Part shown: in pieces, positions 1 to 64,000 of the stretch
Layout: each line of letters opens with the position of its first letter
Position numbering within the stretch: the first letter of the stretch is position 1
Source: Candidatus Saccharicenans subterraneus
GTDB lineage: Bacteria > Acidobacteriota > Aminicenantia > Aminicenantales > Saccharicenantaceae
Assembly: GCA_003426165.1 (NCBI GenBank)
Contig: QUAH01000001.1
Span: 1 to 64,000 of the forward strand
Reading direction: 5' to 3'
DNA: 64,000 bases
Program-made: the position numbers and the translations under genes
The notes under the pieces: generated by a model
What the model was told of the DNA's origin: nothing
Database searches by the model: none
What the model saw: only the letters and a program-made list of their open reading frames with translations

Positions 1-117
1 CGCTTTTTCAAGTACCAACCTGATAAATCTCCCCGCTTCCTCCACCCCAATCCCTATGGCCGGACTACCACCGCGCCGCTTCCAAACAGACCCATTAGAC
101 TGGATACCATGTCTTGA
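1..117 (+). CDS. Possible 3' end of an unidentified CDS (partial)
   Basis: Frame 1 is open from the window edge to a TGA at 115-117, giving 38 codons. Third positions are mostly G or C, as in the neighbouring genes, which is the only positive sign that this is coding. The tail is rich in Pro, Arg and Thr and I do not recognise it. A second frame is also open here, so it could be chance. A promoter for the permease follows directly, which is consistent with a gene ending here. Confidence 0.3.
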   Translation, partial: RFFKYQPDKSPRFLHPNPYGRTTTAPLPNRPIRLDTMS

Positions 118-135
118 CCGGAATGAACTTTTTTC

Positions 136-164
136 TTGTCAAACGAAATCAGGATGAGTATTAT
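136..164 (+). promoter_or_regulatory. Sigma-70-type promoter of the APC permease
   Basis: TTGTCA (136-141), a 17-base spacer and TATTAT (159-164). The expected transcript start is near 171, leaving a leader of about 35 bases that carries AAGGAG before the ATG at 206. Confidence 0.6.
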
Positions 165-205
165 TCAACACTTAAAGCATTTTTGACCGCGCAAGGAGAA
201 GCCCG

Positions 206-1597
206 ATGAACCTCTGGGTCAAGAAAAGGCCGGAAGACCTGCAGGAAGCCTCCGAACATACCCAGCTCCGCAAGAGCCTGAGAGCCGTGGACCTGGCCGC
301 CCTGGGCATAGGCTCGGTGGTGGGCACGGGAATCTTCGTGGCCACCGGGCAGGGAGCCCACCTGGCCGGCCCCGGTGTGCTCCTGTCCTTCATCATCGCC
401 GCCATTACGGCCGGGCTGTGCGCCCTGACCTACTCGGAGCTGGCCAGCATGTTTCCCGTGGCCGGAAGCACCTATTCCTATTCTTATGCCGCCTTCGGAG
501 AAGTTATCGCCTGGATAATCGGCTGGGACCTGATGCTGGAATACCTGGTCTCGGGCAGCGCCGTGGCTTCCGGCTGGTCAACCACCTTTATCGGGCTGCT
601 CGAAAACCTGGGAGTGAAACTGCCCAAGGCCCTCTGCCTGACTCCACTGGCCGGGGGTATCGTCGACCTGCCGGCCATCCTGATAACCTTGCTCATCACC
701 TGGATCCTCTACCTGGGAATAAGAGAAAGCTCTATCACCAATAATATTATTGTGGTCCTGAAAATTGCGGTCATCGTGCTGTTCATCGTGCTGGGCATAA
801 GTCATGTTAATTTCAGCAACCTCACGCCCTTTGCCCCGTTTGGCTGGAAAGGGATCATGGCCGGGGCGGCCATCATCTTCTTCGCCTACATAGGGTTTGA
901 TGCCGTTTCCACCGCCGCCGAAGAAACCATCAATCCCAAGAAAGATGTTCCTCTCGGGCTGATGCTCTGCCTGGCCGTGGTCATCGTGCTTTACGTGGGT
1001 GTGGCCTTCGTCCTGACCGGCCTGGTGCCGTTCAAGGAAATAGACGTGGGCAATGCCCTGCCGGCGGCCCTGGCCAGGATTGGCATCCGCTGGGGCGGAG
1101 CCCTGGTGGCCACCGGCGGCATCATCGGGATGATTTCCACCCTGCTGATAACCGTCTATGGCCAGGTCCGGATATTCATGGTCATGGCCAGGGACGGCCT
1201 GCTGCCCCAGGTTTTTTCCCGCGTCCATCCCGTGCATCGCACCCCGGCCACCTGCACCTGGATAACCGGGGCCCTGACCGCCATCATCGCCGGCTTCTTC
1301 CCCCTGGGAGTTATCATCGAGCTGTGCAACATTGGCACCCTGTTCGCCTTCATCCTGGTTTCGGTGGGGGTCATCGTCCTGAGGCACACCCAGCCCCAGG
1401 TGGAAAGGAAGTTCCGCACACCGCTGGTGCCCTTCACTCCGCTGGTAACTATAGGCTTTTGCCTCTACCTGATGGCCAGCCTGCCAGCCCTGACCTGGCT
1501 GAGGTTCACCGCCTGGCTGGCCGCCGGGCTTCTGATATATTTTGCCTATGGAATGCGGCACTCCAAGCTGCAGAACCGGCATCTGAACGCCCGGTAA
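206..1597 (+). CDS. APC-superfamily amino acid permease
   Basis: A 463-residue inner-membrane protein with about 12 hydrophobic segments. The N-terminal part has the glycine-rich first helix typical of amino acid/polyamine/organocation transporters (GIGSVVGTGIFVATG), followed by the TYSELASMFPVAGSTYSYSY segment. It most resembles the cationic amino acid transporter-like branch, but the substrate cannot be read from sequence. The start is supported by AAGGAG about 8 bases upstream. It stands alone; the next gene has its own promoter. Length is normal for the family. Confidence 0.9.
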   Translation: MNLWVKKRPEDLQEASEHTQLRKSLRAVDLAALGIGSVVGTGIFVATGQGAHLAGPGVLLSFIIAAITAGLCALTYSELASMFPVAGSTYSYSYAAFGEVIAWIIGWDLMLEYLVSGSAVASGWSTTFIGLLENLGVKLPKALCLTPLAGGIVDLPAILITLLITWILYLGIRESSITNNIIVVLKIAVIVLFIVLGISHVNFSNLTPFAPFGWKGIMAGAAIIFFAYIGFDAVSTAAEETINPKKDVPLGLMLCLAVVIVLYVGVAFVLTGLVPFKEIDVGNALPAALARIGIRWGGALVATGGIIGMISTLLITVYGQVRIFMVMARDGLLPQVFSRVHPVHRTPATCTWITGALTAIIAGFFPLGVIIELCNIGTLFAFILVSVGVIVLRHTQPQVERKFRTPLVPFTPLVTIGFCLYLMASLPALTWLRFTAWLAAGLLIYFAYGMRHSKLQNRHLNAR

Positions 1598-1637
1598 TTC
1601 TGGTTGCCCGGCTGGCCAGGGTATCCGCCACCTTAAC

Positions 1638-1665
1638 TTGACAGCGCCCTGAAAAATCATATTAT
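1638..1665 (+). promoter_or_regulatory. Sigma-70-type promoter of the radical SAM gene
   Basis: TTGACA (1638-1643), a 16-base spacer and TATTAT (1660-1665). The expected transcript start is near 1672, giving an untranslated leader of about 80 bases that contains the hairpin at 1715-1740. Confidence 0.65.
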
Positions 1666-1714
1666 TTGATATGTAGTCAGGGGTATAGGGTTTTAGTTCC
1701 AAAATTTATAGTAA

Positions 1715-1740
1715 CTCAACCGCTTTGCCTTTCGGTTGAG
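1715..1740 (+). promoter_or_regulatory. Leader hairpin abutting the ribosome binding site
   Basis: CTCAACCG (1715-1722) and CGGTTGAG (1733-1740) form a perfect 8-bp stem with a 10-base loop. The stem ends one base before the Shine-Dalgarno GGGAGG (1741-1746) of the radical SAM gene. No T-run follows, so it is not an intrinsic terminator. A role in translation control or mRNA stability is inference. Confidence 0.5.
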
Positions 1741-1753
1741 GGGAGGTTACTCC

Positions 1754-3259
1754 ATGACTACCGAAAGAGAGCGCGTCTACCGTCGCCGGCAGGCCAGGGC
1801 GGCCAGGCTCAGAACCATCTCCAGGTTCATCCCCGTGTTAAAAACCATAAAACCGGCCGCTTACCTGCTGGCCAATTCCTGGGAAAAGCAGTTGCGGAAA
1901 AACACCCAGCTGGCCATGGCCAGGGGTAACAAGCCGCCCGGGGCTGTCCGCGACCGGGCCGAGATGGGCATCGCCATCCTCAGGACCGTCAGCCGGGCCA
2001 TCATCGAAGACCGCCTGTCGCCTCAAACCGTCCAGAAACTGCTGAATATTCTTATCGGTGACGCCATCATCAAGGAAGGAGAAATCCCCATCAGGGAAAA
2101 ATTCCGCAACCAGTTCGGGGTCACGCCTCCCGGCTTCCTGCTCATCAGCCCCACCAAGAAATGTAACCTGTACTGCATTGGCTGTTATGCCGACTCTGAC
2201 CGGACAGAAATCAAGCTCTCCTGGCCGGTACTGGACCGCCTGGCCACCGAATCCAAGGAACTGTGGGGGGCCAGGTTCCTGGTAATCAGCGGTGGCGAAC
2301 CCCTGCTCTATGAAGATGAAGGTCACAGCCTGATGGACCTGGTGGAAAAACATGGCGACACGTTCTTCCTGATGTATACCAACGGGACCCTGATCGACGA
2401 GAACATGGCCAGAAGGATGGCCCGGGCCGGGAACATAATGCCGGCCATCTCGGTCGAGGGCCTGCGAGAATCAACCGACAAAAGGCGGGGTCGCGGTGTC
2501 TTCGACCGCATCCTGCAGGCTTTTGACCATCTCCGAAAAGAAAAAGTCTTTTACGGCATCTCGGTTACCGTCACCAGGGACAACGCCGAGGAAGTTTTCT
2601 CGGACGAGGTTATAGATTTTTACTTCAACCAGCAGGGTGTGCATTTCGCCTGGGTCTTTCAGTACATGCCCATCGGCCGGGCCTTCACCCTGGATCTGCT
2701 GCCCTCCCCCGAACAGCGGTTGCGCCTGTACCGGCGGGCCTGGGAGCTGGTCTATAACCGGCACATTTTCCTGATTGACTTCTGGAACAGCGGCACGGCC
2801 ACCCACGGTTGCATCTCGGCAGGGCGGTCGGGCGGCTACCTGGTGGTCAACTGGGACGGCACGGTCACTCCCTGCGTTTTTGTCCCCTACTCTCCCGTCA
2901 ACATTTACGAAATTTATGGCCAGGGTAAGAACCTGAACGACGTCTGGGCCCATCCCTTCTTCGCCGACCTCAGGCAATGGCAGAGAGATTACGGCTACGG
3001 CAAGAACCTGGCGGTGGAGGGCCTGGTCAGGAACTGGATCATGCCCTGCCCGATGCGCGACCACTTCGTTGACCTCTACCCGCTTTTGCAGAAACATCAC
3101 CCGCATCCCATTGACGACAATGCCGCCGAGGCCCTGGCTGACCCAGAATATTACCAGGGGCTGGTGGAATACGACCGGAAGGTGGCGGCCCTGCTGGACC
3201 CAATCTGGGAAGAAAATTACCTGAAACACCCGGCCGGTTCGGAGCAGAAGTCAGGGTGA
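1754..3259 (+). CDS. Radical SAM protein with SPASM-like C-terminus
   Basis: A 501-residue protein. The CX3CX2C motif (C137, C141, C144; CNLYCIGC) is the radical SAM [4Fe-4S] site, and VISGGEPLL is the following GGE motif. C-terminal cysteines (C353, C374 and a later MPCPM) resemble a SPASM/twitch auxiliary-cluster region. About 120 residues precede the radical SAM core. The start is the ATG at 1754, behind GGGAGG; an upstream TTG at 1736 lies in the leader hairpin and is unlikely. Substrate unknown: no peptide precursor or pathway partner is adjacent, so I do not assign a reaction. Convergent to the manC-like gene. Confidence 0.85.
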   Translation: MTTERERVYRRRQARAARLRTISRFIPVLKTIKPAAYLLANSWEKQLRKNTQLAMARGNKPPGAVRDRAEMGIAILRTVSRAIIEDRLSPQTVQKLLNILIGDAIIKEGEIPIREKFRNQFGVTPPGFLLISPTKKCNLYCIGCYADSDRTEIKLSWPVLDRLATESKELWGARFLVISGGEPLLYEDEGHSLMDLVEKHGDTFFLMYTNGTLIDENMARRMARAGNIMPAISVEGLRESTDKRRGRGVFDRILQAFDHLRKEKVFYGISVTVTRDNAEEVFSDEVIDFYFNQQGVHFAWVFQYMPIGRAFTLDLLPSPEQRLRLYRRAWELVYNRHIFLIDFWNSGTATHGCISAGRSGGYLVVNWDGTVTPCVFVPYSPVNIYEIYGQGKNLNDVWAHPFFADLRQWQRDYGYGKNLAVEGLVRNWIMPCPMRDHFVDLYPLLQKHHPHPIDDNAAEALADPEYYQGLVEYDRKVAALLDPIWEENYLKHPAGSEQKSG

Positions 3260-3517
3260 AGTTCTTTTACCGGAGTCCCGGAAGTCCTGATTGGATATTT
3301 GCTCAATGAGGATAAATCTTTTTGTCCACAGCCCATATTTGGACCTGGCCTTTAATCGTAACCGTGGGGGTGGAGAAAATTTCATTAAATCTTTTTAAAA
3401 CTGTCCCGGTAAAGGACGCTCGTCCCTGGGACTTTCGCCTGAACAGCGGCAGGAAAATCAGGTGAGGAAGGTGACTCCCCTTTTCCCGCTTATTATCTGA
3501 TTTGTTTTGTTATTTCC
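3260..3517. other. Convergent intergenic region
   Basis: 258 bases between two convergent genes. I see no ORF and no clear intrinsic terminator; GTCCC/GGGAC at about 3403-3431 could pair but without a T-run. Confidence 0.4.
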
Positions 3518-4633
3518 TTAAAGATATTCCGGGCCTTCTTTCTTAAGCTTTTCCACCAGCTCGCGCACTTTCTGGTCCTGGTCCTTGCGGCAGATGAGCA
3601 GGGCATCACCGGCGTTGACCACGATCAGGTTCTCCACCCCGATCAGGGCGGTCAGCCGGCCCGGGTTGAAGACCAGGCAATTCCTGGCCTCCAGGGTCAG
3701 AAGCCGGCCCCGGGAAACGTTGCAGTCTTCATCCTCGGGGAGGTAATCGTAGAGGGCACTCCAGGAGCCCAGGTCCGACCAGCCAAAATCTCCCGGGCTC
3801 ATCAGCGAGCCGTAGATTTTTTCGATCAGGGCATAGTCTATGGATAGGGCCGGAATTTCCATGAAAACCCGGCGGATTTCCTGGCGGTCGTTCCTTCGGA
3901 GCGCCGGCAGCAGTTTGATCCAGGCCGAGAACATTTCCGGGGCGTAATCCCTGAGGTTTTCGGCAAAGGTATCAGCCCGCCAGAGAAAGATGCCGCTGTT
4001 CCAGTAATATTCACCCGACTGCATGAACTCCAAAGCGGTGGGCAGGTCGGGTTTTTCCCGGAAACCGCGGACCTGGTAGAATTTTTCCCCGTTTATTTCC
4101 TGGCGCTGGTTGCGGGAGACGTGGATGTAGCCATAGCCGGTGGCCGGAGAAACCGGCGGTATGCCGAACATAATGATCTTTTTAAAACGGTAAGCGGCCT
4201 CGGCCGCCAGAATTAATTTTCTCCTGAACTCATCGACGTCCTTGATAAAGTGGTCGGCCGGCAGGGCAATCACCACGGCCTCCGGGTTCTTAAGATACAG
4301 GCTGGCTGTGGTCAGGACCAGGGAGGGCGCGGTGTTCCGGGCCTCCGGTTCCAGCAAAAAATTATTGCCCGGCAACCGGGGCAGCAACCGCTTCAAAATC
4401 CTGGTCTGCTCGGCCACGGCGATGGTGTAAATTCTCGAGGGCGGGACCAGGCCCTTCAGGCGGCTGACCGTTTCTTCTATCAACGACTTCTCGCTTACGA
4501 TTTTCAGGTACTGCTTGGGGTTCTGCTGGCGGCTGAGCGGCCAGAACCTGGTGCCGCTGCCGCCGGCCAGGATGACCACCCTCAGGTCCAGTTTCTTCCG
4601 GTTGCTTTTTCTGTTTGATTTTTTTCCGGCCAC
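3518..4633 (-). CDS. manC: Mannose-1-phosphate guanylyltransferase
   Basis: A 371-residue nucleotidyltransferase that should make GDP-mannose from mannose-1-phosphate and GTP. The N-terminal signature GGSGTRFWPLSRQQNPKQYL is characteristic of GDP-mannose pyrophosphorylases. The length fits the single-domain type, without the C-terminal isomerase domain of bifunctional enzymes. The start is GTG, with AGGGAG about 8 bases upstream. It lies 42 bases after the phosphomannomutase, which supplies its substrate, so the two are very probably co-transcribed. A Lys/Arg/Asn-rich stretch precedes the fold. Confidence 0.9.
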   Translation of the reverse strand: MAGKKSNRKSNRKKLDLRVVILAGGSGTRFWPLSRQQNPKQYLKIVSEKSLIEETVSRLKGLVPPSRIYTIAVAEQTRILKRLLPRLPGNNFLLEPEARNTAPSLVLTTASLYLKNPEAVVIALPADHFIKDVDEFRRKLILAAEAAYRFKKIIMFGIPPVSPATGYGYIHVSRNQRQEINGEKFYQVRGFREKPDLPTALEFMQSGEYYWNSGIFLWRADTFAENLRDYAPEMFSAWIKLLPALRRNDRQEIRRVFMEIPALSIDYALIEKIYGSLMSPGDFGWSDLGSWSALYDYLPEDEDCNVSRGRLLTLEARNCLVFNPGRLTALIGVENLIVVNAGDALLICRKDQDQKVRELVEKLKKEGPEYL

Positions 4634-4675
4634 CTCTATCTCTCCCTTTCAACCTATCTTAAGGCTCAACTGGCC

Positions 4676-6058
4676 TCACCGGGCGTTGAGCTTTCTTATT
4701 ACCCCTTCCAGGACGCCATGAACTTCGGAGCGAATCCTCTCCAGGTCTTCCGGGCTGGAGGCCTCAAAGCGGAGCACCAGGACTGGCTGGGTGTTGGAGG
4801 CCCGCAGCAGGCCCCAGCCCCGGTCGAACACGGCCCGGACCCCGTCAATGTCTATGATCTGCCTGACCCCGGGATTCTGGCTCAGGGCTTCCTTGACCAT
4901 TTCCACTATCCGGAACTTAACTTCATCGGAGGCATAGATCCTTATTTCCGGGGTATTGTAAGTCCGAGGCAGGTCGGCCAGGTACCGGGAAAGCTTGCGG
5001 TCGGAGCGGGAGACTATTTCCAGCAGCCTGGATGAAGCATAGATGGCATCGTCAAAACCGAACCAGCGGTCGGCGAAGAAAATGTGCCCGCTCATCTCCC
5101 CGGCCAGCAGGGCTTTTTCTTCCCGGATTTTCTTCTTGATGAGCGAATGCCCGGTTTTCCACATTATCGGCCGGCCGCCGAGCCGCCTGATTTCATCGTA
5201 CAGGAGCTGCGAAGCCTTGACCTCGGAAATGACCGCCGCTCCCGGGTGGCTGGCCAGCAGGTCGCGGGCAAAAATGATCATCAACTGGTCGCCCCAGATG
5301 ATCTGCCCGGTATCGTCCACGGCTCCGACCCGGTCGGCATCGCCGTCGTAGGCAATGCCCAGTTCGGCCCCGGTTTCTTTTACCTTGGCTATTAAATCCT
5401 TCAGGGCTTCGGGCAGGGTGGGGTCAGGATGATGGTTGGGGAAACGGCCATCCATCTCGGTATAAAGCTCGATGACCTCGGCCCCCAACCGTCGGAAGAG
5501 CGGTGCGGCCACCGGGCCGGCCGTGCCGTTGCCCGGGTCGATCACCACCCGGACCGGCCTGGCCAGCCTGACCTGCGAGGCCACGTAGTCAATGTATTCA
5601 GGAATGGGATTATACTCGCTGCGGGTGCCTTCGGTAGCCGGCTTTATAAAATCTTCTGCTTCTATGATCCGGTACAGGTCCTGGATGCCTTCGCCGTACA
5701 GAGTTTCTTCTCCAACCATGACCTTAAACCCGTTGAACTCGGGCGGGTTGTGGGAGCCGGTAATCATCACCGCGGCTTCCATCTTCTTGTAAAAAACAGA
5801 AAAGTAGACGAGCGGGGTGGGCACTACCTCCAGGTCCACCACCCGGCAGCCCGAAGACAGCAGGCCTTCGGTCAGACCCTGAGCCAGAGCGGGCGAGCTG
5901 AGCCGGCAATCTCGGCCGACGGCCACTTCCTTCTTTCCGGCCTTCTGAACCTTGCTGGCCACCGCCCGGCCGATGACCGCGGCCAGCTCCGGGGTCAGGT
6001 CCTCCCCGACCACTCCCCTGATATCGTATTCACGAAATATTTCCTTCCTGATTTTCAT
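4676..6058 (-). CDS. Phosphomannomutase/phosphoglucomutase
   Basis: A 460-residue alpha-D-phosphohexomutase converting mannose-6-P or glucose-6-P to the 1-phosphate. The catalytic phosphoserine loop is TGSHNP (about residue 104), the metal loop is DGDADRVG, and the sugar-binding GEMSGH motif is present. The chosen ATG (6058) has GGAGGA immediately upstream; an in-frame GTG at 6079 is less likely because it precedes that Shine-Dalgarno. It sits in a pyrG-kdsC-pmm-manC array, which supports a role in GDP-mannose supply for surface glycans. Mannose versus glucose preference cannot be decided from sequence. Confidence 0.9.
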   Translation of the reverse strand: MKIRKEIFREYDIRGVVGEDLTPELAAVIGRAVASKVQKAGKKEVAVGRDCRLSSPALAQGLTEGLLSSGCRVVDLEVVPTPLVYFSVFYKKMEAAVMITGSHNPPEFNGFKVMVGEETLYGEGIQDLYRIIEAEDFIKPATEGTRSEYNPIPEYIDYVASQVRLARPVRVVIDPGNGTAGPVAAPLFRRLGAEVIELYTEMDGRFPNHHPDPTLPEALKDLIAKVKETGAELGIAYDGDADRVGAVDDTGQIIWGDQLMIIFARDLLASHPGAAVISEVKASQLLYDEIRRLGGRPIMWKTGHSLIKKKIREEKALLAGEMSGHIFFADRWFGFDDAIYASSRLLEIVSRSDRKLSRYLADLPRTYNTPEIRIYASDEVKFRIVEMVKEALSQNPGVRQIIDIDGVRAVFDRGWGLLRASNTQPVLVLRFEASSPEDLERIRSEVHGVLEGVIRKLNAR

Positions 6059-6097
6059 CCATTCCTCCGGCGCCTGCACAGATAGCTTATTATATTT

Positions 6098-6673
6098 TTA
6101 TTGAGTTTGTGAACTTCTTTTTATGTCCGCGGCCCGGGTGGCCAGCTCTTTCCAGCGTCCCTGGGCTTTGAGTATGAATTCAATAACCTCGCGGACGGCC
6201 CCGCCACCGCCGGGTCGGGAGCAGCGGTACCTGGCTACCTTCCTTATGGCCGGGTGGGCATCGGCCACGGCTGCCGGGAAGCCCACCAGCCTCATCACTT
6301 CCAGGTCCCCCAGGTCGTCCCCGACAAAGGCTATCTCGGCCAGGTCCAGTTTATGGCGTCGGGCGATGTCCAGGAGAACTTCCTTTTTATCCAGTATGCC
6401 CTGATGCAGTTCCTGGAGACCCAGGCGGCTGGCTCGTATTGCCAGGGCGCGGGAAGTCTTTCCCGTTATTATCCCGGTCTTGAGCCCGGCCAGGTGAGCC
6501 AGGAAGATGCCCAGGCCGTCATGAACATGGTAAGCCTTGATTTCCTCGCCGTCCGGAAGCACATAAATCGTCCCGTCGGTGAGCGTTCCGTCGACGTCCA
6601 TCAGGATCAGGCGCACCTTCCGGGCCCGTCCGGCCTGAAGTGAATTACGCAACCCGTTCAAAAGCCTAAACAT
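6098..6673 (-). CDS. kdsC: KdsC-like 3-deoxy-D-manno-octulosonate 8-phosphate phosphatase
   Basis: A 191-residue C0-type HAD phosphatase without a large cap. Motif I is MDVDGTLTDG and motif IV is FVGDDLGDLEVM. The family removes phosphate from Kdo-8-P in lipopolysaccharide core synthesis. It is about 50 bases downstream of pyrG. In many Gram-negative bacteria pyrG is followed by kdsA and kdsC; here kdsA is absent between them. A related HAD function cannot be fully excluded, but length, motifs and neighbours fit KdsC. Confidence 0.82.
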   Translation of the reverse strand: MFRLLNGLRNSLQAGRARKVRLILMDVDGTLTDGTIYVLPDGEEIKAYHVHDGLGIFLAHLAGLKTGIITGKTSRALAIRASRLGLQELHQGILDKKEVLLDIARRHKLDLAEIAFVGDDLGDLEVMRLVGFPAAVADAHPAIRKVARYRCSRPGGGGAVREVIEFILKAQGRWKELATRAADIKRSSQTQ

Positions 6674-6725
6674 TTGTCCATCTCTTTTATTATCAATTGG
6701 TTATCCGGGTCTTGCCTTATCTGGC

Positions 6726-8327
6726 TTATTTCTTTTTTTTGAAGCGATAGGCCGCCCGGATAAAAGAGCTGAACAGCGGATGCGGCTCCAGCGGCCGCGA
6801 CTTGAATTCCGGGTGGAACTGGCAGCCGAGGAACCAGGGATGCTTTTTCAATTCGATGATCTCCACCAGGCCATGCTCCGGGTTTTTCCCGGAAACCACC
6901 AGGCCGGCCGCGGCGAGCGGCTTTTCGTACTCGGGATTGAACTCATAGCGATGGCGGTGGCGCTCGCTTATGGCCTCGCTTCTGTATATGTTGTAAGCCA
7001 GCGTGCCCTTCTTCAGCAGGCAGTTATAAGCTCCCAGCCTCATGGTCCCGCCCAGGTCGGAATCCTTCCGCAGCAACCGCCACAGCCGGAAAATCTTGTG
7101 GGGCGAACGTTCGTCAAATTCCTCGCTGTGGGCGCCCTTCAGGCCGGCCACGTGGCGGGCAAATTCCACCGTGGCACACTGCATGCCCAGGCAGATGCCG
7201 AAAAAGGGCAGGCCCTTTTCCCGGGCATACTGGATGGCCCTGATTTTTCCCTCCACCCCGCGCTGCCCGAACCCGCCCGGCACCAGCAGGCCGTCCTTGT
7301 TCCTGAGAATCCGGGCCGGCTGGCCCCGCTCCAGGTCCTCGGCTTCGATCCAGTCGATGTTGACCCGGACCCGGTTGGCCAGGCCGCCGTGGTCCAGCGC
7401 CTGGTAAAGGCTGATGTATGAATCATGAAGCCCGATGTACTTCCCGACCATGGCAATGTTGACTTCACCTTCGGGATGATGCCGGCGCCAGACCAGCTCC
7501 TGCCAGCGCCCCAGGTCCGGCTGCCTGGCCTCCAGGGCCAGCTTCTTCAGTATGATCCGGTCCAGACCCTCGGCCGCGAAGTTCAGCGGAATGTCGTAGA
7601 TGGAAGGAGCATCCACGGCGGTGATGACTGCTTCCAGCGGGACGTTGGTGAACAGGGCTATCTTGCCCTTGATATCGGCGGGCAATTCCCGGTCGCTCCG
7701 GCAGAGCAGGATGTCCGGCTGGATACCGATAGCCCGCAGTTCCTTGACGCTATGCTGGGTGGGCTTGGTCTTGAGCTCGCCCGAGGTCCCGACGTAAGGG
7801 ACCAGGGTCAGGTGAATGAACAGGGTGTTTTCCAGCCCCAGGGACAGCCTCATCTGCCTGATGGCTTCGAGGAAAGGCTGGCTTTCGATGTCGCCCACGG
7901 TCCCGCCGATTTCCACGATGACGATATCATTGTTCCCGGCCACCGAGTAAAAGGCGTTCTTGATTTCGTCGGTGACGTGGGGAATCACCTGGACGGTCTT
8001 TCCGAGGTAGTCTCCCCTTCTCTCCTTTCTGATGATGGCCTCGTAGATCTTGCCGGCCGTCCAGTTATGAAGCCGGCTGGTCCGGGTGGAGGTGAAGCGC
8101 TCGTAGTGTCCGAGGTCCAGGTCGGTTTCAGCCCCGTCATCGGTGACGTAGACCTCGCCGTGCTGAAAGGGGCTCATGGTGCCGGGGTCGACGTTAAGGT
8201 ACGGGTCGAACTTTTGCAGGGTAATCTTGTATCCATGAGATTCCAGCAGAAGGCCGATGGAAGCCGCGGCAATCCCCTTGCCCAGGCCTGAAATCACACC
8301 GCCGGTTACGAATATAAACTTGCTCAT
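6726..8327 (-). CDS. pyrG: CTP synthase
   Basis: Makes CTP from UTP using glutamine and ATP. 533 residues from the chosen start: an N-terminal synthetase domain ([13 protein letters not shown]) and a C-terminal class I glutamine amidotransferase domain (FGICLGMQ with the nucleophilic Cys, and a late CQFHPE). An in-frame ATG exists at 8357, but a TTGAGT-17-TATAAT promoter places transcription initiation near 8353, inside that codon's neighbourhood. The family also normally begins about three residues before FVTGG, so 8327 is preferred. Probably the first gene of a pyrG-kdsC-pmm-manC operon. Confidence 0.95.
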
Positions 8328-8359
8328 CTCGGTCTTCTTTCCGTGATTATTTGACATAG

Positions 8360-8388
8360 ATTATAAAACTATTCTCTCTGCCACTCAA
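8360..8388 (-). promoter_or_regulatory. Sigma-70-type promoter of pyrG
   Basis: On the minus strand: TTGAGT (8388-8383), a 17-base spacer and TATAAT (8365-8360). The predicted start near 8353 makes the ATG at 8357 untranscribed and supports translation from 8327. Confidence 0.7.
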
Positions 8389-8991
8389 CCTTCGTTCCGG
8401 GACATTTTTGCCGGAATTTTTTAATTTCCAAGAGCCCGGTTAAGAATATGGCTTGTTGCCATCCGATTTAATCTCAACCGCCTGACATCGCAACCGGGCC
8501 AGGGGGCCAGAACTTTTCAGCTCACAACATCAAGGATCATTCTTCAATCGATAGTAATCGGGCCAGGCTATATTATTTTTCCTGGACTTGGTAATGGTAT
8601 TAAAATGGAGGCCGCCGAAGCTACTTTACTGCTCTACCAGGCAAGTCTGTTTAATGTATAAAGCTATATAAGCTTTTTAAAATATAAGTCTTTTTTTAAC
8701 CAAAGGCACCTTGAGAGCAACTGATCTCTTCGATAGAAACCCGCCTTGCGGCCAGTTGCCAATTTAAGTAGGGACCGGCAAGCTAGCTACCAAATATAAA
8801 AAACGCATGGCAATCAAGTTGGAAAAATTAGCCCGAGATTGTAAATTGCCGGAACCAGAAGCTCGGCCGGCCAGCCTGCTAATAATTTCAAATAACCACT
8901 GGCCGCGCCGGATAAAAACCCTGCCACCACAAAGCTGACGGTCCACGGTCAGCGAGTCGGGCCCCCGGCGAGGAGGATACGCCCGGCCAAC
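8389..8991. other. Gene-poor intergenic stretch
   Basis: About 600 bases between the pyrG promoter and the palindromic repeat block. I see no recognisable gene. A minus-strand open frame (8764-9054) begins inside the palindromes, resembles no family I know, and looks fortuitous. AAAGCT/AGCTTT (8660-8676), followed by T-rich sequence, is a weak hairpin at most. Confidence 0.4.
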
Positions 8992-9103
8992 ATATGAATA
9001 ACCGTTCATATATTGGCCGGCCGGACATGGTGTAATATATGAACACTCATTCATATATCAGGAGGTCGAATGCTTATAAATATATGAATGGTTGTTCATA
9101 TAT
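8992..9103. repeat. Three operator-like palindromes at exact 45-bp spacing
   Basis: Three dyads share the form ATATGAA-N6-TTCATAT: 8992-9011, 9035-9058 and 9080-9103. The last two have perfect 9-bp arms (ATATATGAA/TTCATATAT). Centres lie at 9001.5, 9046.5 and 9091.5, exactly 45 bp apart, while most of the sequence between dyads differs. TGAA-N6-TTCA inside a roughly 12-2-12 palindrome is the known operator form of ArsR/SmtB-family metal sensors; the assignment here is inference. Similarity of part of the first and third inter-dyad segments suggests an old tandem duplication. Confidence 0.75.
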
Positions 9104-9173
9104 CATGGCCCCGGCTGGTCTAAAAAGTCGCCTTATTTGGGCAAACGGCTGGACAAAGATAAAGATACGGTAG
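9039..9173 (+). CDS. Possible 44-residue ORF made of the repeat block
   Basis: ATG at 9039 to TAG at 9171. Because the repeat period is 45 bp, it encodes two 15-residue units starting M-N-x-x-S-Y-I; a third unit upstream is in frame but separated by a stop. A perfect Shine-Dalgarno (AGGAGGT, 9060-9066) lies inside it and precedes another ATG (9070) of only five codons. Most likely not a real protein, but recorded because the periodicity preserves frame. Confidence 0.15.
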   Translation: MNTHSYIRRSNAYKYMNGCSYIMAPAGLKSRLIWANGWTKIKIR

Positions 9174-9188
9174 GGCCCCGGCCTTGGT

Positions 9189-9590
9189 TCAGCCCTGCTG
9201 CTTGACTCCCGGGACTTCTTGAGGAGTGGCGGAAACTTCGCTCGTCTGGCAGCTGGCTTCCAGGTAGGCGCCCTCTTCCACCACCAGGCGCGGCGTAATC
9301 AGCGAGCCGTAGACCCGGCCCCGGTTATGCACCTCAATTCTTTCCCGGGCCTGGAGATTCCCCCTAATTTCCCCGTTTATGATGAGCTGGCCGACTTTAA
9401 CGTCGGCTTCAACTTTCCCTTTTTCGCCGATAATCAACATGGCGTCGGAAAAGATCTTACCCTGGAAATAACCTTCTATCCGGAAAGAGCCCTTGAAATT
9501 TAATTCACCCTTAAGTTCGGTGCCGTGATCAATCAGACCGGCCAGGCGGGATTCTTCCACGATTTCTCTCCCTTTTTCTTTCTCTTTCAT
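9189..9590 (-). CDS. bacM: Bactofilin (cytoskeletal polymer)
   Basis: A 133-residue protein with one bactofilin (DUF583) beta-helix domain covering about residues 14-120, between charged or polar tails, as usual. Repeating short beta strands with conserved glycines are visible (for example IEGYFQGKIFSDAMLIIGEKG). Bactofilins form nucleotide-free filaments at the inner membrane. Its ATG overlaps the parB stop by 4 bp (ATGA), so it is translationally coupled to parB. In Myxococcus, bactofilins scaffold ParAB and chromosome ends; a similar role here is inference from gene order. Confidence 0.9.
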   Translation of the reverse strand: MKEKEKGREIVEESRLAGLIDHGTELKGELNFKGSFRIEGYFQGKIFSDAMLIIGEKGKVEADVKVGQLIINGEIRGNLQARERIEVHNRGRVYGSLITPRLVVEEGAYLEASCQTSEVSATPQEVPGVKQQG

Positions 9591-10435
9591 TTTTTCGCTC
9601 CTTTTATCTTATCATAAATGCGGTTGAGGTCGTCCAGGGAAAAATAAAATATCCTGATGGCCCCTTTGTTGCGGTTGCCGGAGATGGTCACCTTGGTCCC
9701 GAGAAACCTGACCAGCTCTTCCTCCACCGCTCTCAGGTCAGGGTCTTCCAGGCTCTTCTGGGCCCGGGGTGGCTTTTCCCGGTATCTCTGAACTAGCTTT
9801 TCTGTTTCTCTGACCGATAGCTGTTTTTCGACTACCTGGCGGGCTGCCTGCAGTTGCAGCTCGGCTTCTTCCAGGGCCAGGATGGCCCGGGCCTGCCCCA
9901 TGGAGAGCTTCCCTTCCAGTATGTAATTTTTTACTTCCTCGGGAAGCTTCAACAACCTCAGGTAGTTGGCCACCGAAGCCCGGTCCTTGCCAACCCTGTC
10001 AGCAATTTCCTGCTGGGTTAACCCGAGCTCCGAGCTTAACAGCTGAAAAGCCTGGGCAATTTCCAGCGGATTCAGGTCTTCCCGGTGAATGTTTTCTATC
10101 AGCTGAATCTCAAGCTGCTTATCCCTGGTGAGATTTCTGATGATCACCGGGAGGGAGCGCAGGCCAGCCTTGCGGGCAGCCCGCCATCTTCTCTCCCCGA
10201 CCACGATGCGGTAATGGTCTTCCTCTGGCACCACCAGGACCGGTTGTATTATTCCGGTTTCCCTGATGGAGCGAGCCAGCTCCTCGATAGACTGGTCGTC
10301 AAAAATGGTCCGCGGCTGCTGAGGGTTCGGCTGAACCTTGTCTATTTCCACCTCAGCATAACGGTCTTCTTTAAGGATTCCAAATTCTTCTGGAATAAAG
10401 GCCCCCAGTCCCTTTCCCAGTGCTTTCTTGGTCAT
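9587..10435 (-). CDS. parB: Chromosome-partitioning protein ParB
   Basis: A 282-residue CTP-dependent DNA clamp. The N-terminus ([14 protein letters not shown]) is the usual ParA-stimulating region. The CTP-binding and ParB core follows ([12 protein letters not shown], then [13 protein letters not shown]), then a helix-turn-helix ([24 protein letters not shown]) and a C-terminal dimerisation region. It would load at the parS site at 11198-11213. It overlaps parA by 4 bp (ATGA) and bactofilin by 4 bp. Confidence 0.95.
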
Positions 10436-11187
10436 TTCTTCATCAACTCCTCTGCCAGATTCATATAGGCTTCGGCCCCCTTTGATTTCGGGTCATAGAT
10501 GACCACCGGTTTCCCGAAGCTGGGAGCCTCAGCCAGCCTGATGCTCCTCGGGATTATGGTGTTGAGGAGCACCCCTCGCAAAGAATTCTTTATTTCGTCG
10601 GCCACCTGCCTGGCCAGATTGGTCCTCTCGTCAAACATGGTCAGGAGAATGCCTTCTATGTATAGCTGCGGGTTGAAATAGGTCCGGACCATGTCCAGGG
10701 TATGGAACAGGTCTGGAATTCCTTCCATACAGAAAAACTCGGCTTGAACCGGAATAAGAATAGAATCGGCCGCCGACAGGGCATTAATGGTCAGAAAACC
10801 CAGCGAAGGCGGGCAATCTATCAGGATAAAATTAAACAGTTTCCTGGCTTCCTGGAGAGCTATTTTCAGCCGTTTTTCCCGGCCTTCTATCTGGTAAAGC
10901 TCGGCTTCCGCCCCGCTCAGCTCGGGTGAACAACCGCACAGGAAAAGATTATCCAGCGCCGTCTTTGCCAGGCATTGCATGACGTCCTGCCCGTTGAGCA
11001 GGGCCTGGTAAATCCCTTTGCCTTTTTCTTTGGGGTGGCCCAGACCAACGGTGGCCATGCCCTGTGGGTCAAGGTCGACGATGAGAACCCGCAGGTTCTT
11101 CAGGGCCAGGGAGGCCCCTAGATTGATGGTGGTGGTGGTCTTGCCCACACCGCCTTTTTGATTGGCTACGGCAATAATCTTATTCAT
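10432..11187 (-). CDS. parA: Chromosome-partitioning ATPase ParA (Soj)
   Basis: A 251-residue deviant Walker A ATPase ([11 protein letters not shown]; the signature lysine is present) with [10 protein letters not shown] as Walker B. It drives ParB-parS segregation. The chosen ATG at 11187 places the Walker motif at residue 10, as in other Soj proteins. A longer frame to 11247 would translate the parS site (MFHVEH) and is a common misannotation. The ATG overlaps the mnmG stop by 8 bases and no strong Shine-Dalgarno is visible, so translation is probably coupled to mnmG. Confidence 0.95.
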
Positions 11188-13063
11188 CTGGCTCGCATGT
11201 TCCACGTGGAACATTATTCCCGAGGCCCTTTTTCCTGATGACCTCAAGATATAGATAAATATTATAGACAGCCGCCGGCGTAATTCCAGAGATTTTTTTA
11301 ATCTGCCCGATGTTTTCTGGCCTGTTTTTTTCCAGTTTTTCCACCTGTTCCCTGGTCAGGCCCGGGATTTCCCGGTAATTTAAATCCCTGGGAACGGGCA
11401 AATTATCAAGCCTCATTATCCTGGCGACCTCTTTTTCCTGCTTTCTCAAGTAGCCTTCATACTTAATTTCGGACTCAATAAACCTAATTTCTTCAGGGTT
11501 GAGATCGAACGGAACCGCCATTCTCTCTATTAGCATTTTCCAGCTTATGCCCGGTTTTCTCAGGTAATTGACGGCCAGAATAGCCTCTCCTTTCTCATCT
11601 TTGACCTTTTCACGGCATAATAAGTCTATTACCTTTTTTATTTTCTCTTGTTTTTCCAGGAAATTCCGGTAATCCTGTTCGCTGACCAGGCCCAGTTTGA
11701 AACCATAGGGCAAAAGCCTCCGGTCGGCATTATCTATCCTTAAATTGAGTCGATATTCAGCCCGGGAAGTAAAAAGCCGGTAAGGCTCATCCACCCCGAG
11801 CGAAATCAGGTCATCTATCAGCACCCCTATATAAGCTTCGTGTCTGCCCAGGATAAAAGGTTCTTTCCCCCTGAGATTCAGGACGGCGTTCACCCCGGCC
11901 ACCAGACCCTGGGCTGCCGCTTCCTCATACCCCGAGGTCCCGTTTATCTGCCCGGCCAGGAATAAGTTCTTAAACCTCCTGGTTTCCAGGGTAGGCTTCA
12001 GCTCGGCCGGAGAAACCGCGTCGTACTCGATGCCATAAGCCGGCCTCAGGATCCTGGCCTCATCCAGCCCGGGGATGCTCTGCAATATTTCCTTCTGGAC
12101 TTCATAGGGCAGGCTGGACGACAGGCCGTTTACATAAATTTCGGAAGTGTTCAGGCCCTCCGGCTCCAGGAAAAACTGGTGGCGCGGATGGTGCGGGAAT
12201 TTCACCACCTTGTCTTCAATGGAAGGACAGTACCTGGGGCCAATCCCCTTAATCTTACCGCTGTAAAGGGGAGATTTATCCAGGTTCTTCCTGATTACCT
12301 GGTGGGTTTTCTCGTTGGTGTACCCCACATAACAGACGACCAGATTCTTGAGTGGCCTGGTAGTCCTCAGGGAGAAAGGCACCGGGTCGTCGTCCCCGGG
12401 TTGCGGCCTGAATTTGTCCCAGTCTATGCTGTTCCTGTCAAGGCGCATCGGGGTACCGGTCTTAAGCCTCAGGACCTTAAAGCCGCACTCTCTCAAAGAA
12501 TGGGCCAGCTCAGTTGCCGGGGGTTCGTTGGCCCGGCCAGCCGGGTAGCTGTTCAGCCCAATATGAATTAGCCCGTTGAGGAAAGTCCCCGGGGTCAGAA
12601 TTACCGCCTCGGCTTTTATTTTCGTTCCGTCCTGGCAGATAACGCCTGTTATCCTGTCCCCATCAAATATCAACCGGGTTACCACGGCCTGGAGCAGCCT
12701 GAGGTTCCTGGTTTCTTCCAGCCATTTCTTCATGGTCAGGCGGTAGGCAGCCTTGTCGCACTGGGCCCGCGGGCCCTGGACCGCTCCGCCCCGGCTCCTG
12801 TTCAGGAGGCGGAAATGAATCCCGGTTTCATCGGCCAGGAGGCCCATCAGGCCACCCAGGGCATCAATTTCCCTGACCAGGTGCCCCTTGGCCAGACCGC
12901 CGATGGCCGGGTTGCAGGACATCTGGGCGATGGTTTCCAGGTTGATGGTTATAAGGCAGGTTAAGGCTCCCATCCGGGCCGCGGCCGCAGCCGCTTCGCA
13001 GCCGGCATGTCCGGCCCCGACGACCACCACCTCGTATTCTTCGGCAAATCTTTCCTGGCTCAT
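11180..13063 (-). CDS. mnmG: tRNA uridine-5-carboxymethylaminomethyl modification enzyme MnmG (GidA)
   Basis: A 627-residue FAD protein that, with MnmE, installs the carboxymethylaminomethyl group on U34 of tRNAs. The N-terminal FAD motif is [34 protein letters not shown] and the two conserved cysteine regions are present, and the C-terminal helical domain is complete. The start ATG overlaps the mnmE stop (ATGA), coupling the two subunits of one complex. Its last codons contain parS. Confidence 0.96.
11198..11213. promoter_or_regulatory. parS centromere site
   Basis: TGTTCCACGTGGAACA, a perfect 16-bp palindrome matching the bacterial parS consensus. It lies inside the last codons of mnmG, where it encodes NVPRGTC, and 11 bases before the parA start. 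I found no second copy in the window. Confidence 0.93.
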
Positions 13064-14436
13064 TTTCCTATGCAGAACCGGCTGAAAATCTGGTCCAGCA
13101 CTTCCTGGCTCTTTATTTCCCCTGTTAACTGCCCGATGGCCGGAAGAGCTTCCCTGATAGCCTCGGCCACCAGTTCTTCCCCGGCGCCGTCCTCCAGCAT
13201 CTTCAAGCCGTTTTCAAGGCTGCCCTTAATACTGTCAACCAGGACTTTCTGGCGCTGGTGGAGGAGGATTTCTTCCTGCTTTTCCAACCGGGGGGCAAAG
13301 GTGTCGAGCATCATTTTTCTGAGCCGGTCCAGGTTCTTCCCGGTCAGGGCCGAGACTTCAATCCAGTCCACCCCGGGGCAGGAATCAAGAATTTTTTTCC
13401 GGTTGATAACCTGCTTCAGGTCTGATTTGTTAAAAACCAGCAACTTTTTCTTGTCATTGAACCTCTCTAGGAGCTCAAAATCTTCCGGGCTTTCTTCCCT
13501 GGAAGCATCCAGAACCACCAGCAGCCCGTCGGCCTTTTCAGCCAGTCTTTGCCCCCTGATAATGCCTTCTTCCTCCACCGGGTGGCTGGCCTGGCCGAAC
13601 CCGGCCATGTCCACCAGCTTGATCAGCACGCCGTCAACCTGGATATTTTCCCTGATAAAGTCCCGGGTGGTTCCGGGGTAGGGGGTGACGATGGCCCTTT
13701 CTTCTTCCAGCAGGGCATTAAACAGGGTGGATTTGCCGACGTTGGTCTTTCCAAGGATGGCCACGGTCAGGCCTTCCAGCAGGGCCCGGCCTTGCTCGTA
13801 ACTCCCGGCCAGACGGCCGAGCTCGCCGATTAATTCCCGGAGAACCTGCCCAACCTGCCCGGGATTTATTTCTATCTCTTCATCCGGAAACTCCAGTCTG
13901 GTTTCCACCAGGGTCAGCAGCTCGACGATTTTTTCCCTGACCCCGGCGATTTTCCTGGACAGGCTACCTTCCATCTGCTTGAAAGAAATTCGAGCCTGGT
14001 CCAGGGAACAGGCCCGGATCAGGTCGTTGATGGCTTCAGCCTGGATGATATCTATCCGGCCGTTGAGGTAGGCCCGAAAGGTGAATTCGCCGGGATGGGC
14101 CAGCCTGGCCCCGGCCCTTATCCCCAGCCGGACAGCTTCATTCAGTAAAATAGGGGAGCCATGAAGATGAATTTCAACTACCTCTTCGCGGGTATACGAA
14201 TGGGGCGCGGGGAAATAGCAGAGATAACCGGCATCCAGGGTTTCCCGCGACTCCTGGTCCAGAAGATACCCGAAGCACATCTTCTGTGGGATGACGGCCG
14301 GTTCCGGCTCTTTGATAGAAAATATTTTTCTGGAAATGGCCAGGGCCTCCGGACCGCTCAGCCTGACGATGCCGATGCCCCCGTGTCCGGCCGGCGTGGA
14401 AACGGCAATGATGGTATCTTCCAGGGTCTGGTTCAT
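13060..14436 (-). CDS. mnmE: tRNA modification GTPase MnmE (TrmE)
   Basis: 458 residues. An N-terminal formyl-THF-binding domain is followed by a helical domain and an inserted G domain (GKTNVGKST as P-loop, DMAGFG as G3, NKSD as G4). The C-terminus ends in the invariant CIGK. It acts with MnmG on tRNA wobble uridine. Length and motifs are standard. It is the first gene of mnmE-mnmG-parA-parB-bactofilin. A promoter lies so close to the ATG that the message should be leaderless. Confidence 0.96.
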
Positions 14437-14442
14437 ATTACA

Positions 14443-14471
14443 ATTTTAATCGCAGAGATGGAGTTAGTAAA
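14443..14471 (-). promoter_or_regulatory. Promoter of mnmE operon, predicted leaderless
   Basis: On the minus strand: TTTACT (14471-14466), a 17-base spacer and TAAAAT (14448-14443). The -10 box ends 6 bases before the mnmE ATG, so initiation is expected at or next to the ATG. No Shine-Dalgarno is visible. Confidence 0.55.
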
Positions 14472-14495
14472 CCGGAATGAGACCCCGGGTTGTGC

Positions 14496-15173
14496 TCACT
14501 CCTGTTCGATCTTTTTTTTCTGGCTGTCGTCGGCCACGGGATAGACCCTTACTTTTTTCAGGAAACCTTCGCCCAGGCTTTCGGTGGTCAGCCCGGGAAT
14601 CTGGTTGACCGCAATGTGGATGATGCGTCTTTCGTAAGGATTCATGAAATCGAGAATCTCTTCCTGGCCGGTTTCCTTGACCTTGCGGGCCACTTCCTGG
14701 GCATACTCCTTGAGCTGCTTCTCCTTCCGACGCCGGAAGAACTCGCAGTCGACCTGAACCTTCTGGTTGGAAATCTTGTTCAGCACGTGCTGGATGGCCA
14801 GCAGCAGGGCTCCGTCATTCTTGAGCAGAAGCTTGCGGTCCTCCCCGTCAAAGACCACATAAATCATCTGGTCTCGCTTCTTTACCTGGTAGGTGAGTCC
14901 CAGCGGGAAAACCTTCATCAGGTTCCTGAGAAAAACCTCCACCGCTCCGGAATCATCGTCGTTCTTGAGCCAGGCCCTGATGACTATTTCCTTGTTCTTC
15001 AGACCGAACAGCTTGGTCTTTTCGGTGACGATTTCATAATTGAACCGGTCGCGGGGGACCTTCATCACATGCTCGGCCAGACTCAGGGCATCTTCCAGGC
15101 TTCTGCCCTTAAATTCTTGTTTTTCAACAACTTGACTGTGGTTGGGCTGATTATTTCTTTCTTCTTTTTCCAT
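14496..15173 (-). CDS. khpB: Jag/KhpB-family RNA-binding protein (KH-R3H)
   Basis: A 225-residue cytoplasmic protein. An N-terminal Jag_N-like segment (FKGRSLEDALSLAEHVM) is followed by a KH domain region (about 85-160) and a C-terminal R3H-like part containing MNPYERRIIHIAV. The family binds RNA, usually with KhpA, and is typically encoded next to yidC. It overlaps the 3' end of yidC by 23 bases. Confidence 0.88.
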   Translation of the reverse strand: MEKEERNNQPNHSQVVEKQEFKGRSLEDALSLAEHVMKVPRDRFNYEIVTEKTKLFGLKNKEIVIRAWLKNDDDSGAVEVFLRNLMKVFPLGLTYQVKKRDQMIYVVFDGEDRKLLLKNDGALLLAIQHVLNKISNQKVQVDCEFFRRRKEKQLKEYAQEVARKVKETGQEEILDFMNPYERRIIHIAVNQIPGLTTESLGEGFLKKVRVYPVADDSQKKKIEQE

Positions 15174-16854
15174 CGGACTCCCTCTTGCGAGCCATCATCC
15201 GGTTCATGATGGCCTGCTGAGCTATTTGCAGAACATTGTTGGTCAACCAGTACAGTACCAGCCCGGCCTGAAAATTCATGAAGAAAATGGTGAAGATAAA
15301 GGGCATCAGCAGCATCATCTTCTGCTGGGCCGGGTCGGCGGTGGAAGGTGTCATCTTCTGGGAGATGAACTGGGTAACACCCATCAAGATCGGCGTCACG
15401 TAATAAGGGTCTTTCACCGACAGGTCCTTTATCCAGAAGACAAACGGGCTGTGGCGGAATTCCACCGCCACCACCAGCATCCGGAAGAAACCCCAGAAAA
15501 CCGGTATCTGTATCAGGAGGGGCAGGCAGCCGCCGGCCGGGTTGATGCCGTGTTCCTTGTAAAGGCGCATCAGTTCCTCGTTCATCTGCCGCCGCTGCTC
15601 CATGTCCTGCTTGGCCCGCTTGTACTTGGCCCGCAGGGCCTTAATCTTGGGCTGGATTTCAGCCATCCTGGCCATGGATTTGGTCGAGCTGTAGGTCAGC
15701 GGGAAGAAAATTATTTTAATGATCAGGGTCATGATGATGATGGCCAGTCCCCAGTTTCCGACCTGGTCATGAAAATACTTGGTGGCCACCAGCAGCAACT
15801 CGGCAATGCCGCCGAAGAAACCGAAATTAACAATTTTCTTGGCCTGATGACCGTAGGCTTTCAGGCGGTCGTAATCTTTGGGCCCGAGGAAGGCTTCCCG
15901 GGGATGGCTGACCGCCAGGTAGAAGTAGGGGATGACGGCGATTTTTCCGTCGGGCTGTTCCTCGCTCCTTTCCTTCTTGAAAACCATGGCCTGGCTCGAG
16001 GCCGGGTCCATGAGGAAGATGGCCGCGAAGTAATTTTCCTCGTAGGCAGCCCAGTCCAGGCCCGAATAGCGAACGGCCTCGTTCTCCAGGGTTATCTTTC
16101 TCTCCTGCAGACGTAAAACTTTCCGGTCGCGGTTGGTCAGGAAGGCTGCACCCCGGCTGGCGCTGAACTTCTGCTTGAGTTCCTCCGGGCTGGGAGAGCC
16201 GATGCCCGGCCCCCAGAGGATTACCGGGTCCAGTTCCTTACCGGCCACCTCCAGGCTTATTTTTATCCCGAAAGTATAGTCCTGGCCGTTAAAGCTGAAC
16301 TGCTTGCGGATTTTTACAGTATTCCCATCGGAATACTCAAATATCAGGCTGGCCGTCTCACCCGGGCCGAGCTTCAGGTGGCCGACATCAAACTTATACA
16401 GGGCCCCGTTCACCCGGTCGGCCAGCTCCTGGTCGTCGAGCTTTAAAGCCAACGGATAGACACCCAGCTGGGCCGCGCTCTCCGGGACCAGGTCCAGCGG
16501 TTCCGGACGGGGGTCTTGCCGCCCGGGTAATTTCTTGAGATGTTTCTTCAACTTCCAGCTCTTAAGCACGGCGCCGCGGTTGCTCCAGGTGGCTTCATAA
16601 AGAGGGGTGTCAACCGTGATGGTTTCTTCCTGTTCGGCCGCCACCACCTCGGCCGGGGCCGAGGCTTCCGGGGTAACCGGAGCCGATGACATTTCCCCGG
16701 GTTTTTCGGGCACCTGCCCCGGGGCTTCCTTCTCAACCGCCGCTGTCTGCTGGGGGACAGGCTGGGCCGGTTTATTGGGTTTTATGAACAGCAGCTGATA
16801 CAGAAACAGGATCAAGAACGACAGGAAAATGGCCAGGATCAGTCTTTTTTCCAT
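15151..16854 (-). CDS. yidC: Membrane protein insertase YidC
   Basis: 567 residues. An N-terminal anchor (about 5-23) precedes a Pro/Ala/Glu-rich linker and a large periplasmic beta domain (about 80-340), then the conserved insertase core with five membrane segments. The core includes NWGLAIIIMTLIIKIIFFPL and the charged cytoplasmic loop rich in Lys/Arg. The large periplasmic domain is typical of Gram-negative YidC, unlike the short Gram-positive homologues. It inserts membrane proteins with or without SecYEG. In the conserved rpmH-rnpA-yidD-yidC-khpB order. Confidence 0.95.
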   Translation of the reverse strand: MEKRLILAIFLSFLILFLYQLLFIKPNKPAQPVPQQTAAVEKEAPGQVPEKPGEMSSAPVTPEASAPAEVVAAEQEETITVDTPLYEATWSNRGAVLKSWKLKKHLKKLPGRQDPRPEPLDLVPESAAQLGVYPLALKLDDQELADRVNGALYKFDVGHLKLGPGETASLIFEYSDGNTVKIRKQFSFNGQDYTFGIKISLEVAGKELDPVILWGPGIGSPSPEELKQKFSASRGAAFLTNRDRKVLRLQERKITLENEAVRYSGLDWAAYEENYFAAIFLMDPASSQAMVFKKERSEEQPDGKIAVIPYFYLAVSHPREAFLGPKDYDRLKAYGHQAKKIVNFGFFGGIAELLLVATKYFHDQVGNWGLAIIIMTLIIKIIFFPLTYSSTKSMARMAEIQPKIKALRAKYKRAKQDMEQRRQMNEELMRLYKEHGINPAGGCLPLLIQIPVFWGFFRMLVVAVEFRHSPFVFWIKDLSVKDPYYVTPILMGVTQFISQKMTPSTADPAQQKMMLLMPFIFTIFFMNFQAGLVLYWLTNNVLQIAQQAIMNRMMARKRESDGKRRKK

Positions 16855-16863
16855 AATCTCCTC

Positions 16864-17073
16864 TTAAGGTATGGGGTCGACGCCTCCCTGATGGAAAGGA
16901 TGGCATTTCAGGAGCCTCTTGCCTCCGAGCCAGCTACCCTTCAGGAAACCGTATTTTTTTATTGCCCCGTAAGTGTACTCGGAGCAGGTAGGGTAGAAGC
17001 GGCAATTGTGGCCGAGCAGTGGCGAAATCAAAAGCTGATAAGCCCTGATCAGCCCGAGGGCAATATATTTCAT
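16864..17073 (-). CDS. yidD: Membrane protein insertion efficiency factor YidD
   Basis: A 69-residue protein with the family hallmark [17 protein letters not shown] and a second conserved region [18 protein letters not shown]. Amphipathic N-terminal helix; membrane-associated. Lies 9 bases before yidC and 27 bases after rnpA, its usual place. Confidence 0.95.
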
Positions 17074-17100
17074 CCGAAGCTCCGTCTTTCTAAGCCAGGT

Positions 17101-17442
17101 TCAGGAGGCCAGTTTCTGCAGGACCGCCATGAAATCGGCGGCCAGCTCTTCCCGGTTCCGTTCGCCGGCGTCCCCCTGGGCGATAAAAATCAGGTCCAGA
17201 GGCCCGGGAAGGAAATTCTTATTTCTCCGGAAAAGCTCCCGAACAAGTCTTTTCAGTCTGTTCCGGACGGTGGCCTTTCCGATTTTCCGGCTGACCACTA
17301 CCGCCATCCTGGAATATTCCAGCCCGTTTGGCTGAAACACCAGATGGAAATACCTGCCTCTCAGCCGGCGGCCCTTCCTGTATAACTCAATAAAATCCTT
17401 TTTCCTGCGGATTCTCTCGACAGGTCTCAGTCGCTCATCCAT
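17101..17442 (-). CDS. rnpA: Ribonuclease P protein component
   Basis: A 113-residue basic protein with the RNR motif in KATVRNRLKRLVRELFRR, which binds the P RNA. It helps RNase P mature the 5' ends of tRNAs. The start ATG at 17442 shares one base with the rpmH stop (TGATG), so the two are translationally coupled; an in-frame TTG one codon upstream is less likely. Confidence 0.93.
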   Translation of the reverse strand: MDERLRPVERIRRKKDFIELYRKGRRLRGRYFHLVFQPNGLEYSRMAVVVSRKIGKATVRNRLKRLVRELFRRNKNFLPGPLDLIFIAQGDAGERNREELAADFMAVLQKLAS

Positions 17443-17576
17443 CAAACCGCGAGTTTCCGGCGACCCTTGGCCCTTCTGTTCTTAATGACTTTCCGGCCAC
17501 CCTTGGTGCTCATCCGGACCAGAAAGCCGTGTGTTTTTTTTCTTCTCCGGTTATTCGGCTGAAAAGTTCTCTTCAT
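17442..17576 (-). CDS. rpmH: 50S ribosomal protein L34
   Basis: A 44-residue, strongly basic protein translated from the minus strand. It begins [19 protein letters not shown] and continues [20 protein letters not shown], both diagnostic of bacterial L34. The stop TGA overlaps the rnpA ATG. Preceded by its own promoter. Confidence 0.97.
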
Positions 17577-17607
17577 GGTCGGCACTCTCTACCAGATTTA
17601 AGCTTGT

Positions 17608-17637
17608 ATCTTAAACGAAGACAAGCAGTTCTGTCAA
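17608..17637 (-). promoter_or_regulatory. Promoter of rpmH-rnpA-yidD-yidC-khpB
   Basis: On the minus strand: TTGACA (17637-17632), an 18-base spacer and TAAGAT (17613-17608). The leader is about 25 bases and contains GGTAGAGAG before the rpmH ATG. Confidence 0.55.
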
Positions 17638-17726
17638 GTGCTACGCCGGCCGGAATTTTGGGCACGGTACGGGTCTGGTTCTAACCTATAACGGTTCGCT
17701 TCAGGGCCCGCCCCCGGGAGGCCGGT

Positions 17727-17755
17727 TTGACTATAAAAATAGGATAGACTATAAT
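17727..17755 (+). promoter_or_regulatory. Promoter of carD, predicted nearly leaderless
   Basis: TTGACT (17727-17732), a 17-base spacer and a consensus TATAAT (17750-17755). The expected start is near 17762 and the ATG is at 17765. AGGTG lies between the -10 box and the ATG but would be mostly untranscribed. Confidence 0.7.
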
Positions 17756-17764
17756 TTAGGTGAA

Positions 17765-18283
17765 ATGCATTCGCTCAAAGTAGGTGACAAGGTAATCTAC
17801 CCGGCCCAGGGACTGGGAGTAATAGAAGATATCCAGGAGGAGACCTACAACGGGCAGCTGGTCCGAACCTTTTATATCCGCCTGGCCATCAACAATACCC
17901 TGGTGGTCATCCCCAGCAATTCCGCCGCTGAAATCGGCCTGAGAAGGCCGGTCTCCCAGAAAAACGTCAACAAGTTCTTCCAGTACCTGAGAAAATGCTC
18001 GGTTGACATCAGCACCGACTGGAAGGACCGCTACAAGGAAAATTTTGACCTGATGAAATCCGGCCAGCTGGAAGACATCGCCCAGGTCTACAAGATGCTT
18101 TTCCTGCTGAGCCAGAGCAAGCCCCTGTCCTTCCGGGAGAAAAAGATGCTGGAGAAATCGCGGGAGCTGATCATCTGCGAGCTGGCCGCCTCCTCCGGCC
18201 TGCACCCCAGCAAGATCAGCGCCAAGCTGGACCAGTGCCTGGCCGGATGCCTCAAGGACCTGAAGTCGGGTTCCGCTTCCTAA
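17765..18283 (+). CDS. carD: CarD/CdnL-family transcriptional regulator
   Basis: 172 residues. An N-terminal RNA polymerase-interacting Tudor-like domain (VGDKVIYPAQGLGVIEDI; about 1-65) is followed by a helical DNA-binding C-terminal domain. The family stabilises open promoter complexes, notably at rRNA promoters, and is essential in several phyla. The start is fixed by homology: the next Met is far inside. Likely transcribed with the downstream CNNM-type gene and smpB. Confidence 0.9.
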   Translation: MHSLKVGDKVIYPAQGLGVIEDIQEETYNGQLVRTFYIRLAINNTLVVIPSNSAAEIGLRRPVSQKNVNKFFQYLRKCSVDISTDWKDRYKENFDLMKSGQLEDIAQVYKMLFLLSQSKPLSFREKKMLEKSRELIICELAASSGLHPSKISAKLDQCLAGCLKDLKSGSAS

Positions 18284-18293
18284 GTTATCTCCG

Positions 18294-19559
18294 ATGCTGA
18301 CTCAAATAGGCCTGTTCCTGATGTTTCTGGTCTTGAGCGCTTTTTTCTCCTCTTCCGAAACGGCTTTCCTCTCGGTCAATCCCTACACCCTGGAGAACCT
18401 GGAGCGGAAGGGCTCGGGACGGGCCAGGCTCATTCGGAAGATGCTGGCCAGGCTGAGCGAACTCCTGTCCACCATATTGATAGGGAATACCCTGGTCAAC
18501 GCGGCCGCCGCCTCCATCGCCACCTCGATATTCGTCAGGCTGTCTTCCGACCCCAGCCAGGCCGTGGTCCTGGCCACCCTGACCACCACCGTGCTGATAC
18601 TGGTCTTCGGTGAAATCACGCCCAAGACCATTGCTGCCTACCGCCCCCTCCGGGTTACCAGCCTTTTTATTCACCCGATTCGGCTTCTCTACTATATTTT
18701 TTATCCCTTCACCTGGTTTTTTTCGCTGTTGACCGGCCTGTTCGTGCCGCGCGAGGAGCGCCGCCGCTTCCCCTCCACCCGGCACCTGAGCGAGGAAGAA
18801 ATCAAGCTGGTCATCAGCTCCGGGGCCAGGGGGTTGTCCCGCTTCAGGCGTAAAATGCTGGCCGGGGTCCTGGACCTCAACCGGCGGCCGATAAAAGAAA
18901 TCATGGTGCCCCGCACCCAGGTCCGGGCCCTGGAAATTAATTCCGCCCTGCCTGAAATCCTAAAGATTATCCAGGAAAGTGGCTACTCCCGTTATCCTGT
19001 CTTCCGGGGCTCCTTTGACAACATCGAGGGAATCGTCCATGCCAAGGATATCCTGCCCGTGATGCAGTCTCAAACCGAGTTCAACCTCGGCCGGCTCCTG
19101 CGCCGCCCGCTTTTCGTCCCGGAGCTGGCCAGCATTGAACAGGTCCTGCTCCAGATGCAGGAAAAAGCCGTCCACCTGGCCCTGGTGGTGGATGAATTCG
19201 GCAGCTTTGAGGGCATCGTCACCCTGGAAGACATAATGGAGGAAATCGTCGGCGACATCCGCGACGAATACGACCGCCAGGCCGAAGACTGGTACCAGAA
19301 AGTCGGAGAAAATGAATACCTGATCAAGGGCACGGTACCAATCAAGGAGATCAACGAGGTGCTCAACCTGGGCATCCCGGAGGAAAAGGATTACACCACC
19401 CTGGCCGGGTTGTTTCTCTATCATTACGGGCACCTGCCGCTGGAAAAAGATTCCGTTACCATTGACTCGCTTCAATTCACCGTGGAAAAAATGAGCCGCC
19501 GTCATCTCAGCCTGATTCGGGTCAGGCTGTTGACCGGGAAGGATGAAGGGCAGGAATAA
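18294..19559 (+). CDS. CNNM/CorC-family (hemolysin C-like) transporter
   Basis: A 421-residue protein with a DUF21/CNNM transmembrane domain (about 1-180, small-residue-rich helices such as ILIGNTLVNAAAASIATSIF). It is followed by a CBS pair (about 200-325, containing MVPRTQ) and a C-terminal CorC_HlyC domain (about 340-415). Family members are linked to Mg2+ or Na+ export; older names call them hemolysins. Its stop overlaps the smpB ATG (TAATG). Substrate not assigned. Confidence 0.9.
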   Translation: MLTQIGLFLMFLVLSAFFSSSETAFLSVNPYTLENLERKGSGRARLIRKMLARLSELLSTILIGNTLVNAAAASIATSIFVRLSSDPSQAVVLATLTTTVLILVFGEITPKTIAAYRPLRVTSLFIHPIRLLYYIFYPFTWFFSLLTGLFVPREERRRFPSTRHLSEEEIKLVISSGARGLSRFRRKMLAGVLDLNRRPIKEIMVPRTQVRALEINSALPEILKIIQESGYSRYPVFRGSFDNIEGIVHAKDILPVMQSQTEFNLGRLLRRPLFVPELASIEQVLLQMQEKAVHLALVVDEFGSFEGIVTLEDIMEEIVGDIRDEYDRQAEDWYQKVGENEYLIKGTVPIKEINEVLNLGIPEEKDYTTLAGLFLYHYGHLPLEKDSVTIDSLQFTVEKMSRRHLSLIRVRLLTGKDEGQE

Positions 19560-20011
19560 TGAAAGTAGTGGCCACCAACAAGACTGCCCACCACAACTAC
19601 GAGATCCTGGAGACCATGGAGGCCGGCCTGGCCCTGACCGGGAGCGAGGTCAAGTCAATCCGGGAAGGAAGGATCAGCCTGAAGGAGAGCTATGCCGATT
19701 TCCAGGGAGATGAACTTTTCCTGATCGATTGCAACATCAGTCCCTACCACGCGGCCAATGTTTTCAACCACGAGCCAACCCGGGCCAGAAAACTACTGCT
19801 GCACCGCCGAGAGCTCAAGCGGCTGGCCGGAAAAGTCCAGGAACGGGGACTGACCCTAATCCCCACGAAGGTCTACTTAAACGACCGGGGACTGGTCAAG
19901 ATAGAACTGGCCCTGGCCCGCGGCAAGAAAACATTCGAAAAGCGCGAAACCATAAAAAAGCGTGACCTCGAGCGGGAAATAAGGGCCGAGCTGAAGAAAC
20001 GCCTGCGCTGA
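19559..20011 (+). CDS. smpB: SsrA-binding protein SmpB
   Basis: 150 residues. Partner of tmRNA in trans-translation rescue of stalled ribosomes. Recognisable stretches are NKTAHHNYEI at the start, GSEVKSIREGRISLKESY, and a basic C-terminal tail. Translation is probably coupled to the upstream gene. No tmRNA gene is visible here. Its stop directly abuts the stop of convergent pdxA with no base between. Confidence 0.95.
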   Translation: MKVVATNKTAHHNYEILETMEAGLALTGSEVKSIREGRISLKESYADFQGDELFLIDCNISPYHAANVFNHEPTRARKLLLHRRELKRLAGKVQERGLTLIPTKVYLNDRGLVKIELALARGKKTFEKRETIKKRDLEREIRAELKKRLR

Positions 20012-20983
20012 TTACCCGGGCTGCCCGCTGGCCAGCTTCCAGGCCAGCCACACAGCCTCCCTGAAACTCTCCAGGCTGGCCAGACCTTTACCGGCCAGGT
20101 CAAAGGCCGTCCCGTGGTCCGGAGAAGTCCGGATGAAGGGCAGGCCCAGTGTCAGGTTGACCCCCTGCTCAAAGGACAGGAGCTTGAAGGCAATCAGGGC
20201 CTGGTCATGGTAGAGGGAGACCACCATCTTTCCCGGGCTGTCCAGGGCTTTTAAGAAAATGGTATCGGGCGGAAAAGGCCCGGTGAGGTTCAGCCCTTCG
20301 GACCGGGCTTCAGCCACCGCCGGCACGATTTCCTGAATTTCTTCAATTCCCAGGGCTCCATTTTCTCCGGCATGAGGGTTCAGGCCGCAGACCAGGATTT
20401 CTTCCACCCCCAGGTTCCAGCGGACCAGGTGCCGTCCCAGGGTCCGGAAGAAAGAGACCAGGTTCTGCCGGCGAACACGGCTGATCGCTTCCCGCAGAGG
20501 AAGATGGTGGGTGAACAGGGCCAGTTTCAGCCGCCTGGACCAGAAGGTCATCATGGCCTCGGGATAGAGCGATTCGAGATATTCCGTGTGCCCGCGGTAT
20601 TTTATTCCGGCCTTATGCCAGCCATCCTTGGAAACGGGAGCCGTGACCATGGCCTGAATCTCATCCCTGGCCGCCGCCTCCACCGCCTCGCGGAAAAAGT
20701 CAAACGAGGCCTGGGCGCCAGCGGCAGTGGGGGAGCCCGGTTCAAGTCCTTCCAGGGTGGAGCCGGTTTCTCTCAATTCGATGTTGCCCCCAGCCAGGGC
20801 CACAGGCAACAGGTCCGGGGCCAGGCCCAGGTGCCGCCCCCAGGTTTCCAGAATTTTTCTCTGGCCGAAAATGACAAACCTGGCCTCGGGCAGGCTGGAA
20901 ACTTCTTTAAGGGTGCGCAGGATGATTTCGGGGCCGACGCCGGCCGGGTCGCCCAGGGTCAGGCCAATAACCGGAGCCTTCAT
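20012..20983 (-). CDS. pdxA: 4-hydroxythreonine-4-phosphate dehydrogenase PdxA
   Basis: A 323-residue NAD-dependent dehydrogenase of the DXP-dependent pyridoxal-phosphate pathway, though some members act on other substrates. It begins near GDPAGVGPEI; metal-binding histidines are in GHTEYLE, SLYHDQ and TSPDHGTAFD. It starts immediately after the stop of the Hfq-like gene (TAAATG), so they form one unit. Confidence 0.93.
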   Translation of the reverse strand: MKAPVIGLTLGDPAGVGPEIILRTLKEVSSLPEARFVIFGQRKILETWGRHLGLAPDLLPVALAGGNIELRETGSTLEGLEPGSPTAAGAQASFDFFREAVEAAARDEIQAMVTAPVSKDGWHKAGIKYRGHTEYLESLYPEAMMTFWSRRLKLALFTHHLPLREAISRVRRQNLVSFFRTLGRHLVRWNLGVEEILVCGLNPHAGENGALGIEEIQEIVPAVAEARSEGLNLTGPFPPDTIFLKALDSPGKMVVSLYHDQALIAFKLLSFEQGVNLTLGLPFIRTSPDHGTAFDLAGKGLASLESFREAVWLAWKLASGQPG

Positions 20984-21337
20984 TTATTTTTTTCGGTAAT
21001 CGCTGTTATCTTCAGCTTCCGGCTGCTTGTCTTCCTGCTCCAGCTTGTACAGGTATTTCACCTGGCGCTTATAGATTAAAAGGTTGGGAGCGCCTTCCCG
21101 GTTGAGCTTGAAGCAGTTGCGGTCGTACCATTCGATGTAACCCTCCACCCGTTCCCCGTCGGCCATGACCACGGCCATCGGGGTCCTCTTGTTCATCTGC
21201 TTCAGGAAATAATAATTCTCGGCGTGGGTATCGGTCGGGGGAGGCATCTTCCTCTTGGCCGCTTCCTTTTCCTTGGCCTCCTTGGTAATTTTTTCCTTGA
21301 CTTCGGAAAGGTCGGGCCGGATTAGTTTTCTTTGCAT
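20984..21337 (-). CDS. hfq: Hfq-like Sm-fold RNA chaperone with N-terminal extension
   Basis: 117 residues from an ATG preceded by GAGGGTG; the frame extends further upstream but without such a site. Residues about 45-100 read as an Sm fold like Hfq: FLKQMNKRTPMAVVMADGE (Sm1-like) and LLIYKRQVKYLYK, which parallels the YKHAISTI (Sm2) element of E. coli Hfq. A charged Lys/Glu-rich segment of about 40 residues precedes the fold and a short acidic tail follows. Hfq function is likely but not certain. The neighbour pdxA is not the usual hfq partner (miaA/hflX). Confidence 0.72.
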   Translation of the reverse strand: MQRKLIRPDLSEVKEKITKEAKEKEAAKRKMPPPTDTHAENYYFLKQMNKRTPMAVVMADGERVEGYIEWYDRNCFKLNREGAPNLLIYKRQVKYLYKLEQEDKQPEAEDNSDYRKK

Positions 21338-21375
21338 CGGCACCCTCACTATGAGAGAAGAGAATATTTGTTTAG

Positions 21376-21404
21376 ATATTAACACCGGCCAGATAAAATT
21401 GCAA
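21376..21404 (-). promoter_or_regulatory. Candidate promoter of the Hfq-like gene and pdxA
   Basis: On the minus strand: TTGCAA (21404-21399), a 17-base spacer and TAATAT (21381-21376), giving a leader of about 32 bases that contains the GAGGGTG site. Confidence 0.45.
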
Positions 21405-21694
21405 CCACTAAATTTGCCACCGCAAGCCTGTCCCGGCCAATTCTGGCCAGAGTCTTATGGGCCGAGCATCCCCTGTCCTCTGCCAAGTTCATGATATCCG
21501 GATCACCGGGTTACCTGTCCACGACCTGGAGTAGTTTATCACCTCGATAAAGACACCGAGAAAATTCTTAAAGATACCCTGGCCCGCCCGCCCAACCCCT
21601 GTCGCGATACAATCCCCCAGGCCACCCGGGCCCGGCCTCAACCGGCACCCGGCCACGATTCTTTCATATTTTCCCCTTTATCCAATCATGCCCT
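21405..21694. other. Divergent intergenic region
   Basis: About 290 bases between the Hfq-like gene's promoter and the efflux operon's regulatory region. I see no gene, RNA or terminator. Confidence 0.4.
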
Positions 21695-21718
21695 GCCTGT
21701 CTTAAAGTAAATACAGGC
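21695..21718. promoter_or_regulatory. Operator-like dyad before the efflux operon
   Basis: GCCTGT (21695-21700) and ACAGGC (21713-21718) form a 24-bp inverted repeat directly against the -35 box at 21719. The position fits a regulator site for the metal-efflux operon. The regulator is not in the window. Confidence 0.4.
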
Positions 21719-21748
21719 TTGACTTTATCTGCCTTCATTACATAGAAT
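21719..21748 (+). promoter_or_regulatory. Promoter of the RND efflux operon, predicted leaderless
   Basis: TTGACT (21719-21724), an 18-base spacer and TAGAAT (21743-21748). The -10 box ends 8 bases before the ATG at 21757, so the message should start at or just before it. A TTG at 21748 falls in the -10 box and cannot be the start. Confidence 0.5.
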
Positions 21749-21756
21749 TGAGGGCG

Positions 21757-22023
21757 ATGAACCCGACCGGCAATCGCTTTTTATTCTATGCCCTGGCGGT
21801 TCTCTTTTTCATCAGCTTTAGCAACATCGTCATCCATGACTTTGTCTGCCACGAGGAACTGCACCAGCTGGTCAACCCGGTTCATCATTATTTCCATAAC
21901 CCGGCCAGAAGCAGCCAGGACCTGGTTCTGCGGACTCCCGAGAGTTCAGAAAAATTATTTTTCCGGGTTATAGATTCCTGCCCGTCAGACTTTACGCCCT
22001 CCATCTTTCACCCGCCTGATTAA
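21757..22023 (+). CDS. Small His/Cys-containing membrane-anchored protein of efflux operon
   Basis: 88 residues with one N-terminal hydrophobic segment (about 7-25), followed by a segment with clustered His and Cys (HDFVCHEELHQLV, then HHYFH). The rest is predicted outside the membrane and contains a second Cys. Not a family I recognise. It stands 44 bases before a CzcCBA/CusCBA-type operon and shares its promoter, so a metal-binding or accessory role is plausible but inferred. Confidence 0.5.
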   Translation: MNPTGNRFLFYALAVLFFISFSNIVIHDFVCHEELHQLVNPVHHYFHNPARSSQDLVLRTPESSEKLFFRVIDSCPSDFTPSIFHPPD

Positions 22024-22067
22024 GCCCGATTCACCAGCCTCAATATCTTTTAAACCTGGAGGTAGTC

Positions 22068-23294
22068 ATGCCATTTGTCATGCTATTTTTATTAATATTT
22101 TCACCCGTGGCTCAGGACCAGGCGCTTCCAGTCCTGCCGCTTTCGGTTGATCAGGCCGTGGAACTGGCCCTCAGTCAGAATCCGACACTGCTGGCATTGA
22201 CCGGAGACATTGAACTGGCCAGGGGCCAGACCCGGATGGACTCGGCCCTGCCCGACACCGAACTCGGACTGGAAGTAGCCGGGTTGAATTTTCCGGGTGC
22301 CGGCACGGTGGAACAGGAGACCAGCCTGGGACTGGTCCAGGCCATACCTTTCCCCGGGAAACTTAAACTGCGGGCCAGGGTCGGTCGGGTGGCCGAGGAA
22401 GAAGCCGCCCTGCGATTGGAAAAGGCCAGGCTGAGACTGGCCTCAGAAGTCAGGAAAGCTTACTACCGCAGTCTCTTGCAGCAGAAGACTGTGGAAATCC
22501 TGTTGAAAAACCTGGAACTGCTGGAAGAGATTCAGAAAAATGCCATCTCCCGTTATGCCCTATCGGCCGTGCCCTATAGCGACATCCTCAGGGTAAAGCT
22601 GGAAACGGCCCGCACCCGGAACGACCTGCTGGAGGCCAAGAAAGAACTGGCCCTCAGCCGGCAGGAGCTGACCAGGCTGCTGGGTCTTAAAGAGGGCAGG
22701 GACCTGCTTCTGACCTCCAGCCTTGAACCCGCTCCAGCCGACTGGCCGCTGGAGGAAGCCCTGGCCCGGAAGAAAGAGCTCAGCCCGACCCTCAGGCTGG
22801 CCCGCCTGCGGCGAGACCGGGCCCAGCTCCTGGTCAGGCTGGCCGAGCGGAACCGCCTGCCAGATTTTTCTCTCGGACTTTTCTCGCCGAGCAAGAAACT
22901 GGGGGCCACCGGCTTCAGCTTTGGACTGAGTTATCCGCTATTCTCCAGGAAACGCCTGACCGGGGAAAAAATGCTGGCCGAAGCCGAAAGGCAGAAAGCC
23001 GGCTTTGAAATCCAGGCCGCCGAGAGCTTTTTTGAAAGCCGGTCCCGCCAGGCCGCGGCTGAAATCATCCAGAGCCGGGAACAGGTCAGGGTCTTTGAAG
23101 AAAGCCTGCTCCAGGATTCCGGGGCCGAGCTGGAAAAGGCCCTGGAGGACTATCGCCTCGGCCAGATCGATTCACTCAACCTGCTGGACCTCTACCGCGG
23201 TTTCAGCCTGGTTCGCCTGGAATACTACCGGGCCATTTACCTGTATCAGGCAGCCCTGGCTGAATTCCAGGCGGCCGGTGAAGATTATGAATAA
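22068..23294 (+). CDS. TolC-family outer-membrane efflux protein (CzcC/CusC-like)
   Basis: 408 residues. A short signal peptide (about 1-18) is followed by two repeats of long alpha-helical hairpins as in TolC proteins (LSVDQAVELALSQNPTLLAL starts the first). It forms the outer-membrane channel for the adaptor and pump encoded next. The start ATG has GGAGGT 4 bases upstream. Compact compared with enterobacterial TolC but normal for CzcC-like members. Confidence 0.88.
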   Translation: MPFVMLFLLIFSPVAQDQALPVLPLSVDQAVELALSQNPTLLALTGDIELARGQTRMDSALPDTELGLEVAGLNFPGAGTVEQETSLGLVQAIPFPGKLKLRARVGRVAEEEAALRLEKARLRLASEVRKAYYRSLLQQKTVEILLKNLELLEEIQKNAISRYALSAVPYSDILRVKLETARTRNDLLEAKKELALSRQELTRLLGLKEGRDLLLTSSLEPAPADWPLEEALARKKELSPTLRLARLRRDRAQLLVRLAERNRLPDFSLGLFSPSKKLGATGFSFGLSYPLFSRKRLTGEKMLAEAERQKAGFEIQAAESFFESRSRQAAAEIIQSREQVRVFEESLLQDSGAELEKALEDYRLGQIDSLNLLDLYRGFSLVRLEYYRAIYLYQAALAEFQAAGEDYE

Positions 23295-23325
23295 AAGATA
23301 ATTTTTCCTTATAGGGAGCATGAGC

Positions 23326-24462
23326 ATGCCCGATAAAAAATTTTTCGGCAGAATAATTTTCATAATAATGGTGGCGTCTATTTTTTATGCCGGTTGCGAC
23401 CGAACCTCTTCCCAGCGGCCAGCATCAGTTGGGATTGCGGAGGGAGAACCCGAGCACGAACATGTAGTCCTAACCGCCGAGGCCGAGCGCCTGGCCGGGA
23501 TTAAATTGGCCAGGTTAGGTCCGCAGTCCATAATACCCGAGCTGCTGGTGCCGGCCGAGGTGACCCTCAACCCGCGGGCCTTTTATCGTCTGACCACCAG
23601 GGTTTCGGGGCGGGTGGAGCAACTGCTGGCCTACGAAGGAGACCGGGTCAGAAGGGGCCAGGTGGTGGCCAGGCTCTTTAGCCTTCCATATTTGGAAAGC
23701 CTGGCCGAACTCCGACTGGCAGCGGAGCGGCTGGACAGACTGGAGAAAACCAATTCACCCGATAAAGAAACAGCCCGGGCGGTGCTGGCGTCAGCTCGAG
23801 ACAAGCTGCGTCTGCTGGGCCTGGCTGACCAGGAGCTCGACCGCCTGGTGCAGCAGGGAGGGGAGCTGCCCCTGTATGAGGTGACCAGCCCGGCTGACGG
23901 CCAGGTGGTCTCGACTGCTGCTTTTCCCGGCGATTCTCTTGAAGCCGGCGCCCGCCTGATGGAGATTGCCTCGTACCAGCTCCTCTGGGTTGAAGGCAGG
24001 GTGCAGGAGAAAGACCTGGGACTGTTAACAGTCGGACAGGCTGCAACCATCAGGAGCAAGGCCTTCCCGGACCTGGAATTTCAGGGGCGGGTGACCTTCA
24101 TCTCTCCGGCCCTGGATACAACTTCTCGAACGCTCAAGGTCCGGGTGGAAGTGGCCAATCCTGAGGGGCGGCTCAAGCCAGGCATGTACGTCGACCTGGC
24201 CCTTAAGCTGGCAGAACAGAGGATGCTGGCCGTTCCCCGGGAGGCTGTGGTTGAAGTCAACGGCGAAAAAACGATCTTCGTTCCGGAAGGCCCGGGCACC
24301 TATCGCCCGCAGGCCATCCAGACCGGCCCCCCGGTCGGGGACTGGCTGCCTGTCATTGCCGGCCTGAGTGCCGGGGACGATTACGTTGCGGCCGGGGCTT
24401 TCATGTTGAAGGCCGAGCTGCTCAAACACACTCTGGGAGAGGGAGACCATCACCATGATTGA
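23326..24462 (+). CDS. RND efflux periplasmic adaptor lipoprotein (CzcB/CusB-like)
   Basis: 378 residues. The N-terminal signal ends in FYAGC, a lipobox, so it should be a lipoprotein. A membrane-fusion fold follows, with barrel-sandwich and hairpin regions (VSGRVEQLLAYEGDRVRRGQ) and a beta-barrel domain. The extreme C-terminus is DHHHD, a possible metal-binding tail. ATG 23326 is chosen over 23320 because GGGAG is properly spaced only from it. It overlaps the pump gene by 8 bases. Confidence 0.88.
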   Translation: MPDKKFFGRIIFIIMVASIFYAGCDRTSSQRPASVGIAEGEPEHEHVVLTAEAERLAGIKLARLGPQSIIPELLVPAEVTLNPRAFYRLTTRVSGRVEQLLAYEGDRVRRGQVVARLFSLPYLESLAELRLAAERLDRLEKTNSPDKETARAVLASARDKLRLLGLADQELDRLVQQGGELPLYEVTSPADGQVVSTAAFPGDSLEAGARLMEIASYQLLWVEGRVQEKDLGLLTVGQAATIRSKAFPDLEFQGRVTFISPALDTTSRTLKVRVEVANPEGRLKPGMYVDLALKLAEQRMLAVPREAVVEVNGEKTIFVPEGPGTYRPQAIQTGPPVGDWLPVIAGLSAGDDYVAAGAFMLKAELLKHTLGEGDHHHD

Positions 24463-27400
24463 GAAGGTCATCCATTTTTCTCTTCGGGAGCGGCTGCTGG
24501 TCATCATTCTGATCCTGCTGATAATTGCCGCGGGCATTTATTCTTTTCTCCGGCTGCCGATCGATGCCTTTCCCGATGTTACCAGCGTCCAGGTGGAAAT
24601 TCTTTCTTACGCGCCCGGATATTCTCCCTTCGAAATTGAAAAATTTGTCACCTTCCCCCTGGAAATTACCCTGCGCGGCCTGCCCGGCCTGACCCAGCTT
24701 CGTTCGGTTTCCAGGGCCGGGCTTTCGGTCATCACCGCGGTCTTTGAGGACCGGACCGATATTTATTTCGCCAGGCAACAGGTGTTCGAGCGCCTGTCGG
24801 AAGCCAGGGAAAAGATGCCCGAAGGAGTTGAAACCACCCTTGGCCCGGTGGCCACGGCCATGGGCGAAATCTTCCAGTACACCATCGAAGGCAACGAACC
24901 CGGGGCAGGAGAAGACTGGACGGCTTACCTGACCGAGCTCAGGACCTTGCAGGACTGGGTGATAACCCCGGTCCTGAAAAGCGTGCCGGGGGTTATAGAT
25001 GTTAACTCTTTTGGCGGATACATCAAGCAATACCTGGTCAGGGTCGACCCCGGACAGCTGCTTAAATACGACCTGACCCTGTCCGAGGTGGTGGAGGCGA
25101 TCCGAAACAGTAACCTTAATGTCGGGGGCAACGTAGTAGAAAGGGGCCAGCAGCAGTTCATAGTTCGTGGCACCGGACTGTTCAACACCCTGGAGGACAT
25201 CAAGCGCTCGGTGGTCAGGACTGACCGGGGCGTTCCCGTCCTGGTACAGGACGTGGCCAGCGTGGAACCCGGCTTCGCCGTCCGCCAGGGGGCATCGCTC
25301 ATCAACGGGGAAAAAGAGGCGGTGGGCGGAATTGTCCTGATGCTAAAAGGAGAAAACAGCCGGGCGGTAACCCGCCGGGTGGAAGAAAAGGTTCGAGAAA
25401 TTAACAACAGCGGCCTGCTGCCGGCCGGTTTAAAGATAGTCCCTTTTTACAAGAGAACGGACATAGTTGAAAAGAGCGTCCGGACCATAGAGGAAGCGCT
25501 CCTGCTGGGTGCCCTGCTGGTCATCCTGGTCATCTTCGTGTTTCTGCGTAGCTTCCGTGGTTCACTGGTGGTGGTGCTGTCTTTGCCCCTGGCGGTTCTT
25601 CTGACCTTCGTGGTCATGAAGCAGGCCGGGCTGACCGCCAACCTGATGTCGCTGGGAGGTCTGGCCATTTCCATCGGCATGATAATAGATGCGGCCATCA
25701 TCCAGGTGGAAAACATCCAGCGCCATTTGGCGGAAACCAGGAAAAAAGACCTGGCCACCTTCCTGCGGGCCGTTATGGAGGTCAGGAAGCCGAGCATATT
25801 CGGAGAGATGATCATCGCTTTGACCTTTATCCCGCTGCTGAGTCTCCAGGGCATAGAGGGCAAGATGTTCTCGCCCCTGGCCATAACGCTGTCCATAGCC
25901 ATCATCTGCTCTCTGCTCATCTCGCTTTTCATAATCCCTGGCCTGGCCTTCCTGATCCTGAAAGTGCCGGCCGAACGTCAGGACCGGGTCATGGCGGGGC
26001 TCAATAAAATTTATGCTTCGGGGTTGCGCTGGTCTCTCCGGCACGGCTGGGTGGTGGCCGGTTTGATGGTTGTCCTGCTGGCGGCCAGCTTGTGGCTTAT
26101 CCCGTCCCTGGGACGGGAGTTCATCCCGATCATGGATGAGGGGGCCTTCGATATGGATATCCAGATGCTGCCCGGAATCTCTCTGACCAAGGCCCTGGAT
26201 ATTACCAGGGAGGTGGAGAGAAGGCTGAAACAGTTCCCGGAGCTGGACACCATCGTCTCCCGAACGGGACAGACCGGCATAGCCCTGGAGGCCAGGGGAG
26301 TGGAAAAAACGGGGTTTGTGGGCTCACTCCGACCGCGGCGGGAGTGGACCTCGGCCAGGACCAGGGAAGAGCTTACGGAAAAAATGCGCCAGGCCATTGC
26401 TGACATTCCCGGCATCTCCTTTTCCTTCAGTCAACCCATCGCCTGCCGCATCGACGAACTGGTGGCCGGCACCAGGGCCCAGCTCATAATCAAGCTCTTC
26501 GGCGAAGACCTGGAAATTTTAAGGACGAAAGCGGCCGAAATTGCGGCCGTGGTCAAAGGAATCCGTGGCACCTCAGACCTGGTGGTGGAAACCATTTCCG
26601 GCCAGCCTTACATGGTGGTGGACCTGGACCGCCCGGCCCTCCAGCGGCATGGTCTGCGGGCCGCCGAGGTGCTGTCCATGGTGGAAACGGCCTCGGCCGG
26701 CAAGGCAGTGGCCAGAATGTATGAAGGGGAGCGGGCCTTTGACGTGGTCGTGAAGTACCCGGAAAACCTGCGCCGCTCAGCCGAACAGTTGCGAACACTG
26801 CTGGTCGATACCCCGGGAGGCTACCGACTGCCGCTGGGGCAACTGGCCCGCATCCAGGAAGTGGAAGGGCCGGCCCAGATCAGCCGGGAAGCCGGGTTCA
26901 GAAGAATAGGGCTTGAAGTCAACATCAGCGGGCGGGACCTCGGCAGCTTCGTGGCCGAAGCCCGCCAAAGAATCAACCGGCAGGTCAGCCTGCCGCCCGG
27001 TTACCGCCTGGAGTGGGGAGGGCAGTTTGAAAACCAGCAGCGAGCCATGCGACGCCTGGCCATAATCGTGCCTATTACCCTGCTCCTCATCTTCTTTCTC
27101 CTGTTTTCTACCTTCGATTCTTTCAAGCTGGCCCTGCTGGTGCTGCTGACGCTGCCCTTTGCCCTCATTGGCGGGATTTTCTCCCTGTGGCTGTCCGGGC
27201 TCTACCTTTCGGTCCCGGCCTCGGTCGGCTTCATCGCCCTCCTGGGCATCGCCGTGCTCAACGGTGTGGTCCTGGTGAGTTATTTCCAGCAGCTGACCAG
27301 GAACAGTTGCTTTCCCTTCGACGAGGCCATTGTCCAGGCTGCGGGCAAGAGGTTGCGGCCGGTACTGATGACCGCCCTGACCACCCTTCTGGGATTGCTC

Positions 27401-27571
27401 CCGCTGCTTTTTGCCCGCGGTCCCGGGTCAGAGGTGCAAAGGCCTTTGGCCACGGTGGTGGTCGGCGGGTTGATCACCTCAACCATCCTGACTCTGCTCC
27501 TGCTGCCGGTCCTTTTCCGCTGGACCTGCGGGATTAGAGAAAATAACCAGGAAATAAGCGGGCAGAATTAA
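24455..27571 (+). CDS. Heavy-metal efflux RND pump (CusA/CzcA family)
   Basis: 1038 residues with the standard RND layout: TM1, a large periplasmic loop, TM2-6 with an amphipathic segment, a second loop and TM8-12. FPDVTSVQVEI after TM1 is typical of the HME subfamily. In TM4 the motif is AISIGMIIDAAIIQVEN, close to CusA and lacking the DFG-type aspartate of CzcA. That leans toward monovalent or other substrates, but the exact metal is not determined. It forms a tripartite pump with the two preceding genes. Confidence 0.9.
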   Translation: MIEKVIHFSLRERLLVIILILLIIAAGIYSFLRLPIDAFPDVTSVQVEILSYAPGYSPFEIEKFVTFPLEITLRGLPGLTQLRSVSRAGLSVITAVFEDRTDIYFARQQVFERLSEAREKMPEGVETTLGPVATAMGEIFQYTIEGNEPGAGEDWTAYLTELRTLQDWVITPVLKSVPGVIDVNSFGGYIKQYLVRVDPGQLLKYDLTLSEVVEAIRNSNLNVGGNVVERGQQQFIVRGTGLFNTLEDIKRSVVRTDRGVPVLVQDVASVEPGFAVRQGASLINGEKEAVGGIVLMLKGENSRAVTRRVEEKVREINNSGLLPAGLKIVPFYKRTDIVEKSVRTIEEALLLGALLVILVIFVFLRSFRGSLVVVLSLPLAVLLTFVVMKQAGLTANLMSLGGLAISIGMIIDAAIIQVENIQRHLAETRKKDLATFLRAVMEVRKPSIFGEMIIALTFIPLLSLQGIEGKMFSPLAITLSIAIICSLLISLFIIPGLAFLILKVPAERQDRVMAGLNKIYASGLRWSLRHGWVVAGLMVVLLAASLWLIPSLGREFIPIMDEGAFDMDIQMLPGISLTKALDITREVERRLKQFPELDTIVSRTGQTGIALEARGVEKTGFVGSLRPRREWTSARTREELTEKMRQAIADIPGISFSFSQPIACRIDELVAGTRAQLIIKLFGEDLEILRTKAAEIAAVVKGIRGTSDLVVETISGQPYMVVDLDRPALQRHGLRAAEVLSMVETASAGKAVARMYEGERAFDVVVKYPENLRRSAEQLRTLLVDTPGGYRLPLGQLARIQEVEGPAQISREAGFRRIGLEVNISGRDLGSFVAEARQRINRQVSLPPGYRLEWGGQFENQQRAMRRLAIIVPITLLLIFFLLFSTFDSFKLALLVLLTLPFALIGGIFSLWLSGLYLSVPASVGFIALLGIAVLNGVVLVSYFQQLTRNSCFPFDEAIVQAAGKRLRPVLMTALTTLLGLLPLLFARGPGSEVQRPLATVVVGGLITSTILTLLLLPVLFRWTCGIRENNQEISGQN

Positions 27572-27580
27572 ACTTATATG

Positions 27581-27623
27581 GGCCACCCGGACAGGCCGGG
27601 ACACCTCTACAAATTGGGTGGCC
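27581..27623 (+). terminator. Nested stem-loop after the RND pump gene
   Basis: GGCCACCC (27581-27588) pairs with GGGTGGCC (27616-27623), and an inner CCGG/CCGG hairpin sits in the loop. There is no T-run, so it may stabilise the 3' end rather than terminate by itself. Confidence 0.35.
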
Positions 27624-27818
27624 AAAACCTCAAGCCGCCGGTGGTCTGGCCAGCCTGGCGTTATCGAAACAGGACCCAGAACGGCTCAGACTCATCTTGA
27701 TTGAAACTATAAATAAGGAAGTAGCATGGAGGCCTATAGGGCCTGATGGGGAAGGCTCGAAAGAGCTTAAACAAAACGGATAAGAGCCGGGTCCGATGAG
27801 GTCCCCGCCGGAGCGGCC

Positions 27819-30008
27819 TCAGACCCTCCACCAGTAGGAAAACTTGATGAAATAATAGCGACCGGTCAGCTGGTAGCGGTCAGTTCCCAGGCGTTCCCGG
27901 TAATCCTCCACGCCCAGGTAAAGGCAGGTGCCCGGGTTGAGCTCGTAGCCCAGCAGACCGCTCAGGTATATTTTCCTGTAATAACTGTCGTAATCTGTAA
28001 TCGTCCTCAGAAACAACGCCCGGTTAAACTGGAAATTAATCCGCTGGCTCAGGATGGTAACCCTGTAGACTTTTGGGCCGCCCCGGTACTCGTAGAAATT
28101 CAGGTCTTCCAGCCTGAGGGAGGCCACCAGGTTCTGAACCGGCCGGAAACTCAGCTCTCCCTCCAGGGAATTGCTGAACCCCAGGTAGGGCAGGTCATCG
28201 TAATAGATGGAGCTCCCCGTGCTGCCGGAAACCCGCCCGCTGAGCCAGCTCAGCGGGGCCGAAAAAACGGTGAACCGGAATTGCCTCGGCCTGAGGTCCA
28301 CTCCGTTATATTTTTCGAAGGTATCGCTATAATTCAGAAAAATAAATGTCTGCCGCCAGCCGCTGACCATCAGCGACAGGTCTATATCTTCGTCGGTCAG
28401 CACCCAGCTATAGTCATAAACCCGGCGGTAGGAAACGGACGGGGTGACCGAGATTATGTAGTCATTTCCGGGCAGAAAGGCATAGCCGGCCCTGGCATTT
28501 AATGAATGAATGTCCTTGCGACGCAGAAAACCCAGCCCGGCTTCAAATTCGGGATGAACGCTGAACCAGTCCAGGGAATAGTTGAGATGCCGGTCCTGGT
28601 GGTTAAAACCGAAATGCCAGGCCGGGGCCAGGACGGTCTTGATCTCGGCCACCCTGCTGCGGGAGCCGACCAGCTGAAAGGCCAGCCGGTTGGTCTGGGA
28701 AATCTTGAATTGCCCGTCGAGGCCGGCCAGTCGGTTGTAACCTGAAAAAATCGAACTGCCCGCCGCCCCCATCTCCTTGTCGGCAGCGATAAAACCGAGG
28801 TAGGACTCGGAATAGAGGTCCTGGCGCAGGCGCAGAACGCTGTTCAGGGAGCGGTAAGCCGAATTCTCATCCAGGAGGGGAGCGCCCGGTATTTCTATAC
28901 CCGAAGGCAGGTCATCCAGGGCGGACATCACGCCGAAACTGGTGTTTCCGAGTTTACCGGTCAGCTTGGCCGCCCAGACCGGCGAGACTATCTTGCGCGG
29001 ATAGAGCAATTCAAAGGGGGTATCAAATATATCCTTGCCTTCCAGGAAGAAGGGCCTTTTTTCGGGATAATACAGCGGGTAGCGCTGGTTGACCTCGTTC
29101 TGGGGAATGTCGGCTTCGATCTGGCTGAAGTCGGGATTGAGGGCCAGGTCGGCGGTCACGTCGGAGGTTATCCCGTACTTGAGGTTGGCCCCTATCTCCG
29201 GCTGGAATTTCTCACCCAGAGCCTTGCTCCCCACCACCGTCGGCATGAGTTCCAGGTTCTTGCCCCGCACCAGGCTCTGGTTAAGGCTCAGCCGCCCGGC
29301 CTGGACCAGCAGCCCGTTGATATCCCGGGAGCGAGCCGGCCAGTACAGGTCTTCGTTCTTGCGCGGAATCTCCCGGCGCAGGATAATCCCCCAGGACTGA
29401 ACGTTTTGATTGGGGAATCTCAGGCTCTTAAACGGTATGGCCATTTCCACCACGTAACCGTGGGCGTTCCGCCTGGCCGCCGAATGGAAGTAGCCATTCC
29501 AGTTCCGGTCTATCCGGTCAAAACTTTCTGCCCGCCCCCGATTTCGCCGGGGATTAGCCTCAACATAGATCCCGTCAACCTGCACCCCGCTGGGATTGGC
29601 CTCAAAAACGAAGGCCCGGCGTCGGTCGTTAAAAGTGTCGAGGTAGACATAGACCACATCATCTCCCTGGACCCGGTCTCGCTGGCACAGAGTGCAGCGG
29701 ATACTTTCCGGGCGGGAATCCTGGCAGTCAAAAGCTATGTACAGGTTATGGCTATCATAGCCGAGGTAAACGGTGGTCTTTTCGCTGGGAGCGGCACCTT
29801 CCTGGGGTTCGTATTGAACAAAATCGGTTATGACCGTGGCCGCCAGCCATTCGGGATTGCCCAGCTCTCCGTCTATCCGGGGCGGCTTGGTTAAGAACCT
29901 CGGTTCGACCACCGGGCCTTCCCGGGTAGCAGAAAACGAAGTGCCGGCCGCGGACAGAAAAAGCAGGACCGGTACCCAAAACTTGAATAGATGGCTCCCC
30001 GGTCTCAC
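27819..30008 (-). CDS. DUF5916 outer-membrane protein with CBM9-like N-terminal domain
   Basis: 729 residues. A signal peptide (about 1-26) is followed by a carbohydrate-binding family 9-like domain (about 35-225, with IDGELGNPEWLAA and VYLGYDSHNLYIAF). A long beta-rich region of alternating hydrophobic residues ends in aromatic FSYWWRV, as expected of an outer-membrane beta-barrel. The start is GTG. Family role is poorly known. It is the last gene of the ECF-controlled MacAB-TolC-like operon, 17 bases after TolC, which suggests an envelope-related role. Confidence 0.82.
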   Translation of the reverse strand: MRPGSHLFKFWVPVLLFLSAAGTSFSATREGPVVEPRFLTKPPRIDGELGNPEWLAATVITDFVQYEPQEGAAPSEKTTVYLGYDSHNLYIAFDCQDSRPESIRCTLCQRDRVQGDDVVYVYLDTFNDRRRAFVFEANPSGVQVDGIYVEANPRRNRGRAESFDRIDRNWNGYFHSAARRNAHGYVVEMAIPFKSLRFPNQNVQSWGIILRREIPRKNEDLYWPARSRDINGLLVQAGRLSLNQSLVRGKNLELMPTVVGSKALGEKFQPEIGANLKYGITSDVTADLALNPDFSQIEADIPQNEVNQRYPLYYPEKRPFFLEGKDIFDTPFELLYPRKIVSPVWAAKLTGKLGNTSFGVMSALDDLPSGIEIPGAPLLDENSAYRSLNSVLRLRQDLYSESYLGFIAADKEMGAAGSSIFSGYNRLAGLDGQFKISQTNRLAFQLVGSRSRVAEIKTVLAPAWHFGFNHQDRHLNYSLDWFSVHPEFEAGLGFLRRKDIHSLNARAGYAFLPGNDYIISVTPSVSYRRVYDYSWVLTDEDIDLSLMVSGWRQTFIFLNYSDTFEKYNGVDLRPRQFRFTVFSAPLSWLSGRVSGSTGSSIYYDDLPYLGFSNSLEGELSFRPVQNLVASLRLEDLNFYEYRGGPKVYRVTILSQRINFQFNRALFLRTITDYDSYYRKIYLSGLLGYELNPGTCLYLGVEDYRERLGTDRYQLTGRYYFIKFSYWWRV

Positions 30009-30025
30009 CTGGTCTCAGCCTTGGT

Positions 30026-31597
30026 TCAATCCTGGACGGTAAAATCCACCAGCTTCATGTTGCGGTTCTTAAGGCTCAAACCGAGAGCCCGTTCCAGGTT
30101 GGCCAGGGAAATGTTGTAGTCGATGATGGACTTGAGCTCGGTGGCCCTGGCGTTGGCCAGGTCCCTCTGGTACATCAGCACGGTGTAATTGGTGCTCTGT
30201 CCCACCTTCAGCTTTTCCTCTTCGGCCGCCAGCTTCTGCTCCTGCAGTTCCCGGGCCACCCGGTAGGCCTGGACTCTTTTCAGGTTGGCCTCCACATCGC
30301 GCAGGGCGGTTTTTATCTCCAGCAGAGCCTGCTGTTCCTTCTGCTTCAGGCTGAGCATGGCCTGCTCCAGGTTGATCTTGGCCTGGGCGTAGCTGGCCCG
30401 GGAGACCACGTTGCTCAGGGGGATGTTCAGGCTCAGCCCGATTGACCAGTTCTGGTACCTAAAATTGAGAGCGTCTTTAATTGAATCGCTTCTGGGACCG
30501 GGAATGACACCTATGACCACTCCGGTCAACGGATTGTTATCCTGATAGATAATCCGGTCACCGGAAATTCCCGGGCTCCAGTAAGAAGCGTTAAGATTCA
30601 GCTGCGGCAGAAGCTGGTTCTTGGCCACCGACAGGTTGAACCTCTGGTTCCTGATGTCGATCTGCGAACTGCGCAGGTCGGGTCGGTTGGCCAGGGCGAT
30701 GCCCAGGGCCTCCTCGAGCGAGATGGCTTTCTGTTCAAACCGTGGTCTGTCGACGGGAATTATGGCCGTGTACTGTTTTTCCTCTTCCTGGCTCATGTTC
30801 ATCAGGACGCGGAGCTGGTCTTCGGCATTTTTCACGGCCAGCTCGGCCTGGATGATGTCGGCCTCCCTGGTAGCCACTTCCGACTGGGCGCTCAGGATTT
30901 CGATCGGGGCCAGGGTGCCTATCTCCACCGACCTTTTATTTTTCTCCAGCAGTTCCTGAGCCAGCTTCAGGGACTGGCGCCTGACTTCCAGGGTGTCAAT
31001 GGCATAGGACAGGGCCCAGTAGGCCTGTTCCACCGAATAAATTGTATCCATCAGGGTCTTTTCCAGCTGGGCCTGGGAGATTTCCAGGCTGTTCCGGGCA
31101 ATGATGATTTCCTTCCGGCTGATGTTGTAACCAAAATTCTGAAGCAGGGGCTGGGTAAAGTCGAAGCGGAGGGTGCTGCCGTAACGGGGATTGATGGTCT
31201 GGAATCTCTGGGTGGTATCGTTCTTGTAAGTATCCAGGCTGAGGTTCAAGGTGCCACCAAAGGGTATGGACTGGGACAGGCTGCCAGAGAGCGAGTTGTA
31301 CTGGGTCCGGGTGCTTTCCGTGGCTTCCAGCCAGGAATAGGAGGCGGTGTTGGTCTCCCTCTGGTTAAAATTAAAGGACAGCGTCGGATAATATTTTTCC
31401 CTGGCCCTGGACAGGCTGGCGGCGGCCAGCTCCGGGCTGAGTTCCTGGATGGCCACCGACAGGTTGTTTTTCATGGTCCGGACTATGCATTCTTCCAGGG
31501 TCAGCCGCAAGACCCTTTCCTCCTGGGCCTGCAGGCCGACGCTCACCAGAAGAATGGCTATCACTGCTAAGCTCAGGCCTTTTAATTTTCTGTTCAT
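30026..31597 (-). CDS. TolC-family outer-membrane efflux protein
   Basis: 523 residues. Signal peptide about 1-24, then two TolC repeats of helical hairpins (LTLEECIVRTMKNNLSVAI begins the first; ISLEEALGIALANRPDLRSS the second). It would provide the outer-membrane exit for the MacA/ABC system encoded upstream in the same operon. It is 57 bases after the permease gene. Distinct from and longer than the RND-associated TolC at 22068. Confidence 0.9.
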   Translation of the reverse strand: MNRKLKGLSLAVIAILLVSVGLQAQEERVLRLTLEECIVRTMKNNLSVAIQELSPELAAASLSRAREKYYPTLSFNFNQRETNTASYSWLEATESTRTQYNSLSGSLSQSIPFGGTLNLSLDTYKNDTTQRFQTINPRYGSTLRFDFTQPLLQNFGYNISRKEIIIARNSLEISQAQLEKTLMDTIYSVEQAYWALSYAIDTLEVRRQSLKLAQELLEKNKRSVEIGTLAPIEILSAQSEVATREADIIQAELAVKNAEDQLRVLMNMSQEEEKQYTAIIPVDRPRFEQKAISLEEALGIALANRPDLRSSQIDIRNQRFNLSVAKNQLLPQLNLNASYWSPGISGDRIIYQDNNPLTGVVIGVIPGPRSDSIKDALNFRYQNWSIGLSLNIPLSNVVSRASYAQAKINLEQAMLSLKQKEQQALLEIKTALRDVEANLKRVQAYRVARELQEQKLAAEEEKLKVGQSTNYTVLMYQRDLANARATELKSIIDYNISLANLERALGLSLKNRNMKLVDFTVQD

Positions 31598-31654
31598 TTT
31601 AACCTCCAGACTTCTATGTCAACAGTGGTTTAACCGTAATATCTTCATTTAATC

Positions 31655-32881
31655 TTATTCATAACGCAGGGCTTCTATCGGGTCGAGCTTGGAAGCCTTC
31701 CTGGCCGGGTAATAGCCGAAGAAAATACCGACCGAAGCCGCGAAGAAAAAGGCCAGCATGATGGACTCGGGGGTGACCACGGTGGTGATGTTGGAAAAAA
31801 GCGAGATGTACTTCATCAACCGGGAAGCTCCCACCCCCACAATGATGCCGATTACACCCCCGGTGACGCTCAGCACCACGGCTTCAATCAGGAACTGAAG
31901 CAGGATATCGCGCTCGCGGGCTCCGACGGCCAGGCGAACGCCTATCTCCCGGATGCGCTCGGTCACCGAGACCAGCATGATGTTCATGATGCCTATCCCG
32001 CCCACGATCAGCGAAATGCCGGCAATCGAGCCCAGCAGGATGGTCATGATCTTGGTGGACTCGGCCGCGCTCTCGGCCACGTCGGCGATGTTCCGCACCT
32101 GGAAGTCATCCTCGGCTCCGGGGGCGATGCGGTGTCTTTCCCTCATCAGTTCTTCAATCTGCCGCTGGGCCTCGCTGGTCTTATCGGCCGAAACGGCGGC
32201 CACATCTATAGAGTTTATATAATCGACCCCGCGCAGCCGGCGCATGACCGTGGTATAGGGTGCGGCAATCATGTCATCGCGGTTAAAAAACCCGCCCTGC
32301 TCGCCCTTGCTTTCCAGGACCCCGATGACCGTAAACGGGATTTTATTTATTCTGATGGTCTTGCCGATGGGGTCCTCATCCTCAAACAGGTTCTGCTTGA
32401 CCAGGCTGCCCAGGACGCAGACCTTGGCTCCCGAGGCCACGTGGGATTCATCAAAGTAGACACCCTCGACCACCCTCCAGTTTCTGATTTCCGGGAACTT
32501 TTCACCGGTGCCCTGGATCTGGGTATTCCAGTTCTTGTTAGCATAGACCACCTGGGCCCTGGTGTTGATGGAAGGGGAGGTAGCCTTCACCGCGTCACAA
32601 CGCTCCTCGATGGCCTTGGCATCATCCGGCTTCAGGTTGGTGAAACCGCCAAAGCCCGACTGAACACCGCGGATGTTCCTGCTTCCCGGGTAAACGAAGA
32701 GCAGGTTGGTGCCCATGGAGGCAAACCTTTCCTCGATGCCTTTCTTGGCGCCTTCACCGATGCTGACCATGGCAATGACCGCGGCCACGCCGATGATGAT
32801 GCCCAGGATGGTCAGGAAGGAGCGCATTTTATTTCGGGCCAGAGCCCTCATCGATACTCGCAATATTCTTAAAATCTTCAT
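31655..32881 (-). CDS. MacB-type ABC transporter permease (FtsX-like)
   Basis: A 408-residue mechanotransmission-type permease: TM1 (about 18-42), a MacB periplasmic core domain (about 45-245), and an FtsX domain with three TM segments near the C-terminus. MRSFLTILGIIIGVAAVIAM and the end YPARKASKLDPIEALRYE are diagnostic. The ATP-binding domain is a separate gene directly upstream, unlike E. coli MacB where they are fused. The substrate could be an antibiotic, lipid, peptide or siderophore; not determined. Confidence 0.9.
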   Translation of the reverse strand: MKILRILRVSMRALARNKMRSFLTILGIIIGVAAVIAMVSIGEGAKKGIEERFASMGTNLLFVYPGSRNIRGVQSGFGGFTNLKPDDAKAIEERCDAVKATSPSINTRAQVVYANKNWNTQIQGTGEKFPEIRNWRVVEGVYFDESHVASGAKVCVLGSLVKQNLFEDEDPIGKTIRINKIPFTVIGVLESKGEQGGFFNRDDMIAAPYTTVMRRLRGVDYINSIDVAAVSADKTSEAQRQIEELMRERHRIAPGAEDDFQVRNIADVAESAAESTKIMTILLGSIAGISLIVGGIGIMNIMLVSVTERIREIGVRLAVGARERDILLQFLIEAVVLSVTGGVIGIIVGVGASRLMKYISLFSNITTVVTPESIMLAFFFAASVGIFFGYYPARKASKLDPIEALRYE

Positions 32882-32882
32882 G

Positions 32883-33620
32883 TCATCCTCCGCTGGCCGG
32901 AGCCCGGTCGCAGGCTCCCTGGGAAACTTCCTCGCCCACGATCTGGCCGTCTTTCAGGTACAGGCGCCGTCTGGCGTAGGAAGCGATAACCGGGTCGTGC
33001 GTCACCATGATCAGGGTGATGTTTCTCTCCTGGTTAAGCCGGCAGAAGATATCCATGATTTCAGCGCCGGTCTTGGAATCCAGGTTGCCGGTGGGTTCAT
33101 CGGCCAGAATCAGAGTGGGGTCATTGACCAGGGCCCTGGCGATGGCCACCCGCTGCATCTGCCCGCCGGAGAGCTGGTTGGTCCGGTGATGCTCCCAGCC
33201 CTTGAGTCCCACCGCGGCCAGGGCAGCCATGGCCCTGTCCCTGGCTTCCTTGCTGCTGATGTGAGAATAGATCATCGGCAGCTCCACGTTCTCCAGGGCG
33301 CTGGTCCGGCTGAGAAGGTTGAAATTCTGGAAAACAAAGCCTATCTTACGGTTGCGGATGGCGGCCATCTCGTCGCGGCTCAGCTTGGAAACGTCCACTC
33401 CTTCCAGGAAATACTGCCCGGAAGTCGGCCGGTCGAGCAAACCCAGGATGCTCATCAGGGTTGATTTTCCCGAACCGGAGGGCCCCATGATGGCCAGGAA
33501 CTCAGAGTAGTTGACGCTGTAGGTGATGCCCCTCAGGGCCTGAACCTGGGTTTCGCCAATCTGGTATATCCTGACGATGTTTTCGAGTCTGATAATCTTA
33601 TCGTTCATCTCAAGACCCAT
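32883..33620 (-). CDS. MacB/LolD-type ABC transporter ATP-binding protein
   Basis: 245 residues. Walker A GPSGSGKST, signature LSGGQMQRVAIARAL, Walker B LILADEPTGNLD, and a downstream H-loop (VTHDP). This subfamily powers MacB/LolCDE/FtsX permeases. It starts 5 bases after the adaptor gene and ends one base before the permease gene, so all three form one transporter. Confidence 0.93.
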   Translation of the reverse strand: MGLEMNDKIIRLENIVRIYQIGETQVQALRGITYSVNYSEFLAIMGPSGSGKSTLMSILGLLDRPTSGQYFLEGVDVSKLSRDEMAAIRNRKIGFVFQNFNLLSRTSALENVELPMIYSHISSKEARDRAMAALAAVGLKGWEHHRTNQLSGGQMQRVAIARALVNDPTLILADEPTGNLDSKTGAEIMDIFCRLNQERNITLIMVTHDPVIASYARRRLYLKDGQIVGEEVSQGACDRAPASGG

Positions 33621-33625
33621 CTTTA

Positions 33626-34990
33626 TTACCTTCGCGGCATCATGAAGAAAGCGCCGCCCGGAGGTCCCTGCTGGGTAGTCCGGCTGCTGGAACCGGTGGC
33701 AGTCATCAGACCAACTATCACTTCATCTCCCTCTTTGAGGTTATCGCTTTTTATCTCGGTGAAGGAATTATCGCTGACGCCGGTTCTGACGAAAACCACC
33801 TTGAGGTTGCCCTTCTCATCCAGCATCCAGACCCGGGAAGGCTGGCGGCGCTGGCCGCTCTGTCCGGCCTGGCCCCCGCCCATTCCGGCCCTCTGGCCCA
33901 TCTGGCTGGGGTCGAACATTCTCTGTCCGCCCTGTCCGGCTCCCGGCCCGGCCTCCCCGCCGGCCTGCTGGCGCCTGGCGGCCATTTCCTCAAAGGCCGC
34001 TCTCATTATCTTCTGAAGTTCCTCTGGCGAAAGCTCCGGCGTAAACCGCAGGGCGGCGTTGGGAACACGCAGGACGTTTCTGGCCTCGCCGACGATGATG
34101 GAACAGGTGGCAGTCATGCCGGGCAGTAGCTTCAGGCTGGAGTTATCGACATCGATGATGGCCGAGTAGCTGACCACGTTCTGCACAGTCTGAGCTGAAT
34201 AACGGACCTGGCGGACCACTCCGTTAAAAGTTTCGTTCTGGTAGGATTCAACCGTGAACTTAACTTTCTGGCCCTCTTTCACCTTGCCCACGTCGGCTTC
34301 GTCCACCAGGCATTCCACTTCCATCTTGGTCAGGTCGTTGGCAATTTCAAAGAGCTTGGGCGCCTGGAAACTGGCGGCCACCGTCTGCCCGACGTTGATG
34401 TTCCTGGAAATGACCACGCCGTCGATCGGGGAGCGGATGATGGCGTAACTCAGGTCGACCTTGCTGGCTTCCAGCTGGCTCTTGGCCTGCTCGGTGCGAG
34501 CTTCCTGGGAGATCAGGTCGGACTTGGCCTGAAGGTAATTGGCTTCCGCCTGCTCTTTTTCTTCGTAGGAAATCAGGTTTTTCTCAAAAAGACTCAGAGC
34601 TCTCTCATATTTTTTCTGGGCAATCTCCAGGGCAATCTTGGCCCTCTCCAGGGCAGCCCGGGCACTCTGGTAGTTGGCCTCGTTCTGCTCAATCTTGGCC
34701 TTTAACTGGGACTGGTCCAGCTCGGCCAGGATATCGCCCTTTTTTACTCTGGAATTAAAATCCACGTAAATCTTTTCTATCTTGCCGGAAACCTGGCTGC
34801 CGACTTCCACCAGCACCACCGGGTTCAGGGTGCCGGTGGCCGTGACCACGGCTTCGATATCGCCGCGGGTGACCTTTTCCGTCCGGTACTTGGGCTTATT
34901 TTTGGAACCCTTTTTGAGCAGGGTAAAACCCAGGACCAGGCCGATTATGACCACTGCGGCCAGGATGATGAGTACGGTCTTCTTCTTCAT
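33626..34990 (-). CDS. MacA/HlyD-family periplasmic adaptor
   Basis: 454 residues. An N-terminal membrane anchor (about 4-24) is followed by a lipoyl/barrel-sandwich segment, a long coiled-coil hairpin (about 90-190, rich in Ala/Glu/Lys/Gln) and a beta-barrel. An unusual Gly/Gln/Arg-rich low-complexity insertion lies at about residues 340-390, after which beta structure resumes. It links the ABC permease to TolC. It starts 2 bases after the Spy-like gene. Confidence 0.9.
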   Translation of the reverse strand: MKKKTVLIILAAVVIIGLVLGFTLLKKGSKNKPKYRTEKVTRGDIEAVVTATGTLNPVVLVEVGSQVSGKIEKIYVDFNSRVKKGDILAELDQSQLKAKIEQNEANYQSARAALERAKIALEIAQKKYERALSLFEKNLISYEEKEQAEANYLQAKSDLISQEARTEQAKSQLEASKVDLSYAIIRSPIDGVVISRNINVGQTVAASFQAPKLFEIANDLTKMEVECLVDEADVGKVKEGQKVKFTVESYQNETFNGVVRQVRYSAQTVQNVVSYSAIIDVDNSSLKLLPGMTATCSIIVGEARNVLRVPNAALRFTPELSPEELQKIMRAAFEEMAARRQQAGGEAGPGAGQGGQRMFDPSQMGQRAGMGGGQAGQSGQRRQPSRVWMLDEKGNLKVVFVRTGVSDNSFTEIKSDNLKEGDEVIVGLMTATGSSSRTTQQGPPGGAFFMMPRR

Positions 34991-34992
34991 CG

Positions 34993-35430
34993 CTATTCTC
35001 CTTTTTTCTCCTTTTCTGGGGGAGTGGGTGATGTATCATTACGCCGCTCGGGAACTTCCCTTCTGCGCTGGCGCATGTATCTGTCCATCAATTCCTGCAT
35101 CTTCTTTTCTTGCTCCGGGGTGAACACTTCGTCCATCTCGGTCTTGAGCTGTTCGCGTAGCTCGGTCAGGCGGGTGTGCACTTCCTTCCTGAAGGCCTGA
35201 AACCTTTCTTCGCTGCGCTTGAAAACTTCCCTGATTTTCTCTTCCTGTTCGGGGGTGAGCTGCAGCTCCTTGGAAATCACTTCCAGGGTGGGGAAGGGTT
35301 CCTGCCTCTGCCGGGGCACCGGTTTCTTTTTGTCCAGAAACCACCTGTCTCCAAAGACACCCACGGCCACACCGATGATGAAAACGGCTATCAGGGATAG
35401 GGTTACCCAGAGTTTATACTTATTGTTCAT
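34993..35430 (-). CDS. Membrane-anchored Spy/CpxP-like periplasmic protein
   Basis: 145 residues. One TM anchor (about 8-27) is followed by a charged, fully helical periplasmic part with two LTxEQ-type motifs (LTPEQEEKI and FTPEQEKKM) separated by about 50 residues, the hallmark of the Spy/CpxP/CnrX/ZraP fold. Such proteins act as periplasmic chaperones or stress or metal sensors. Its gene overlaps the anti-sigma gene by 4 bp, so a sensor role for the sigma/anti-sigma pair (as CnrX does for CnrYH) is a reasonable inference. No clear metal-binding cluster is seen. Confidence 0.75.
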   Translation of the reverse strand: MNNKYKLWVTLSLIAVFIIGVAVGVFGDRWFLDKKKPVPRQRQEPFPTLEVISKELQLTPEQEEKIREVFKRSEERFQAFRKEVHTRLTELREQLKTEMDEVFTPEQEKKMQELMDRYMRQRRREVPERRNDTSPTPPEKEKKGE

Positions 35431-35924
35431 TGTTTACCTCTCCTGACTGCTTCCTGGCTATCCAGTCCGGCAAACAGCAACTGCAGCTGCCGGTCCTCCG
35501 GCTTCTGGGCATCGAAAATGGCCCTGGTCTCGGCAAGCGGGCTCTGCTCCTGGAAAAGAAGAATCTCCGACTGGCTGAGCTGAACCTCGGCCGGCTGGGC
35601 CAGGAACAGAATGCCCACCAGGACCATGGCCACCACCAGGAACACCGGCACGGCCGCGGCATACCATCTTTCCACCACGGCCCAGAGTGAGGGCTTGCTT
35701 TCGGTCCCCAGTCTGGCCCTCAGCCTCTGTTCAAAATAGGGGAGAGGTTCTGCTTCGGGAAGCCGCAGGTCCGACATAAGCGACTGAAGCTGCCGGTAAT
35801 CGGCCAGCAACCGAGCACAGGAAGGGCAGACCTTGAGGTGTTCTTCCAGCCTGGCGGCGGTTCCGGCTTCCAGCCGCCCGTCCACCAGCCGGGAAATCAA
35901 TTTCTCGGCCCGACGACAATTCAT
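35427..35924 (-). CDS. Zinc-type anti-sigma factor, membrane-bound
   Basis: 165 residues. The N-terminal ZAS domain carries C3, H29, C33 and C36 (HLKVCPSC), the zinc-binding set of RsrA/ChrR-type anti-sigma factors. One TM segment (about 93-113) precedes a short periplasmic tail. It should hold the adjacent ECF sigma factor inactive at the membrane. It overlaps the sigma gene (ATGA) and the Spy-like gene (4 bp). Confidence 0.88.
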   Translation of the reverse strand: MNCRRAEKLISRLVDGRLEAGTAARLEEHLKVCPSCARLLADYRQLQSLMSDLRLPEAEPLPYFEQRLRARLGTESKPSLWAVVERWYAAAVPVFLVVAMVLVGILFLAQPAEVQLSQSEILLFQEQSPLAETRAIFDAQKPEDRQLQLLFAGLDSQEAVRRGKQ

Positions 35925-36493
35925 GGTTGTCCTCCTCCCTGGCTCAAGACCGGAGCCAATTTTTTTCTTAAAAGCCTTCTTGCCCGATGCAACCGGGAAT
36001 CAACCGTTCCCGGCGATAGCTTCAATATCTTCCCTATCTCCTCATAACTCAAGCCCTGTATATCTCTTAGAGATAGTATTAGACGATATTTCTCCGGCAT
36101 TTCTTCCAGTTTCTGGCGAAGGAGCTGTCTGCGCCGTTCAGCCTCCTGCTGCTCGGCCATCCGCAAGGAAGCCTCGGCTTCGGGCAGCCCTGGTTCCGGG
36201 ATGTCATCCAGCCTAAGGTCATTTTTTTCCTTTTTATGCTTCCGGAGGTAATCCCGGATATGATTGATGGCAATCTGGTAAAGCCAGGTGCCAAACTCCG
36301 ATTCAAACCTGAACCTGGGCAGGGACAGATAGGCCTTCAGGAAGATTTCCTGGGCCAGGTCGTCGGCGGTCTCGCGGTTATGCACCACGTTGACGGCCAG
36401 TCCGAAGACCTTGTTCTGGTAGGCTTTCACCAGCATGGCAAAAGCCTCCTGGTCTCCCTGCTGCGCCAGTCTGACGGCCTGGTTGTCGTCCAT
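35921..36493 (-). CDS. ECF-family RNA polymerase sigma factor
   Basis: 190 residues. The sigma2 region (about 15-85) contains VHNRETADDLAQEIFLKAY and the -10-recognition helix FGTWLYQIAINHIRDYLR. A charged linker follows, then sigma4 (about 130-180) with LSYEEIGKILKLSPGTVDSR. First gene of an eight-gene operon running through MacAB-like and TolC genes to the DUF5916 gene. Control by the downstream zinc anti-sigma factor is expected; an ECF-like promoter just upstream suggests autoregulation. Confidence 0.93.
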   Translation of the reverse strand: MDDNQAVRLAQQGDQEAFAMLVKAYQNKVFGLAVNVVHNRETADDLAQEIFLKAYLSLPRFRFESEFGTWLYQIAINHIRDYLRKHKKEKNDLRLDDIPEPGLPEAEASLRMAEQQEAERRRQLLRQKLEEMPEKYRLILSLRDIQGLSYEEIGKILKLSPGTVDSRLHRARRLLRKKLAPVLSQGGGQP

Positions 36494-36522
36494 AAACTAC
36501 TCACTCTTTGAGCCTCAAACGA

Positions 36523-36550
36523 TTAGACGAGGCCCGGTTTTAATTCTTCC
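36523..36550 (-). promoter_or_regulatory. Candidate ECF-type autoregulated promoter
   Basis: On the minus strand: GGAAGAA (36550-36544), a 14-base gap and CGTCTAA (36529-36523). The CGTC -10 core and GGAA -35 core are typical of ECF promoters. The ATG of the sigma gene is 29 bases downstream of the -10 box. Confidence 0.35.
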
Positions 36551-36643
36551 TGCGCGGGGTTTTCATTTTACCTAACTATTGTCAAAGTAGAAAGTTGCCG
36601 TTAGATTGAACCCGGAGCGGAACAGGGGGCGGCGGGCCACCTG

Positions 36644-37057
36644 TTACTCTTTCTCTTTATGAGCCTGGCCGACAAAAAAATAACCAAAGGCCAGGGCCAG
36701 GATAATTACTCCCACTCCCACCAGGCTCAGGCTGGAAACTTCATGCAGGTCCAGGATGATCACCTTCCTGGCTATGGCAATCAGGGCCACAGACAACACC
36801 ACCCGGACATGGTCCACGCCTTCGACCAGGTAAGTTTTCATCACCGTTTCAATCAGTTCTATCCCGATAACCACCAGCATTATCAGGCCGAAAACTTCCA
36901 GCAGCTCCTTGATGTCCAGCAGCAGAACAGGCGGCGAGATAATGTCCTTGATAATTACATAGGCCAGTTCCACTATGGATAGAAATATTACCACCGTCAT
37001 CAAGACAATTAACACCGACACAAAAAACCTTTTGATTTTTCGCAGAGTATCCAGCAC
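36644..37057 (-). CDS. PsiE-like (phosphate-starvation-inducible E family) membrane protein
   Basis: 137 residues with four hydrophobic segments. It matches the PsiE layout, including a conserved central part (GIELIETVMKTYL) and a short charged cytosolic tail. The start is GTG preceded by GGGAGGT. Function of the family is unknown. It lies upstream of the ECF sigma gene but 150 bases away, with a candidate promoter between, so it need not belong to that operon. Confidence 0.75.
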   Translation of the reverse strand: MLDTLRKIKRFFVSVLIVLMTVVIFLSIVELAYVIIKDIISPPVLLLDIKELLEVFGLIMLVVIGIELIETVMKTYLVEGVDHVRVVLSVALIAIARKVIILDLHEVSSLSLVGVGVIILALAFGYFFVGQAHKEKE

Positions 37058-37239
37058 GACCTACCTCCCCTCTGGACTGCATCCCGGCCAGGGGCCCGGT
37101 CCAGAAGCCTCCATTCTGAGCCTGACCGGGGCCCGGGCAGGCCTGTGGTTGTGGGGTTAATTCCCGGCCGGTCTGACGGATACATTTTATATTTTTGCCA
37201 GTCGAAAAGCCATAACCCGGCCCGGACCGCTGAGGATTA

Positions 37240-37268
37240 TTGATTAAAACGAGAGTGTCCCATATAAT
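37240..37268 (+). promoter_or_regulatory. Promoter of apgM, predicted leaderless
   Basis: TTGATT (37240-37245), a 17-base spacer and consensus TATAAT (37263-37268). The -10 box ends 6 bases before the ATG at 37275, so transcription should begin at or beside the start codon. No Shine-Dalgarno is present. Confidence 0.7.
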
Positions 37269-37274
37269 AAAGAC

Positions 37275-38480
37275 ATGAACTGGGAAGATTTAGCCAGAGA
37301 ATTAGCTCAACCGACGGATTCCAAGATAGTCTTACTGGTGATGGATGGCCTGGGCGGCCTTCCGGTCAACGGCCAGACCGAGCTTGAGGCAGCCCGCAAA
37401 CCGAACCTGGACGAGACTGCCAGGCGGGGAGTCTGTGGCCTGACCGACCCGGTCCTCATGGGCATCACCCCGGGTTCGGGCCCGGCCCACCTGGCCCTGT
37501 TCGGTTACGACCCGCTCCGTTACCAACTGGGTCGCGGGATACTGGAAGCCATGGGCAGCGGGGTGGAAGTCGGACGGGAAGACGTGGTGGCCCGCGGCAA
37601 CTTTGCCACCTACCGGGATGGCCTGGTGGTCGACCGGCGAGCCGGGCGCATTGCCACCGAGGAGAACCAGAAACTCTGCGAGCTGATAAACAGGAAGATT
37701 CCGGAGATAAACGGAATCCGGGTCAGCCTTTTCCCGGGAAAGGAGCACCGGTTTGTTCTCAGGCTCTCCGGGCCCGGTCTATCAGACGCCCTGACCGATG
37801 CCGACCCCCAGAAAGAAGGCAAGCCGGCCGTTCCGGCCAGAGCTTTGGCCCCCGAGGCCGAATTCACCGCTGGCATCATCAACGGTTTCCTGGAAGAACT
37901 GAAGAAAGTCCTGGCGGCCGAACCCAAAGCTAACTATGCCCTCCTTCGAGGCTTTTCCAAGTTCCCCTCCAACCTGCCCTCTATGGCCGAGCTCTACCAG
38001 ATTAAGCCGGCCGCTATCGCCAACTACCCCATGTACCGGGGCCTGACCAGGTTGCTCGGAATGGAAGTGCTGGAGGTCGGGCCAAACACCGAAGACATCT
38101 TCAACGTCCTGGAAAAGAATTACGACCGTTATAACTTTTTTTACCTCCACTACAAGAAAACTGATTCGGCCGGCGAAGACGGGCGCTACGAGGACAAGGT
38201 GAAGGCCATTGAAGACATAGACCGGTTTATCCCGCGCCTCTGGCAACTCCGACCCGAGGTCCTGGTCATCACTTCCGACCATTCGACACCGTCCGTGCTG
38301 AAATCACACTCCTGGCATCCCAACCCCTTCGTCCTGGTGTCGGACCGGGCTCCGGCTGACGAGGTCAGCCGGTTTACAGAAAGAGACTGTGCCCACGGCA
38401 GTCTCGGCCGGTTCCCCTCGCTCCAGGCCATGCCGCTGATGCTGGCCTGCGCCCTCAAACTAAAAAAGTACGGAGCCTGA
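37275..38480 (+). CDS. apgM: 2,3-bisphosphoglycerate-independent phosphoglycerate mutase, archaeal (ApgM) type
   Basis: 401 residues of the alkaline phosphatase superfamily. It interconverts 3- and 2-phosphoglycerate. Metal and catalytic motifs are VMDGLGG near the start, the nucleophile serine in TPGSGPAHLALFGYDP, HYKKTDSAGEDG, and TSDHSTP followed by HSWHPNPF. The length of about 400 and GSGPAHL distinguish it from the ~510-residue bacterial GpmI. Such ApgM genes occur in archaea and some bacteria. Monocistronic by position. Confidence 0.93.
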   Translation: MNWEDLARELAQPTDSKIVLLVMDGLGGLPVNGQTELEAARKPNLDETARRGVCGLTDPVLMGITPGSGPAHLALFGYDPLRYQLGRGILEAMGSGVEVGREDVVARGNFATYRDGLVVDRRAGRIATEENQKLCELINRKIPEINGIRVSLFPGKEHRFVLRLSGPGLSDALTDADPQKEGKPAVPARALAPEAEFTAGIINGFLEELKKVLAAEPKANYALLRGFSKFPSNLPSMAELYQIKPAAIANYPMYRGLTRLLGMEVLEVGPNTEDIFNVLEKNYDRYNFFYLHYKKTDSAGEDGRYEDKVKAIEDIDRFIPRLWQLRPEVLVITSDHSTPSVLKSHSWHPNPFVLVSDRAPADEVSRFTERDCAHGSLGRFPSLQAMPLMLACALKLKKYGA

Positions 38481-38494
38481 TTTTTCGCCGGCTG

Positions 38495-38523
38495 TTGATT
38501 TAAAACCGGCTTGCTGGTATTTA
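38495..38523 (+). promoter_or_regulatory. Weak candidate promoter of the amidase gene
   Basis: TTGATT (38495-38500), a 17-base spacer and TATTTA (38518-38523). TTGCTG at 38511 with GATAAA at 38534 is an alternative. Confidence 0.3.
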
Positions 38524-38548
38524 CTGTATAGAAGATAAAAATATATTG

Positions 38549-39853
38549 ATGCCAAAGAAACTGCAGCCGGTCTGGTGCCTGTTCTTCCTGCTGATTCTTC
38601 TCTCCGTTTCCACCGGCCAGCAGGCCGACCCCCGGGCCGGAGTCTCCAGCCTGCGCTATCACCAGCATCAGGAATTCTTCCGCGTTGTCCTGGAAATAGA
38701 AAAAATCCGCGAGTTCTATTCGGCCGAGCTGAAAGACCCGGAACGGCTATACCTGGATATTTTCCAGGCCCGCCTCCAGCCCGGGCTGCACGGCACTTCT
38801 TACGTCATCAATTCAGCCTGCGTTAAGAGCCTCCGGCTGGCTCAAAAGAACCCTTCAACCGTCCGGTTGACCGTGGAACTGGTACCGGGGTCCAAGCAGT
38901 CAGAAAAAATTTATTATCTCAAGGACCCGCCCCGCCTGGTGCTGGACATTTTTCCGCGGGGAAGAGCCTCAACTACTTCTACTTCTACTCCTGCTCCCGG
39001 GGCTCAGTCTGAACGGCCAGCCGGCCAGACCTCCGGGGCACCGGCCGCCCCGCCCAAACCCCGGGCTGAGAGCTCTCGCCCTTCAGGCGAAGCGGCCGCC
39101 GGCACCGAGAGCAGCTCACCCCGGCCTCCTGCACCTGCCAGCAACGGTTACTCCCTGGTCAGGCAGCTGGGTCTGGGAGTCAAGCGGATCGTTCTGGACC
39201 CGGGGCATGGCGGCAGCGACCCCGGTTGTATGAGTCCTTCCGGGCTGAAAGAAAAAGAGGTGGCCCTGGACCTGGCCAGGCGGCTTAAGAACATGCTGGA
39301 AACCCAGGGTAAGTTTGAGGTCTTCCTGACCCGGGATAGCGACCTTACCCTGCCCCTGGAAAAACGCACTTCTTTCGCCAACCAGAAAGGGGCCGACCTG
39401 TTCATCTCCATTCACCTGAATGCCAGCCCCAGGAAAAACCGAACCGGTGTCGAAACCTTCTACCTGAACTTCAGCCCCGACCCGGCAGTCAACGAACTGG
39501 CCGCCAGGGAAAACGCTTCCTCCACCAAGAATATCCGCGAAATGAAACTGATCGTGGACAAGATAATCAAGAATTCGAAATACGAAGAGTCCCGCGACCT
39601 GGCCGAAAAAATTCACCGCAACCTGCTGGAACACCTCGAGCACAATTTTGGCCCGCGGGATGACCTGGGAGTCAAGGGCGGTCCTTTCTGGGTATTGATC
39701 GGCAGCGAAATGCCGGCCGTCCTGGTGGAGGCTTCCCACCTTTCAAATGCTAGGGAAGAGGCCGCTCTAAAGACAGAAACCTACCGGGAAGCTGTGGCCA
39801 CCGGGCTGTTTCGTGGTATCATGGAATACGTTAAATCTCTGGGAAAAGGTTAA
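38549..39853 (+). CDS. N-acetylmuramoyl-L-alanine amidase with AMIN domain
   Basis: 434 residues. Signal peptide (about 1-22), then an AMIN domain (about 30-140) that targets peptidoglycan or the septum, then a Ser/Thr/Pro/Ala-rich linker (about 140-195). The C-terminal Amidase_3 zinc hydrolase domain has VLDPGHGGSDPG, KEKEVALDLARRL, SIHLNASP and PAVLVEASHLSN. It cuts the amide bond between MurNAc and the stem peptide during cell separation. The start is ATG 38549, not the preceding TTG. DUF362 gene follows by 3 bases. Confidence 0.93.
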   Translation: MPKKLQPVWCLFFLLILLSVSTGQQADPRAGVSSLRYHQHQEFFRVVLEIEKIREFYSAELKDPERLYLDIFQARLQPGLHGTSYVINSACVKSLRLAQKNPSTVRLTVELVPGSKQSEKIYYLKDPPRLVLDIFPRGRASTTSTSTPAPGAQSERPAGQTSGAPAAPPKPRAESSRPSGEAAAGTESSSPRPPAPASNGYSLVRQLGLGVKRIVLDPGHGGSDPGCMSPSGLKEKEVALDLARRLKNMLETQGKFEVFLTRDSDLTLPLEKRTSFANQKGADLFISIHLNASPRKNRTGVETFYLNFSPDPAVNELAARENASSTKNIREMKLIVDKIIKNSKYEESRDLAEKIHRNLLEHLEHNFGPRDDLGVKGGPFWVLIGSEMPAVLVEASHLSNAREEAALKTETYREAVATGLFRGIMEYVKSLGKG

Positions 39854-39856
39854 AAC

Positions 39857-40741
39857 ATGGACAGACGAGACTTTCTCAAAAACCTCATGGTCGGTGGCCT
39901 GGCCCTGAAATTTTCGCCCGGGGTTCTGGCACAATCAGCCGGTCCCGAGCTGGCCGTGGTCGAGGGAGAATCTCCAGCTGCCATCACCCGGGAAGCCATC
40001 AAGGCCCTGGGTGGTATGTCCAGGTTCATCAGCCGCGGCGATAAGGTTCTGATCAAGCCCAACATCGGCTGGGACCGGACCCCGGAAATGGCCGCCTGCA
40101 CCAACCCGGAAGTGGTGGCCGCCCTGGTGGCCATGTCCCTGGAAGCCGGGGCCAAGGAAGTGGTGGTGATGGACCACACCATCAACCAGCCCAAGCGTTG
40201 CTATGCCCGTTCGGGAATTCAGGATGCGGCTAAAGCCGCCGGGGCCAAGGTCCTGTTCACCGATGAACAGCGTCTCAAAAAAATGACCCTGAAAGGGGAG
40301 TGGCTGAAGGAATGGGAGGTCTTCCAGGATTTTGTCGAAGCCGATAAACTTATCAACGTCCCAATTGCCAAGGTCCACAGCCTGTCCCGGGTAACCCTGG
40401 GCCTCAAGAACTGGCTGGGAGCCGTCGGCGGAAACAGAAACCAGCTCCACCAGAGAATCGACCAGGCCGTGGTCGACCTGGGTGCCTTCTTCAAGCCGAC
40501 CCTGACTGTCCTCGATGCCTACCGGGTTCTTTTCCGCAACGGTCCCCAGGGTGGTCGGGTGTCTGACACCAGGCTCCAGAAAACGGTGGTGGCCGGAGTG
40601 GACCCGGTGGCCGTGGATGCTTACGGCGCGACTTTTTTTGAGATCAAACCCCAGGAACTGGCTTTCCTGAAACTGGCCCAGAGCCGGGGACTGGGTAAAT
40701 TTGAACTGGAGAAAGTCAGAATTGAAAAGAGAGCGGTCTAA
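39857..40741 (+). CDS. DUF362 protein with Tat-type signal
   Basis: 294 residues. The N-terminus MDRRDFLKNLMVGGLAL fits a twin-arginine (RRxFLK) signal, so it is probably exported folded, as cofactor proteins are. The remainder is a DUF362 domain (VLIKPNIGWDRT, NVPIAKVHSL, and ALDAY/VAVDAYG-like regions). Many DUF362 proteins are fused to ferredoxin domains; here the ferredoxin-rich partner is the next, overlapping gene. Function unknown; a redox role is inference. Confidence 0.85.
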   Translation: MDRRDFLKNLMVGGLALKFSPGVLAQSAGPELAVVEGESPAAITREAIKALGGMSRFISRGDKVLIKPNIGWDRTPEMAACTNPEVVAALVAMSLEAGAKEVVVMDHTINQPKRCYARSGIQDAAKAAGAKVLFTDEQRLKKMTLKGEWLKEWEVFQDFVEADKLINVPIAKVHSLSRVTLGLKNWLGAVGGNRNQLHQRIDQAVVDLGAFFKPTLTVLDAYRVLFRNGPQGGRVSDTRLQKTVVAGVDPVAVDAYGATFFEIKPQELAFLKLAQSRGLGKFELEKVRIEKRAV

Positions 40742-42323
40742 AAAATATTTCTGGCTGCAGCGGCTGCGCATCCTGACCCAGGCCGTTTTTTTCCTGTTGT
40801 TTTTTGTCCTGTTTCTGCAGACCCACTACCCGGGGGAAGATTACCTGAAAGTCACGGTTGAGCGCTTCTTTCACTTCGACCCGCTTCTCTTGCTGACCGC
40901 TTCCATCGCCTCCAGGGCTATCTATGCTGCCCTGCTTCTATCCCTGATCACCTTAGCTGCCACCCTTCTTCTAGGAAGGTTTGTCTGCGGCTGGCTCTGT
41001 CCCCTGGGGTCTGTCCATCAGTTTTTCTCCTTTATATTTAAGAAGGCCCGGGTGCTTAAACCACGGAAGGACGACCAGGCCAGCCTGGCCCCGAAATACC
41101 TGGTCCTGTTTTTGGTGCTGGCTGCCAGCCTGCTGGCGGTCAACCTGGTCGGCTACCTCGACCCGCTGTCTTTTCTCTACCGTTCCTTCGCGGTGTTTAT
41201 TTCACCGCTCATTAATATTGGACTGGCCCAGTCCGGAAACCTGGCCTACGGGCTCGGCCTCAAGGGTCTTGGCCAGGCCATCAGCCAGGCCGTTGGCAAC
41301 CTGGCCCTCAACGGAGTTTTCCAGAACGCCCTGTTGATTGGCGGGTTGTTCCTTGTGGCCGTTCTGCTCAACGCCCGGAAAGAAAGGTTCTGGTGCCGTT
41401 ACCTCTGCCCGGCGGGGGCCCTGCTGGGGCTGGTTTCGCGTTTCAACCTCTTCAAACTGAAAATAGACCCGGAGAAATGCATAAACTGCCATCTTTGTTC
41501 CATCCATTGTCAGACCAACGCCAGGCCTTACCCGGCAGGGGAGTGGCGCAGTTCAGAATGCATCTACTGCGAGACCTGCGCTGCCATCTGCCCGACGGCC
41601 GCCATCTCCTTCCCGCTGGGATGGAAGTCAGAGAGAATGCAGGGAGTGGACCTCAACCGTCGACGGGTTCTCCTGACCTCGATCACCGGACTGGTCCTGG
41701 CCCCGATTTTCAAGATCAGCCCGCTCCGCCGCCGGTCCAACCCGGCCCTCATCAGGCCCCCCGGTGCCCTGCCCGAACCTGAATTCCTGGGCCGCTGCGT
41801 TAAGTGTGGAGAATGTATGAAAGTCTGCCCGACTAATGCCCTGCACCCGGCCCTGGCCGAAGCCGGGCCCGAAGGGGTCTGGACCCCGGTGCTGGTCCCG
41901 AGGATAGGTTACTGCGAATACTATTGCTCCCTCTGCACCCAGGTCTGCCCGACCGGGGCCATCAGGGAGCTGACCGTGGAGGAGAAGGTCACGGTCAAGA
42001 TAGGGACGGCCTGGGTGGATAAGACCCGCTGCCTGCCTTATGCCCTGGGCAAGCCCTGCATCGTCTGCGAGGAACACTGTCCGGTTTCCCCCAAGGCCAT
42101 CCAGCTGGTCAAAGTTGATACCCTGACTCCGGAAGGGGTGGTGGCCACCAACCTGGCTCCCTTTGTCAACGTTGATACCTGTATCGGCTGTGGAATTTGC
42201 GAGAATAAGTGCGTGGTCATGGACCTGCCGGCCATCAGGGTCAGCAGCATCGGAGAGAACCGCTCCGCTCATAACCGGCTGGTGCTGCCGGTGGTTGAAG
42301 AGCAGGGCCAGTTAAAGCCCTGA
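40722..42323 (+). CDS. Membrane polyferredoxin (NapH/CcoG-like 4Fe-4S protein)
   Basis: About 533 residues. Four or five TM segments lie in the first ~230 residues, with CGWLCPLGS and CRYLCPAGA motifs as in NapH/NosR/CcoG. Two 4Fe-4S motifs follow (CINCHLCSIHC, CIYCETCAAIC). After a further hydrophobic stretch come CVKCGECMKVC, CSLCTQVC, CIVCEEHC and CIGCGICENKC. The start is uncertain: TTG 40722 has GGAG 10 bases upstream, while TTG 40701 is also open. It overlaps the DUF362 gene. Likely quinol- or ferredoxin-linked electron transfer. Confidence 0.85.
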   Translation: MKRERSKKYFWLQRLRILTQAVFFLLFFVLFLQTHYPGEDYLKVTVERFFHFDPLLLLTASIASRAIYAALLLSLITLAATLLLGRFVCGWLCPLGSVHQFFSFIFKKARVLKPRKDDQASLAPKYLVLFLVLAASLLAVNLVGYLDPLSFLYRSFAVFISPLINIGLAQSGNLAYGLGLKGLGQAISQAVGNLALNGVFQNALLIGGLFLVAVLLNARKERFWCRYLCPAGALLGLVSRFNLFKLKIDPEKCINCHLCSIHCQTNARPYPAGEWRSSECIYCETCAAICPTAAISFPLGWKSERMQGVDLNRRRVLLTSITGLVLAPIFKISPLRRRSNPALIRPPGALPEPEFLGRCVKCGECMKVCPTNALHPALAEAGPEGVWTPVLVPRIGYCEYYCSLCTQVCPTGAIRELTVEEKVTVKIGTAWVDKTRCLPYALGKPCIVCEEHCPVSPKAIQLVKVDTLTPEGVVATNLAPFVNVDTCIGCGICENKCVVMDLPAIRVSSIGENRSAHNRLVLPVVEEQGQLKP

Positions 42324-42391
42324 ACAGGGGTGGGAGCTGTACCGGCTCAGGCTTTCATCGGGCGAACAGCCGGCAGCTTGACCTGCCCAGG

Positions 42392-42410
42392 CGCGGGCCA
42401 CCCGCGTTTT
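42392..42410 (+). terminator. Possible intrinsic terminator after polyferredoxin gene
   Basis: CGCGGG (42392-42397), CCA loop, CCCGCG (42401-42406), then TTTT. The stem is strong but the T-run short. Confidence 0.4.
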
Positions 42411-42509
42411 CGGGTTGGCGGGTCCTGGTAAAGTAGAAATCGGCCCGGTGTTAAGAACCAAACCACAAAAAACCGGGTACTCCTCTTGCCAGCCTGTCTC
42501 GATTACTTT

Positions 42510-43751
42510 TTACTCGAATTTCTTGAGCAGCAGGCAGGCGTTGGTTCCGCCGAAACCGAAGGAGTTGGTCAGGGCATGAATTATTTCCGCCGGCCGGGCG
42601 GTGTTGGGCACATAATCCAGGTCGCACTCCGGGTCGGGGAATTCATAATTTATGGTCGGCGGCATGACCTGGTGGAAGATGGCCAGGGCGGTGATGGCCG
42701 TTTCCAGCCCGCCGGCGGCTCCCAGCAGGTGGCCGGTCATGGACTTGGTGGAGCTAACCCCGACTTTTTTCGCGCCTTCCCCAAAAACCTTTTTTATGGC
42801 CAGCGTTTCTGTTTTATCGTTATACTGGGTGGAGGTTCCGTGGGCATTAATGTACTGAACTTCCTCGGGGTTGACCCCTCCATCCTGGAGAGCCATCCTC
42901 ATCACCCGGGCTGCCCCGTCGCCGTCCGGGCTGGGAGCGGTTACATGGTAGGCATCGCTGTTCAGCCCGTAGCCCAGGACCTCGGCGTAAATTCTGGCCC
43001 CGCGCTTCAGGGCTGACTCCAGTTCCTCCAGCAGGACAATCCCGGCTCCCTCGCTCATGACGAAACCGTCCCGCCTGGCGTCGAAGGGCCGGGAGGCCTT
43101 TTCCGGTTCATCGTTTCTCTCGGACAGGGCCTTCATGTTGCAGAATCCGGCCAGGCTCAGCGGGGTGATGGGGGCCTCGGCTCCACCGGCAATCATCCGG
43201 TCGGCCACTCCCAGCTTTATCATCCGGAAGGCTTCGCCGATGGCGTGGGCCCCGGTGCTGCAGGCAGTGGCATTGGCCAGGTTGGGACCGCTGGCCCGGT
43301 AGCGGATTGAAATATGCCCGGGGGCCTCGTTGATTATGGTCTGGATGATGAAAAACGGAGATACCCGGTCCGGCCCCTTCTCCAGCAGGACCCGGTGGGT
43401 CTCTTCAATCGAGCCTATGCCACCAATCCCCGAACCGACATAAACTCCGGTCCGCTCTCCCTGGAGCAGGGCGGTATCTATACCCGAGTCCTGGACGGCC
43501 AGCTCGGCCGCAACTATGGCGTACTGGACGAACAGGTCCATCTTGCGGGCTTCTTTCCGGTCGATAAACTGCTGGACGTCAAAATTCTTGATTTCCCCGG
43601 CAATCCGGGTCGGAAAGCGCTCCGGGTCAAAGCGGGTAATCCGGCTGATGGCCGACCGCCCGGCCAGGAGGGCCTGCCAGTTGGACTCCACCCCCAGACC
43701 CAGCGGCGTTACCAGTCCCAGGCCGGTAATCACCACTCTTCTTGCTGGCAT
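42510..43751 (-). CDS. fabF: 3-oxoacyl-[acyl-carrier-protein] synthase II (FabF)
   Basis: 413 residues. A condensing enzyme elongating acyl-ACP with malonyl-ACP. Catalytic triad: Cys in [11 protein letters not shown], His in [11 protein letters not shown], His in [10 protein letters not shown]. The chosen start is ATG 43751 ([10 protein letters not shown]), since the family begins just before VVITG; the GTG at 43766 is possible. No obvious Shine-Dalgarno. Follows fabG and acpP. Confidence 0.95.
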
Positions 43752-43808
43752 AGCTGGAAAAATCACAGAAAAATTCCGCGTCGAGAAAAGAAGGAAGCCC
43801 GGGGAGTC

Positions 43809-44057
43809 TTATTTCCCCTTGTAATGCTCCAGGATATAATCCAGGGCTTTGCCCACGGTATTCAGCTTCTCGGCTTCGTCGTCGGGAATGTTCAGGCCGA
43901 ACTCATCTTCCAGGGCCATGACCAGCTCGACGGTATCCAGAGAATCGGCACCCAGGTCCTGGGTGAAGGAAGCATTCTCGGTAATCTGTTCCTCGCCGAT
44001 ATTCAGCTTGTCCGCGACGATGCTCTTGACCTTCTTTAAGAGTTCTTCTCTCTCCAT
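43809..44057 (-). CDS. acpP: Acyl carrier protein
   Basis: 82 residues, acidic, with the phosphopantetheine attachment serine in [20 protein letters not shown]. The start ATG follows GGAGGT by 4 bases; the longer frame starting at TTG 44069 lies inside that Shine-Dalgarno and is rejected. Carrier for fatty acid synthesis, between fabG and fabF as is common. Confidence 0.97.
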
Positions 44058-44085
44058 GGTTACCTCCAATTAATTTTTTTTATCA

Positions 44086-44826
44086 TTACATGTACATTCC
44101 GCCGTTGACATTGATAACCTGGCCGGTGATGTAAGAGGCCTCGTCCGAGCACAGGAATTTTACCGCCCGGGCCACTTCCACCGGCAGGCCGAACCTTTTC
44201 ATCGGGATGATATCAAGGAAAGCTTTCTTGACCTCTTCCGGCAATTTATCCGTCATCGGGGTAGCGATATAACCCGGGGCCACGCAGTTAACCGTAATCC
44301 CCCGGGCCGCCACTTCCCGGGCCAGCGACTTGGAAAAACCGATCAGCCCGGCCTTGGAGGCGGCGTAATTGGTCTGGCCGAAATTGCCCATCTGGCCAAC
44401 GACCGAGGCAATGTTCACGATGCGGCCGTACCTGGCGGTAAACATCGGTTTCAGGGCTGCCCGGGAAAAATTGAAAGCGCCCTTGAGGTTGACCCGGAGC
44501 ACCAGGTCCCAGTCTTCTTCCTTCATCCTAAGAAGCAGGGAATCGCGGGTGATGCCGGCATTGTTGACCAGGTGGTCAAGCCTGCCCAGGGTGTCCACGA
44601 CTTCGTCCACGACCTGGGCCGCCCGGGTGGAATCTGTTACGTCGGCTTCATAAGGCAGGGCCCTGATGCCCAGGCCAGCCAGCCTGGAAGCCACCTGCTC
44701 CAGCTTGTCTTTCTGGACATCCACCAGGACCACGGTAGCTCCTTCGCGGCCGAGCTCTTCGGCGATGGCTTCGCCGATGCCCTGGGAAGCTCCCGTGACC
44801 AGGGAAACTCTGTTGGTAAAAATCAT
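44086..44826 (-). CDS. fabG: 3-oxoacyl-[acyl-carrier-protein] reductase (FabG)
   Basis: A 246-residue short-chain dehydrogenase. NADP-binding TGASQGIG, the NNAG motif, and catalytic Ser-Tyr-Lys (SVVGQ... NYAASK). The C-terminal [15 protein letters not shown] is typical of FabG. It reduces 3-oxoacyl-ACP. First gene of fabG-acpP-fabF. A weak TTGCAA...TAGACT promoter-like pair lies about 130 bases upstream, but I do not call it. Confidence 0.95.
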
Positions 44827-45145
44827 CGGGCCACTCCCGGAAAAGATTTTCCTGCGGGGTCCTGGCTTAAAAAATCAACTGCACCCAAATTATCGACCAT
44901 GATCTTAAATGCCCTCTATCCCCGTTGAATTTCCGTACGGTGCGGTAAATAGTCTATCTTTTTAAATAAATTTTGCAACCATTTTTCTCTGGACCGGAAG
45001 CAGCGGCTCATCCCGGGCAGGCTCAGCCTGTCAACCCTGGCTTCAACCGGATTCCTGGCAGCAGGAGGTAGGGCTTTGTCCTGGTCATGGATTTTTTCTG
45101 GCCGGAAGGTTATCCCGGCCCCGGCCCTGCACCCAACCGTCATAA
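44827..45145. other. Gap between rpmF and fabG where plsX-fabH-fabD often lie
   Basis: About 320 bases with no recognisable gene. A minus-strand open frame of 75 codons (44916-45143) resembles nothing known to me and lacks a convincing ribosome binding site. Confidence 0.4.
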
Positions 45146-45168
45146 CAGGAACTCGCCTACTGTTCCTG
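45146..45168 (-). terminator. Stem-loop at the end of rpmF
   Basis: CAGGAAC (45146-45152) and GTTCCTG (45162-45168) form a perfect 7-bp stem overlapping the rpmF stop codon. No T-run follows on the minus strand; termination or mRNA stability is uncertain. Confidence 0.35.
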
Positions 45169-45339
45169 GCCCTCGATGACCTGCCGTCCCTTATAATAAC
45201 CGCACTCCGGGCAAGCCCGGTGGGGCAGCTTGGGGCTGCCGCAGTTCGGGCAGAGCGAGAAAGAGGGCAGAGTCAGGTGGTCATGGGACCTTCTCTTGCC
45301 TTTTCTGGAATGTGAATGTCTTCTCTTTGGGTTTGGCAT
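45157..45339 (-). CDS. rpmF: 50S ribosomal protein L32
   Basis: 60 residues. Begins MPNPKRRHSHSRKGKRRSHD and has a zinc ribbon formed by CPNCGSPK and CPECGYYKG, the four-cysteine form of L32. It follows yceD directly (stop TAA then ATG with no gap), the widely conserved yceD-rpmF pair. Confidence 0.96.
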   Translation of the reverse strand: MPNPKRRHSHSRKGKRRSHDHLTLPSFSLCPNCGSPKLPHRACPECGYYKGRQVIEGQEQ

Positions 45340-45858
45340 TTATTTCTTATCTCTCAAAAAAGATTTTAATTTTTCCAGCCTGGCGTCAGACTCGTGGACC
45401 TGGCAGGAACATTTACCCTGGTTGACCAGCTCCCCGCAGACCGGGCAGATTCCCTCGCAATCCTCCGAGCACAGCGGACGCAGGGGAAAGCTCAGGTTCA
45501 GTTGCTCCAGGACAATTTCTCTCAGGTCCAGCTGCTGGTGGTAATAGAAAAAGCGGTCCAGGTCTTCCTCTTCCAGTTCTTCCTTCATCTCGTCCAGCTC
45601 TTCCGGCAGGTAAACCAGGTCAAATACGGAATCCACACAGTATTCAAAAGGTCTCAGGCAGCGGCTGCAGACGAAACTCAGCCTGGTGTTAATCCGGCCC
45701 CTGACCTGAACATCGCTTCCAACCTTTCTGACTTCCACCACGGCATGGGTCGGTTGCAGGAAGACGGCATCTTCCTCAACCAGGTCCAGACTGACGAAGT
45801 CAAAATCCTGGTCGATGTGCAATCCCTCTCGGGGAATCTCGTTGACATCGATAACCAT
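45340..45858 (-). CDS. yceD: YceD/DUF177 family protein (large ribosomal RNA accumulation protein)
   Basis: 172 residues. Central CSRCLRPF motif, then an acidic stretch, and a C-terminal cysteine cluster (CSEDCEGICPVCGE with later CSC) that could bind zinc. In E. coli YceD affects 23S rRNA accumulation; in plants its homologue aids 23S processing. Coupled to rpmF. Preceded by a near-consensus promoter and AAGGA. Confidence 0.9.
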   Translation of the reverse strand: MVIDVNEIPREGLHIDQDFDFVSLDLVEEDAVFLQPTHAVVEVRKVGSDVQVRGRINTRLSFVCSRCLRPFEYCVDSVFDLVYLPEELDEMKEELEEEDLDRFFYYHQQLDLREIVLEQLNLSFPLRPLCSEDCEGICPVCGELVNQGKCSCQVHESDARLEKLKSFLRDKK

Positions 45859-45882
45859 GGGTTTATCCTTTTATGACCAAGT

Positions 45883-45910
45883 ATTATACCAGCTTGGACC
45901 GGGTTGTCAA
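45883..45910 (-). promoter_or_regulatory. Promoter of yceD-rpmF
   Basis: On the minus strand: consensus TTGACA (45910-45905), a 16-base spacer and consensus TATAAT (45888-45883). Leader of about 18 bases containing AAGGA. Confidence 0.75.
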
Positions 45911-45935
45911 CCGAAGCCGGGACCAGTTTTTTCTC

Positions 45936-45963
45936 TTGCGGACGGCATCAATTAGAGTATAAT
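45936..45963 (+). promoter_or_regulatory. Promoter of the small ORF and polA
   Basis: TTGCGG (45936-45941), a 16-base spacer and consensus TATAAT (45958-45963). Divergent from the yceD promoter, with the two -35 boxes only 25 bases apart. Leader about 16 bases with AAGGTG. Confidence 0.65.
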
Positions 45964-45985
45964 CAGACTAAAAGGTGCGCCGAGG

Positions 45986-46243
45986 ATGGAAGGTTATAAC
46001 ACCGCGATTGAATACAAGGGCCATACCCTTATGGTCCAGACCCAGGACAAGGGCCCGTCCTTTAATTACGTCGAATCGCTGATTTACCTGGCCGGCCGAA
46101 TAATCTCCTCCAAGCGAGCTTCTTACTCCTCCCATCTCAACGAACCCAACCTCCAGGAAATCATCCAGAAGCTGGTGGAAGAACTGCATGCCGATGTGCT
46201 GGACGAAATCGTCGAAGGGAAGTACGACAAGTTTCTCGAATGA
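45986..46243 (+). CDS. Small uncharacterised protein co-transcribed with polA
   Basis: 85 residues, soluble, with no signal or membrane segment. A beta-rich N-terminal half (MEGYNTAIEYKGHTLMVQTQ) is followed by a helical acidic C-terminal half ending in EIVEGKYDKFLE. I do not recognise the family. Supported as real by a good promoter, the AAGGTG site, GC-rich third codon positions, and a 4-bp ATGA overlap with polA that implies translational coupling. A role connected with DNA polymerase I is only guilt by association. Confidence 0.75.
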   Translation: MEGYNTAIEYKGHTLMVQTQDKGPSFNYVESLIYLAGRIISSKRASYSSHLNEPNLQEIIQKLVEELHADVLDEIVEGKYDKFLE

Positions 46244-48963
46244 CACCCGGAAGGCTTTTCCTGATAGACGGCAACTCGCTTCTCTACCGCTCCTACTACG
46301 CCATCCAGAAACTGACCAACTCGGCCGGGTTTCCCACCAACGCCATCTATGGTTTTATCAATACCCTGAACAAGATAATAGAAGAAGAAAAACCGGAGTA
46401 CCTGGGTGTGGTGTTCGATACCGGGGCCCCCACCCTGCGGCACCAGGCCTACCGTGAATACAAGGCCGGACGCCGTCCGATGCCCCAGGACCTGGCGGTC
46501 CAGGTCCCGGTACTGAAAAAAGTAATCGCGGCCCGCCGGATTCCCCTTTTTGAATACACCGACTATGAGGCCGACGATGTCCTGGCCACCCTGGCCCGGC
46601 AGGCTTCGGGGCAGAAAGTCTGCGCCGTCATCGTTACCACTGACAAAGACCTGCTGCAGGTGCTCGGCCCCAGGGTGGCGATTTACAACCCCGCTAGGAA
46701 CCTATACCTGGTTGACCGGTGCCTGGAGCCGGACTGCCGGGCTCTGCTCAAAGGTAAAGAGGTAAAAACGGTGGAAGAATACTTCGGGGTACCGGCCGGG
46801 CTGGTGGCCGATGTCCTGGCCCTCTGGGGAGACGCCTCCGACAACATCCCCGGGGTGCCGGGAGTGGGGGAAAAAACGGCCAAGAACCTGATCCAGGAGT
46901 TCGGCTCGCTCGACCACCTGGTGGCCAACCTGGAACGGGTCAAGAATCCGAGGATCAGGGAAAGTCTTAAGAACAACCTGGACCGCCTGGAATTGAGCCG
47001 GAAGCTGGTCCGGGTGGAAGACAACCTCAACCTGGAACTTGACCTGGAGAGCTTCAAGCCGAAGGAACCCGACAGCGAAACCCTGGTCGAGCTCTACCGC
47101 CAGCTGGAATTCACCACCTTTATTCCACAATATTTAAATAAAAAGGAAAGCGCCGCCCGGGATTTTAAGACCATACTGGACAGAGACTCCTTCCAGCAAT
47201 TCCTCCGCGCCGCCAGCCAGGCTGAGGAAATAGCCCTCGACACCGAAACCACCCACCTCTTCCCGACCCGGGCCCGGCTGGTGGGCTTATCATTTTCGCT
47301 CAGGCCGGGAGAAGCCTGTTATATCCCTTTACGGCATAATTATCCACTAGCCCCCACCCAGCTCCCGGCCGACTATGTGCTCCAGGAACTCAAACCCCTG
47401 CTGGAGAACCCGGACCTCAAAAAAATAGGCCAGAACATAAAATATGATTACATCATCCTCAAAAGGGAAGGCCTTCAGCTCCAGGGTATCCACCTCGACA
47501 CCATGGTCCTGTCCTATCTGCTTGAACCCAACTGGGGCAAGCATAATCTGGATAAACTGGCCGCCTACTACCTGCAGGAAGCCAAGATTCCTTTTGAAAG
47601 CCTGGTCGGAAAGGGTAAAAAGCAACTGACCATGGACCAGGTCCCGGTGGACCGGGCAGCCGAGTACGCCTGCCAAGATGCCCACCTGGCCCTGAGCCTC
47701 AGCCGGGTCCTCTGGCCAAAAATCGAAGCCCGGAAACTGGACTGGCTCTACCGGGAAATAGAGCTGCCATTAATTGAGGTGCTGGCCGAGATGGAGATGG
47801 CTGGCGTCCGGCTGGACCTGAAGCTACTTAAGGAGATGGGGGCCGAGCTGGAAGGCCAGCTCCGCCGTCTGGAAAAAAATATCTACGAGATGGCCGGGCA
47901 GGAATTTAATATCAACTCCCCCCAGCAGCTCAGCCAGGTCCTGTTCTACAAGCTCAACCTGCCGCCCAGCAAGAAGACCCGGATTACCCGGGGGCTGTCC
48001 ACGGCCACAGAGATCCTGGAAGAGCTGGCTCCCCTGCATCCCCTGGCCGGAGCGGTCCTTGAGTACCGACAGCTGTCCAAGCTAAAGTCAACCTATACCG
48101 ACTCCCTGGCCGAGCTGGTCAACCCGGAAACAGGGCGGGTCCATACCTCGTACAACCAGACGGTGACGGCCACCGGCCGGCTATCTTCCTCCGACCCCAA
48201 CCTGCAGAACATACCGGCCCGGGGCGAGCTGGGAAAACGGATTCGCCAGGCCTTTATCCCCGAGGATGGGCACCTTCTCCTTTCGGCCGATTATTCGCAG
48301 ATCGAACTGCGACTGCTGGCCCACCTGTCAGAAGACCCGCTTCTCCTGGAAACTTTCCGCAGCGACCGGGACGTCCACAGCGAGACGGCCCGGCTGGTGT
48401 TCGGATCGGCAGGGGAGTTGTTCCCCGAAGAAATGCGACGACGGGCCAAGATCATAAACTTCAGCATAATCTACGGAACTTCCGCCTTTTCCCTGGCCAA
48501 AGAACTGGAGACCTCCAACACCGAGGCCCAGAAATTCATAGACCGTTACTTTGACGAGCATAAAAGAGTCAAAGAATACCTCGACCGGGTGGTGGAGGAG
48601 GCCCGCGAGCGGGGTTATGCCGAAACGCTCTTTGGCCGCCAGCGCCAGATCCCCGAACTGAAAAGCCCCGACAACAACACTTTCCAGGCCGGGCGCCGGA
48701 TGGCCCTGAATACCCCGATCCAGGGCTCGGCCGCCGACATCATCAAGCTGGCCATGGTGAAGATATACCGCGAGCTGAAGTCCCGGGGGCTGAAGACCAG
48801 AATGATACTCCAGGTTCACGATGAGCTGGTGTTTGAGGTTCCCGAGCAGGAACGGGCTGCGGTGGAGCCGCTGGTCCGGGACGGTATGGAAAACGTTTGT
48901 TCGCTGAAAGTACCCCTTAAAGTGCGCCTGGGCTGGGGCCGCAACTGGGCCGAGGTCAAGTAG
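46240..48963 (+). CDS. polA: DNA polymerase I
   Basis: 907 residues with all three domains. 5'-nuclease domain (about 1-295; LFLIDGNSLLYRSYYA, YEADDVLATLA, GDASDNIPGVPGVGEKTA). 3'-5' exonuclease (about 305-490) with its catalytic acids intact: LDTETT, IGQNIKYDYIIL, YACQDAHL. Family A polymerase domain (about 520-907): motif A LLSADYSQIELR, motif B RRRAKIINFSIIYG, motif C QVHDELVFE. In motif B the usual Gly of NFG is Ser. Proofreading should be active, unlike Taq-type enzymes. Repair and Okazaki-fragment processing. Confidence 0.97.
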   Translation: MTPGRLFLIDGNSLLYRSYYAIQKLTNSAGFPTNAIYGFINTLNKIIEEEKPEYLGVVFDTGAPTLRHQAYREYKAGRRPMPQDLAVQVPVLKKVIAARRIPLFEYTDYEADDVLATLARQASGQKVCAVIVTTDKDLLQVLGPRVAIYNPARNLYLVDRCLEPDCRALLKGKEVKTVEEYFGVPAGLVADVLALWGDASDNIPGVPGVGEKTAKNLIQEFGSLDHLVANLERVKNPRIRESLKNNLDRLELSRKLVRVEDNLNLELDLESFKPKEPDSETLVELYRQLEFTTFIPQYLNKKESAARDFKTILDRDSFQQFLRAASQAEEIALDTETTHLFPTRARLVGLSFSLRPGEACYIPLRHNYPLAPTQLPADYVLQELKPLLENPDLKKIGQNIKYDYIILKREGLQLQGIHLDTMVLSYLLEPNWGKHNLDKLAAYYLQEAKIPFESLVGKGKKQLTMDQVPVDRAAEYACQDAHLALSLSRVLWPKIEARKLDWLYREIELPLIEVLAEMEMAGVRLDLKLLKEMGAELEGQLRRLEKNIYEMAGQEFNINSPQQLSQVLFYKLNLPPSKKTRITRGLSTATEILEELAPLHPLAGAVLEYRQLSKLKSTYTDSLAELVNPETGRVHTSYNQTVTATGRLSSSDPNLQNIPARGELGKRIRQAFIPEDGHLLLSADYSQIELRLLAHLSEDPLLLETFRSDRDVHSETARLVFGSAGELFPEEMRRRAKIINFSIIYGTSAFSLAKELETSNTEAQKFIDRYFDEHKRVKEYLDRVVEEARERGYAETLFGRQRQIPELKSPDNNTFQAGRRMALNTPIQGSAADIIKLAMVKIYRELKSRGLKTRMILQVHDELVFEVPEQERAAVEPLVRDGMENVCSLKVPLKVRLGWGRNWAEVK

Positions 48964-48997
48964 TTAAGAGGTTAATCAGGAAGGCCGGGAGCGCGGC

Positions 48998-50125
48998 TCA
49001 GACCAGGGCTTTCTGGTAAACCCGGTAAACCTTATAGATTTTGCCGCCCAGTCTTTCCATCTCGGACCGGACCCGGACGTTAGCCTCCATCTCGTGGTGG
49101 GTATCCATGATCTCAAAGCCGGCTTTCTGGGCCGAGCTCAGCAGGGCCACGCCCATCAGGGCGTCCAGGCCCATGCCCCGGTATTCTTTCTTTATGGCTC
49201 CCAGGAGCAGGTCCAGCTGCCTGGTCTTCTTCTGGGCCCTCAGGACGTGGATGAAACCAAACGGGAAAAGCCGGCCCCGGGCTTTCTTGATACCGGCGGT
49301 CATGTCGGGAATGGCCACGATGAAGGCCACCACCTGGTCGTCCTTCAGAACCCCCTTGATGAACCTGGGGTCGAGAACCGGCAGATACTTCCTGGCCAGG
49401 TCGTCCATCTCTTTTTCATCCAGCGGGGCGTAGCCGTAGATATTACTCTCCACATAGGTTTCGTTCATCAGGGACAGGATGGGCCTGATCCAGGGTTTGA
49501 TTTCCTTGCGCTTCCTGAATTCCAGGATCTTGAAATTCCCCTTTTTAAGAATCCGCTCGGCAATTTTGGTGTAGATCTCGGGGATTTCTTTAGGCACCTC
49601 TATCTTATAGACAAAATAATCGATGTCCTTGGTGTAACCTTCTTTTTCCACCATCTCCGGGAGCCACTCGAAATTGTAGTAGGTGGCGATGGTGGCCCGG
49701 TTCTCAAAGCCCTTGATGAGGAAGCCCTCCGGGTCCTGGTCGGAAAAGCCGTAGGGCCCGATAATCCTGGTCATGCCCTTTTCCCTGGCCCACTGCTCAA
49801 CCCGGGCCAGCAGGGCATGCACCACGGCCTGGTCCTGGATGCTCTCCAGATAACCGAAGCGGGCGGTCTTTTCGTTGCGGACTTCGTTATAGCGGTGGTT
49901 GATGATGCCCATCACCCGGCCCACCACCTGGCCGTCTTTTTCGGCCAGCAGCATCAACGTATCGGAATAACTGAAGGCCTTGTTCTTTTTAGGGTTGAAA
50001 TAGGCCCACTCATCCATGTAGATGGGATGAACCCAGTTGGGCTGATCCCGGTGGAGTTTTTCGGGCAGGTAAATAAAGGTCTTAAGCTGGGACTTGGTTT
50101 TGACTTCGATCAGGTTTATGCTCAT
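48998..50125 (-). CDS. GNAT-fold N-acetyltransferase-like protein
   Basis: 375 residues. An N-terminal part (MLLAEKDGQVVGRVMGIINH) and a C-terminal GNAT-like core (AIKKEYRGMGLDALMGVALL, an acetyl-CoA-loop-like segment) suggest a two-part acetyltransferase as in YghO-like proteins. IIGPYGFSDQDPEGFLIKGF is a conserved-looking central motif. Substrate unknown. AAGGA is located 10 bases before the ATG. Flanked by convergent polA and the divergent hydrogenase operon; no functional link is evident. Confidence 0.75.
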   Translation of the reverse strand: MSINLIEVKTKSQLKTFIYLPEKLHRDQPNWVHPIYMDEWAYFNPKKNKAFSYSDTLMLLAEKDGQVVGRVMGIINHRYNEVRNEKTARFGYLESIQDQAVVHALLARVEQWAREKGMTRIIGPYGFSDQDPEGFLIKGFENRATIATYYNFEWLPEMVEKEGYTKDIDYFVYKIEVPKEIPEIYTKIAERILKKGNFKILEFRKRKEIKPWIRPILSLMNETYVESNIYGYAPLDEKEMDDLARKYLPVLDPRFIKGVLKDDQVVAFIVAIPDMTAGIKKARGRLFPFGFIHVLRAQKKTRQLDLLLGAIKKEYRGMGLDALMGVALLSSAQKAGFEIMDTHHEMEANVRVRSEMERLGGKIYKVYRVYQKALV

Positions 50126-50268
50126 GGCCGTTTTCCTTCTGACAAGGGATTTTACCAGATTTTAAGAAAAAAAAGTAAATAATTTTTTGACTCTGTCCAT
50201 GTGGAAAAGGAGTTGAATAGCCTGTGAAAAAACGCCTTGATATTTTGTGAAATTCTTGTGTTAAATTC

Positions 50269-50298
50269 TTGACAATAAGTTTTTTATTTTAATATACT
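50269..50298 (+). promoter_or_regulatory. Promoter of the hydrogenase operon, predicted leaderless
   Basis: Consensus TTGACA (50269-50274), an 18-base spacer and TATACT (50293-50298) in AT-rich DNA. The -10 box ends 9 bases before the ATG at 50308, so initiation is expected about 3 bases upstream of it. No Shine-Dalgarno is visible. Confidence 0.7.
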
Positions 50299-50307
50299 CA
50301 ATAACTC

Positions 50308-51738
50308 ATGAAAGTAGAAGCCATTACCCTTCTTACCATCTTTATTCCGATTTTGGGTTCGTTGCTGGTGCCTCTGGCCGGAGCCATCTCGCCCCGAGTC
50401 CGTTCCGCCTGGTCGGTCCTGCTGGGAGCCATCACCGCGGTTCTCCCTCTGACCCTGATTCCCCAGGCCATGAAGGGCGGCGAGGTCATCTGGTCCAGGA
50501 GCCTGGCCCTTGGTCTGGATTTCGTCCTGGTCATCGACCCCCTGTCCATCTTCATGGCCATCGTCTCCTCGTTCATCGGCTTCCTGATCATCGTCTACTC
50601 GCTCGGCTACATCCACCACGAAGACCACCAGAATGAATACTACCTGATGGTGGTCCTGTTCATCGGCTCCATGATGGGACTGGTGTTCTCCAGCAGCCTG
50701 GTCTTCATGTACCTGTTCTGGGAAATCATCGCCATCGCCTGCTGGCGGCTGATCGGGTTTTACCGGCAGAAGGATTACATCCTCAAGGCCGACAAAGCCT
50801 TCCTGGTCACCTTCGGCGGGGCGGTGGTCATGCTGCTGGGCTTCATTCTCATCTACGGGCAGACCGGGACCTTCAACCTGGTGGACATGCGCGGAGTGGC
50901 CATCTCCGGCACCGCCGTGCTGCTGATCCTGTTCGGCATGTTCTCCAAGTCGGCCACCGTTCCCCTGCACACCTGGCTGCCGGATGCCGGCGTGGCCCCG
51001 ACCACGGTTACCGCCCTGCTGCACGCCGCCGTCCTGGTCAAGATCGGCGTCTATGCCTATGCCAGGTTGTTCCTCTATACCTTCAAGATCCCGCCCGACT
51101 GGCAGCAGGCCATCATCATCCTGGCCGTCCTGTCCAGCCTGGTGGCGGCCGGCGCGGCCACGGTGGAGAACGACTTCAAGAGGATCCTGGCCTATTCCAC
51201 GGTCAGCCAGATCGGCTACATTTTCCTGGGCCTGAGCGTGGCCACACCCACGGCCATCTCCGGCTCGCTGCTGTTTATCCTGATGCACGGCCTGGCCAAG
51301 GCCGGCTTATTCCTTTGCGCCGGCATAGTCATCCATGCCACGCATAAACGCGATATAAGAGAGATGGGCGGGCTGATCAAGACCATGCCCATTACGGCTA
51401 TCTCGTTCCTGATATGCGCTTTTTCGGTTATCGGACTTCCGCCTCTGGGCGGTTTCTTCTCCAAGCTCCTGGTCATCATGGGTACGGTTCAGGCGGACCA
51501 GGTCTGGGTGGCAGCCCTGGCCCTGTTCACCGCGGTGCTGACCATGTTCTACCTGCTCCGGGTGTTCGCCCTGGTGTTCCTGGGTGAACCCAAGATCCCG
51601 GCCCCGGAGAAGACGCCATCCATGGTCGGGGTGGTGGCCACCCTGGCCGTGCTGTCGGTGGTGGCCGGGTTGCTGGTGGCCTACCCGATGAAACTCGTCC
51701 AGATGGCAACAACTCACATCAGCTGGTGGCTAAGATGA
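50308..51738 (+). CDS. Antiporter-like proton/ion-translocating subunit 1 (NuoM/MrpD-like)
   Basis: A 476-residue membrane protein with about 14 TM segments. The antiporter-family ion-path residues are visible: Glu139 in FMYLFWEI (TM5) and Lys214 in MFSKSATVPLHTWLPDA (TM7), with a later lysine in GGFFSKLLV (TM12). It belongs to the NuoL/M/N-MrpA/D family and should form one ion channel of the hydrogenase complex encoded downstream. First gene of the operon; no Shine-Dalgarno. Stop overlaps the next ATG (ATGA). Confidence 0.88.
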   Translation: MKVEAITLLTIFIPILGSLLVPLAGAISPRVRSAWSVLLGAITAVLPLTLIPQAMKGGEVIWSRSLALGLDFVLVIDPLSIFMAIVSSFIGFLIIVYSLGYIHHEDHQNEYYLMVVLFIGSMMGLVFSSSLVFMYLFWEIIAIACWRLIGFYRQKDYILKADKAFLVTFGGAVVMLLGFILIYGQTGTFNLVDMRGVAISGTAVLLILFGMFSKSATVPLHTWLPDAGVAPTTVTALLHAAVLVKIGVYAYARLFLYTFKIPPDWQQAIIILAVLSSLVAAGAATVENDFKRILAYSTVSQIGYIFLGLSVATPTAISGSLLFILMHGLAKAGLFLCAGIVIHATHKRDIREMGGLIKTMPITAISFLICAFSVIGLPPLGGFFSKLLVIMGTVQADQVWVAALALFTAVLTMFYLLRVFALVFLGEPKIPAPEKTPSMVGVVATLAVLSVVAGLLVAYPMKLVQMATTHISWWLR

Positions 51739-53603
51739 GTCCAACAACTTTATTATGGCCAATCCTGTTTCCGGCCGCGGTGGCGGTGGTGCTGCTGCTC
51801 ATCCCTTCCCGGGTAAAGTACCTGCGGGAAGTCCTGTCGGTGCTGAGCTCGGGCGCGCTGCTGTACCTTGGTTTCGTCCTGTTTTCGCAGAGAAACCTGA
51901 GCCTGGTGGCCGACTGGCTCGGCCTGGGTATAAATTTTGACCTCAGGCTCTACCATTTCTCCGCCTTCATCCTGCTGGCCCTGAGCGGCTTCCTGTTCCT
52001 GATCAGCCTCTACTCGGCGGTCAAGATGAGAAACCACCCGCGGGTCCGGGAATATTATGGTTATGTCTTCCTGGCGGCCGCCTTCTCCAACGGGGCGGTG
52101 CTGGCCAACAACTTCGTCCTGCTGGTCTTCTTCTGGGAAGCCCTGCTGATAACCACCTATGCCCTGGTCACCCTGGGGCTGAAACCGACCTCGCACCGGA
52201 CGGCGGTCAAATCGCTGATCATCGGCGGCTTCTGCGATTTTGCCATGATCCTGGGCATCGGCCTGCTCTGGGCTTCAACCGGTACCCTGACCATGGATAA
52301 AATCCAGGTGGAGCCGCACGGCCTGACCGTGGCCGCCTTCGTCCTGATGATGATCGGAGCCATCGGCAAGGCCGGGGCCATGCCCTTTCACACCTGGATT
52401 CCCGACGCCGCCCTGGATGCCCCGGTGAGCTTCATGGCCTTCATGCCGGCTTCCTTTGAGAAGCTCCTGGGCATCTACCTGCTGGCCCGTATCACCCTCG
52501 ATTTCTTCGAGCTCAAGGTGGGCAGCGGGCTGTCCATTCTGTTGATGATTATCGGCGCCGCCACCATAGTCCTGGCCGTTTTCATGGCCCTGATTCAGAA
52601 AGATTTCAAGAAGCTGCTGTCCTTCCACGCCGTGAGCCAGGTGGGCTACATGGTGCTGGGCGTGGGCACGGCCATACCCATCGGCATTGCCGGCGGCATC
52701 TTTCACATGATCAACCACGCCATGTACAAGTGCGGCCTGTTCCTCAGCTCCGGCTCGGTAGAACACCGCACCGGCACCACCGAACTTAAGAAACTCGGCG
52801 GGCTGGCCCGGGAGATGCCCTGGACCGCGGCCGGCTTTGTGGTCTGCGCCCTGGCCATCTCGGGCGTCTGGCCGCTGAACGGTTTTGTTTCCAAGGAAAT
52901 GGTCTTCCACGGGGCGCTGGAAACCGGCTACCCGATTTTCGCCATTGCCGCCTGGCTGGGAGCGATTTTCACCTTTGCTTCCTTCCTGAAGGCCGGGCAT
53001 TCGGTCTTCTTCGGACCGCGTTCGACCGAGGTCCCGAAAACCCGGGAAAGCGAGGCTCCGATCGTCCTGCCGATTCTCATCCTGGCCGCCCTGTGTATTA
53101 CCTTCGGTGTTTATAACAAGCTGCCCCTGCAGAATTTCATCCAGCCCATCCTCAGCGGACACGTGGAGGCCGGGGAGCACCTGGACTTCACCTCCCATGC
53201 CCTGGACCTGTTCAACCCGGTGGCCGGAGTTTCCATCCTCTGCCTTATTATCGCCCTGGGCATCCATTTTTATGGCTGGAACCGCGGCGGTAAGAAGGCC
53301 TACCTGGCCTCCGAGCCGATTCACAACCTGCCGGTGCTGCACAAGCTGTATGACCTGTCCGAGGCCCGGTTCTTTGACCTCTACGAGCAGGGCGTGAAAT
53401 TCCTGCAGTGGCTGAGCCGGCTGCTGTTCCGGTTCATCGACCGGCCGATCGATTACCTCTACGAAAAAGTGGTCACGGCCACGGGCCGGACTTTTACCGG
53501 CCTGCTGCAGAAAGCTCACAACGGCCAGTACGCCAATTACCTGGCCTGGACCGTCGGCGGCCTGGTGGTCGTCGTCTGGATAATACTTCAGTTATTAAAA
53601 TAG
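51735..53603 (+). CDS. Antiporter-like subunit 2 (NuoL-like, with C-terminal extension)
   Basis: 622 residues. The antiporter core has FFWEALLITTYAL (TM5 Glu), GAIGKAGAMPFHTWIPDA (TM7 Lys) and FVSKEMVFHG (TM12 Lys). After about residue 500 comes an extension (EARFFDLYEQGVKFLQWL then a last TM) like the lateral helix and final TM of NuoL in complex I. So this is the distal NuoL-type subunit. ATG 51735 is preferred to the GTG at 51726 because it overlaps the previous stop as ATGA. Confidence 0.88.
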   Translation: MSPTTLLWPILFPAAVAVVLLLIPSRVKYLREVLSVLSSGALLYLGFVLFSQRNLSLVADWLGLGINFDLRLYHFSAFILLALSGFLFLISLYSAVKMRNHPRVREYYGYVFLAAAFSNGAVLANNFVLLVFFWEALLITTYALVTLGLKPTSHRTAVKSLIIGGFCDFAMILGIGLLWASTGTLTMDKIQVEPHGLTVAAFVLMMIGAIGKAGAMPFHTWIPDAALDAPVSFMAFMPASFEKLLGIYLLARITLDFFELKVGSGLSILLMIIGAATIVLAVFMALIQKDFKKLLSFHAVSQVGYMVLGVGTAIPIGIAGGIFHMINHAMYKCGLFLSSGSVEHRTGTTELKKLGGLAREMPWTAAGFVVCALAISGVWPLNGFVSKEMVFHGALETGYPIFAIAAWLGAIFTFASFLKAGHSVFFGPRSTEVPKTRESEAPIVLPILILAALCITFGVYNKLPLQNFIQPILSGHVEAGEHLDFTSHALDLFNPVAGVSILCLIIALGIHFYGWNRGGKKAYLASEPIHNLPVLHKLYDLSEARFFDLYEQGVKFLQWLSRLLFRFIDRPIDYLYEKVVTATGRTFTGLLQKAHNGQYANYLAWTVGGLVVVVWIILQLLK

Positions 53604-53613
53604 AGGAGGAGCG

Positions 53614-55092
53614 GTGGTTTTCTCATTCATTGTCATTCCGTTACTGGTAGCTGCTTTTCTGCCTCTGGTAGGAAAGTTTTCTAAAAAACTGCTGCCCGAC
53701 GTGCTGACCAACGCCGCTCTGGCTTTCCTGGTGTTCAACTCCATCCTGCTGGTCAAGCCCATCTTCAACCAGGGAGTCATTGTCCAGAACCTGAACTGGC
53801 TGGGGGAACGGGTTAACCTGCAGGTGGCCCTGGACGGGTTTAACCTGTTCATGCTGTTCACCATTTCCCTGGTCAGCCTGTGTATCTCGCTCTTTTCCAT
53901 AGACTACCTGGAGCATTACGGGCACAAGTCGACCTTTTACGCCCTGTTCCTGGTGATGATAGCCGGCATGAACGGCCTGGTGCTGGTCCCGGACCTGTTC
54001 TCGGTTTACCTCTTCCTGGAAGTGGCGGCTGTGGCTTCCTACGCCCTGGTGGCCTTCGGCCTGGGCTACGACGAGCTGGAAGCCTCCTTCAAGTACCTGA
54101 TGTTGTCGGTGGTGGCCTCGGCCTTCGCCCTGCTCAGCATCACCGTCATTTTCGGGATGACCGGCAGCCTCAACTTCCAGGCCGTGGCCCAGGGCCTGCA
54201 GGACCTGCAGGCCAGGCTGGTGCTGGGGGTCTGCGTGGCCTTCTTCATCATGGGCTTCGGACTGAAGGCGGCGCTGGTGCCCTTCCATGCCTGGCTGCCC
54301 GACGCCCACCCCTCGGCCCCGGCGCCCATCTCGGCCATGCTGTCGGGCCTGCTGATCAAGGTTTCCGGTATCTATGCCCTGTTCAGAATTATCTACAGCG
54401 TTATCGGCCTGACCCCGGCCCTGTCGCAGCTGTTGATGGCCCTGGGCACCATCTCCATGGTGGTGGCCGCCCTGCTGGCCCTCGGCCAGAAGGATATCAA
54501 GAGAATGCTGGCCTACTCTTCCATCAGCCAGGTCGGCTACATCGTGCTGGGCCTGGCCCTGGGCACACCCCTGGGCATCGCCGGGGCGCTGTTCCACCTG
54601 TTCAACCACGCCGTGGCCAAGGGGCTGCTGTTCTTGAATTCCGGCTCCATCCAGCACATCACCGGCACCCGGAACCTGGAAGAGCTGGGTGGCCTGGGTA
54701 AGATGGTCCCGGTTACAGCCGGCACCAACCTGGTGGGCGCCCTGTCCATTGCCGGGGTGCCGCCGCTGGCCGGATTCTGGAGCAAGCTGATCATCATCAT
54801 GGCCCTCATCCAGGCCAAGGAATTCGGCTACGCCCTGGTGGCCATCCTGGCCAGCATCCTGACCCTCTGGTATTACCTGCTAATCCAGAGAAAGGCCTTT
54901 TTCGGCCGGGTGGCTGAAAAGTGGTCCCAGGTACGGGAGGCTCCGTTCTGGATGTCGGCGGCCAACGTGGTCCTGGCCCTGGTCTGCATCCTGGTGGGCA
55001 TTTTCTTCACGCCAATTTTTAAGACCTGGATTTCCCCGGCAGCCGAGGCCCTGGCCCGGGGAATCCAACAGGTTCTGATGTGGGGATTGTGA
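53614..55092 (+). CDS. Antiporter-like subunit 3 (NuoN/M-like)
   Basis: A 492-residue antiporter-family subunit. TM5 has YLFLEVAAVASYAL and TM7 has GLKAALVPFHAWLPDAHPSAP. ISQVGYIVLGL and a TM12 lysine (GFWSKLIIIMAL) are present. The start is GTG with GAGGAGGA upstream. The third of three consecutive antiporter modules, matching the three (L, M, N) of complex I. Confidence 0.88.
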   Translation: MVFSFIVIPLLVAAFLPLVGKFSKKLLPDVLTNAALAFLVFNSILLVKPIFNQGVIVQNLNWLGERVNLQVALDGFNLFMLFTISLVSLCISLFSIDYLEHYGHKSTFYALFLVMIAGMNGLVLVPDLFSVYLFLEVAAVASYALVAFGLGYDELEASFKYLMLSVVASAFALLSITVIFGMTGSLNFQAVAQGLQDLQARLVLGVCVAFFIMGFGLKAALVPFHAWLPDAHPSAPAPISAMLSGLLIKVSGIYALFRIIYSVIGLTPALSQLLMALGTISMVVAALLALGQKDIKRMLAYSSISQVGYIVLGLALGTPLGIAGALFHLFNHAVAKGLLFLNSGSIQHITGTRNLEELGGLGKMVPVTAGTNLVGALSIAGVPPLAGFWSKLIIIMALIQAKEFGYALVAILASILTLWYYLLIQRKAFFGRVAEKWSQVREAPFWMSAANVVLALVCILVGIFFTPIFKTWISPAAEALARGIQQVLMWGL

Positions 55093-55093
55093 T

Positions 55094-55582
55094 ATGGCAA
55101 TACAAATAATTCTGCTCTGCGGCCTGGTCATCTTCTCGGCCCTGGCCATTCTGCTCAAGGACCTGATCAAAGCCGCCCTGTCGCTGGCCGTGGCCAGCCT
55201 GCTGCTGGGTATCATTTTCTTCCGGCTGGCGGCTCCCTATGCCGCCGTCTTCGAGATCTCGGTGGTGGCCGGGCTGATCACGGTCCTGTTCATCCTGACC
55301 ATCGCCCTGACCAAGAAAGGAGACGAGGTAACCGAGGCCCGGCTGGTCAAGCTGGCCTTCCCGGTCTTCCTTATCCTGTTCTTAATCATCGATGGGCTGG
55401 TGATGAAGTCCCTGTTGCAGAAAATCCCGGCCCTGCCCTCGGGACCGGAAGCCGGCACCTTCGGCGAGGTCCTCTGGAAGCAGCGGACCTTTGACCTGGT
55501 GGCCCAGGTCGGCGTCATCCTGGCCGGGGTGCTGGCCGTGCTGGCCTTATTCCGGAAAAAGGAAGAAGACAAAGATGAGTAA
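55094..55582 (+). CDS. NuoJ-like membrane subunit
   Basis: 162 residues with about five TM segments. The third (VFEISVVAGLITVLFILTIA) aligns in position and character with the TM3 region of NuoJ, which undergoes conformational change in complex I. Weak sequence conservation is normal for NuoJ; position directly before a NuoK-like gene supports the call. Its 3' end overlaps the next gene by 8 bases. Confidence 0.75.
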   Translation: MAIQIILLCGLVIFSALAILLKDLIKAALSLAVASLLLGIIFFRLAAPYAAVFEISVVAGLITVLFILTIALTKKGDEVTEARLVKLAFPVFLILFLIIDGLVMKSLLQKIPALPSGPEAGTFGEVLWKQRTFDLVAQVGVILAGVLAVLALFRKKEEDKDE

Positions 55583-55883
55583 CCTGTGGTTTCTTTACCT
55601 TTTCTTTGCCGCCCTGCTGGTCTTTATCGGCCTGTACTGCCTGCTCACCATGCGCAACCTGATCAAGCTGTTCATCGCGGTGGAAGTCATCAGCAAGGGA
55701 GTCAGCCTGGCCATCGTGGCCACGGGCGCCGTCAAGAATAACATCCTGCTGGCCCAGAGCCTGGCCATAACCTACATCGTGGTCGAGGTGGCCCTGGTGG
55801 CCACCGCCCTGGCCCTGATCATCAACATCTATAAGAAGAATAAGAGCCTGGATGTCCGCTTACTTTCAAAACTGAAGGGATAA
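55575..55883 (+). CDS. NuoK-like membrane subunit
   Basis: 102 residues, three TM segments. Glu37 (IAVEVISKGVSL) and Glu71 (YIVVEVALVATAL) sit at the places of the two essential membrane glutamates of E. coli NuoK (E36, E72), which supports a working ion path. The ATG at 55575 has GGAAGAAG upstream; the frame upstream of it is a shadow of the NuoJ-like gene. Confidence 0.87.
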   Translation: MSNLWFLYLFFAALLVFIGLYCLLTMRNLIKLFIAVEVISKGVSLAIVATGAVKNNILLAQSLAITYIVVEVALVATALALIINIYKKNKSLDVRLLSKLKG

Positions 55884-55886
55884 GCC

Positions 55887-56219
55887 ATGAATGGACTGCA
55901 ATTCTTACTGTCTCCGCCGGTGGCCTTCTTTTTCTTCCTGGCCGTGGCCGCACTGCTCTACGCCCTGGGCCGGGCCATGGCCCCCGGCCTGAACCGCACC
56001 CCGGGCAAGCTCACCACCTACGCCTGCGGCGAGGATATCCCGGGAGTCAAGGTGCAGTTCGGGTACCGGCTGTTCTACGTCTTCGCCCTGTTTTTCACCA
56101 TCATGCACGTGGCCGCCCTGGTAATGGCTACTATTCCGATCGGAAAAATAGCATATTTGGGTATAATATATCTGGCCCTGATCTTCCTGGCCATCCTGGC
56201 CCTGATTACGAGGGATTAA
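55887..56219 (+). CDS. NuoA-like membrane subunit (chain 3)
   Basis: 110 residues, three TM segments. The TM1-TM2 loop contains TYACGEDIPG with Cys47, matching the conserved loop cysteine of NuoA/ND3, and FGYRLFYVFALFFTIMHVAAL corresponds to TM2 of chain 3. Presence of a NuoA homologue is a complex-I-like feature uncommon in classical Ech or formate-hydrogenlyase operons. Confidence 0.88.
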   Translation: MNGLQFLLSPPVAFFFFLAVAALLYALGRAMAPGLNRTPGKLTTYACGEDIPGVKVQFGYRLFYVFALFFTIMHVAALVMATIPIGKIAYLGIIYLALIFLAILALITRD

Positions 56220-56220
56220 C

Positions 56221-56646
56221 ATGCTGACCAAACTGACTCACTGGTCCAGGTTGAAATCGCCCTGGATTCTTCACCTGAACACGGGTGCCTGCAACGCCTG
56301 CGACATCGAAGTGGTGGCCGCCCTGACCCCGCGCTTCGACGTGGAGCGGTTCGGCATCCTGCTCAAGGCCACGCCCCGGCATGCCGACGTCATCGTCTGC
56401 ACCGGCCCGGCCACCCGGCAGATGAAGGACCGGCTGATCCGGATTTACGAGCAGACCCCCGACCCCAAGTTTGTCATCGCCGTCGGGGCCTGCGCCATGT
56501 CCGGCTGCGTCTACCGCGGCGCCTACAATGTCCTTGGCGGGATCGACCAGGTCATCCCGGTGGACGTCTACGTCCCCGGCTGCCCGGTGCGCCCCGACGC
56601 GGTCATCGACGGGGTGGTCAAACTGCTTAATAAACTGAAGGGATGA
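56221..56646 (+). CDS. [NiFe]-hydrogenase small subunit (NuoB/EchC-like)
   Basis: 141 residues. Proximal [4Fe-4S] cluster ligands C24 and C27 (GACNACDIE), C91 (GACAMSG) and C121 (PGCPVRP). The CxxC form is that of group 4 hydrogenases; NuoB of complex I has adjacent cysteines (CC) instead. It passes electrons between the ferredoxin-like subunit and the NiFe centre. Starts one base after the NuoA-like gene. Confidence 0.92.
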   Translation: MLTKLTHWSRLKSPWILHLNTGACNACDIEVVAALTPRFDVERFGILLKATPRHADVIVCTGPATRQMKDRLIRIYEQTPDPKFVIAVGACAMSGCVYRGAYNVLGGIDQVIPVDVYVPGCPVRPDAVIDGVVKLLNKLKG

Positions 56647-56653
56647 GGTCAAA

Positions 56654-57127
56654 ATGAACGACCAGATGGTGATAGATAAAGCCAAAGCCAGCCTGGGGGA
56701 GAAGGTGCTGGAGATCACCAACCCGGCTCCCCGCCGCATTTTTATCCGGGTTAAGGTGGACGACCTGCTGGCGGCCGTCGGCTGGCTCAGAAACGAGATG
56801 GGATTTACTTACCTGGTCACAATCAGCGGGGTGGACCTGGGCCAGGCCTTCGAACTGCTTTACCACTTCGCCAACAACTTTACCTGCGTTAACCTGCGAA
56901 CCGAGATACCGCGGGACAATCCCGTGCTTCCCAGCATCTGCGAGATAATTCCTGGAGCCATCCTCTACGAGCGGGAGCTCCAGGACATGTTCGGGATTGT
57001 CGTCCGGAATATTCCCGACGGCCGTCCCCTGGTGCTGCCCGACGACTGGCCGGCCGGCAACTACCCGCTGCGCAAGGACTGGAAGTACGAGAGACCGCCG
57101 GAGGTCATCCCTGGAGGTAAGAAATGA
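56654..57127 (+). CDS. NuoC-like subunit (30-kDa type)
   Basis: 157 residues. The C-terminal part carries the chain signature: ERELQDMFGIVVRNIPDG followed by LPDDWPAGNYPLRKDW. In group 4 hydrogenases and complex I this subunit packs against the large subunit. AGGT precedes the ATG. It overlaps the large-subunit gene by 4 bp (ATGA). Confidence 0.9.
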   Translation: MNDQMVIDKAKASLGEKVLEITNPAPRRIFIRVKVDDLLAAVGWLRNEMGFTYLVTISGVDLGQAFELLYHFANNFTCVNLRTEIPRDNPVLPSICEIIPGAILYERELQDMFGIVVRNIPDGRPLVLPDDWPAGNYPLRKDWKYERPPEVIPGGKK

Positions 57128-58326
57128 AATTTCAGATACCCATCGGACCACAGCATCCGGCTCTGAAGGAGCCCATCAGCCTGCGGATGACCGTGGAGGG
57201 AGAAATTATCCGCGACGCCGACCTCCGTCTCGGCTACAACCACCGCGGGCTGGAAAAGCTGGCCGAGCAGAAAACCTGGATTCAGAATATCTACCTGACC
57301 GAGCGCATCTGCGGCATCTGCTCCCACTCCCACACCACCTGTTATGTTCAGGGCGTGGAGAAGCTGATGGAGATCGAGCCCCCCAAGCGCGGCCAGTACA
57401 TACGTTACCTGGTCTCGGAGCTGGAAAGGGTGCACAGCCACCTGCTCTGGCTGGGCGTGGCCGGTCACGAGGCCGGGTTTGACAGCTTCTTCATGTACAC
57501 CTGGCGCGACCGCGAAATCGTCATGGACATCCTGGAGACCATCAGCGGCAACCGGGTGCATTATGGCATCAATACCATTGGCGGGGTCCGCCGCGACCTG
57601 GACGAACAGCAGGTCAAACACATCCTCGACTCCCTGGCCATACTCCGGGAGCGCAGCGAATATTACCAGCATCTCGGGACCAACGAGCCGAGCTTCGTGG
57701 CCAGGCTGGCCGGGGTCGGCTACCTGTCCCGGGAAGACGCCATCGCCCTGTGCGCCGTTGGCCCCACGGTCCGGGCCTCCGGGGTGCCGATGGACGTCCG
57801 CAAGGACGACCCCTACGGCATCTATGGCGAGGTGCCCTTTGAAGTCTGCACGGCCGACACCTGCGATGTCCTGGGACGGACCGTGGTCCGGATCAAAGAA
57901 TTATTCCAGTGTTACAACATTATCGAATACCTCCTGAAAAACCTGCCCTCCGGGCCGGTGGCCGTCCGGGCCCCGCGTCGGGCCAAGCCCAACGAGGTGG
58001 TCAGCCGCTACGAGGCCCCGCGCGGCGAGAACATACACTACATCAAGAGCAACGGCACCGATAAACCGGAGCGGCTGAAAGTCAGGGCCCCCACCCTGGG
58101 CAACTATGCCGCCACCATCAAGATGCTCAAGAACGGCTTCATTGCCGATGTCCCGCTGATCTTCGCGGCTATCGACCCCTGCATCTGCTGCGCCGAGCGG
58201 GCGGTGGCCCTGGTCGATGCCCGGAGCGGTCAGGAAAGAATTATTTCCATGAACGCCTTAAAAAAACTCAGCCGCCAGGTTTCGGCTGGGAACGCCAGAA
58301 AGAGGGAAGCAGAATGGCCACTGTGA
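57124..58326 (+). CDS. [NiFe]-hydrogenase large subunit (group 4, NuoD-like)
   Basis: 400 residues. All four nickel-ligand cysteines are present: C63 and C66 in RICGIC (L1) and C353 and C356 in DPCICC (L2). Complex I NuoD lacks these, so this is a catalytic hydrogenase. GPQHPALKEP at the start and LGYNHRGLEK are shared by NuoD and group 4 enzymes. After L2 comes AER then 41 more residues, resembling the C-terminal peptide of HycE that HycI removes. A HycI-like protease gene ends this operon. Confidence 0.95.
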   Translation: MKFQIPIGPQHPALKEPISLRMTVEGEIIRDADLRLGYNHRGLEKLAEQKTWIQNIYLTERICGICSHSHTTCYVQGVEKLMEIEPPKRGQYIRYLVSELERVHSHLLWLGVAGHEAGFDSFFMYTWRDREIVMDILETISGNRVHYGINTIGGVRRDLDEQQVKHILDSLAILRERSEYYQHLGTNEPSFVARLAGVGYLSREDAIALCAVGPTVRASGVPMDVRKDDPYGIYGEVPFEVCTADTCDVLGRTVVRIKELFQCYNIIEYLLKNLPSGPVAVRAPRRAKPNEVVSRYEAPRGENIHYIKSNGTDKPERLKVRAPTLGNYAATIKMLKNGFIADVPLIFAAIDPCICCAERAVALVDARSGQERIISMNALKKLSRQVSAGNARKREAEWPL

Positions 58327-59285
58327 AGACTCTGATCTATCTCATCGTCTATCCCGGTCTCCTCTTCTTGTTCCTGTATTCCACCTTCGTCGAGTGGTAC
58401 GACCGCAAGCTCTACGCCCGGCTTCAGAACCGCATGGGCCCGACCCACACCGGTCGGTTCGGCCTGCTGCAGCCGATTGCCGATTTCTTCAAGCTGATGG
58501 CCAAAGAGGATATCGTGCCGGACCGGGCGGACCGGAAGATGTTCTCGGTCCTGCCGGCGGTAGGGCTGGCCATAGTCTTCACGGCCATGCTGCTGCTTCC
58601 GGTCTGGAATTACAGCCTGGACCGGCCCTCGGTCACTTCCTTTAACGGCGACCTCATCGTCCTGCTCTACCTCCTGAGCCTGCCGACCTTCATCTTCTTC
58701 CTGGCCGGCTGGTCTTCGACCAACCTGTTCTCCACCATAGGTGGAGCCCGGGTCCTGACCATGCTCTTCGGCTACGAAGTCCCGCTTTTCCTGGCCGTCC
58801 TGAGCCCGGCCGTCCTGGCCAACTCCTGGCGCCTGGCCGAAATCGCCGCCTTCTACCGGCAGCGGCCGGCCCTGGCCCTGGTCAACCTGCTGGGTTTTGT
58901 CATCGCCCTGATCTGCGTCCAGGCCAAGCTGGAACGCACCCCCTTTGACATCCCCCATGCCGAAACGGAAATTGTCGGCGGCACCTTTACCGAATATTCC
59001 GGCAAGAAACTGGCTATCTTCCGCCTGATGATGGACGCCGAGATGGTGGTGGCCGCCGGCTTGCTGGCCACCGTTTTCCTGGGCGGCTTCCCCGGCGGAG
59101 CGCTGCTGGGGCTGGTCAACTTTATCGTCAAGACGCTGGTGGTTGTGTTCTTCCTGTCTTTAATCAGGGCCACCACTTCCAGGATCAGGGTGGACCAGGT
59201 GGTCAGTTTCGCCTGGAAATACCTGGCCCCGCTGGCCATACTGCAGCTTTTAATCGTCATCCTGGTAAAGGGGTTAATCTCATGA
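58314..59285 (+). CDS. NuoH/EchB-like membrane anchor subunit
   Basis: 323 residues, about eight TM segments. RLQNRMGPTHTGRFGLLQPI and ADFFKLMAKEDIVP on one cytosolic loop and RTPFDIPHAETEIVGGTF on another are the hallmark loops of NuoH/HycD/EchB, which bind the hydrophilic arm and hold acidic residues of the E-channel. It overlaps the large-subunit gene by 13 bases. Confidence 0.93.
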   Translation: MATVKTLIYLIVYPGLLFLFLYSTFVEWYDRKLYARLQNRMGPTHTGRFGLLQPIADFFKLMAKEDIVPDRADRKMFSVLPAVGLAIVFTAMLLLPVWNYSLDRPSVTSFNGDLIVLLYLLSLPTFIFFLAGWSSTNLFSTIGGARVLTMLFGYEVPLFLAVLSPAVLANSWRLAEIAAFYRQRPALALVNLLGFVIALICVQAKLERTPFDIPHAETEIVGGTFTEYSGKKLAIFRLMMDAEMVVAAGLLATVFLGGFPGGALLGLVNFIVKTLVVVFFLSLIRATTSRIRVDQVVSFAWKYLAPLAILQLLIVILVKGLIS

Positions 59286-59680
59286 AGATAGGCGCGTTTA
59301 TCCCTGAACTTCTCCGCCACCTGTTTAAGAAACCGGCCACTGTCGATTACCCGTTCCAGAAACTGGAGGTGCCCAGGGACTTCCGGGGTTCGCCCTACCT
59401 CCGCCCCGAGCTGTGCATAGTCTGCCGGGCCTGCGAGCGCGACTGCCCGGCCGAAGCTATAGAAATCACGGCCACCAACGAGGCCGAGAAGAGATTCAGG
59501 ATGGTCATTCACAACGACCGCTGCATCCACTGCGCCCAGTGCGTGGACTCCTGCCCGACCGACGCCATGCAGATGGACACCAGGTTTGAAATCTCCGACT
59601 ACGACCGCCACAACCTGAAGATGGAATGGGAATATGTCCGGGCGGTGGTCAAGCCCAAATCCGAGCCAAAGACTTCATAG
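59282..59680 (+). CDS. NuoI/EchF-like 2[4Fe-4S] ferredoxin subunit
   Basis: 132 residues. Two classical motifs, CIVCRACERDCP and CIHCAQCVDSCP, bind two [4Fe-4S] clusters. It is the likely entry or exit point for electrons from soluble ferredoxin, since no NuoE/F/G-type NADH module is encoded. It overlaps the NuoH-like gene by 4 bp (ATGA). Confidence 0.93.
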   Translation: MKIGAFIPELLRHLFKKPATVDYPFQKLEVPRDFRGSPYLRPELCIVCRACERDCPAEAIEITATNEAEKRFRMVIHNDRCIHCAQCVDSCPTDAMQMDTRFEISDYDRHNLKMEWEYVRAVVKPKSEPKTS

Positions 59681-59761
59681 GCACCGGAGGCCGCCGGGGT
59701 TGATTTGCCTGGCGCCCGGGATTAAATTAAAAGCGGGCCTAGACCTGGAGGGGAGGGGCGG

Positions 59762-60265
59762 ATGCCTGACCGCTGGGTTGAATTTCTCAAGAAAGAGTTG
59801 AAAGGCATAGACCGGCTGCTGGTCCTGGGCACGGGCAACGCCCTCAAGGCCGACGATGCGGCCGGATTGCTGGTGGCCAGCCTGCTCGACCGGCGACTCA
59901 GCCGGCGCCAGAAGGCCAGAATAAAAGTCCTCCGGGTTTACGAGCTAATCGATTCTTACAACCGCAGGATAAAGCGCCTCAAACCCTCTCACCTGGTAAT
60001 AGTCGACGCCCTGGACACTGGGCACCAGCCGGGATACATCATGGCCACCAGGCTGGAGCCCGGGCGGAGAAAAAAGAAGAAGATAAGCAGCGAATTCTAC
60101 CAGTTACTGGAAAAGCTGACAGCGGATTCAGCCTGCCGAATTTATTTCATCGGGATTCAACCGGCTTTGCTCGATTTCGGGCACCCGATTTCCCCGCCGG
60201 TTAAAGAAGCCTCCCGCCGGGTGGCCGAATACATATCGACCCTGGCCGCCGGCTCCATCCGCTGA
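59762..60265 (+). CDS. HycI-like hydrogenase maturation endopeptidase
   Basis: 167 residues. LGTGNALKADDAAGLLVA corresponds to the nickel-sensing GxGNxxxxDD motif, VIVDALDTG to the second conserved acidic site, and IGIQPALLDFG with SPPVKEA to the HycI C-terminal region. Such proteases trim the large subunit after nickel insertion. It is 81 bases after the ferredoxin subunit, behind a G-rich Shine-Dalgarno (GGAGGGGAGG). Its presence agrees with the uncleaved C-terminal extension on the large subunit. Confidence 0.85.
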   Translation: MPDRWVEFLKKELKGIDRLLVLGTGNALKADDAAGLLVASLLDRRLSRRQKARIKVLRVYELIDSYNRRIKRLKPSHLVIVDALDTGHQPGYIMATRLEPGRRKKKKISSEFYQLLEKLTADSACRIYFIGIQPALLDFGHPISPPVKEASRRVAEYISTLAAGSIR

Positions 60266-60268
60266 GGC

Positions 60269-61375
60269 CTAAATTTTCATCGGCATCAGCACGTAGAGAT
60301 AGGTCCCCTTGGTTTCAGCCTCAGGTTTGATTAGCACAGCGCTGTTCTCGTCTTTTATCTCAAAGATCACCCGGTCTGAGGTAACCGTTCCCAGGAAATC
60401 GAGCAGGTACTGGGAGTTAAAACCTATCTCCAGGTCTTTACCCTGGTAATCCACGGCCAGCTTGTCCCTGGCTTCACCGAACTCCGGGTTGGATGAAAAG
60501 AGTTTAAGCTCGCCGGCCTTCAGGTCAAACTTTATACCCCGCGACTTTTCCGAGGACAGGATTGAAACCCGTTTTATGGCATTGACCAGGGCCTCCCGTT
60601 CTATGTTAAGGATGTTAGGGTTATCCTTGGGCATGACCGCCTGGTAGTTGGGGAACTTACTCTCGATAATCCGGCTGATCAGCATCCGGTTTTTCACCCG
60701 GAAAAACAGGCTGTTGTCGTCAAAGTCAAACTCGACCCGCTCGTCGTCGAACTTTTTGAGCTCGTTCAGGGTCTTCTTGGAGATGATCTGGTTAATCTCT
60801 TTTTCTACCCTCAAATCTTCAAATTCTCTCCGGGTGTAGGACAGTCGGTGACCGTCGGTGCTAACCAGTTCCAGCTGGTTGTTCTTTATCGACAGCAGGG
60901 CACCGTTCAGGTAATAGCGCTGTTCCTGGGTAATGGCATACAGGACACAATCAATCATCTCCTTGAAATCGGATACATTCCAGGAAATGGCCCTGTCAAA
61001 ACCGGAATCCTGGATGGCCGGAAAATCTTCTTCCGGCGCGGTCAGGACCTTGATCTCGCTCTCGCCCGACCTGACCACCAGGTGCTCTTCCTTTTTTATG
61101 AACTCAATTGTCTGGTCCTCTGGCAGTAACTTTATAAAATCAAACAACTTCCTTCCGTTAACGGCCACTTTCCCTTCCTGCCTGACCTCAGCCTCGAAGC
61201 TGGTTTTAAGACCCACTTCCAGGTCAGTTCCCATCAACTCGACGCTGCCCCGGCCAGCCTTGACCAGAACGTTCGACAGAATGGGCATGGTTGTCCTTTT
61301 TTCCACAATACCCTGCAATAAACCTAATTCGTTAATAATGTTGTTTTTAGTGGCTGAGAAGTTCATTTTTTCCAC
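60269..61375 (-). CDS. dnaN: DNA polymerase III beta subunit (sliding clamp)
   Basis: 368 residues with three clamp domains in the normal order and length. The C-terminus YLYVLMPMKI is the usual clamp end. It tethers DNA polymerase III to DNA. GGTGG precedes the ATG. Convergent with the HycI-like gene, with 3 bases between stops, and downstream of dnaA as in most bacteria. Confidence 0.95.
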   Translation of the reverse strand: MEKMNFSATKNNIINELGLLQGIVEKRTTMPILSNVLVKAGRGSVELMGTDLEVGLKTSFEAEVRQEGKVAVNGRKLFDFIKLLPEDQTIEFIKKEEHLVVRSGESEIKVLTAPEEDFPAIQDSGFDRAISWNVSDFKEMIDCVLYAITQEQRYYLNGALLSIKNNQLELVSTDGHRLSYTRREFEDLRVEKEINQIISKKTLNELKKFDDERVEFDFDDNSLFFRVKNRMLISRIIESKFPNYQAVMPKDNPNILNIEREALVNAIKRVSILSSEKSRGIKFDLKAGELKLFSSNPEFGEARDKLAVDYQGKDLEIGFNSQYLLDFLGTVTSDRVIFEIKDENSAVLIKPEAETKGTYLYVLMPMKI

Positions 61376-61483
61376 CTTTCTTCATGGTCAATAATATAAT
61401 TATAAATCATAAAAAGGCAATAAAAAAAATACAAGAAGGACAGGTTAATATGTGAAAACCTCTATGCTTCTTTTTTGATATCA
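61376..61483. other. AT-rich dnaA-dnaN intergenic region
   Basis: 108 bases, strongly AT-rich with A and T runs. It holds a candidate dnaN promoter and could serve as an unwinding element if the origin lies here, but I find no DnaA-box cluster in it. Confidence 0.4.
61406..61434 (-). promoter_or_regulatory. Candidate promoter of dnaN
   Basis: On the minus strand: TTGTAT (61434-61429), a 17-base spacer and TATGAT (61411-61406). Leader of about 24 bases. AT-rich context makes chance matches more likely. Confidence 0.4.
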
Positions 61484-62815
61484 TCACTTTAGAAGGTGGA
61501 TCAGGTTGTTAATTTCTCTGTTGAATTCCTGATCATGTTCTCTTAATTTTTCTATTTTCCTTATACTGTGCAGAACAGTGGTGTGATGCTTGCCGCCGAA
61601 TTTTTTGCCGATCTCTGGCAGCGAGTTATCGGTTAGCTCCTTGGCCAGATACATGGCCACCTGTCTGGGGAAGGCGACTCGCGGAGAATTATTTTTTGAC
61701 TTCAGCTCGGACGGCTTGATTTTATACTGGGTGCAGACCACCTTCTGTATTTTTTCCACGGTTATGATATTGGCTGAGGCATCGAGCAGGCCCTTCAGCG
61801 CTTCCTTGGCCAGCTCCAGGTCTATCCTGGAACCTTTGAGCGAAGCATAGGCGATAACCCGGCGCAGATAACCTTCTAGTTCTCTGATATTGGAATGAAC
61901 CTTGTCGGCAATGTACAGGGCCACCGGTTCGGGCAGGGCAATATCTTCCATCTCGGCCTTTTTCTTCAGGATGGCAATCCGGGTTTCAATGTCGGGTGGG
62001 CGCAGGTCGGCGATCAGGCCCCACTCAAAGCGAGAGCGGAAGCGGTCTTCCAGGTGCGGAATATCCTTGGGCGGACAGTCGCTGGAAATCACTATCTGCT
62101 TCTGGCTGTCGTAGAGATGGTTAAAGGTATGGAAGAATTCTTCCTTGGTTCTCTCCCGGCCAGATATGTAATGGATGTCATCCATCAACAGGACGTCAAC
62201 TGCCCGGTACTTCTGCCTGAACTCCAGGATTTTCCCGTACTGGAGATGGTTGATGAGTTCGTTCATGAAGCGCTCGGTGGTAACGTATAGAACTTTAAGC
62301 CGGGCATTGCTGCCCATGATCTGATGGCCGATGGCGTTCATCAGGTGGGTCTTGCCCAGCCCGGCCCCGCCGTAGATGTACAGCGGGTTGTAGGACTTGG
62401 CCGGGTTCTTGGCCACAGCTATGGCTGCGGCGTGGGCAAATTGATTACAGCTGCCGACGACGAAATTTTCAAAGGTGTAGTTGGGGTTGAGGTTGGCCAC
62501 CTGGGTCACCGCCTGGTGGAGCTTTCTCTCGTCAGGAGAATTACGGAGAAAGGAGGCGGGGGTCTCGTCGTAAATGTACTTAATGTCGAAGTTCTTGTTG
62601 AATAGTTCCTGGCAGCATTCGTTAATCAGGCGCGAATAGTGGAAACTCAGCCAGTCTTTGAAGTAGGCGTTTGGGACCTTGATGTACAGGGTTTCCCCTT
62701 CCTCTCCGATGTAAGAGGTGGGCTCGAACCAGGTTTCGAAGGCCTGTCCCTCAACCCGGTTCTTGACCTCGGCCAGTATCCTGTTCCAGGGATTAACTTT
62801 ATCTTCAAACTTCAT
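61484..62815 (-). CDS. dnaA: Chromosomal replication initiator DnaA
   Basis: 443 residues. Domain I (about 1-75), a short linker, the AAA+ domain III with Walker A GGAGLGKTHLM and Walker B LLMDDIHY, and the DNA-binding domain IV with FGGKHHTTVLHSIRKIE. It binds DnaA boxes and opens the origin. ATG 62815 is preferred; the frame continues upstream to 62908 through the DnaA boxes, which is a non-coding region by homology. No clear Shine-Dalgarno is seen. Confidence 0.96.
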   Translation of the reverse strand: MKFEDKVNPWNRILAEVKNRVEGQAFETWFEPTSYIGEEGETLYIKVPNAYFKDWLSFHYSRLINECCQELFNKNFDIKYIYDETPASFLRNSPDERKLHQAVTQVANLNPNYTFENFVVGSCNQFAHAAAIAVAKNPAKSYNPLYIYGGAGLGKTHLMNAIGHQIMGSNARLKVLYVTTERFMNELINHLQYGKILEFRQKYRAVDVLLMDDIHYISGRERTKEEFFHTFNHLYDSQKQIVISSDCPPKDIPHLEDRFRSRFEWGLIADLRPPDIETRIAILKKKAEMEDIALPEPVALYIADKVHSNIRELEGYLRRVIAYASLKGSRIDLELAKEALKGLLDASANIITVEKIQKVVCTQYKIKPSELKSKNNSPRVAFPRQVAMYLAKELTDNSLPEIGKKFGGKHHTTVLHSIRKIEKLREHDQEFNREINNLIHLLK

Positions 62816-62828
62816 GACGCGCCAAAAG

Positions 62829-62860
62829 ATTTCCACAAAATTTTCCACAACTGTGGAAAA
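62829..62860. promoter_or_regulatory. DnaA-box cluster upstream of dnaA (possible oriC or autoregulatory site)
   Basis: TTTTCCACA (62841-62849) and its inverted copy TGTGGAAAA (62852-62860) match TTWTNCACA perfectly and face each other 2 bases apart. A third site, ATTTCCACA (62829-62837), has one mismatch. An AT-rich segment lies at 62926-62960. Position next to dnaA fits an origin or dnaA autoregulation. Confidence 0.6.
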
Positions 62861-63086
62861 CGCCCCCGCCGGTAAAACTGGTGGGGGAATCGCCAAAAAT
62901 ATTACCACCTGGCCGGTCAGAATTCAAGAAAATTTTTAAATAATTTCAAAACAAAAACCAGAAGCAGGGCGAGTTATGTGCTGACCGCGTTTCTGGCGGG
63001 GTGGCCACCGCCGGGAAGGGGGCCACGGGTCATTGGTCTGCAGCCGGCTGGCCTCCGCCCGCAGCCTAAAAAGTTACCGCCCTCAG
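62861..63086. other. Rest of the dnaA-rpmB intergenic region
   Basis: Part of a 348-base gene-free stretch between divergent dnaA and rpmB. Apart from the AT-rich tract at about 62926-62960 and the DnaA boxes beside it, I see no gene or RNA. Confidence 0.4.
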
Positions 63087-63115
63087 TTGCGCCGGGCCAT
63101 TTTTTATGCTATACA
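63087..63115 (+). promoter_or_regulatory. Candidate promoter of rpmB
   Basis: TTGCGC (63087-63092), a 17-base spacer and TATACA (63110-63115). Leader about 42 bases. Confidence 0.5.
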
Positions 63116-63163
63116 GATATTTCCAAAAGAGAACGGTAAATCTCAAGAAAGCGAGACAATCAC

Positions 63164-63355
63164 ATGGCCAGAGAATGTCATATCTGCCATAAAGGACCGA
63201 TTTTTGGACACAGCATCAGCCATTCCAACAAGGCTTCGGCGAAAAAATGGAGCGCCAACCTCCAGCGGGTTAAAGCCAGGACGGAAGACGGTGTCCGGAC
63301 CATCTGGGTCTGCACCCGCTGCCTGCGCTCGGGCCGGGTCCAGAAAGCGGTCTGA
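63164..63355 (+). CDS. rpmB: 50S ribosomal protein L28
   Basis: 63 residues. Begins MARECHICHKGPIFGHSISH and has a later VCTRCLRSG; the two CxxC pairs form the zinc-binding version of L28. Stop codon lies 2 bases from the convergent RelA/SpoT stop. Confidence 0.96.
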   Translation: MARECHICHKGPIFGHSISHSNKASAKKWSANLQRVKARTEDGVRTIWVCTRCLRSGRVQKAV

Positions 63356-63357
63356 GT

Positions 63358-64000
63358 TCAAGCCCTTTCCACCGAATCGATTTCTTTCAACCGGCTGATC
63401 TTGTCTTTGATTTTCTGAAGGTGGTCGAGGTCTTCGATCGTGATTTCCAGCGAGATGCAGGCCCGCCCGTCGCCGCTGGTGCTGACCTCGGCCCTGGAAA
63501 TATTTCCTTTCTGCTCGGCCACGGCTGAAGCCACCCGGGCCAGCACTCCCGGCGAATCTTTGGCCCTGATGAGCAATCTGGCCCGGAAGGTTCCGCGAAA
63601 GGCCGGGTCCCAGGCCACCTCCACCAGGCGCTGGCTGTCAAGTATTTCCTTCTGGACCAGGTAGCAGCGCTGGGCATGGACGGTCAAGCCCTTGCCGGTG
63701 GTCAGGTAGCCGACCACCGATTCGCCCTTGATGGGAGCGCAGCAGCGGGCCAGGGTGATCATCTGCTCGTCGAGGTTCTTTATCATCAGACCCTGGGCCG
63801 GGCCGCGACCCGAAAATTTTTCCACCATCTTTTTTAAGATCCCCGGCGGGGGCGTTTCTTCGGACAGCTGTCCCCAGGCCAGCCTTTCCATGAATTTTTT
63901 ATCGATGACTATCTTGCCCAGGCCCGCCAGGAGGAAAAAATCTTCCAGGCTATTGAGGCGTAGCCTGAACTCCTGGGCCAGCCTGTCCTTCAGGGCGGAT
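63358..64000 (-). CDS. RelA/SpoT-family (p)ppGpp synthetase/hydrolase, C-terminal part (truncated by window)
   Basis: The frame is open to the window edge and its 5' end lies beyond position 64000; 213 complete codons plus the stop are visible. The conserved-cysteine region is ARCCAPIKGESVVGYLT then GLTVHAQRC, followed by an ACT domain (ARLLIRAKDSPGVLARVASA, about the last 75 residues). These are the regulatory C-terminal domains of long RSH proteins. Whether it has synthetase, hydrolase or both cannot be told here. Confidence 0.92.
   Translation of the reverse strand, partial: SALKDRLAQEFRLRLNSLEDFFLLAGLGKIVIDKKFMERLAWGQLSEETPPPGILKKMVEKFSGRGPAQGLMIKNLDEQMITLARCCAPIKGESVVGYLTTGKGLTVHAQRCYLVQKEILDSQRLVEVAWDPAFRGTFRARLLIRAKDSPGVLARVASAVAEQKGNISRAEVSTSGDGRACISLEITIEDLDHLQKIKDKISRLKEIDSVERA

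Follow-up and report, generated by a model that had tools for sequence, protein, structure and literature searches.

The window analysed here is a stretch of 64,000 nucleotides from a Candidatus Saccharicenans-like Aminicenantes genome, and at 50308-60265 it carries twelve closely packed plus-strand genes in the order L1-L2-L3-J-K-A-B-C-D-H-I-HycI. Neighbouring genes overlap or are separated by no more than 13 bases, apart from 81 bases ahead of HycI. A check of the open reading frames bore out the original prediction of a twelve-gene operon at these coordinates, with one boundary revised, the start of K being moved to 55575. The genes are:

50308..51738, plus strand: L1, antiporter subunit of 476 aa with a NuoL/HyfD-like core and without the long C-terminal helix (PF00361)
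51726..53603, plus strand: L2, antiporter subunit of 625 aa with a NuoL-like long helix (residues 552-597) and a last TM helix (PF00361)
53614..55092, plus strand: L3, antiporter subunit of 492 aa, MrpD/NuoM/N-like (PF00361)
55094..55582, plus strand: J, single-chain NuoJ/MbhD-E homologue of 162 aa (PF00499 and MbhD PF13244)
55575..55883, plus strand: K, NuoK/MbhG homologue of 102 aa (PF00420)
55887..56219, plus strand: A, NuoA homologue of 110 aa with the loop YACGED (PF00507)
56221..56646, plus strand: B, small subunit with CxxC (proximal 4Fe-4S) (PF01058)
56654..57127, plus strand: C, NuoC/MbhK homologue (PF00329)
57124..58326, plus strand: D, [NiFe] large subunit with RICGIC and DPCICC motifs (PF00346 and PF00374)
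58314..59285, plus strand: H, NuoH/MbhM homologue (PF00146)
59282..59680, plus strand: I, ferredoxin-like protein with two 4Fe-4S clusters, likely the electron entry point (4Fe-4S dicluster match)
59762..60265, plus strand: HycI-type maturation protease (PF01750)

In the ORF list and Pfam matches, none of the twelve products is a NuoE, NuoF or NuoG protein, as had been predicted, nor is any a homologue of Mrp E, F, G or B, which correspond to MbhA/B/C/F in that order and form the Na+ module of Mbh.

The catalytic subunits are of the hydrogenase type, in line with the original prediction. D contains all four Ni/Fe cysteines in the motifs RICGICSHSH and DPCICCAER, with about 41 residues following the last cysteine motif, and the four cysteines are present in all 80 relatives fetched, although one of the two retrieval patterns contained the first Ni motif, so that conservation of that half is partly a product of selection. 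The published group 4 consensus for the L2 region has A, G, S or T before the fourth cysteine (PMC7886697, in the excerpt available); D does not match it to the letter, having a further cysteine at that position, with the four ligands intact. B has CNAC where NuoB of E. coli has CC, and this distinction holds widely, with CxxC in 85 of the 86 family members in which B was found and CC in 19/19 Nuo/Fpo loci. Among solved structures the best matches of D and B are MbhL and MbhJ. The operon combines a CxxC small subunit, membrane subunits, a HycI-type protease and four D cysteines, the features that define a group 4 [NiFe] hydrogenase, and shows neither hallmark of complex I, namely loss of the Ni cysteines from D and CC in B. 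A different identity, as an Ehr/Nuo-like quinone or disulfide reductase, could draw on the 342.6 bits that D reaches against the NCBIfam NuoD model, but this lies below the cut-off of 360, and the four cysteines, the CxxC of B, the HycI protease and the best matches of D to MbhL and HycE make such an identity exceedingly improbable. The NuoEFG-less quinone-type enzyme with the same subunit set as this operon is not known to have Ni cysteines. It is said, in an excerpt of its description, to be clearly distinct from membrane-bound hydrogenases.

The membrane arm includes three PF00361 antiporters, as many modules as complex I, as anticipated. All three retain the Glu of TM5 and the Lys residues of TM7 and TM12, which in L1 are Glu144, Lys229 and Lys399 in NuoL numbering. 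The expected types, M-type for the first and NuoL-type for the second, need qualifying: L1 scores highest against the NuoL model though it is short, and it is L2 that has a NuoL-like fold, C-terminal long helix included. The predicted NuoA homologue was also recovered. A matches PF00507 weakly (25.1 bits against a cut-off of 23.3), but all 23 of its PDB matches up to E 10 are NuoA/ND3, the best with E 0.002. An hhalign comparison with 11 NuoA rows, ten of which had been chosen because the A profile already matched them, gave 97% (E 1e-10), against 0.5% and 1.1% for the controls K and J. By these comparisons A is a genuine NuoA homologue.

J and K had been predicted to be of Nuo type as well, and here sequence comparison gave a different answer: together with L2 they score higher against Mbh/Mbs/Mrp chains than against Nuo chains, resembling MbhD, MbhG and MbhH. 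The original prediction had itself named an Mrp/Mbh-type nature of the J-, K- or A-like proteins as evidence against it, which is what was found for J and K, and the result leaves room for Mbh-like coupling. The operon could in that case encode an Mrp-linked Na+ hydrogenase of the Mbh type, in which Mrp-like subunits exchange pumped H+ for Na+ and the arm is attached as in the MBH of Pyrococcus furiosus. Beyond J, K and L2, the nearest solved structures of D and B agree with this, and enzymes of Omnitrophota and Cloacimonadota have been termed '4g, linked to Mrp' (PMC8542988, excerpt). We nevertheless regard it as decidedly improbable, given that the operon contains NuoA and no homologue of the MbhABCF subunits, and that the AU test rejects a single clade of the A-bearing family with five Mbh-like rows (p 0.001).

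The arrangement is widespread. The synteny search covered 80 fetched relatives, which represent many bacterial phyla and include a single archaeon; among the genes found, 79 of the 80 share the order and the archaeon departs from it. Of the 47 loci that span enough sequence to reveal the set, 45 contain all eleven genes. Such conservation of gene set and order is more than chance would produce. NuoA lies directly upstream of B in 69/71 loci, and of 60 genomes, 44 have this D, with A near D in 40, on another contig in three and not found in one.

The 26 A-bearing hydrogenases in the tree form one clade, which includes Omnitrophota. When B, C, D, H and I are analysed together, this clade groups with complex I/Fpo and is separated (100/99) from hydrogenases that are Mbh-, Ech-, Coo- or FHL-like; single-gene trees agree with the placement or fail to reject it. 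In our trees, whose sampling comprised neither Bathyarchaeia Hfo nor the Asgard group 4 hydrogenase, the A-bearing family is the closest hydrogenase to complex I among those sampled. A mosaic origin, in which recombination with a complex I operon later supplied a hydrogenase module (B-D, H, I) with its A, J, K and L genes, would account for the gene order, which is a block swap of nuoABCDHI-JKLMN, and for the D-only tree, in which the family is not placed with Nuo, Nuo being weakly paired with Ech instead (92/74). We consider it improbable, however, as B, H and I of the hydrogenase module also join Nuo (SH-aLRT 81.8, 99.6 and 83.7, only H strongly), J, K and L2 are more Mbh-like than Nuo-like, and A accompanies D throughout the family.

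The boldest evolutionary reading, to which we give somewhat less than even chances, makes the A-bearing clade, which occurs in bacteria and in some archaea, sister to complex I/Fpo. On this view the complete membrane arm (A, H, J, K and the three antiporters) was built up on a hydrogenase at a stage that preceded both quinone chemistry and NuoEFG, and these enzymes still run it, with split-J (Mbh-like) and single-chain-J (Nuo-like) members recording the last steps. The sister-group enzyme would then need no quinone to pump H+ through a long arm of the complex-I type. How complex I arose from hydrogenases is a long-standing question, argued mainly from MBH, whose redox module is attached on the side opposite to that in complex I (PMC7419157, excerpt). 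A widespread bacterial family that pairs the full arm of complex I with an intact NiFe motif, and whose D is not of the quinone type, offers a direct test of whether long-range coupling preceded quinone. An intermediate between hydrogenase and complex I, as originally suggested, is supported by the multi-gene trees within their sampling, though the kind itself has a precedent.

That precedent is an 11-subunit complex-I-like [NiFe] hydrogenase published by Loh et al. (2021), the Fpo-like Hfo of Bathyarchaeia, which they claimed to be nearer to complex I than Mbh is (PMC7886697). According to the excerpted account, Hfo has the same 11 subunits (A, B, C, D, H, I, J, K and three L-type) and the Ni motifs, lacks NuoEFG/FpoFO and the Mbh Na+ module, and falls in HydDB 4g. 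By description it keeps the Fpo order ABCDHIJKLMN, whereas the operon here reads LMN-JK-ABCDHI-HycI, and our hosts are mostly bacterial. The Asgard group 4 complex-I-like hydrogenase likewise joins a hydrogenase to up to eight Nuo-like genes, has an L subunit with helix HL and has been proposed to be linked to complex I, but its account, as excerpted, gives two antiporters and names no NuoA (PMC11291895). The HydDB 4g enzymes of Omnitrophota and Cloacimonadota are, as here, putatively ferredoxin-coupled and antiporter-linked; their accounts, in the portions available, name 'Mrp' and not the NuoA/J/K set present here (PMC5037454, PMC8542988). Assignment of our family to 4g would follow by analogy from the literature on its Omnitrophota members, and the subgroup is loose and is described as polyphyletic (PMC11291895), with no enzyme assayed as of 2021 (PMC7886697). 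MBH (6cfw), whose subunits are the nearest structurally solved counterparts of D and B, differs in having a single antiporter together with the Mrp-type Na+ module. FHL-1 and FHL-2 of E. coli (Hyc, Hyf) are also group 4 [NiFe] enzymes with antiporter-like subunits, but no A was found in them, they have fewer J/K-like parts and they form a separate clade. The features that look new are the bacterial lineage and how widely it is spread, the permuted gene order, the altered acidic site of its NuoA and the DPCICC motif.

In functional terms, we think it likely that the operon encodes a group 4 (HydDB 4g-type) energy-converting [NiFe] hydrogenase with the complete membrane subunit set of complex I, coupling ferredoxin-driven H2 evolution to H+ pumping by three antiporter modules, probably reversibly, and with its arm presumably oriented as in complex I rather than as in Mbh. 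Ferredoxin is the proposed donor because gene I is present and the operon has no other electron-input gene. Electrons from reduced ferredoxin would enter at I, cross its two 4Fe-4S clusters and then the single 4Fe-4S cluster of B, and arrive at the NiFe site of D, which would occupy the place where complex I reduces quinone, and protons would there be reduced to H2. H, A, J and K would relay the energy released to the antiporters, which would pump H+ outward. The ferredoxin/H2 span is small: under standard H2 it covers roughly one H+ for each H2 made, little for three modules, so the strong ion pumping originally suggested, with all three modules at work, could be paid for only when H2 is low.

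Group 4 enzymes are often reversible, and high H2 pressure with a proton-motive force would drive ferredoxin reduction. Mainly reverse operation, supplying ferredoxin for biosynthesis, is the direction proposed for Hfo (PMC7886697, excerpt), and the HydDB table gives reversibility for 4e; an Aminicenantes mat member is, however, described as fermenting and perhaps producing H2 (excerpt of PMC5459899), and we hold this mode to be unlikely, if worth keeping in mind. The existence of this family suggests that organisms from many candidate phyla may conserve ferredoxin energy through a three-pump hydrogenase of a kind so far logged as '4g, Mrp-linked'. In one family search of the 93% complete assembly, the host has three PF01512 proteins, all with the NuoF/HydB-type PF10589 region, and none is therefore RnfC-like. 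The same genome holds a second group 4 cluster (L237), which could share the role.

The operon at 50308-60265 comprises 12 ORFs on the + strand with almost no intergenic gaps, and family searches identify these as three antiporters (L1, L2 and L3) followed by J, K, A, B, C, D, H, I and HycI, which bears out the twelve packed genes and their order in the original prediction. The catalytic subunits are, as had also been proposed, of hydrogenase type: the large subunit D carries RICGICSHSH and DPCICCAER, and the small subunit B reads CNAC at the site reading CC in E. coli NuoB. Family searches found no NuoE/F/G or Mrp B/E/F/G proteins among the twelve ORFs.

58174-58200, + strand, last Ni-ligand motif of D (DPCICCAER)

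Tail to tail with the operon (60269-62908) lie two genes which we take from the sequence to be dnaN and dnaA, so the operon may be located near a replication origin.

The solved structure closest to D is MbhL (295 bits), followed by HycE (284.5) and Nqo4 (208); for B it is MbhJ. Every one of the 23 structures that A matches at an E of 10 or less is NuoA/ND3, the best at E 0.002. Comparison of the A profile with 11 NuoA rows gave 97% (E 1e-10), against 0.5% and 1.1% in the K and J controls; ten of these rows were chosen via the A profile itself, and the structure matches are the more independent test. Best matches for J are MbsD, MbhD and NuoJ (46, 41 and 36 bits), for K MbhG, MbsG, NdhE and NuoK (74, 69, 64 and 46), and for L2 MbhH (176), MrpD (171) and NuoL (152 and lower). 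By sequence, therefore, A is Nuo-type, and J, K and L2 are intermediate, nearer to Mbh/Mrp; the proposal that A, J and K are all Nuo-type holds for A and is not supported for J and K, with their higher scores to Mbh/Mbs.

The NuoA loop motif is kept as YACGE in 70 of the 82 family members where A was found, and the FDVE stretch of NuoA TMH2 has mostly become MHVA (at least 43/82). K has Glu at the NuoK Glu36 site and, four positions further along, an extra Lys, and neither varies among 26 rows; in another row set Ser replaces Glu in two archaeal rows and Arg replaces Lys in locus L217. Four A-bearing loci (L116, L197, L217 and L218) begin J-J-K-L, with J as two short, Mbh-like genes, possibly recording a fusion of J from an MbhD/MbhE-like pair; L199 and L200 have a single J piece apiece.

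All trees are unrooted with a long Nuo branch, leave out Bathyarchaeia and Asgard rows, and take group labels from synteny and background knowledge except for E. coli and P. furiosus. The tree of D alone (69 rows) gathers all 26 A-bearing rows on one side of a branch (100/100), and Nuo/Fpo pairs weakly with Ech. For B+C+D+H+I, a quick tree (59 rows) separates A-bearing plus Nuo/Fpo rows from the rest (SH-aLRT 98.9), and topology tests give p-AU 0.017 for Ech with Nuo and reject A-bearing with Mbh-like enzymes (p 0.001). The phylogeny by which the original prediction was to be checked joins the A-bearing clade to Nuo/Fpo, against 22 other hydrogenases, in the careful five-gene tree (44 rows, 100/99), whereas D alone does not. 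A B+D+H+I tree without Ech (39 rows) gave 100/99.9. Quick single-gene trees (at most 44 rows) recover the union with B (81.8), H (99.6) and I (83.7), and those of D and C are compatible with it.

D of at least 73% identity occurs in 44 of 60 genomes sampled (own genome included). A lies close upstream in 40 of these; in three (G013, G016 and G045) it is on a separate contig, D being close to the end of its own, and in the last (G030), where D is likewise close to a contig end, no A was found. Among the 16 genomes without such a D, only G037 gives an A match, which is weak (8.7e-4) and probably NuoA. A wider scan listed at least 577 relatives, from which 80 loci were retained. The order of the genes found, for which a synteny search had been suggested, is unchanged in 79, the exception being L116, the one archaeon, and all eleven genes are present in 45 of the 47 loci of sufficient length. 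By record name, hosts among the matches listed include Aminicenantes, Omnitrophota, WOR-3, TA06, Elusimicrobia, Riflebacteria, Saganbacteria/WOR-1, Bacillota, Bacteroidales, Lentisphaerae and Phycisphaerales; the nearest named record among them (L053) has a D 98% identical to that of the window, which places the window in a Ca. Saccharicenans-like Aminicenantes genome. One Omnitrophota MAG locus (L096) has a second H, B, C, D, I-like gene set downstream of the A-bearing operon on the same strand. DPC(I/V)CCAER marks the window's subclade (54/80 loci), the other 26 having DPCxSC or DPCIAC. In this subclade an additional cysteine adjoins the last Ni ligand of D, and PHAE replaces the usual PEAE of H in 5/5 rows shown and in 0/10 other A-bearing rows.

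In the parts of the literature consulted, Loh et al. 2021 (PMC7886697) present Hfo of Bathyarchaeia, a hydrogenase of 11 subunits whose genes follow the Fpo order, as linked more closely to complex I, and a similar cluster is reported from Bathyarchaeum (PMC10477458). Asgard archaea carry a group 4 enzyme that resembles complex I and includes helix HL (PMC11291895), HydDB subgroup 4g is described as loosely clustered and of unknown function (PMC5037454), and 4g enzymes of Omnitrophota and Cloacimonadota are termed Mrp-linked (PMC8542988). Within the reach of our searches, the new elements are a bacterial family whose 11-subunit enzyme includes A, how widely this family occurs and in what gene order, the evidence that A is a NuoA, the placement from five genes, and DPCICC as a signature.

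Electrons would pass from ferredoxin through I and B to the NiFe site in D, releasing H2, with energy transferred through H-A-J-K to three H+ modules. With potentials of -500 mV for ferredoxin and -414 mV for H2, the span would afford about one H+ at standard H2 and about three where H2 is low, as in syntrophic sediments, so a large number of pumped H+ is plausible only in the latter setting; at high H2 the enzyme should reverse.

A second hydrogenase cluster of the own genome (L237), likewise group 4-like, includes a molybdopterin enzyme as well as AsrA/B-like genes; it resembles the enigmatic Saganbacteria RX5A cluster as far as that is described in the part consulted (PMC6349859) and could be an additional ion pump.

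G000:C9:204000-223900, L237 gene content: HycI-like, molybdopterin oxidoreductase, Fer4_22 protein, AsrB-like flavoprotein, antiporter, D, H, I, B

Since the own genome yields no RnfC-like protein among its PF01512 matches and no third D-like match (e.g. NuoD) that reaches E 1e-30, the operon may be its main ferredoxin-linked pump. Also present are a full-length PF00374 match on contig C12, three NuoF/HydB-type proteins and a soluble [NiFe] hydrogenase cluster (L238, G000:C9:160000-179900) with NuoE/F-fused and NuoG-N-terminal-like subunits, a stretch shared by DNA polymerase III alpha.
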